A DNA stretch of 24,117 bases from positions 1-24,117 of IMG/VR virus record IMGVR_UViG_3300000595_000005; one strand, written 5' to 3'. Positions within the stretch are counted from its first letter, which is position 1; each line of letters begins with the position of its first letter. This DNA comes from a virus. A program made the position numbers and the translations under genes. This document shows positions 1 to 24,117 of the stretch, in pieces. The notes beneath the pieces are model-generated. The model searched no databases. It was not told the origin of the DNA and worked only from the letters and a program-made list of their open reading frames with translations.

Positions 1-1032
1 GTCATTAACGCCACCCATTATTATAACATATTCTCCGCCCGCCCCTGATACTTCCGTAAACCTTGCGGACATCCCACGAGCCTGGTTGCCGGAAATGCCC
101 ATATTAACTACGGTCCATGTAGTGCCAAGCAATGAACTTAGCTGACTTTGGTAATAGCCAAGGTTTGTTAGACTATCGCCCATTGTGTATATGGTGTGAT
201 CTCGTTTAACCATCGTCGGTGTAGTGCTATTCAATGTTGGAAAAGGTAGCGTTGATATAGGCACAGCCTGTACCCTCCCGCTAAATGCCGTACCTGGGCT
301 AACTAGTATATTGCTATATGTGCCGCCATTATATGGTTGAATGTTAATGTTTGGATAAAACAAATCACTTGCTAACGTTAAATTCCCAGATATTGTGCCA
401 CCAGTTAAGGGAAGGTAAGTCGATAAATCAGTTAATCTAACAACATCGTTAGGATTAGTTGGTACATTATCAACTTGTGCTGCATGTACGCTTAACAATG
501 AATCGATGAAATTCATCGAGTTATTGTTGTTACCTATGTTTTGCAACGAGATTCTATTTGAATCTATAGTTATTTGTGATATACCTTCCTTTATAGCCAC
601 CTTTCCATTGAATACTAGATAATTGTAATGACCTAATCCTGGGCCAAGGTTATCCCATGTGAATGTTGCGTTCAATCCCGAATTTCCGGGATTTTTGAAC
701 GTTGTAGTATTCTTAAACTCCCAACTCCCGCCTATCGTATTATTCCCATGATTAAACTGCCAAGGGCTTATATAGTTGCTTGACGAATCGGCCTTTGCAA
801 TGTAAAAACGCCTCAAATATTTACTATAAACAACTGCATCATACTTTTGAGTTGATGGGTTGTAGACGTAGGTTACTCGGTAATTTACGCCACCATTGTT
901 GAAAATGTTTGGAATAAATTGTGGGCTGAAAGTTGGCGAAGCGGTTATCCGTGTCGTATCGTTTACCGCGTTTATTTGCCCTGATACTTTAAGGCTTAGA
1001 AATACTGTGAGGATTAATAGCAGTTTCTTCAT
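1..1032 (-). CDS. Secreted tail-fibre-like protein with SGNH/GDSL hydrolase domain (partial, C-terminus beyond window)
   Basis: Reading from ATG at 1032, the frame stays open for 344 codons to the window edge, so the C-terminus is missing. Residues 1-19 (MKKLLLILTVFLSLKVSGQ) look like a Sec signal peptide without a lipobox cysteine. The middle holds the phage tail motif YLPLTGGTISGNLTL, typical of tail-fibre and collar proteins. The end has SGNH-hydrolase blocks: GDSL at 285-288 (Ser287 the likely nucleophile), a block II-like glycine in NMGISGN (310-316) and GVND at 341-344 (block III GxND). The block V Asp/His would lie outside the window. SGNH enzymes are esterases or deacetylases, often acting on O-acetylated glycans; here the target could be a capsular or cell-wall polysaccharide. 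A signal peptide on a tail-type protein is odd and may instead mean it is exported by the host. Domain assignment is firm; role is inferred. Confidence 0.85.
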   Translation of the reverse strand, partial: MKKLLLILTVFLSLKVSGQINAVNDTTRITASPTFSPQFIPNIFNNGGVNYRVTYVYNPSTQKYDAVVYSKYLRRFYIAKADSSSNYISPWQFNHGNNTIGGSWEFKNTTTFKNPGNSGLNATFTWDNLGPGLGHYNYLVFNGKVAIKEGISQITIDSNRISLQNIGNNNNSMNFIDSLLSVHAAQVDNVPTNPNDVVRLTDLSTYLPLTGGTISGNLTLASDLFYPNINIQPYNGGTYSNILVSPGTAFSGRVQAVPISTLPFPTLNSTTPTMVKRDHTIYTMGDSLTNLGYYQSQLSSLLGTTWTVVNMGISGNQARGMSARFTEVSGAGGEYVIIMGGVND

Positions 1033-1078
1033 TTGAAGCACTTTTAATTTTTCTATAAAAGTACATCAAATACTATAA

Positions 1079-1624
1079 TTATTTACTATCTGTTAATTTA
1101 ATTCCTTCACTTACCCAACTATGATCTTGTATTAACCTATAAGTTCTTACTATTGCAAAATTGATTAATTTAAAATAACTTATCTTAATTCCATATTTGC
1201 TCATGTCTTGTATTTTTGACATTATATGCGTTTCAATCACCGCTGGATTAATTGTTAGAATATCATTTGTGAAAATATAATCAGATAATTCCCCCATCAC
1301 CATATTTGAAATAGTTTGTTCAGGGTAAAGCATGTTGTTATATAATAATTCAATATCTATTATCTCATATCCCATACACCCATTTACAGTAACGGTTTTA
1401 ATGTCTTTTGATGTTAGAGTTTGCATAGGCATACTTACAACACGCAACCTGCTACATTGAATGTAAAAGTTATCAAGCAATGGTATGCGAAAATGAAGTC
1501 CACCTTTCAATAATTTTTGATTTTTACCAAAACGAACCCTTATAGCTTGCTCCCATGGTTGAACTATAATCCAAAACTTAAATACGTTTAGGATGTAATC
1601 TAAAAACTCTTTTATGCTTCCCAT
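1079..1624 (-). CDS. SPFH/band-7 (stomatin/prohibitin-like) domain protein
   Basis: 181 aa. After a hydrophobic N-terminal stretch (about residues 8-21, FLDYILNVFKFWII) comes a recognisable SPFH domain: VQPWEQAIRVRFGK (21-34), GGLHFRIPLLD (41-51), then MQTLTSKDIKTVTVNG (67-82) followed by a Y-x-I-x-D-like strand, and the YGIKIS turn near 144-149 corresponding to the usual GIxV motif. SPFH proteins such as HflK, HflC, stomatin and prohibitin oligomerise on membranes and organise or regulate proteases and channels. This one is short and lacks the long C-terminal coiled coil of HflK/HflC, so it is close to a bare domain with a membrane anchor. It lies between small hypothetical genes and the SGNH protein, downstream of the tail genes. 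Family assignment is good; function in a phage is unknown, possibly interaction with host FtsH/HflKC or membrane remodelling. Confidence 0.8.
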   Translation of the reverse strand: MGSIKEFLDYILNVFKFWIIVQPWEQAIRVRFGKNQKLLKGGLHFRIPLLDNFYIQCSRLRVVSMPMQTLTSKDIKTVTVNGCMGYEIIDIELLYNNMLYPEQTISNMVMGELSDYIFTNDILTINPAVIETHIMSKIQDMSKYGIKISYFKLINFAIVRTYRLIQDHSWVSEGIKLTDSK

Positions 1625-1684
1625 TTTTTTAAATGATTATATACTATTTGTTTGAGCCGTTCTGTTTTTAAAATCATTTGGCTT

Positions 1685-1927
1685 TTAAGCTGGTTTGGCT
1701 TTTTGTGCATACGATGCCAAAACATTGTTTCTATGGGTATTTTCTACATCTGTCATCAAATAACCCATTTGTATTAGTCCATTATATGCATCTATGCGTG
1801 CATTTTCTTCGGTGTCAGCCCAATAACTAACGTCATCACAATTCCATGTGCCATAGCAATCAAAGCCGCCTTTACGCGGTTTAGTTTTAAATAGTTTATT
1901 AAACTGAAAGTGTGTCATTTTTTTCAT
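1685..1927 (-). CDS. Hypothetical 80-aa protein
   Basis: Small soluble protein with a basic N-terminus (FKTKPRKGG) and a middle with three aromatic/cysteine clusters (FDCYGTWNCDDVSYWAD), followed by a helix-forming segment. No family recognised. Its ATG overlaps the TGA of the 53-aa gene upstream in an ATGA arrangement (1924-1927), which suggests translational coupling and supports this start. It is part of the run of small genes between the tail operon terminator and the SPFH gene. Confidence 0.65.
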   Translation of the reverse strand: MKKMTHFQFNKLFKTKPRKGGFDCYGTWNCDDVSYWADTEENARIDAYNGLIQMGYLMTDVENTHRNNVLASYAQKAKPA

Positions 1928-2085
1928 GGCAATTCTATTTCGTCAATATTTACATCTTCAACCCATTCTCCGGTTATTAATTGAACTTCCCAAATTTGTT
2001 TATGATAGTCATAATAAATTGAGGCTTCAATTTCTTCATAAGTACCACGTCCTTGGTAATATGGATTGTTTTCTATGCTTGTCAT
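1924..2085 (-). CDS. Hypothetical 53-aa acidic protein
   Basis: Small ORF starting with ATG at 2085 (MTSIENNPYY...) and ending in ...DVNIDEIELP at a TGA that overlaps the next gene's ATG by the ATGA arrangement. The protein is acidic and rich in Tyr, Glu and Ile, with no cysteine and no membrane segment; it resembles a small folded beta-rich domain, but no family is recognised. The start/stop overlap with the downstream gene and the sensible residue composition are the main evidence that it is real. Confidence 0.6.
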   Translation of the reverse strand: MTSIENNPYYQGRGTYEEIEASIYYDYHKQIWEVQLITGEWVEDVNIDEIELP

Positions 2086-2133
2086 TTTCGTGTGTTTTTA
2101 TATTGGTGTCTTAAAATTGGGTTTTTCAGTTAC

Positions 2134-2298
2134 TCAATCCCACAGATTTATGATTACAATTATTGAATTAAGCGTAAAAAAAATAGCATTAGCGACTAAT
2201 AATATTTCATTATGGTCACTTATACATAAGCCGATGCATATAAGATTTAACATCGATACAATGTAATTTAAAATTACAAATCTGTTTTTTGTTCCCAT
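2134..2298 (-). CDS. Small two-helix membrane protein (holin-like size and topology)
   Basis: 54 aa from ATG at 2298 (MGTKNRFVILNYIV...); a TTG further upstream at 2337 would add 13 residues but runs into the hairpin region and is less likely. Two hydrophobic segments, about residues 7-24 and 30-50, are separated by a short polar turn (ISDHNE), and the C-terminus ends NLWD. Such size and topology fit a class II holin or another phage membrane peptide, and the position after the tail genes suits a lysis function, but no endolysin is visible next to it. The holin idea is only a topology-based guess; the coding call is moderate. Confidence 0.55.
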   Translation of the reverse strand: MGTKNRFVILNYIVSMLNLICIGLCISDHNEILLVANAIFFTLNSIIVIINLWD

Positions 2299-2330
2299 TT
2301 TGTTGGTTTCTAAAAGTGTATGTTTCTTAA

Positions 2331-2424
2331 CTACCAATCCCCAAGCCTTGTTTTAAAAAAGCGTTGGGGTGGTAGATTAAGCCCGTTATTTTCAGCATTG
2401 ACGGACTTTGGATGAACGGGTTAA
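2331..2424 (-). other. Two tandem hairpins in intergenic region
   Basis: The 126-nt gap between two small genes holds two inverted repeats. Hairpin A: CTACCA (2331-2336) plus CCCCAA (2339-2344) pair with TTGGGG (2364-2369) plus TGGTAG (2370-2375), 12 bp with a 2-nt bulge. Hairpin B: CCCGTT (2382-2387) pairs with AACGGG (2415-2420), flanked by TTAA on both sides. Neither is followed by a clear U-tract on the minus strand, so they are not simple intrinsic terminators. They could shape mRNA stability or attenuate transcription. Confidence 0.45.
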
Positions 2425-2688
2425 TTACGTTGTGGCTAAAAGTAAATCTGATAAATCTTGCTCGCCATTTAAGGTATAGCAATTGATACTAAAGCTATCG
2501 GTTGCTCCGTCTACTTTTGCATAGTCCTCAAACTTAGTGCCTACCCAATCAAAATCATTTGCGCGATATGGAATTTTAATTGCAACCGCTTCGTGGTGAT
2601 GGCTGTATGCACCAACTATGTTACTAAGTTCATCGATAATAAAACCTTGTTGTAGGTTTACAAATACTGTTGTGATTGATTTTTTCAT
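2425..2688 (-). CDS. Hypothetical 87-aa protein, first gene of the distal module
   Basis: ATG at 2688 gives MKKSITTVFVNLQQGF...; a longer reading from a GTG at 2802 would run through the terminator and promoter described here, so the shorter start is chosen. The sequence has an early beta segment, a HHHEAVAIKIPYRANDFDWVG stretch and an acidic C-terminal half ending in DLSDLLLATT. No signal peptide, membrane segment or known domain. A good Bacteroidota-type promoter lies about 45 bases upstream, making it the likely first gene of a separate transcription unit downstream of the tail operon. Function unknown. Confidence 0.65.
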   Translation of the reverse strand: MKKSITTVFVNLQQGFIIDELSNIVGAYSHHHEAVAIKIPYRANDFDWVGTKFEDYAKVDGATDSFSINCYTLNGEQDLSDLLLATT

Positions 2689-2732
2689 TGCCGTCAAAGC
2701 TAAAAGCACCGGCTTAATTACCAATGCTGAAA

Positions 2733-2763
2733 CAAATGTATTAATTAAAATAATACAATGCAA
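2733..2763 (-). promoter_or_regulatory. Bacteroidota-type promoter for the distal small-gene module
   Basis: On the minus strand TTG (2761-2763) is followed after 20 nt by TACATTTG (2733-2740), a perfect TAnnTTTG -7 box. The predicted transcript would start near 2726-2728, about 40 nt before ATG 2688. It sits directly downstream of a terminator-like hairpin, which strengthens the case for a unit boundary. Confidence 0.5.
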
Positions 2764-2790
2764 GTGTTTTGTGAAATAAATTTTAAAAAT

Positions 2791-2828
2791 GAAAAACCCC
2801 ACGCTCTTTTTAGGGAGTATAGGGTTTA
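2791..2828 (-). terminator. Probable intrinsic terminator of the tail operon
   Basis: On the minus strand AAACCC (2822-2827) pairs with GGGTTT (2794-2799), with inner pairs CTC/GAG and a short loop, followed by GTTTTTC and more T-rich sequence. It lies about 30 nt after the stop of the Mtd_N-like tail gene. The stem has internal mismatches, so strength is uncertain. Confidence 0.5.
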
Positions 2829-2857
2829 AAAATAGTCACCCTGCTACGGAGTATTTT

Positions 2858-3250
2858 CTACGGATTAATTACAAATGAGTACCCATCAACAAAATGCCCT
2901 GCTCCGTCATCGGGTTGCGAAATAGTAAATCCCGTTCCTGTCCATTGAACAAATAGGGTCCAGTCATAGCTTCCATCACTTGTTTTAACGGCTATATAAC
3001 GGGGGGCGGTTGCGCTTGTATAAGGAATAGTTAAGGGAGTGTTTGTTACCCCTGCAACTATTGTGTGCGCATCAGGGGCGGCGTTTGATTGAATCCAATA
3101 ATCTAAATCAGCCCATAAACCGGGGCCGACTTTAAAGTTTTTAATATCAGTTGATAGAGCGGCCTCACCGTCTGCAATCATAGGATTAACATACGCCCAT
3201 GTCGCCTCTACGTCTCGCCTCAATAATACAACTCCGTTTACTGTTATCAT
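2858..3250 (-). CDS. Mtd_N-like tail protein (tail fibre/receptor-binding type N-terminal fold)
   Basis: About 130 aa from ATG 3250, which shares a base with the upstream stop (TAATG), a coupling arrangement that favours this start over a TTG at 3301. The N-terminal half (MITVNGVVLLRRDVEATW..NPMIADGE.ALSTD...KVGPG.WADLDYW) follows the pattern RR-x-W-x-x-x-NP-x-L-x-x-GE-x-x-x-x-x-D-x-x-x-x-K-x-G-x-G common to many phage tail fibres and major tropism determinant N-termini. The second half has a beta-rich segment with Ser, Thr and Gly (YIAVKTSDGSYDWTLFVQWTGTGF). It probably sits at the tail tip or anchors fibres. It is the last gene of the main tail operon, just before a terminator. Family assignment is by motif pattern. 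Confidence 0.65.
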   Translation of the reverse strand: MITVNGVVLLRRDVEATWAYVNPMIADGEAALSTDIKNFKVGPGLWADLDYWIQSNAAPDAHTIVAGVTNTPLTIPYTSATAPRYIAVKTSDGSYDWTLFVQWTGTGFTISQPDDGAGHFVDGYSFVINP

Positions 3251-3816
3251 TAGTTTGCTTGCATTATTATTAGTGGTGTGCTTTGTATTGCATGTCCGCA
3301 ATCAATCGTATCAAATCTCAAAACACTATAAATTCCGGGTGCCTCAACATTTGCAATCAAGTCCCCGAATTGGTCTATTATCTCAACTGATAAGCCTAAC
3401 GGGGGTAAGGGATTAGTGTTTACCTTAACTAAATCCCCATCCCCTAAAAGAGTCCCTTTAAAAAGGGATAAAGCGTCAAATTGTGAGGATATATTAACGT
3501 TAGTGACTAATATTGTACCGCTCCATTCAATCTCATTGTTGTCAGTAAAAACAAAAGGTAATTTAACCCCGTTAAGTATGCAGTCTTGAAAATCACCAAC
3601 GTTTGCAGGGTCAACAAAATTAGTTATGCCGTCTAATTGCAACGTATAACTGTATTTACCTTGATAGTTATTTGATTTTCCTTTTCGGCTGTCCTTTGTG
3701 GTTGTTTCCTCTACGTCTGCTGTGAGGTCTAAAACTACGTTAGTAGCATGAGCGGCAACCGATAAGTGATCCCTTAAAGGAAAATAAATATCTAAGTTTT
3801 TACCCGCTAATAACAT
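3250..3816 (-). CDS. Tail-tube-like (TP901-1 major tail protein type) distal tail protein
   Basis: 188 aa. The region LDLTADVEETTTKDSRKGKS followed by YSYTLQLDGI matches the usual major-tail-protein core, in which a strand ending E-x-T-x-K-D-S is followed by a second strand ...S-x-x-D-G. A later stretch, FKGTLLGDGDLVKVN, suits the closing part of that fold. The C-terminal 50 residues (LGLSVEIIDQFGDLIANVEAPG...) look like an added small beta domain. A separate major tail protein already exists at 9256-9705, so this second copy probably works at the distal tail, as an adaptor or baseplate ring. It is coupled by TAATG to the Mtd_N-like gene. Fold assignment is a motif-level inference. Confidence 0.55.
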   Translation of the reverse strand: MLLAGKNLDIYFPLRDHLSVAAHATNVVLDLTADVEETTTKDSRKGKSNNYQGKYSYTLQLDGITNFVDPANVGDFQDCILNGVKLPFVFTDNNEIEWSGTILVTNVNISSQFDALSLFKGTLLGDGDLVKVNTNPLPPLGLSVEIIDQFGDLIANVEAPGIYSVLRFDTIDCGHAIQSTPLIIMQAN

Positions 3817-3850
3817 GCCTTAAAGGTATAAAAATTATTAATTAATTGAG

Positions 3851-6583
3851 TTAACCGTTTTCTCTACTATTCCGCTCATACTTTGCCTTGTAAGTATAAA
3901 TAACTTGTGCATCGCTATCGTCAAACTCCACAACAATTATATGTACTACTGAATTACGCAAATCGGCTGCAACTGAAAATGGCTGAAATAAAGTATCAAT
4001 AAACCCGTCAATTTGAAATAACCCGTAAAATGGTACATTATCACACTTTATATCGCCTTCCCAAATTATCATTGGCCTTTGATATGTACGCCCCCATGAG
4101 TTAATAACAGCAAAAGGCAACCGCCCTACTTTAGCCGTGGTCTGTAGCTGAAATTTAAGGCTATCAAATGTTGTGGCCGTCCCGTAAGTCAACCCATACA
4201 TAAATTGTCCCGCTAATCGCTTGTTTGGTGGGTATGTGAACAAAGTTAAATCAAGTTCCTTTGTTTCGGCTTTGCTGTAATTTGTTACGTTCGTAACGGT
4301 GTGAATTTCTCCTGTTTGAATGTTTGTAGCCGCCCCCGCCGAAGATACCGTTATGTTAAGTTCATCCAATAGGTAATAACCGGGATCACTTGCATCTACA
4401 TCACTATAAAAAGATGGTTTATAACTAACATGAGAAGGCGCTACATATTGCGTAGTGTCGTATAATTGAGCCTTTACACTATAAAACCTAACCGATACCG
4501 TACCAATGCTGCTTTCAGGGAATACCGGCGTTGATATGCTGTAGGATTGCCATGCAATGTAGTCAGTTACCGGAGTTCCTTTAATTCCGCATGCATCCCC
4601 CTCTGTATAATAAGCATCGGATAAATGCTCCCAAATTGTTTGTGAGGGCTGATTTGGTGGACTACTACCATTTGCTAAAAAATCCTGATATGATATTGAT
4701 TTAGTGTCTGCAACCTTTAAAAAGTATGCGTTACCGCTCGTTCCGTCAATATAAACCGCTGTGAATGAAAAAACATACCCCAAAGCATGACCTAATAAAG
4801 TATTAGTGTTTTGCGGAACTTTCCATTGGAATGATATGTTAAGTACTTTATTTGCTTGGTCTATTGTAAAAAAAGGCGCGTTATTTTCAAAGAAATTACT
4901 TGTGCCATCCGTAACCGTTACGGGTTTTACTTTTATCTCCCATTCTCCATCATACGCCCCGCTGCCTATAAATTCTGTAACAGGGTCATAATTAACAAAA
5001 GCGTCAACCGTACCTACTATGTGGTTATAATCTGTAGGTAAAGAACCCTGCACCGCTCCAATTTCAAACGATGGGTTTTCATAGAGTAAAGCCAAAATAT
5101 TAAAGTCAATTACCGCCTTTAAAATCCCGTATGAAAGGTCATAGTTTATTGATTGTTTTGGATTTATTGGTTTGCCTATTTTATTTGAGCCTACCTGTAA
5201 TATTCCCGGCTTATTTTGGCCTGTATTTATTAACGCTGTCATATCAGCGTTAAAAGTGTAGAACGATAAAGTATAATCAGCCTCTTGCAGTGTCTTATCG
5301 GCATAGTACAAATCATTCCAATTTACAAGCACAAAAGAGCCTTTATATTGAACTATTGTTAGTTTAACTGATTTGAGCAGGTTAGATAAAGCCGTGTATA
5401 CGTCTAACGGCGTTGCTGTGCCATCATAATAGTTATCCCCCCATGTAGACACATTCGCCCAAAATTGTTCGTCATACGCCCCGTTATTGCGTAATGAACT
5501 AACTATGGTTGTTTGTCCGTAATCATAATCCAACCAATCGAGGCAAATTTTAACTAAATAACTCCACCCAAACAACCCGTATTGCTGTGTGTAGATTTTA
5601 TTCATATCAGAATCGTACGTAAAAATTGCAGGGTTTCCGAACTGTTCGCCTTTTAATGATGCTAAACCGTCCGTAATAGTTAACGCAATTGGATATTCCG
5701 GGTCGCTGTATTCGTCTTGTGTTGGGTCTGGTAACAGCCAGCCTTGAAAGTCTAAAACATCATCCTTAAACAATTGCATAAACCATGTGCGCTCATCTGA
5801 TTTGGCAAATTCATCAACCACAAATAGCCCGTTATTAATTAAGTTAACGTCTAAAGTTGTGGCTAAAATTGGCTCTGTTTTATCTTCGCTTTGATTGGCT
5901 GTAGTTTTTATTAATGGGCTTCCTGTCCCGGTTAAATATAATGGATATATAGCGGGGTCATATTGATGTTTTTGGTCTAAAAAATCAAGCCTGTAAACAA
6001 CTGCATCCAAAATACTTTGAAACTGTAACCTATATTTACACCGTGTTAAATCCGGGTCATACGCTTTGATAGTAAAATCCTGTTCAATCGTGCAATCATT
6101 GGTGTCAACTGCCTTTATGAAGTAATCACCCGGCGCAATACCTGTGAATAATCCTACGCTATTTGATGAAACTAAAGCCCCTCCTAAATGATATAAAAAG
6201 TAAGTTACAGGTGAATATGAACTGACTGCAAACATATTTGCCGTTCCATCATTTGCCGCTACATTTGTTTCGTCTGTTTTGCTAAATGATTTTTCAAAAA
6301 TATCGCATGTGGGTGGTACGTAACCGCAATAAGGTGAATTTGAAAGCACCTCAACTGTAGCGTATGGCGAAAGTGTTTTAACGTGATACCTGTATTGTGT
6401 TGTGCCTTGACAGGTTACGGCAATAACCGTTCCATCTGTCGGCTTAGATGGGCCTCCTATGGCAGATGTGTTGTAATAATCAATAAATAAAGGGTCGGTA
6501 TCATCCCGAATTACTGTTGTCAATGTTCCGGGGCCAACTCCTACGGGTGGCGTATAAAAGCTATAAAGTGTTATATATGCCAT
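3851..6583 (-). CDS. Large distal tail / baseplate protein with SprB-like domain
   Basis: 910 aa, starting 1 nt after the tape measure stop, where tail-tip (Dit/Tal-like) proteins normally sit. Residues about 91-175 (CDIFEKSF... through GIAPGDYFIKAVDTNDCT) match the SprB/Ig-like repeat pattern, with G-x-Y-x-x-x-x-x-D-x-x-x-C near the end, common in Bacteroidota secreted proteins. Residues about 180-310 (CKYRLQFQSI.., then FQGWLLPDPTQDEYSD, LTITDGLASLKG) form a conserved-looking block seen in baseplate proteins of Bacteroidota prophages. The rest is beta-rich with many Thr, Tyr and Asn and ends in a basic tail (YKAKYERNSRENG). No transmembrane segment. Probable structural tail-tip or receptor-contact protein; exact functional class not certain. 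Confidence 0.75.
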   Translation of the reverse strand: MAYITLYSFYTPPVGVGPGTLTTVIRDDTDPLFIDYYNTSAIGGPSKPTDGTVIAVTCQGTTQYRYHVKTLSPYATVEVLSNSPYCGYVPPTCDIFEKSFSKTDETNVAANDGTANMFAVSSYSPVTYFLYHLGGALVSSNSVGLFTGIAPGDYFIKAVDTNDCTIEQDFTIKAYDPDLTRCKYRLQFQSILDAVVYRLDFLDQKHQYDPAIYPLYLTGTGSPLIKTTANQSEDKTEPILATTLDVNLINNGLFVVDEFAKSDERTWFMQLFKDDVLDFQGWLLPDPTQDEYSDPEYPIALTITDGLASLKGEQFGNPAIFTYDSDMNKIYTQQYGLFGWSYLVKICLDWLDYDYGQTTIVSSLRNNGAYDEQFWANVSTWGDNYYDGTATPLDVYTALSNLLKSVKLTIVQYKGSFVLVNWNDLYYADKTLQEADYTLSFYTFNADMTALINTGQNKPGILQVGSNKIGKPINPKQSINYDLSYGILKAVIDFNILALLYENPSFEIGAVQGSLPTDYNHIVGTVDAFVNYDPVTEFIGSGAYDGEWEIKVKPVTVTDGTSNFFENNAPFFTIDQANKVLNISFQWKVPQNTNTLLGHALGYVFSFTAVYIDGTSGNAYFLKVADTKSISYQDFLANGSSPPNQPSQTIWEHLSDAYYTEGDACGIKGTPVTDYIAWQSYSISTPVFPESSIGTVSVRFYSVKAQLYDTTQYVAPSHVSYKPSFYSDVDASDPGYYLLDELNITVSSAGAATNIQTGEIHTVTNVTNYSKAETKELDLTLFTYPPNKRLAGQFMYGLTYGTATTFDSLKFQLQTTAKVGRLPFAVINSWGRTYQRPMIIWEGDIKCDNVPFYGLFQIDGFIDTLFQPFSVAADLRNSVVHIIVVEFDDSDAQVIYTYKAKYERNSRENG

Positions 6584-6584
6584 T

Positions 6585-8504
6585 TTACTTTATTCGATTA
6601 ATATATTTATCACTTCTTACACCTTGTTTAAACCACATTACAGGCCCAACTTGAAAAGGTTTAATTGTAACCTCGTTACTTCCCATATTACCACTCACCC
6701 CGGCGAACTCTTGCAGGTGTTTAGGCGTTACAATTGCTTCGGGGCCAGCTTCGCCGAATATACCAGCATGTGCGGTTGTGAATATGCCCCCGCTTGCATG
6801 TTGTGGTAATGCTCTTGTTGATTTTCCCAAACTTCCTAAACCACTCAAAGCGCCGAAAATAGAACTAAAATTACCTAATGAAGCAAATCCGGTAACGCTT
6901 AATAATGCTGCCAATATAGCGGCGGCGGCGGCGGCGGCTATAAGTTTCTCAATAAGTTGAGTTAAGAATTGACCCATAGCGGAAATAAATGAAGATGTTC
7001 CCGATAAAGCACTTTCAAAAGCACTTGATAGACCTTGCCCAAATACTCTAACTATTTCCTTTCCTGCTGTAGCTTCGTTTTTTAAATCAGCGGCGTACCC
7101 TTTAGATAATGCTCTTCCTGATATTTTTTCATCATTTAATTGCTTGAACAAATACAACGTTTTAGTCATATTTGCTAAATCTGAATCACCGTTTGTTCCA
7201 ATTGGAGAATTAGTAATCGTCGGCTTTAATGAAACTGCTGTAATATCATTTTCATGAAACTTTTTAAATTGTGCATCTTCTAAAACTTTGAGATTATCTA
7301 ACATCATAGAAATCTCGTTTTTTATTATAAGATTTCTATGTATTAATGCATTCGCTATTTCATCATTCCCGTTTAATAGTGCAACTTTTATTTTTTTATC
7401 ATTATCAGATATTTCTTTTTCTAATAGTTCATATTCGTCTTTAACTGCTTTTATTTTTTTATCGGGTTTTGGTTTATCATCTTGTTCGCCCCCTGTTTTA
7501 AATCCGGATGTTTTTTCAAATTGAGCGGCTTTTTGTGCTAACTGTAAATTTTGTTCGTTTAATTTTTTAGTATCGGTTTTTAAGTCATTTACCTTTTTTT
7601 GACTTTCTGCGATTGCATCTACAGCCCTTGATTCAGCAACGCTTTGACCTCCTCCAGTTCCTTCTCTACCGGAAGTACTTAACTCTTGCTCACGCTTTTG
7701 TTGTGCTATTATTTTACGTTGCTTTGCCTGTTCTATTAATTCACTTGTTATTTTTTGGTCGTTTTCAAATGCACGGTTTGAATTTATACCTATTTGGTTT
7801 TCGTATGCCTTTGCATTTGCAGCCGCTAAAACTGCAACTGTTAAATCATCATATTTAATTTTATTTTGGCCTAATAAAGTAGCCTCTCGGTCTGCATTTG
7901 TAAACCATTTAGGGTATTTCTTTTCAAGTTCATCATATGCCTTATTTCGGTCTGCTAATGATAGTGTGTGGTCTTGTGTGGCTTTATAAAGTATTTGGAG
8001 CCGTGTAATTTCGCTTTGTCCGTCTTGTTGCCCTTTTAATTGAGCCTGTCTTAAACTATCAAGTGTTGAAACAAAATCAACTGTAGTCTCTTTTGCTTTT
8101 TTAGTTGTCTTTTCGTAAATCTCGAATGCTATAGTTAACGCAAGTATAGCCCCTCCAACGCCAAAAGCCGACTGCCCTAACGCTTTCATTGCGCCGCCCA
8201 ATGAACCAGTTTCATTAACAAGGCTATTAATGTGGTGTCCCATTGCCATTAGCATCATATCGGCTCTTTGACCGCCTACAGCAAAAGCTAATGTACCATC
8301 ACGTAATGCAGATATACCCGAACGCATCTGTTGAAACTTCATTGATGCAGAAATAGCCGAACCGCCTAATTTATCAGTTGCTTGGGATGCCTGTGCTAAT
8401 GATTGTGAAACTTGATTACTGGCTGTTTGCGCGGTCGCTGCCAACCCTTTAACATTCTGATTAAAGTTACTTGCATCCGCGCCGATAGTATATAGCAAAT
8501 CCAT
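6585..8504 (-). CDS. Tail tape measure protein
   Basis: 639 aa with the usual tape-measure layout: an Ala/Gln/Ser-rich helical N-terminus (NQNVKGLAATAQTASNQ), a hydrophobic patch near 95-125, a long charged coiled-coil middle (Lys/Glu-rich, about 130-400), and a C-terminal hydrophobic segment with a run of seven alanines (encoded by a GCC repeat at 6919-6939). The near-C-terminal motif GGIFTTAHAGIFGEAGPEAIVTP is characteristic of phage tape measures. By the family rule of about 0.15 nm per residue it would set a tail near 95 nm. It lies directly between the tail assembly chaperones and the distal tail gene, as expected. It spans the inner tail tube and is ejected with DNA. Confidence 0.9.
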   Translation of the reverse strand: MDLLYTIGADASNFNQNVKGLAATAQTASNQVSQSLAQASQATDKLGGSAISASMKFQQMRSGISALRDGTLAFAVGGQRADMMLMAMGHHINSLVNETGSLGGAMKALGQSAFGVGGAILALTIAFEIYEKTTKKAKETTVDFVSTLDSLRQAQLKGQQDGQSEITRLQILYKATQDHTLSLADRNKAYDELEKKYPKWFTNADREATLLGQNKIKYDDLTVAVLAAANAKAYENQIGINSNRAFENDQKITSELIEQAKQRKIIAQQKREQELSTSGREGTGGGQSVAESRAVDAIAESQKKVNDLKTDTKKLNEQNLQLAQKAAQFEKTSGFKTGGEQDDKPKPDKKIKAVKDEYELLEKEISDNDKKIKVALLNGNDEIANALIHRNLIIKNEISMMLDNLKVLEDAQFKKFHENDITAVSLKPTITNSPIGTNGDSDLANMTKTLYLFKQLNDEKISGRALSKGYAADLKNEATAGKEIVRVFGQGLSSAFESALSGTSSFISAMGQFLTQLIEKLIAAAAAAAILAALLSVTGFASLGNFSSIFGALSGLGSLGKSTRALPQHASGGIFTTAHAGIFGEAGPEAIVTPKHLQEFAGVSGNMGSNEVTIKPFQVGPVMWFKQGVRSDKYINRIK

Positions 8505-8522
8505 AATTCAAATGTAAGGTAA

Positions 8523-8786
8523 TTATTTAAGTATTTTATTTGCTTGTAAAGCCCTCAACCGTGCGTTTGCAATTTCCATCAATTCGGATTTGCGTTCCTC
8601 TGTCATTTCCTGATCTTTAATTGGCGTGAAATTATCAATCAAAAGAGGCATGAATTCGGATATAGATGGCTTGTTTTTTTCGGTCGTATTGATGCAAAAC
8701 AGGGTGTAAACAACATTCCGGGTGTGCGCCCATTTATTGGCCTCAACAAAGTAATACCGATGAACTAAACACCGGTATTCATACAT
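8523..8786 (-). CDS. Tail assembly chaperone, frameshift extension (GT-like T part)
   Basis: 87 aa from ATG 8786, but this frame is open without a stop all the way back to the A-run at 8886-8895, so it is most likely made as the C-terminal extension of the upstream 129-aa protein through a -1 frameshift. The fused product would be about 244 aa ending at the stop at 8523-8525. The extension runs ...ITWADIFENAVITLGINPKEFYKLTMYEYRCLVHRYY..., with the W-D-x-x-x-x-A-x-x-x-G-x-x-P-x-x-F-x-x-x-T-x-x-E pattern typical of phage chaperone GT segments. Tail assembly chaperones bind the tape measure protein while the tube polymerises. Independent translation from 8786 cannot be ruled out. Confidence 0.8.
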   Translation of the reverse strand: MYEYRCLVHRYYFVEANKWAHTRNVVYTLFCINTTEKNKPSISEFMPLLIDNFTPIKDQEMTEERKSELMEIANARLRALQANKILK

Positions 8787-8866
8787 TGTTAACTTGTAAA
8801 ATTCTTTGGGATTAATGCCTAATGTGATAACGGCATTCTCGAAAATGTCAGCCCATGTAATAGGCT

Positions 8867-9256
8867 TTATTTCTTCATTACTTTGTTTTTTTTTTGACTC
8901 TTAGTAATGTAAGCGTCTATCTGTTCTTGTGAGGCTTTGGGGATGCCCATTATATCGCTAAATGCGTTCCAAACAGATGTAAATGAATTAAAATCAGCAT
9001 CCCCAACCATTTTAGAAACTGATGCTAATGTTAAGTCATGCTTTAAAATAAACTGATTTTCGTATTCTGCAAGTATGCCACAATAAATTATGTAGGTAAC
9101 CCCTCTTAATGGGTTGGTGGCGCAAACGTCAATAACTGCCTTTTCAATTTCGTCGGGGTTGCATTCTAATTCCTTTGATAAGAACATCAAAAAGTGCATG
9201 TTAAAACTTAAAATGCGGGTTTCCCCGCCTAATTCAATAGTTGCTACGCCGTGCAT
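8867..9256 (-). CDS. Tail assembly chaperone (G-like)
   Basis: 129 aa, located between the major tail protein and the tape measure gene, the classic place for the G chaperone. It is mostly helical, with an N-terminal beta start (MHGVATIELGGETRILSFNMHFLMFLSKELECNPDEIEKAV), a pattern shared with many Gram-negative and Bacteroidota tail chaperones. The C-terminus (KSQKKNKVMKK) is encoded by an A-rich tract of ten A residues that forms the frameshift signal, and the zero-frame stop lies 16 nt after the slippery heptamer. Overlaps the stop of the major tail protein gene by one base at 9256. Confidence 0.8.
   Translation of the reverse strand: MHGVATIELGGETRILSFNMHFLMFLSKELECNPDEIEKAVIDVCATNPLRGVTYIIYCGILAEYENQFILKHDLTLASVSKMVGDADFNSFTSVWNAFSDIMGIPKASQEQIDAYITKSQKKNKVMKK
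8885..8896 (-). promoter_or_regulatory. Programmed -1 ribosomal frameshift site
   Basis: On the minus strand the zero-frame codons read CAA AAA AAA AAC, containing the classical heptamer A_AAA_AAC (8891-8885). Slipping back one base enters the open frame leading to the stop at 8523. A small hairpin, AGCC(T)...(G)GGCT with a 7-nt loop, begins about 18 nt downstream and may help. Position and frame direction match the conserved G/GT frameshift of long-tailed phages. Confidence 0.8.
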
Positions 9257-9705
9257 TAAGAAATTGAGTTAGTTTTTGGCTCTCCTGTTAATTGGATTGT
9301 GTAGTTGTATTTTACAAGGTCATTATAAGCCGCTGTGGCTTTGTTTGTAGTCAACCAACCATCGCACCCATAAAATAGGTTTGTTCCTGCTATACCCCAT
9401 GTAACGTACACTTTACGCTGTGCAAATTGAGCAGATACAAGTTGTTGAAATGAATATTCATCGTAACCGGCTGAATTTGACATTGGAACTAAGCCGTTAC
9501 CGGTAATTTTTCCGCTATTAATATTAGGAACGCTTTCATCCCAAATAATACCATCGGAATCTTTTGAACATTTGGTTGTTGCAGTAATCATTGATGTAGT
9601 CCACTCAATATCGCAAGTATCATCACAGCCTACGGGATAAGTACCGCCCTGTGTGGTGCTTACATAAACTGCCACGTCTTTACCTGCTATTTTGTTAGTA
9701 TCCAT
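9256..9705 (-). CDS. Major tail (tube) protein
   Basis: 149 aa. It starts MDTNKIAGKDVAVYVSTTQGGTY and has the tube-protein core: CDIEWTTSMITATTKCSKDSDGIIWDESVP, then SGKITGNGLVP. The first segment contains the strand-then-T-K-x-S-D-x-x-x-W-x-E pattern of TP901-1-type tube proteins; the end (YNDLVKYNYTIQLTGEP) is the matching closing strand. It sits directly upstream of the tail chaperones, as in most siphophages. It has its own promoter candidate at 9728-9756, reasonable for one of the most abundant virion proteins. It self-assembles into hexameric rings around the tape measure. Confidence 0.85.
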   Translation of the reverse strand: MDTNKIAGKDVAVYVSTTQGGTYPVGCDDTCDIEWTTSMITATTKCSKDSDGIIWDESVPNINSGKITGNGLVPMSNSAGYDEYSFQQLVSAQFAQRKVYVTWGIAGTNLFYGCDGWLTTNKATAAYNDLVKYNYTIQLTGEPKTNSIS

Positions 9706-9727
9706 GATTTTGCTTTTTTATTTTGCG

Positions 9728-9756
9728 TAAATATAAATAAAAGTTATTAAATCAAA
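9728..9756 (-). promoter_or_regulatory. Possible promoter of the major tail protein gene
   Basis: On the minus strand TTTG (9753-9756) is followed by 17 nt and TATATTTA (9728-9735), one base off TAnnTTTG. Spacing is at the short end of the accepted range. The 57-nt gap ahead of the major tail gene is the only clear gap in the neck and tail region. Confidence 0.35.
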
Positions 9757-9762
9757 ATTATT

Positions 9763-10191
9763 TTATGCAGCCCCTACAATATGCTGAAATCTTAACACCC
9801 GATGCAATATTGTTTCCTGTGGTGTTTGCATCGGTGCGTCTTGTGGTTGCGATGTAAAAGTATTGTATGTTTTAAAGTTGTCAAATTGAATATCCGTGTT
9901 AACATCGGGTGCAATTTGAGCCGTTATACTTTCTTCTAAGTCATCTAAAATAGCACTGTTAGCCGCGCCGCGTTTGTCCCTTGTATAAATGTCAATAGTT
10001 GTATCCGATCGCCAAAGTTTATCGCATTTTGTGCGGTTGACTTCAGTTTTAGTTTGAGTTTGTATTAGCACATACGTTTTGGGCGTATCAATATCACTTG
10101 GTAAATTCTTATCGTAAAGCGGAACGCCAATACCCGAAAGTAATTGAATGTACTTTTTACGAATGTATTTATTTGGGTTTTTGAGTGCCAT
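9763..10191 (-). CDS. Tail completion / tail terminator-like protein (gp17/DUF3168 type)
   Basis: 142 aa. Helical start (NPNKYIRKKYIQLLSGIG) followed by VPLYDKNLPSDIDTPKTYVLIQTQTKTEVNRTKCDKLW, then a beta strand pattern TTIDIYTRD and DDLEESITAQIAP: this helix, strand, W-x-x-x-x-x-I-D-I-Y series is characteristic of phage tail terminator proteins (gp17/gpU fold). It lies between the gp10-like protein and the major tail protein, the usual place for a tail terminator. Its role would be to cap the growing tube and form the joining surface to the head. Separated from the gp10-like gene by a single base. Confidence 0.7.
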   Translation of the reverse strand: MALKNPNKYIRKKYIQLLSGIGVPLYDKNLPSDIDTPKTYVLIQTQTKTEVNRTKCDKLWRSDTTIDIYTRDKRGAANSAILDDLEESITAQIAPDVNTDIQFDNFKTYNTFTSQPQDAPMQTPQETILHRVLRFQHIVGAA

Positions 10192-10192
10192 T

Positions 10193-10804
10193 TTAGAAAT
10201 AACTTTCAGGTGAACGCATGAACTTTTTAAATGCTATGTTAAGCAAATCTAATATTTTTTTTTCGTTGTTTATTATGGCAGGATAAAGGAACGGTTGAGG
10301 CTTTAATCCTTCGCGTAATATTTTACGTGCTATAACGTAGGCCAGTTGTTCGTTTTCATCCTTTGTGGCATGTTTGGCATACTTAGAAGTACGTGTGCTT
10401 TTCTTTTGAGTCTTAACACTGAATGTATCTAAAAGCCCGTGCCTCGAAATCCAGCCCGTCAACGCAATTATAAAGTCTGCCCATGTCCCACTACCACTAT
10501 CCTTACCGGCTTGTGCTACATCTGCGAATCGTGCCGGTACGTCAACCATTGGGCCAGTTCCAAACTCTTGGTATATAGCTTCTGGTGCATTGCAGAATAT
10601 TTTAACATTCAATCCGTCTTGTTCCTTGCCGATTCCTTGCCTTATACCTCCCAAATCTGCCGGGGCTGATTGCTTTGCTTCGAGTACAATATTATCTGCA
10701 CCTTGATTAAGTATAGCGTTTGCCATGCGTGCGTTATTACCCCCCAAAGCTGTGAGTTTAGCAACCATTTGCTGTATGCCCTCAACTTTAACCGTTACGC
10801 TCAT
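10193..10804 (-). CDS. HK97 gp10-like neck/tail-completion protein
   Basis: 203 aa. The opening MSVTVKVEGIQQMVAKLTALG..., then ADNIVLEAKQSAPADLGGIRQGI and EAIYQEFGTGP are the standard HK97 gp10 pattern: a helix with A-x-x-x-A-P followed by G-x-L-R/I and the invariant Y-x-x-E-F-G-T. The C-terminus (LKPQPFLYPAIINNEKKILDLLNIAF) matches the family end P-x-P-F-L-x-P-A. An inserted segment around 120-150 (rich in Lys/Thr/Ser) is longer than usual. It starts in a 4-base ATGA overlap with the head closure gene. It takes part in joining heads to tails. Confidence 0.85.
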   Translation of the reverse strand: MSVTVKVEGIQQMVAKLTALGGNNARMANAILNQGADNIVLEAKQSAPADLGGIRQGIGKEQDGLNVKIFCNAPEAIYQEFGTGPMVDVPARFADVAQAGKDSGSGTWADFIIALTGWISRHGLLDTFSVKTQKKSTRTSKYAKHATKDENEQLAYVIARKILREGLKPQPFLYPAIINNEKKILDLLNIAFKKFMRSPESYF

Positions 10805-11247
10805 GACACAAGATTAATATAGCTTTGATCTGTTTTAACCCCAACTATCCAAATAAATTCTTTGTTTTTAAACACAACGTCATTGGATGCTTGAAACGAT
10901 TGTTTTGCACCGGGGAAATATGGCAGGATAGATTGAATAGAATAAATTGGTGAGTTTATTTCGTTAGGGTCGGAAACGTCCCTAAAAACCATTGATTTTG
11001 TAGGTGTGAATGAATTTCGGTAACGTATCTTTAAAACTATTGCGCTGTCAAGTTGTGAAATATCAGCTGTTTCTGTAAGTTGTTTATATTGCCTGTAAGG
11101 TTCTAAACTTCCCCATGTAACGCTTGGGTCTGTTCCCTCTGAAACGTTAGGGCATGGTTCTGTAATATATTCAGTACCACCAAAATCATTTTTAGTCGAT
11201 GTATTTATTAAGAACTGTACACGCTTATTTAGTTGTCCCGGATTCAT
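10801..11247 (-). CDS. Head closure / head-tail adaptor protein (SPP1 gp16 / HK97 gp9-like)
   Basis: 148 aa. MNPGQLNKRVQFLI... is the hallmark start of the phage head-tail joining family (G-x-L-x-x-R-V-x-F), followed by TWGSLEPYRQYKQLTETADISQLDSAIVLKIRYRN, corresponding to the W-A-x-V-x-P and I-x-x-R-Y-R motifs of that family. The C-terminal strand (KNKEFIWIVGV) ends the small beta-barrel. It forms the ring that closes the head after packaging and accepts the tail. Located between the connector and the gp10-like protein, as in HK97-type phages. Confidence 0.85.
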   Translation of the reverse strand: MNPGQLNKRVQFLINTSTKNDFGGTEYITEPCPNVSEGTDPSVTWGSLEPYRQYKQLTETADISQLDSAIVLKIRYRNSFTPTKSMVFRDVSDPNEINSPIYSIQSILPYFPGAKQSFQASNDVVFKNKEFIWIVGVKTDQSYINLVS

Positions 11248-11250
11248 AAT

Positions 11251-11841
11251 TTAAAACATTGGAGCGCGGTTATAAGGCGCTAATACAATTTCTAAGTTGC
11301 TTTTTTGTTCGTCGGTTTGCTGAATGTCTCGGTTTTCATACCAATCTGAAATAAGTGTTTTCATTATCTCAATTAACGCTTGTGGGATTAGTGTTACATC
11401 GGTATAACCACAATCAACATTGATATTAAAATAAGGCAATGATGACGCATACCCACTCAACTGGCCACCATTACCTAAGCCGTCTCCAAACGGACCATCT
11501 CCACCATTTCCAAACCCCCAATTATTATAGTTTGCGTAACCGCATAAAATAAATTCAACTGTAGTCCTTATAGGTTGCCTTTTTACCTGAATGTTGGTGT
11601 AGGGAGTTCCGTCTAATGTTGTAACTGTAACGCTGTTTAATGGCGTTTGAAACAAGTCAACATTATACGTTCCATCACTGCCTAATACCTCAACCCTTTG
11701 GTAAAAACGGTATTGTGTTTTTTGCTCAACAAGGGCAACAGCCGCGTTAATGCAAGTTGTTATCAATGCATCATCATCAATAAAATCCACCTTTAGGTAA
11801 TCTTTGGCTTGCTGTAGGGTTATGACGTTTAACGCATTCAT
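11251..11841 (-). CDS. Head-tail connector (HK97 gp6-like)
   Basis: 196 aa. N-terminal helices ITLQQAKDYLKVDFIDDDALITTCINAAVALVEQKTQYRFY match the gp6-like connector pattern (L-x-x-A-K-x-x-L-x-x-D-x-x-x-D-D-x-x-I-x-x-x-I-x-A-A), followed by the beta part TPLNSVTVT and a C-terminal helix IPQALIEIMKTLISDWYENRD, also typical. Unusual is a Gly-rich insert at about 107-130 (NWGFGNGGDGPFGDGLGNGG) not normally present in this family. It forms a ring under the portal. Its ATG overlaps the TGA of the 52-aa membrane protein gene upstream, which ties it to the accessory block. Confidence 0.85.
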   Translation of the reverse strand: MNALNVITLQQAKDYLKVDFIDDDALITTCINAAVALVEQKTQYRFYQRVEVLGSDGTYNVDLFQTPLNSVTVTTLDGTPYTNIQVKRQPIRTTVEFILCGYANYNNWGFGNGGDGPFGDGLGNGGQLSGYASSLPYFNINVDCGYTDVTLIPQALIEIMKTLISDWYENRDIQQTDEQKSNLEIVLAPYNRAPMF

Positions 11842-11996
11842 TCAAACGGAGTTTTAATCGCAATAACTACGATAATTAAAAATAAAATGAATTGACAAAC
11901 ATAACGTGCAATTTCATTTGCTACGTGTCCATTAAGCCAATAAGTTACAAACGTTGCCAATAGGCACGATATGATAACAATTATAATCTTAACCAT
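11838..11996 (-). CDS. Small two-helix membrane protein (52 aa)
   Basis: From ATG 11996: MVKIIIVIISCLLATFVTYW, a polar bridge LNGHVANEIARYVCQ and a second hydrophobic stretch FILFLIIVVIAIK ending TPFE. Two predicted membrane helices fit a small phage membrane peptide. It starts inside the end of the 80-aa upstream gene (8-base overlap) and its TGA overlaps the connector's ATG (ATGA), so it is almost certainly co-translated with its neighbours. No family recognised; a holin-like role is conceivable but its place between head genes is atypical for lysis. Confidence 0.6.
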   Translation of the reverse strand: MVKIIIVIISCLLATFVTYWLNGHVANEIARYVCQFILFLIIVVIAIKTPFE

Positions 11997-12231
11997 CTTT
12001 TTTCAATTCTTTTACTATAAAATGATTACCTACCCATGAACTAATAATATCACTATCACTATTCCATGTTAAAAATATTTTCCTCGCAAATAATTCCAAT
12101 TCTCTTGAATTATCGCTTTCGCAAATAAATCCTTGTACTCCACCTAAATCTTCTACTACCCCAGTTCCAGTAGAATATTCAATGGCATATCTTTTAGTTG
12201 GTTTTATATAAACAAATTCCGGATTTTTCAT
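11989..12231 (-). CDS. Hypothetical 80-aa protein
   Basis: ATG 12231 follows the glycosyltransferase stop by one base (TAAAATG), giving MKNPEFVYIKPTKRYAIEYS...; a further ATG at 12261 would lie inside that gene and is less likely. The protein has an IxxTGxGVVEDLGG segment followed by a stretch with SDNSRELELFARKIF and ends in FIVKELKKDG. Soluble, mixed alpha/beta. No family recognised. Part of the tightly packed accessory block. Confidence 0.65.
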   Translation of the reverse strand: MKNPEFVYIKPTKRYAIEYSTGTGVVEDLGGVQGFICESDNSRELELFARKIFLTWNSDSDIISSWVGNHFIVKELKKDG

Positions 12232-12232
12232 T

Positions 12233-13165
12233 TTATTTAATAAAGTCCTCCACCCATTCATTTAACACTTTAACACGCGGTAATGGGTCAAGTTCTTTCG
12301 CCCTTGTAAGACACAAATTACGATGAAAATTATAAACCTGATTGTCTCCCATTAATTCAACTATTGTATTTTTGTATAAAAGTAATTGATTTTTATTAAT
12401 ATAGATACCAGCATACGAAAGATTTTCCCGTAACCCCGGTAAATCGCTGCAAATTACAGGTATTCCACAACACGCCGCCTCGGTTGCAACTTGACTCCAG
12501 CTTTCAGTTTCGGATGGCACTAATAGCACTCCAATTTCACCCCAATCAATCACACCGTTTTCTTTCCACTCTATATTTTCAACTTCGGGGGTTATTTGTT
12601 CGCCGTAACCGCCCTTATAACCCACAAAGCTGACCTGTGGGAGCATTTTAGCTAATTCGATGAACTCATACACCCCTTTGTTTTGATTGCAGTTTATAAG
12701 GGCTATTTTGCGGCCATTTGAAACTTTGTAATCCCGGTAATTAATTATTGGCTGTAAAACGGTTGATTTATTATTAGGGTAAAGATTTAAAGCGGCTAAA
12801 TGGTTTGAGTTGTAAATAATTCCGGTCGTATTTGATGCGAAATAATGCTTACTTGAATTGTGGCAAATATTAATGTCCTTTTTTTTGTGCTGTTTTGCTT
12901 TATTGTAAGAATATGCGTTGCCTAACAACTGCCCTATGATTAAATCACACCATTCAAACAGGTCGTTATTTGTTTTCCAAATGTTTTCCATTTTGCCAAT
13001 CGGGTAAACTTCTATGCCATGATAGGTGTACGGTTCTTTTGTTGCAGCAATACATTTTATTTCGTGTCCGTAGGTTTGGAGTTGCTTGCATAGGTTTAAT
13101 AGGTAATGTTCGCCGCCAGCGCTCTGAAATGGCATCCAGTTAAATGGAACTATTATAATTTTCAA
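12233..13165 (-). CDS. Glycosyltransferase, GT4 family (GT-B fold)
   Basis: 310 aa from a TTG start at 13165 (MKIIIVPFNW...), which overlaps the exonuclease gene by 26 bases; no ATG lies close upstream in this frame, and an internal ATG at 13135 would remove the first strand. Motifs: N-terminal Gly pair SAGGEHYL (15-22) of the acceptor domain, and in the C-terminal nucleotide-sugar domain the retaining GT4 E-x7-E pair E221 and E229 in PSETESWSQVATEAA, followed by CGIPVICSDLPGLREN. It is shorter than typical GT4 enzymes (350-400 aa), with a compact C-terminal domain. It transfers a sugar from an NDP- or GDP-sugar; acceptor unknown. With the three-module GT and methyltransferase nearby it likely works on the same glycan. 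Confidence 0.85.
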   Translation of the reverse strand: MKIIIVPFNWMPFQSAGGEHYLLNLCKQLQTYGHEIKCIAATKEPYTYHGIEVYPIGKMENIWKTNNDLFEWCDLIIGQLLGNAYSYNKAKQHKKKDINICHNSSKHYFASNTTGIIYNSNHLAALNLYPNNKSTVLQPIINYRDYKVSNGRKIALINCNQNKGVYEFIELAKMLPQVSFVGYKGGYGEQITPEVENIEWKENGVIDWGEIGVLLVPSETESWSQVATEAACCGIPVICSDLPGLRENLSYAGIYINKNQLLLYKNTIVELMGDNQVYNFHRNLCLTRAKELDPLPRVKVLNEWVEDFIK

Positions 13166-13778
13166 ATGGTTTGTATTTAGGATTTAAATATTTAAACAAT
13201 TCATAATTCCATTTAGCATCTGCAAGTGCATTATGTTCGTTTTGTTCTTTAGGATATCTTTTTGATGCTTTAGCCATTTCTAAATCTTTTTCAAAGCTAT
13301 GAACAGGTAATGATTTAACCTTTTCATCTAACATTTGCTTTAAGTCAATGCAATACATTGGAAATCCTTTAGGTAAATCAATCATTCTACCGAACAGCGA
13401 ACAAAATACCACCCAATCGTAATCTGCGTAATAAGCGTAAAATTCCGGACTCATCTTTTGTGGTTCATTGGGCCAAGATATTTCCACAAAATCAATAATG
13501 TCTTTTGCAATCTGAGCATTCGATTTATACAGAAGTCCATTTTGCCTTAGACGTGGACTATCATAAAAAGATGTCGCTTTTTGCTCTAATTTATTGATGA
13601 CATTTTCAATAACCCATTTATCCGCATCTTTAGCATTAAATTCGTTACTTATAGCGTAATAAGTTCGGCCATCTTCGGCAATTATACCGATGCTAATCAA
13701 ATCAATAAAGTGGCTTCGCTTGCCAAATAATGGTTTTCTAAATCCTTCAATAAATTCAGTGTCAAAAAAGTATTTCAT
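13140..13778 (-). CDS. DEDDh 3'-5' exonuclease (Rv2179c-like exoribonuclease type)
   Basis: 212 aa. The N-terminal motif FFDTEF gives D6 and E8 of Exo I. The block FIDLISIGIIAEDGRTYYAISNEFN is the characteristic second strand pair of the Rv2179c-like exoribonuclease family. FYAYYADYDWVVFCSLFGRM contains the third acidic residue (D121, or D119), and EHNALADAKWN provides H182 and D187. All catalytic residues are present, so it should be active on RNA or DNA 3' ends. The start ATG overlaps the upstream stop as ATGA. It is an unexpected nuclease inside a structural gene region; no partner suggests a repair or replication role, so nucleotide scavenging or RNA decay during infection are guesses. 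Confidence 0.85.
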   Translation of the reverse strand: MKYFFDTEFIEGFRKPLFGKRSHFIDLISIGIIAEDGRTYYAISNEFNAKDADKWVIENVINKLEQKATSFYDSPRLRQNGLLYKSNAQIAKDIIDFVEISWPNEPQKMSPEFYAYYADYDWVVFCSLFGRMIDLPKGFPMYCIDLKQMLDEKVKSLPVHSFEKDLEMAKASKRYPKEQNEHNALADAKWNYELFKYLNPKYKPFENYNSSI

Positions 13779-14065
13779 AATAGTGATTTTAAAATGTTTG
13801 TTACTTTATCTAATTCTTTCGGTTTTTCGGGTTGAGTTGGAACATCGAAACAATAAACATTTGTTAGATTAATTTCGACATTCAATTTAGTCCCATTTCT
13901 TTTCGCTGTTCTTATAGCCAATAATGCAAAGGCTATGGCATTAGTTAAGTTTGGTACACGCTGTAAATAAATAGTCGGTATAGGCTCAAAAACAGGCATT
14001 TCTTCGGCTTCAATAACTTCCGGTTCAATGACTATTAATTGAGTTGACTTTTTACGGCGTTTCAT
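13775..14065 (-). CDS. Hypothetical 96-aa protein with basic start and acidic stretch
   Basis: MKRRKKSTQLIVIEPEVIEAEEMPVFEPIP: a very basic N-terminus followed by an acidic, Pro-containing stretch that is probably unstructured. The second half has a helix TNAIAFALLAIRTAKRNGTKLNV and a beta segment ITNVYCFDVP-like before an acidic/Lys C-terminal helix. It overlaps the preceding gene by 14 bases and the exonuclease start by ATGA. No family recognised. It could be an adaptor or RNA-binding protein of the nuclease, but that is only proximity. Confidence 0.6.
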   Translation of the reverse strand: MKRRKKSTQLIVIEPEVIEAEEMPVFEPIPTIYLQRVPNLTNAIAFALLAIRTAKRNGTKLNVEINLTNVYCFDVPTQPEKPKELDKVTNILKSLL

Positions 14066-14396
14066 AATTATTTCGATATTTTATTTTACCACTTGAAATA
14101 TTCATGAAACCACCCCAAGGATATGGGTGTGTTTTTAGTTTTTGGATCCCATCATTTAGGCATTTATCTAAATCTGTATAATAATCAGATTTAAAATCGG
14201 TAGCGTCATCAAATACAACGTGGTATTGATAATATTTTTCTCCATGGATATCATATGAAAAAACCGATACAAATGATAAATTTCTTACTATAAAAGAAGC
14301 CTCACTTCTAAATTGTATTTGTAATTTGTGAATTAAATAATATATTTTATGATTTATATTGAAAATTCTACTAATGAAATTACCTTGTTTTTTCAT
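14052..14396 (-). CDS. Hypothetical 114-aa protein
   Basis: Starts in an ATGA overlap with the stop of the large glycosyltransferase gene. The N-terminal half (FISRIFNINHKIYYLIHKLQIQF) is helical and aromatic-rich; the second half (YYQYHVVFDDATDFKSDYYTDLDKCLNDGIQKLKTHPYPWGG) has a strand followed by a helix. The pattern resembles small single-domain proteins such as those with a double-stranded beta/helix fold, but no family is recognised. Coding is supported by the overlap chain. Confidence 0.6.
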   Translation of the reverse strand: MKKQGNFISRIFNINHKIYYLIHKLQIQFRSEASFIVRNLSFVSVFSYDIHGEKYYQYHVVFDDATDFKSDYYTDLDKCLNDGIQKLKTHPYPWGGFMNISSGKIKYRNNYETP

Positions 14397-16306
14397 ATTT
14401 GGTAAATGAATTTATTATTTGTAAATAAATAGTCTGAATATTCAAAATCGCGCTCTCCCCAAATGCCGCGTTTATAAATATGGACATTACATTTTAACGG
14501 CATCAATTCAAGCAAGTAATTTAATGAACTATTGCTAATGTGTAATTCATGTGCAAGTTCAACAACTCCCAACCAATCAATTAAAGTGAAGCCGGGTATA
14601 ATTCTCATTTCAATTACCCTGTGTTCACCGCTATAATTAATTGTTGATTTCATGCCCCTTGACTGTTCTCCAAAGTCCCTATTTATTAAAACATAATCTC
14701 CTGTAGCTCCAACCAATTGTTTTAATTCATTTTCCTTATCGCTAAACCTTGAATAAGTCAATCCGCGCCACATTAAATGTGAATGCCCATACAAATCATA
14801 TTTATCTCGCATCATTGTCCTAAAACCGTGTCCTAAAATTTCAGATGCAAATCTGTACGGCAACATTCGGCCAAATTGAGTTTCAACAATTCCCTTTGTT
14901 TCGTATGGTAAAAAATGGTAGTCACTTTTTTTAACCATGTTTAAATCTGGGAAATGTTTAGCGATATTAAAATAATGGTCTGCTATCGGCCATAAACAAG
15001 TGTTTCCCTCTTGCATTAAAGCCCGTACCATTGGGACTAAAAAAAGTATATCCCCCAAACCTTGAAACTGATTGATAATATATTTGGTTGTTTTAATTGG
15101 CTTGGCCGGTACTACACGCGGTCTATTCCCGTGTACCCCGAATTGATTAGATAATGTCTTGGTAGGCTGCAAATACCCCTCAAAACTAAATTTTTCCGCT
15201 ACTTCAATAGGTGCAAATTTTATTCCGTATGTTTTTTCAAGGTACGGACGATATGTACGGCAAATGTGGTGGTCTTCCGGATGCTGTATTTGAATGTTTT
15301 TATCGGTTGCGACTATTTCCATCAACCTGCGCGACCTTAAACTAAATCCACCATTACCAACTGCCATTCCATCGTTATAATGCCACGGTGCGCCGATGTA
15401 ATCATATTGCAGCCAATCGTTATCCCATGCTTGCCAATTATTCACGTACCCGTCATGTTGGCAAATGAGCATGTGAGATGTATTGACGTGCTTGTATAGT
15501 TCTTCAATGCAAAACTTACTATAGGCTTCTTTGCTATTTATAGGCTCGTGTAACAACTTTACTTCGCCAAACCTAATCCACTTCTTGCAAATATCGATCG
15601 CGTGCTGTAGGCGTTCTATTTGGCTGTCAACCCCTATTAATGTAACTGTAGGTAAATCCCAATAGTAAAAATCATCGGCAACGTCCGGGGCTTCATTATG
15701 GTTCATTGAACTGTCAAAGCCTATGTGTTGTATAACTGATTCTTTCAGACAGTATGCAAACCCGACATTAATACACGCGTTGTGATCCCAATTTCCGGGG
15801 GATAGTAAGGCTGGTTTTACGTAGGTTTCATACACAGGCTTACTAATACACATATTTATTCCGCCAACAGACTGCTTTAAGTACTGATTGTGGTATTCAT
15901 CAATTATTTTATGGCGTTCAGTTCCGTTAGCGTTTAACGTAGTGCAATGAAATCCTGTAAGGATACCACCGTTATAAACTTCTAAAAGCCTTTCCACAAA
16001 ATCAGGCCTTACTATTGCATCACTGTCAAGGTTAATAACTATGTCTATGCCACTATCAAAAAGCATTTCATAGCCATATAATAGCGCCCTTTTAATACCT
16101 CCGTTTTCTTTGAATTGATAAGTATGTTTATTACTATGTGGCTGTGAAAAATTATCTATTAATTTTAATACTTCACTATCAGTAGATGCATCATCAATAA
16201 ATAATATTTCTTTTACTTTTGATAAATCAGCCCTTTCTAAAGACCAAAGGCATTGACGTAAATATTCCGGACGGTTAAATGTTGTTAGTAAAATTGCGAC
16301 TTTCAT
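14393..16306 (-). CDS. Three-module glycosyltransferase: GT2 + DUF5672-like + C-terminal GT-like domain
   Basis: 637 aa. Module 1 (1 to about 210) is a GT-A/GT2 enzyme: ILLTTFNRPEYLRQCL, FIDDAS (36-41) and the metal-binding DSD (94-96) in VINLDSDAIV. Module 2 (about 220-395) matches the DUF5672 pattern: ICQHDGYVNN (281-290), YDYIGAPW (301-308), VGNGGFSLRS (316-325) and FGVHG (389-393), seen in sugar-transfer proteins of Bacteroidota and phages. Module 3 (about 405-637) begins IINQFQGLGDILFLVPMVRAL, the opening of GT9/ADP-heptose-type transferases, followed by WPIADHYFNIAKHFPDL. Such a fusion could add two or more sugars in sequence. The start ATG overlaps a 38-aa gene's stop. Module 2 and 3 assignments are by pattern; acceptor unknown. 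Confidence 0.8.
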   Translation of the reverse strand: MKVAILLTTFNRPEYLRQCLWSLERADLSKVKEILFIDDASTDSEVLKLIDNFSQPHSNKHTYQFKENGGIKRALLYGYEMLFDSGIDIVINLDSDAIVRPDFVERLLEVYNGGILTGFHCTTLNANGTERHKIIDEYHNQYLKQSVGGINMCISKPVYETYVKPALLSPGNWDHNACINVGFAYCLKESVIQHIGFDSSMNHNEAPDVADDFYYWDLPTVTLIGVDSQIERLQHAIDICKKWIRFGEVKLLHEPINSKEAYSKFCIEELYKHVNTSHMLICQHDGYVNNWQAWDNDWLQYDYIGAPWHYNDGMAVGNGGFSLRSRRLMEIVATDKNIQIQHPEDHHICRTYRPYLEKTYGIKFAPIEVAEKFSFEGYLQPTKTLSNQFGVHGNRPRVVPAKPIKTTKYIINQFQGLGDILFLVPMVRALMQEGNTCLWPIADHYFNIAKHFPDLNMVKKSDYHFLPYETKGIVETQFGRMLPYRFASEILGHGFRTMMRDKYDLYGHSHLMWRGLTYSRFSDKENELKQLVGATGDYVLINRDFGEQSRGMKSTINYSGEHRVIEMRIIPGFTLIDWLGVVELAHELHISNSSLNYLLELMPLKCNVHIYKRGIWGERDFEYSDYLFTNNKFIYQI

Positions 16307-16419
16307 ATTTTCCTATAACGTTTTAATTTAAAAAGCATTTTAAAGCAAAATGGCATGACATATTCACACCAAAAAAACATAAATATAATCCATGTTAAAA
16401 TTAGTAAAGCTACTTTCAT
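16303..16419 (-). CDS. Tiny single-helix membrane protein (38 aa)
   Basis: From ATG 16419: MKVALLILTWIIFMFFWCEY, then a polar end with KMLFKLKRYRKI. A single hydrophobic helix followed by a basic tail points to an N-out/C-in membrane peptide. Both ends overlap neighbours by ATGA (16416-16419 with the 80-aa gene, 16303-16306 with the three-module glycosyltransferase), which is strong circumstantial evidence that it is translated. It may anchor or regulate the glycosyltransferase at the membrane; that is inference. Confidence 0.55.
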   Translation of the reverse strand: MKVALLILTWIIFMFFWCEYVMPFCFKMLFKLKRYRKI

Positions 16420-16658
16420 AAATTAACCAAATTTACAAGTAATGTAATTGAAACTTCTGCAATGCCATTGTGATTAATATTGTTAACCAATGTCAGTTTA
16501 GTTTGACCGGGTATTTCTTCGCCATTTGGCATTATTACAGTTACAAACCTTTTATCGTTTTTTATGCCGCATAAAACCTTATTGTTGGGTTTATCAGGAA
16601 ACGTAACTCCGAATTTATATATCATCCAAAGAATGAATGAATTGATTGCTTTTTTCAT
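16416..16658 (-). CDS. Hypothetical 80-aa protein
   Basis: MKKAINSFILWMIYKFGVTFPDKPNN...: a hydrophobic stretch near 5-18 that could be a short membrane anchor or signal-like helix, then a beta-rich part (VLCGIKNDKRFVTVIMPNGEEIPG, TKLTLVNNIN...EVSITLLVNLVNL). Overlaps the upstream methyltransferase gene by ATGA and the 38-aa gene downstream. No family recognised; the second half looks like a small beta domain. Confidence 0.6.
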   Translation of the reverse strand: MKKAINSFILWMIYKFGVTFPDKPNNKVLCGIKNDKRFVTVIMPNGEEIPGQTKLTLVNNINHNGIAEVSITLLVNLVNL

Positions 16659-17479
16659 TTTGGCCTATCCTTCCCAAATAACAAATCTAATTGCTCCTCT
16701 CTTGATAGTTCATCAACTTCACTCATGCTAATAAACGAATCGTAGTTTAAATATCCCGCTATTTTCTTTGCTTTCGCCGTTTCTTCGTGAAATACATTAT
16801 CAGCAACATAATGCCCTATTGGTATATCTCCAAATTGATTTTGGTTTTCGGGTGTTACTTTTGTGAATGATGGCTTATCTTTTACAGGGTAATGTTCTTT
16901 TGGAATATCTTCGTTTATTACGCCTTTTTTTACACATTCATCATATGCCCTGTTTTTTGCTATTATTCGGTCGCTAACTTTTTCACAAATAACAACAAAG
17001 CTATGATTCCAGTCACACCCCGAAACGTAAACTTTATGTCCTAAATCATTTAGGTAGGTTTCAATTTCGCTTTCATCAAGTGTGTGAACGTGTTTCCTAT
17101 TGCTTGACGGGTGCCAATAGCTTTGCGAACTGTGGGGTAAATAAAGAAACAGAATACCGCCGACTTTAATTTTACTCAACCAATAATCTAAAACATCATA
17201 AACGTTTGCTTTTACATGTTCTAAACAATGGCTTGAAAATATATAATCGACTTGATTATTTGGCAATCTCATAGCGTCCCAATTAGGGTCAATTGACGGC
17301 TCTATACCTATTGCTCCCGGCAACATCCATGCTTCTTTTGAATAGCCAATATCATACCCCACATTACGTTCAGGGTCAAGTATGTGTTTAGCTAATGGCA
17401 ATATCCACCTTGCAGCGTTGCCCTCACTTTCCCATTTAGGATATTTATTGCCGTTATGAGTTATAAAATCTAATCCCAT
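16655..17479 (-). CDS. Class I SAM-dependent methyltransferase
   Basis: 274 aa. Rossmann-type methyltransferase core: motif I VGYDIGY (40-46), second strand acidic PGAIGIEPS (54-62), DYIFSSHCLEHV (78-89) as the usual D-x-I-x-S-x-x-x-x-E-H segment of Methyltransf_11-type enzymes, and KVGGILFLYLP (105-115). The lead-in YPKWESEGNAARWILPLAKHIL is shared with methyltransferases found in sugar-modification clusters and phages. The last about 100 residues (from DRIIAKNRAYDECV) form an added helical, charged region with no recognised function. Likely O- or N-methylates a sugar, consistent with the nearby glycosyltransferases, though a protein substrate cannot be excluded. One base separates it from the tiny gene upstream. 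Confidence 0.8.
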   Translation of the reverse strand: MGLDFITHNGNKYPKWESEGNAARWILPLAKHILDPERNVGYDIGYSKEAWMLPGAIGIEPSIDPNWDAMRLPNNQVDYIFSSHCLEHVKANVYDVLDYWLSKIKVGGILFLYLPHSSQSYWHPSSNRKHVHTLDESEIETYLNDLGHKVYVSGCDWNHSFVVICEKVSDRIIAKNRAYDECVKKGVINEDIPKEHYPVKDKPSFTKVTPENQNQFGDIPIGHYVADNVFHEETAKAKKIAGYLNYDSFISMSEVDELSREEQLDLLFGKDRPK

Positions 17480-17480
17480 G

Positions 17481-17582
17481 CTATAAGGTTTTCCAAAGTT
17501 TGTTTTTAAAAAATGTCTTAACCATAAAGTACGCCGGGATTGCTTGCAATAGCATGCCGATTATGATAATTATTGTTCTCAT
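17481..17582 (-). CDS. Tiny single-helix membrane protein (33 aa)
   Basis: ATG 17582 to TAG at 17481-17483 gives MRTIIIIIGMLLQAIPAYFM followed by the basic tail VKTFFKNKLWKTL. One strongly hydrophobic helix and a positively charged C-terminus. It overlaps the RHH-like gene's stop (ATGA) and ends one base before the methyltransferase ATG. It resembles the 38-aa protein at 16303-16419 in size and plan. Coding is plausible because of the overlap chain. Confidence 0.5.
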   Translation of the reverse strand: MRTIIIIIGMLLQAIPAYFMVKTFFKNKLWKTL

Positions 17583-17764
17583 GATTCATATTGTTTTTTA
17601 GGTGTGAATGGTTTATCTAATTCCACTTTTGAAATATGTTGTTTTATGATATGGCTAATGTGAGGGCTTAATTTACGACTTTCGCTCTCCGCGTCAATCT
17701 GTAATTTAGCGTCTAAATCAGCATCCAAAACCACTTGCCTCGTTACTTTTTTTCCGGTTTCCAT
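17579..17764 (-). CDS. Ribbon-helix-helix-like small DNA-binding protein
   Basis: 61 aa. KKVTRQVVLDADLDAKLQIDAESESRKLSPHISHIIKQHISK has the RHH layout: an N-terminal beta strand (TRQVVLDAD), helix 1 (LDAKLQIDAESES), and helix 2 (SPHISHIIKQHI), followed by a basic tail with TPKKQYES. RHH proteins dimerise and bind palindromic operators with the beta strand. It overlaps the upstream 99-aa gene by 22 bases. A likely role is repression of a phage promoter such as the one just upstream at 18191-18223; this is inference. Confidence 0.6.
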   Translation of the reverse strand: METGKKVTRQVVLDADLDAKLQIDAESESRKLSPHISHIIKQHISKVELDKPFTPKKQYES

Positions 17765-18042
17765 TTTTTAATTTGTTTTAAAGATTCTTTCATAGCTAAC
17801 TCTAAATCGTAGTGCCAAATTTCAACTATTGGCATAGGTTTTGTAATCGGGGCAACCTCTAAGTGAATGATTGTGTCATTTGATTTCATTAACTCTTTTA
17901 TCGGTTCTGTAGTTTCATTAAACTGCTTTACCTCCCGTTCAATAACCGTTTCAGCCGTTTCATTGAATAGCTTATGTTTATCTATTTCAATGCTCACACG
18001 TCCGGGTGCTATTTGCATTAATTCAGTTAGGTATTTTTTCAT
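17743..18042 (-). CDS. Hypothetical 99-aa protein
   Basis: MKKYLTELMQIAPGRVSIEIDKHKLFNETAETVIEREVKQFNETTEPIKELMKSND... is mainly helical with charged residues, then a strand-like TIIHLEVAPITKPMPIVEIWHYDLELA and a Lys-rich C-terminus. No family recognised. It is the first protein gene after the tRNA-like element and probably lies on the same transcript. Confidence 0.65.
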   Translation of the reverse strand: MKKYLTELMQIAPGRVSIEIDKHKLFNETAETVIEREVKQFNETTEPIKELMKSNDTIIHLEVAPITKPMPIVEIWHYDLELAMKESLKQIKKWKPEKK

Positions 18043-18056
18043 TAGTTTTTATTTAG

Positions 18057-18184
18057 AATAAATGAGGGGACTCGAACCCCCACCGCTTCACCCAAAAACA
18101 ACATTGGATACATCGCGTGATTTTATATAATGGTTGCTTTTACACTATACTAAAATCTTTGTCTACCAGTTCCATCACATTTAT
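18057..18184 (-). tRNA. tRNA-like element (tRNA-Leu-type ends, 128 nt, anticodon unresolved)
   Basis: On the minus strand the ends form a perfect 7-bp acceptor stem: AUAAAUG at the 5' end with CAUUUAU at the 3' end plus a discriminator U. A canonical T-arm (stem GGGGG/CCCCU, loop UUCGAGU) and a tRNA-Leu-style D region (GAUGGAACUGGUAGAC) are present. CCA is not encoded. At 128 nt it is about 40 nt too long. The middle has a large hairpin in which AAAAGCAAC pairs with GUUGUUUUU (9 bp) and AUU pairs with AAU past a bulged C. No anticodon arm is convincing; the best one gives anticodon AGU with one mismatch. It could be a degenerate tRNA, one with an extended variable arm, or a tRNA mimic. Confidence 0.55.
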
Positions 18185-18190
18185 TTTATG

Positions 18191-18223
18191 TAAAGGTATA
18201 TTATAATATATTATAAAAGCAAA
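18191..18223 (-). promoter_or_regulatory. Possible promoter for the tRNA-like element and following genes
   Basis: On the minus strand TTTG (18220-18223) is followed after 21 nt by TACCTTTA (18191-18198), which differs from TAnnTTTG by one base. The predicted transcript start, about 7 nt downstream, coincides with the 5' end of the tRNA-like element at 18184. A perfect 16-bp palindrome (18201-18216) lies in the spacer. Confidence 0.4.
18201..18216. repeat. Perfect 16-bp AT-rich palindrome in promoter spacer
   Basis: TTATAATATATTATAA reads identically on both strands. Its location between the candidate -33 and -7 boxes makes it a possible operator, for example for an RHH protein, but AT-rich palindromes arise easily by chance. 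Confidence 0.4.
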
Positions 18224-18230
18224 TATTTCA

Positions 18231-18264
18231 GCAAATAAAAAACCCCCGCATTACTGCGAGGGTT
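18231..18264 (-). terminator. Intrinsic terminator after the major capsid gene
   Basis: On the minus strand the stem AACCC(T)CGC / GCGGGGGTT forms 8 pairs with one mismatch and a 6-nt loop, followed by TTTTTTATTT. It lies 27 nt after the major capsid stop, a usual position for terminators that isolate the abundant capsid transcript. Confidence 0.85.
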
Positions 18265-18290
18265 CCACACTTTTATGAAAACACGAGGAA

Positions 18291-19571
18291 TTAACCGCTA
18301 TATGTGCCGTTTAAAGCAACTTTTACGAATGATTCAGGGTAGAAGTCAGCTAATGCAATACGTTCCTCTACAAGGACTGTAGTAACGTTCTTAACGAAGT
18401 TGTCCACGTTTTCAGTTGAGAAACGCAAGGTTGCATCTGCCTTTTGGAAAATGCGCGCTCCTGTAGCGAAATCACCTACAAAACCTTCACCCGGATTAAA
18501 CACTGTGTGCTGTATTACCGGGAAGTCACCAATCATTAACTGGTTGTTTAGGGCGTTAAAACGTACTGGATAGGTGTATTCACCGCTACCGGATGCTTTG
18601 TTGATTAAGATGTTAAGGTAATCTTCCGGCGAAGTCCATGCAGCAGTTGTAAGCCTTTTTTGGCGGCGTACGTAGGTTGCAGCAGCGGCCAGCTTATCAA
18701 TGTTGTTAGCAGTGCTTAAAACGCCTGCATATGGCAATGATAAGGCTGTTGCCTGTGTGTATAACCCGTTAAGGTTATTGGTTGTGCCAGGGCCTTTGAA
18801 AACCTGTACGTCTTCCGCATCATACAGTTTCATGGTTAAGTCAGTTGACAGGAACGAAGCCGCGCCAACGATGTCTTCCAAAAATTCATCCGCTACGTTA
18901 ATCCAACCAGCGATTTTAATTACAGGTGCATCAACAATCAATTCATTGTAGTCGAACTGTGGTTTTAGCGTGTTTATCACAGCTATCCCCACGTCGCCAT
19001 CCTTGTTTGTAAATTGTACGTAACGGATTAAGTTACTTATAGTCGATGATACCGGGATGTAATTACGGGCATGCACCAATTCGTGTGCGGGGCCGATAAT
19101 AGGGGTGTATAACGGGCCAACTGCACCGCTTACAACTCCCATGTTACCTACAGCTTTAGTTTGTAATGGAATGGATAAGCCCGAATTTTTGTTAGCAAGG
19201 AATGAAGTTGCTTCGGCCTGTTTCCCGGCCAGCCCTTCCTCAATGCTATCTTGAAATGATTTGCGGCGTTTGCTTTCCTGCTCAACTTTAGCAAGGTTCA
19301 TTTCCTTTAACGCGGTTTTCATTTCCTCAACTTGGTCGTTCAAAGATTTGCCCTGTTTTTCGGCATTTTCTTTGTATTCAGCAAGCGATTTTTCGAGGCT
19401 TTCAGATTTTTGCAATACTGCATCATACTGGTCTTTTACTCCCTTTTGATAGGTTTCTAAAGATTTTTGCGTGTCTGCATCCAGTGCATTGAACGCGTTG
19501 TTCATCAACTCTTTACCGGCCTTAATTTCGGGGGCATCGGTTTCGTCGATTTTGATAAATATTTTTGCCAT
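18291..19571 (-). CDS. Major capsid protein (HK97 fold)
   Basis: 426 aa. The N-terminal 115 residues are helical and charged (ETYQKGVKDQYDAVLQKSESLEKSLAEYKENAEKQG...), a coiled-coil scaffolding delta domain typical of HK97-type capsids that is cut off during maturation, probably before the segment SIPLQTKAVGN. The mature part has HK97-family features: PIIGPAHELVHARNYIPVSSTISNLIRYVQF, then KIAGWINVADEFLEDIV (E-loop/spine helix area), and the end TVLVEERIALADFYPESFVKV, matching the R-x-D-x-x-V/F-x-x-P-x-A/S-x-V family end. It starts 2 bases after the prohead protease stop and is followed by a strong terminator. Confidence 0.95.
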   Translation of the reverse strand: MAKIFIKIDETDAPEIKAGKELMNNAFNALDADTQKSLETYQKGVKDQYDAVLQKSESLEKSLAEYKENAEKQGKSLNDQVEEMKTALKEMNLAKVEQESKRRKSFQDSIEEGLAGKQAEATSFLANKNSGLSIPLQTKAVGNMGVVSGAVGPLYTPIIGPAHELVHARNYIPVSSTISNLIRYVQFTNKDGDVGIAVINTLKPQFDYNELIVDAPVIKIAGWINVADEFLEDIVGAASFLSTDLTMKLYDAEDVQVFKGPGTTNNLNGLYTQATALSLPYAGVLSTANNIDKLAAAATYVRRQKRLTTAAWTSPEDYLNILINKASGSGEYTYPVRFNALNNQLMIGDFPVIQHTVFNPGEGFVGDFATGARIFQKADATLRFSTENVDNFVKNVTTVLVEERIALADFYPESFVKVALNGTYSG

Positions 19572-19573
19572 GA

Positions 19574-20248
19574 TTAATTAATGTTAAAAGTGAAAATTGA
19601 TTTTGTTTTATCAAGTTCTAATCCTTTGAAAAAATCAATCGGCTTCGCGTCCGGAGTGTTAGGTTCTAACGGCTCTTTAGTAAGTGATTTTAATATATTT
19701 TCTACTGCGATTAAACGTGCATCTGAATGGGGTAGGTTGTACATTTTGGTTAAAAGTTCCATAACCTTTTCGGGATTATAGTTTTTAACGTCTGTAACTA
19801 TTGCTAATGGATTTGCTCCCCATGAACTCAAAAAACTGTATTCGCCCAACCATTGATATTCTAATATTTTGCGTTGATCTTTCGGGTCACGGATAACATT
19901 ACCATACCCTATTGATAAATCAGCATTTTGTTCGTTTGATTTTGCTAAAACAATATCACTGTACATATCCATAGCCAAAGGCTTTTTCATGTTAAACTGC
20001 GTAGTTGTTTTTAATCCGTATGAGTCTTCGGTATCGGCCTCTTTTGGTATGCCTAAACTTTCACGTGGGTTATGGTCTTTAAATACACGTAGCTTTTTAA
20101 ACCCCTCACTTACTGCCTTTGTAAAACAACCGGGCATCGAAATATCTTTGTCGCTGTCTTCATTGTTGTAAACGTTGGCGTATGCTACTACAATTCCTTG
20201 CGGTTCGTCAAGTTCCAAAATAGGGGTTGAGAGTGCTTTACATTCCAT
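19574..20248 (-). CDS. Prohead protease (HK97 type, S78-like)
   Basis: 224 aa. Opens with ECKALSTPILELDEPQGIVVAYANVYNNEDSDKDISMPGCF, the usual start in which D-x-x-x-D-x-x-x-P-G-x-F precedes the catalytic core. The triad candidates are H59 (FKDHN), S112 (LSIGY) and E136 (LGEYSFLSSWGANPLA, equivalent to the E-x-S-x-V-x-x-P-A-N-P motif). The C-terminal about 50 residues are a Pro/Lys/Asp-rich tail, perhaps removed by self-cleavage. It digests the capsid delta domain during head maturation. It is the first gene before the capsid protein; the divergent plus-strand cassette begins 86 bases upstream. Confidence 0.9.
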   Translation of the reverse strand: MECKALSTPILELDEPQGIVVAYANVYNNEDSDKDISMPGCFTKAVSEGFKKLRVFKDHNPRESLGIPKEADTEDSYGLKTTTQFNMKKPLAMDMYSDIVLAKSNEQNADLSIGYGNVIRDPKDQRKILEYQWLGEYSFLSSWGANPLAIVTDVKNYNPEKVMELLTKMYNLPHSDARLIAVENILKSLTKEPLEPNTPDAKPIDFFKGLELDKTKSIFTFNIN

Positions 20249-20281
20249 ATTGCGTATAAAAGTAAAGCAATAGAGATAAAA

Positions 20282-20312
20282 TTTGATTATAAGCCTTAAA
20301 GTGTTAAATTAG
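20282..20312 (+). promoter_or_regulatory. Promoter for the plus-strand small-gene cassette
   Basis: TTTG (20282-20285), a 19-nt spacer and TAAATTAG (20305-20312), one base off TAnnTTTG. The predicted transcript would start near 20318-20320, about 15 nt before ATG 20334. The location and orientation fit the divergent cassette. Confidence 0.5.
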
Positions 20313-20333
20313 CCTAATTTATTTTAAATTAAT

Positions 20334-20486
20334 ATGTGTAAGTATAAAGTACAGGCATACGACATTTCCAAAAAGGCAAAAGAGGCTATTGAAAAGCTAT
20401 GTAAAGAGGAACAAAGGTCGGAAAGTTTCATTATCAGCCGGATATTAAACAAGATGTTTGACCCTATAACTGAAAAGTCAAAATGA
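20334..20486 (+). CDS. Ribbon-helix-helix-like small protein (50 aa)
   Basis: MCKYKVQAYDISKKAKEAIEKLCKEEQRSESFIISRILNKMFDP...: a beta strand (YKVQAYDIS), helix 1 (KKAKEAIEKLCKEEQ), a turn with RSES and helix 2 (FIISRILNKMF), the layout of RHH/Arc-type DNA-binding proteins. It is the first ORF of the plus-strand cassette, directly behind a promoter candidate, so it could autoregulate this operon. Its TGA overlaps the ATG of the next ORF (ATGA at 20483-20486). It differs in sequence from the minus-strand RHH-like protein at 17579-17764. Assignment is by secondary-structure pattern. Confidence 0.65.
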   Translation: MCKYKVQAYDISKKAKEAIEKLCKEEQRSESFIISRILNKMFDPITEKSK

Positions 20487-20671
20487 GTGAAGTTAGTCCC
20501 CAAAATAAATGTATTGAAATAACTGTTTCGCTATGGAATGAGTTTTGCAATATTGAAAACCTACATCCAAGTGATAAACATGAATTTTGCCATCATTTAC
20601 ATTGCTTACAAAATTTACTATATGCCCATAAGTATAAAATTGAAATACCAAATAACACAATGTTAAAATGA
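20483..20671 (+). CDS. Hypothetical 62-aa protein
   Basis: MSEVSPQNKCIEITVSLWNEFCNIENLHPSDKHEFCHHLHCLQNLLYAHKYKIEIPNNTMLK. Rich in His and Cys (four Cys, six His), which might bind metal, with helical segments. No recognised family. Coupled to both neighbours by ATGA overlaps (20483-20486 and 20668-20671). Confidence 0.6.
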   Translation: MSEVSPQNKCIEITVSLWNEFCNIENLHPSDKHEFCHHLHCLQNLLYAHKYKIEIPNNTMLK

Positions 20672-20868
20672 ACGAAACAAACTTTATTGACGGTTTAAGA
20701 ACTTACTATATTGAATTGATTTCAAAAGCTACATGCGATTGTGTTAAGGTGATAATTAGCAAAACTGAAATCCAATACATATTGGATATAATTTCAATTT
20801 TTAAATTTAAGTGCCAACCGTATCAATTGGGTAGCGATTTACTTTGTCTTGATATTTACATAAAATGA
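20668..20868 (+). CDS. Hypothetical 66-aa protein
   Basis: MNETNFIDGLRTYYIELISKATCDCVKVIISKTEIQYILDIISIFKFKCQPYQLGSDLLCLDIYIK. Mixed helix and strand, with C-D-C in the middle and further cysteines near the end. No recognised family or membrane helix. Overlaps neighbours by ATGA on both sides. Confidence 0.6.
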   Translation: MNETNFIDGLRTYYIELISKATCDCVKVIISKTEIQYILDIISIFKFKCQPYQLGSDLLCLDIYIK

Positions 20869-21098
20869 GCGAATTAATAGGTAAGCGAATAAACATTTAC
20901 GAAGTTGTTAAAAACCGAAAGATGCATTCTTGGATGGGTGATGAATCTCCCGGAAAAATAGGCGAACAAATCCCGGCATTGCTGTATTGTAAAAATCAAT
21001 ATGGCACATATTGTCATTGGAATTTAGAATTTGAATATCGAAACGATATGCATTGCCTTAAAAAAGTTGGCACAATGATTATTAAATCAATAAAATGA
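20865..21098 (+). CDS. Hypothetical 77-aa protein
   Basis: MSELIGKRINIYEVVKNRKMHSWMGDESPGKIGEQIPALLYCKNQYGTYCHWNLEFEYRNDMHCLKKVGTMIIKSIK. Predominantly beta with aromatic residues, like a small barrel-type domain. No recognised family. ATGA overlaps at 20865-20868 and 21095-21098. Confidence 0.6.
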   Translation: MSELIGKRINIYEVVKNRKMHSWMGDESPGKIGEQIPALLYCKNQYGTYCHWNLEFEYRNDMHCLKKVGTMIIKSIK

Positions 21099-21454
21099 AA
21101 AAAGTAGCATGGTGGCATCCTGTCCCCCAAAACCAATTACAGGATATTATTAAAGATGAAAGCATGCAATTGCGTTTTAAATTTGATGAAGTATTAAGAT
21201 TGGCGGTTGAACAATATTTAGGCCGTTATTTTAATCCTGAATTAGATGCAAAAAGAATTGAACTTCAAATCATTCAAGGCAACGATAAAACAAACGTATT
21301 GATTGATGGGTTATTAATTGGCAGTATAAGGCAATTTGTAGATTATAACAATGATGACTTCATACAAAACAACATAACAATTGCAATTGTATTCACACCA
21401 AACATAGAATTAATTCACCACAATGAAAATAACATTCACACAGCCACATCTTAA
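21095..21454 (+). CDS. Hypothetical 119-aa protein
   Basis: The largest ORF of the cassette. Opens MKKVAWWHPVPQNQLQDIIKDE, then a helical part with EVLRLAVEQYLGRYF and a strand-rich half (RIELQIIQGNDKTNVLIDGLLIGSIRQF) ending in a His/Asn-rich tail. No signal peptide or membrane segment. No family recognised. Overlaps the next ORF by 32 bases, the largest overlap in this cassette. Confidence 0.6.
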   Translation: MKKVAWWHPVPQNQLQDIIKDESMQLRFKFDEVLRLAVEQYLGRYFNPELDAKRIELQIIQGNDKTNVLIDGLLIGSIRQFVDYNNDDFIQNNITIAIVFTPNIELIHHNENNIHTATS

Positions 21455-21611
21455 CTACTCAATAGGGGATAGTATAGACGTATCAATTGAACAGGCAAAA
21501 TATTTTGAAAGAATGGGTATTGCTGAAATTTCAAGCGACGAAAACGAAATTGATTTAGATATTCAAAGCGATGAACCTAAAAGGCGTGGGCGTAAACCTA
21601 ATACTAAATGA
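21423..21611 (+). CDS. Small head-region accessory protein of the GD-x-A-x-x-G type
   Basis: 62 aa: MKITFTQPHLNYSIGDSIDVSIEQAKYFERMGIAEISSDENEID... matches the pattern of small phage proteins that read Y-x-x-G-D-x-V-x-V-x-x-x-x-A-x-x-x-x-x-x-G-V-A-E, commonly found next to head genes. The C-terminus (KRRGRKPNTK) is basic with an AT-hook-like RGRKP, which could bind AT-rich DNA. Its stop overlaps the ATG of the following ORF. Family pattern is good, function unknown. Confidence 0.65.
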   Translation: MKITFTQPHLNYSIGDSIDVSIEQAKYFERMGIAEISSDENEIDLDIQSDEPKRRGRKPNTK

Positions 21612-21787
21612 GTTACGATGCAATCATAGATGCTTTATCTCAATTAAAGCAGTATAATCACCAACCAAGTTTTATCTATTTACTTCATCCATATGATTTT
21701 AAGCGTATTCACGTAAATAAAGTTTCAATATACTTTATGAAGCTAATTAAACGTAATAGAAAATTACGGAATAATGGTTTTATTTAA
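21608..21787 (+). CDS. Hypothetical 59-aa basic protein, last of the plus-strand cassette
   Basis: ATG 21608 overlaps the preceding stop by ATGA. MSYDAIIDALSQLKQYNHQPSFIYLLHPYDFKRIHVNKVSIYFMKLIKRNRKLRNNGFI: helical start, then a strongly basic C-terminus (KLIKRNRKLRNN). It runs 8 bases into the end of the convergent gpF-like gene at 21780. No family recognised. Very likely real because of the unbroken coupling chain. Confidence 0.55.
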   Translation: MSYDAIIDALSQLKQYNHQPSFIYLLHPYDFKRIHVNKVSIYFMKLIKRNRKLRNNGFI

Positions 21788-22574
21788 GTATCGGCAACCC
21801 AAATTCATCTGATACAGCAACAAAGGCAAGACAACACCTACAATTAATACTTTGATTTGCTGGTAATGACGCATCACCTGGATATTGGCATTCATTCCCA
21901 CCCACAACAAAATATTCACCATTTGGTACTTGTTGACCGTTAGCGTCTACATGGTCGGGGCGTGTTGAACTGTCGATTACGCTTATCCATTGTTTTATTG
22001 TTTCATAGTCAGCATCAGCATTACCTAAAGTTGCCCCTTTGTTTGCGGCGCGTGTTGTTTCAGTCCTTGCAATTGTTAACGCCCTGCTACGGTTGAAATC
22101 GGGGCTATCTAAGGTGTTTTCTAAGTAGGTAGCACGTTGTGATATTGGCAATTCTTCACTATATGCCAAAGCCTTTTTAATTCGCTCTCTTGTAGTGTCG
22201 GTTACGTCTGTTACAAGTTCAGCTGATTCATTAATGAAAAAGTTTTCCATTAATTGCTTCCACTTTTCAGAAAGGTATGAGAATAAACCTTTCCTGCCCA
22301 TTCCGTTTATTTTACGCATAGTCCACGCTGCATGCAATGAACCTACTTTTATATAAACAGTTCTATAAGCATTTTCTATTGGCTTTCGAGTTACTAATAG
22401 GTCAATAAGGCTGTCAGACAATGAACCGTAATTTTTTAAATGTTCAACACACGGCTTTACCTGTTCGTTTAGAGCGGCTTTAAATTGCTTATATGCGTAC
22501 CTTTCATACCGGGAATGTTGTCTTACAAAATCGGCTGAATATTCCGCACTATTGAACTGTACCGTTGTTGCCAT
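21780..22574 (-). CDS. Phage head morphogenesis protein (SPP1 gp7 / Mu gpF-like)
   Basis: 264 aa. The C-terminal half has the family signature: RALTIARTETTRAANKG (164-180) followed by KQWISVIDSSTRPDHVDANGQ (D201, H208), a conserved Cys in ECQYPGD (229-233) and the ending INCRC (243-247), whose Cys/His residues are the expected metal ligands. The N-terminal half is helical. The protein is a minor head component bound to the portal. Its start overlaps the portal gene's end by 26 bases. The last codons overlap the convergent plus-strand cassette. Confidence 0.9.
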   Translation of the reverse strand: MATTVQFNSAEYSADFVRQHSRYERYAYKQFKAALNEQVKPCVEHLKNYGSLSDSLIDLLVTRKPIENAYRTVYIKVGSLHAAWTMRKINGMGRKGLFSYLSEKWKQLMENFFINESAELVTDVTDTTRERIKKALAYSEELPISQRATYLENTLDSPDFNRSRALTIARTETTRAANKGATLGNADADYETIKQWISVIDSSTRPDHVDANGQQVPNGEYFVVGGNECQYPGDASLPANQSINCRCCLAFVAVSDEFGLPILK

Positions 22575-23976
22575 TTTGAGTAAATGATGTGTCGGTTAAC
22601 TCAATATCTTCAAGTAATTGTAGTGTTTTAGGAACTAATATTTTATCTGCCATTGGTTCGGCTGATTTACCCCATCCTTGATATTCTCGCTTTTCGTTAG
22701 GCGATATCCAATACATAGTATTTAATGCAGTCGCTAATTTCTGCATATCATCCGCCATTTCAGGTAAACAACTATAATCAAACATGCACATTACCGTTTC
22801 TCCCGGCTTTTGATATGGTTTACATGTGTCTCGTGTGAACCTATCGGCCATTTCGTTACCTAACGGCATTACAGCGTTGTAGATGAAGTGTTTTACAGCC
22901 CATTGCATATTGTTATCAGTTGAGGCCGTAGTATCGTTTAAAAGCTGTATAGGGGTGTTAAAACAGTTGGCTATATCCTGTTTGTTTAGTTTTAGCAATG
23001 ACAATATATCAAGATCGACACTGGATAGCCCGAATTGCGTCCATTTAGCAGGTGCGCCCGAAACGAATATTCTCTTAACTAAATCGAGGCTCGTTTTGGC
23101 TTCATATATTTGCTGTTTTAAATCGTCTTTTATTGCAGGATTAGCAATTGATGGAGCGCCTATTTCAGGGCTTAACATACCCATCATACCACCGTTTTTA
23201 ATCTGCTTTGCTTGTTCCATCCTTGCATCGTTATCCATTACCAAAGTGCGGATATATGCTCTTAATGGTGCCTGTCCGTATAGCTGTGAACCATAGGTAG
23301 TGAAGTTTGGATTGAAAGATTTTAAATGCCCTACCTGTTCGGCTGGAAAATCTGGAATGTTTTGATAGTACTTTTGTGAAAAGAAAATATTATATCCTTT
23401 TACCGGCTTGAAATCACCACCCGAAATAATGTTAGTTAACGGGGCTGGTAAAACATACATTTCATCCCATTTTTTTGATGCTAAATTTATGCCGTTGTAA
23501 TAGTTGTATGAATTACCGTTAAGTAATCTAAACCCACCCCATTGTTTAATCCACTCTGCGGTTGTCTGCTGTGAGTTAGGCTCGTTAATTAGCTTTGTAA
23601 GGCCATCTATTGGCGTTTCCTGGAGTGCCTTTGTTTGAATGTTAAATAGTTTCGCTTGTGCTACATCTGACATCATTAGCGACTTATATTTTAGTGCTTT
23701 GGTTAAGTTTTCATTCTTAACCGTGTACACTAAAAGGGGGCATTGTGCGAGTTTGCTGATTATCTTATCTATGCAAGTATAAACGTCCGGGTTGTTCTGA
23801 TAGCCGTTTATAACGTAGTTTAAGGGATTATCTTCCCAAAATACAGGTTGGTTATCTTGAACCCATCCGAAAACCTTTTGATTATATAAGCCAGCGGTTG
23901 CGGCTGTGTTGGCAACGTCCCTTACTGCTGTACTGACAGAACGTTGAATTATTGACTTTATACCGAATAAATCCAT
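22549..23976 (-). CDS. Portal protein (HK97/SPP1-type)
   Basis: 475 aa, in the normal size range. Starts FGIKSIIQRSVSTAV and shows portal features: NNPDVYTCIDKIISKLAQCPLLVYTV (early helix-strand, where V-x-x-C-I-x-x-I-x-x-x-x-x-x-x-P-L-x-V-Y is the family pattern), the stretch EWIKQWGGFRLLNGNSYNYYNG, LPAPLTNI, HLKSFNP, YGQAPLRAYIRTLVMDN and KNGGMMGML, then KLNKQDIANCFNTPIQLLNDTTASTDNNMQWAVKHFIYNAVMPL, typical of the stem and crown region. It forms the dodecameric ring at the portal vertex for DNA packaging. It has the best promoter of the window just upstream. Confidence 0.95.
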   Translation of the reverse strand: MDLFGIKSIIQRSVSTAVRDVANTAATAGLYNQKVFGWVQDNQPVFWEDNPLNYVINGYQNNPDVYTCIDKIISKLAQCPLLVYTVKNENLTKALKYKSLMMSDVAQAKLFNIQTKALQETPIDGLTKLINEPNSQQTTAEWIKQWGGFRLLNGNSYNYYNGINLASKKWDEMYVLPAPLTNIISGGDFKPVKGYNIFFSQKYYQNIPDFPAEQVGHLKSFNPNFTTYGSQLYGQAPLRAYIRTLVMDNDARMEQAKQIKNGGMMGMLSPEIGAPSIANPAIKDDLKQQIYEAKTSLDLVKRIFVSGAPAKWTQFGLSSVDLDILSLLKLNKQDIANCFNTPIQLLNDTTASTDNNMQWAVKHFIYNAVMPLGNEMADRFTRDTCKPYQKPGETVMCMFDYSCLPEMADDMQKLATALNTMYWISPNEKREYQGWGKSAEPMADKILVPKTLQLLEDIELTDTSFTQNGNNGTVQ

Positions 23977-24003
23977 CCCTTAAAAGCCTGTTTTCAAGCC
24001 AAA

Positions 24004-24034
24004 CAAATATAAATATTATTATTGCCTTTGCAAA
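24004..24034 (-). promoter_or_regulatory. Promoter of the head operon (upstream of the portal)
   Basis: On the minus strand TTTG (24031-24034), 19 nt, then TATATTTG (24004-24011), a perfect match to the Bacteroidota TTTG-N19-TAnnTTTG consensus. The transcript would start near 23998, about 22 nt before the portal ATG at 23976. It overlaps the end of the probable terminase gene. Confidence 0.6.
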
Positions 24035-24117
24035 TCAGGGTATTTGTTGGATATATTTTGTGGCTTGTGCCGTTGGTTCGGGGTCTTTTGCCCATCCTGA
24101 ATTATCCCATGAGTATT
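24035..24117 (-). CDS. Probable terminase large subunit, C-terminal end (partial)
   Basis: Only the last 26 codons before TGA at 24035-24037 are inside the window (YSWDNSGWAKDPEPTAQATKYIQQ...). Of the three frames this one is the most protein-like. Identity as terminase rests on position: it sits directly upstream of the portal gene in the same direction, where the large terminase normally is. The visible residues carry no diagnostic motif. Confidence 0.45.
   Translation of the reverse strand, partial: YSWDNSGWAKDPEPTAQATKYIQQIP

Follow-up and report, generated by a model that had tools for sequence, protein, structure and literature searches.

The question raised by this locus is why a phage would carry a gene for a lone, short SPFH/band-7 protein, and what such a protein could do in the cell that it infects. 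The gene lies at 1079..1624 on the minus strand of the window, the whole 24,117-nucleotide stretch analysed here (a 24-kb virus record), and encodes 181 aa from an ATG start; its product is referred to below as mini-SPFH. The window also carries portal, MuF, S78 prohead protease and HK97-type capsid genes, which together with the virus record confirm the phage origin assumed in the original prediction. Because the portal resembles those of Cellulophaga phages, the host is likely to belong to the Bacteroidota.

We found that the motifs from which an SPFH/band-7 domain had been proposed, IVQPWEQAIRVRFGK, GLHFRIP, TLTSKDIKTVTVNG and YGIKI, are all present in the open reading frame. Residues 20-153 match Pfam Band_7 (PF01145, E=4.8e-13), with a score of 50 bits that is about twice the 23.6-bit cut-off and places the protein in the superfamily. 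A profile of four relatives searched against the PDB found stomatin as the best sequence match (9.5e-10), along with QmcA (3e-6). The structure prediction that had been called for recovered the SPFH fold rather than a model lacking it: AlphaFold, run from a 63-sequence alignment, returned SPFH1 plus SPFH2 with a mean pLDDT of 90.7. When this model was compared with the PDB by Foldseek, HflC (4e-13), stomatin, QmcA and prohibitin were matched at 4e-13 to 2e-10, and erlin and flotillin were also among the fold matches.

The anatomy of the protein was delimited from the AlphaFold secondary structure and the family alignment, with SPFH1 at about residues 18-75 and SPFH2 at about residues 76-156. 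In front of them, residues 2-15 (coding 1580..1621, minus strand; helix 2-14 in the AlphaFold model) form an amphipathic N-helix at the place where cellular SPFH proteins have a TM or hairpin segment. The hydrophobic moment of residues 2-17 was above that of shuffles in 86% of 63 relatives. The maximum KD19 is 1.1 in the window protein, with a median of 1.07 and a value of at most 1.8 among the 63 relatives, whereas 11 of 12 full-length comparators have a KD19 of 1.5-3.0. Thus the N-terminal TM or intramembrane segment of cage-forming SPFH proteins is absent, and so are their CC1/CC2 coiled coil and C-terminal cap; the missing long coiled-coil end, remarked on from the sequence at the outset, is real and common to the family.

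Where cellular SPFH proteins begin CC1 stands instead a conserved tail, FAIVRTYRLIQDHSW (residues 156-170, coding 1115..1159, minus strand), with the family consensus FAxVRTYRLIQDxSW. Its conservation by region, a mean of 3.08 bits per column, is second only to that of residues 17-25 (3.4 bits), and W18, P23, W24 and the tail are the most conserved parts of the protein. R163 is invariant in 63/63 members, in both branches of the family, and G145 is likewise invariant in the 63-member alignment. The pLDDT drops in the tail to 73 and then to 58, so that the monomer model is uncertain there. The pattern of conservation suggests an interface rather than a ragged end.

We sought to establish how widely this short form occurs, since the original prediction had proposed a search for the same gene in other phages. 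IMG/VR relatives numbered 3, then 17, then 103 as the query profile grew, the last figure coming from one scan of the collection. Nearly all complete relatives are 176-187 aa long, a few are 157-169 aa with uncertain starts, and essentially all end 20-28 residues past SPFH2, as does the window protein at about 25 aa. The window protein has the features that define the family: a length of about 180 aa, no coil, a tail of the form [VI][RK][TS][YF]R[LI]I, and carriage by a phage. Where it was measurable, dN/dS was 0.09-0.19, synonymous sites being otherwise near saturation, and the gene is under purifying selection. An artefact of truncation or frameshift was ruled out by the constant length and tail across phages and by the next gene, which starts 37 bp further downstream and encodes a signal peptide of its own.

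Among isolated phages the family is scarcely visible. In tblastn searches of a collection of 50,697 phage records, the window protein found nothing better than E=0.2 and the relative L028 had no match. The best matches of a relative from a more distant branch (L066) in the phage collection included MW202733, a podovirus of metagenomic origin that encodes a short 'prohibitin-like protein', and BFVD held one similar entry of 173 aa, named HflK (A0A6J7WFI0). It was noted that the MW202733 coding sequence (L117:4001-4543) is annotated from an internal start, and that the open frame extends further upstream to give a longer SPFH domain. No paper on this short family was found among open-licence PMC papers; phage SPFH genes appear there in lists (PMC1524935, PMC10892097, PMC13239085, PMC7289586, PMC13384950).

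The surroundings of the gene in the window were then examined. The 60-bp intergenic stretch upstream (1625..1684) contains no TAnnTTTG box, and promoter-like matches within it were no commoner than in shuffles. Downstream, the product of 1-1041 (minus strand), a gene cut by the contig end, has a signal peptide, fibre-like sequence and a C-terminal GDSL/SGNH-like start. A secreted hydrolase had been proposed as a neighbour; the signal peptide bears out secretion, but the hydrolase assignment is weak, the C-terminal part being GDSL lipase-like at E=7e-5, below the Pfam cut-off. The neighbouring small proteins had been described as membrane-sized; among them, a hydrophobic appearance is seen for the 54-aa ORF (2134-2298) alone. 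The product of 2858-3253 (minus strand) is Mtd_N / tail-spike-like in its N-terminal region (phrog_27786, 3.5e-8) and is probably a tail fibre head piece. Farther along, 12233-17479 (minus strand) holds a GT4-type glycosyltransferase, a DEDDh-like exoribonuclease, a 637-aa GT2+DUF5672 protein and a methyltransferase-like protein. This block separates the capsid gene from the head-tail genes, an unusual location for genes of sugar modification in a genome of siphovirus-like type. At 20324-21787 (plus strand), a run of small ORFs separates the MuF/portal genes from the prohead protease and is opposed to the direction of the structural genes.

Across phages, the carrier loci fall into at least 53 groups, loci of different groups not having three or more other genes in common, and the SPFH gene is common to all groups by selection of the loci. 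The next most shared gene family was found in 7 of the 53 groups at most, at scattered offsets, and thus the gene has no fixed partner; its orientation nearly always matches that of the neighbouring genes. A fixed operon partner of the NfeD-like, protease or toxin-antitoxin kind was rejected for the same reason. When the full records behind the nearest relatives (L005, L023 and L024) were compared with the window, two of the three gave one DNA match each, and in both cases this sole match was exactly the mini-SPFH gene, at 69% and 73% identity. The family is therefore carried by many otherwise unrelated phages, mostly of Bacteroidota, and this widespread, phage-restricted and single-gene-mobile family is the main point, one that the original prediction had missed.

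The adjoining genes differ from locus to locus: terminase, helicase, methyltransferase, 7-deazaguanine, GroEL and uncharacterised genes all occur. Several individual neighbours were noted. A strong homologue of Tad6, a type I Thoeris inhibitor, is encoded two genes away in one phage (L040:10786-11394); co-travel with Tad6 was rejected, as it occurs in 1 of 50 carrier records. QueE-like genes adjoin the mini-SPFH gene in two loci (L064:3510-4187 and L080:1373-2203), accompanied in the former by QueC, pointing to 7-deazaguanine modification of DNA in the phages concerned. A phage-encoded GroEL-like chaperonin lies two genes upstream in another (L044:8044-9657). Membership of a defence system was rejected, as no PADLOC family was matched.

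The restriction of the short form to phages was evident from host genomes. SPFH (Band_7) genes were found in 59 of 61 Bacteroidota genomes, and among the matches listed the sole frame below 243 aa was a prophage copy (a 188-aa frame with a 180-aa protein) in the genome G001. This copy, from a Muricauda and included in the family as L022, adjoins a tyrosine integrase, beyond which lie ordinary chromosomal genes. In a profile search of 395 Bacteroidota genomes it was recovered at 2e-89, while the other matches were to frames of 312-348 aa only, with E no better than 1e-17. At E<=1e-15 the mini form was thus present in 1/395 genomes, namely the seed itself, and the gene is therefore rare in host chromosomes.

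In phylogenetic trees, a supported branch (100/96) set all mini forms apart from the comparison set, which comprised 18-19 cellular SPFH proteins and 3 full-length ones from phages, and the support was 99/98 after E. coli HflK and QmcA were added and four odd rows removed. The full-length phage proteins branched with the cellular ones. The cellular sample was mainly of Bacteroidota and domain-length, MW202733 and HflK formed long branches and the root was not inferred; the topology is compatible with one origin of the mini forms. The fold, family, length, mobility, phage restriction and absence of coil and TM segment are settled by this analysis.

We propose, with a probability of about 0.4, that mini-SPFH is a phage-specific minimal SPFH protein, carried as mobile single-gene cargo, that acts on cytoplasm-facing SPFH assemblies of the host or on their clients. 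The protein would be made in the infected cell and would attach to the inner membrane from the cytoplasmic side by means of its N-helix and the hydrophobic face of SPFH1. It should face the cytoplasm and not the periplasm because it has no TM segment or signal peptide. SPFH proteins are anchored in the membrane by hydrophobic residues of SPFH1 and contact one another laterally through SPFH1/2, and the sealed wall of the cage consists of CC1 helices (PMC12624060). Mini-SPFH may pack side by side with SPFH domains of its own kind or of host stomatin/QmcA-like proteins. Because CC1, CC2 and the cap are missing, it is not expected to close a cage, and its conserved tail may instead bind a partner or an adjacent subunit. 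Most probably, mini-SPFH would act by capping or opening the membrane SPFH enclosures of the host, or by competing with them; stomatin is known to enclose membrane proteins such as aquaporin-1 (PMC12407830). The membrane proteins so freed or shielded could be proteases, phage membrane proteins or membrane defences. Phages may in this way disturb the membrane scaffolds of the host or turn them to their own use.

The abundance of possible host SPFH targets, present in nearly all of the 61 genomes, is counted in favour of this proposal. Against it, the tail could merely complete the domain fold in a multimer, the lack of a fixed partner also fits a generic moron whose target has nothing to do with host SPFH, and HflKC-FtsH, the best-known link between phages and SPFH proteins, lies on the opposite membrane face. 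More broadly, and tentatively, these genes may represent a mobile class of phage SPFH protein that lost cage-building, gained a tail, and either opens, caps or poisons host SPFH enclosures or makes a platform of its own.

The second of these options, that mini-SPFH forms its own open ring or patch in the membrane and leaves host SPFH complexes untouched, is considered less likely. Such a platform has been proposed here to protect phage membrane proteins, to hold DNA replication or packaging at the membrane, or to act in superinfection exclusion. SPFH1 and SPFH2, which make the lateral contacts in known rings (PMC12624060), are both kept, and the mini forms stand apart from the sampled cellular SPFH proteins and need not co-assemble with them. 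However, much of the contact area in solved assemblies is contributed by CC1/CC2, which are absent here, and although terminase or replication genes are often neighbours, the variable position of the gene indicates no fixed link to packaging or replication. A counter-defence protein directed against a membrane-acting immune system is unlikely; moving as a single gene among unrelated phages is what anti-defence genes typically do, and the nearby Tad6 and QueC/QueE genes fit this picture, but Tad6 is confined to a single record, PADLOC gave no match and there is no general anti-defence island around mini-SPFH.

The mechanism first suggested for this locus, interference with HflK/C control of FtsH that would alter the lysis-lysogeny decision or membrane proteostasis, fared poorly and is now considered quite improbable. 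Foldseek does find HflC and HflK chains, the NCBIfam hflK and hflC models match below threshold, and some carriers are temperate, with the gene adjoining an integrase. However, the scores fall about 100 bits short of the equivalog cut-offs (TIGR01933 for HflK, 37.5 against 159.4 bits; TIGR01932 for HflC, 32.6 against 134.4 bits), and the phage forms do not group with E. coli HflK, itself a long branch in the tree. HflK/C, as well as the FtsH domain that they contact, are periplasmic (PMC12048511), and mini-SPFH, with no TM or signal sequence, would be on the wrong side of the membrane. HflK/C-FtsH is therefore the least favoured target. Finally, that the gene is a remnant of an SPFH gene captured from a host, either neutral or in decay, is barely conceivable. 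All other cellular SPFH frames among those listed are longer, but this explanation is already contradicted: across at least 53 phage groups the length is constant, certain residues are invariant, dN/dS is low and the tail is phage-specific.

SPFH proteins occur almost universally, and for most of those in bacteria no function has been settled. A selected, lone-gene phage version marks host SPFH biology, or its membrane sites, as repeatedly worth manipulating, and a natural coil-less SPFH core of 180 residues is useful for asking what SPFH1/2 alone can do.

Mini-SPFH resembles stomatin, QmcA and prohibitin in its SPFH1+SPFH2 fold and its membrane-proximal hydrophobic SPFH1, and differs from them in lacking the TM segment or intramembrane hairpin and the cage-forming parts, in its length (about 180 aa compared to 240-690 aa) and in its phage-specific tail. 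With HflK/HflC it shares the superfamily but not the TM helix. Among phage-encoded SPFH proteins, PHROG 200, named 'lipoprotein', is similar to some members weakly and partially (0.02 to 2e-10), although its profile of 379 positions is about twice as long and phrog_200 did not match the window protein at E<1. The full-length Band-7/prohibitin proteins of the phages Skarpretter (283 aa), Fnu1 (269 aa) and OLIVR1 are also phage-encoded SPFH proteins, but have a TM segment and a coiled coil. Similar single entries are A0A6J7WFI0, to which the fold match reached TM 0.82, and the MW202733 protein, encoded directly downstream of terminase; both are short, coil-less phage SPFH proteins that differ in bearing automatic names only and, for MW202733, in forming a very long branch. 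As far as we found, entries of this type had not been recognised as a family before.
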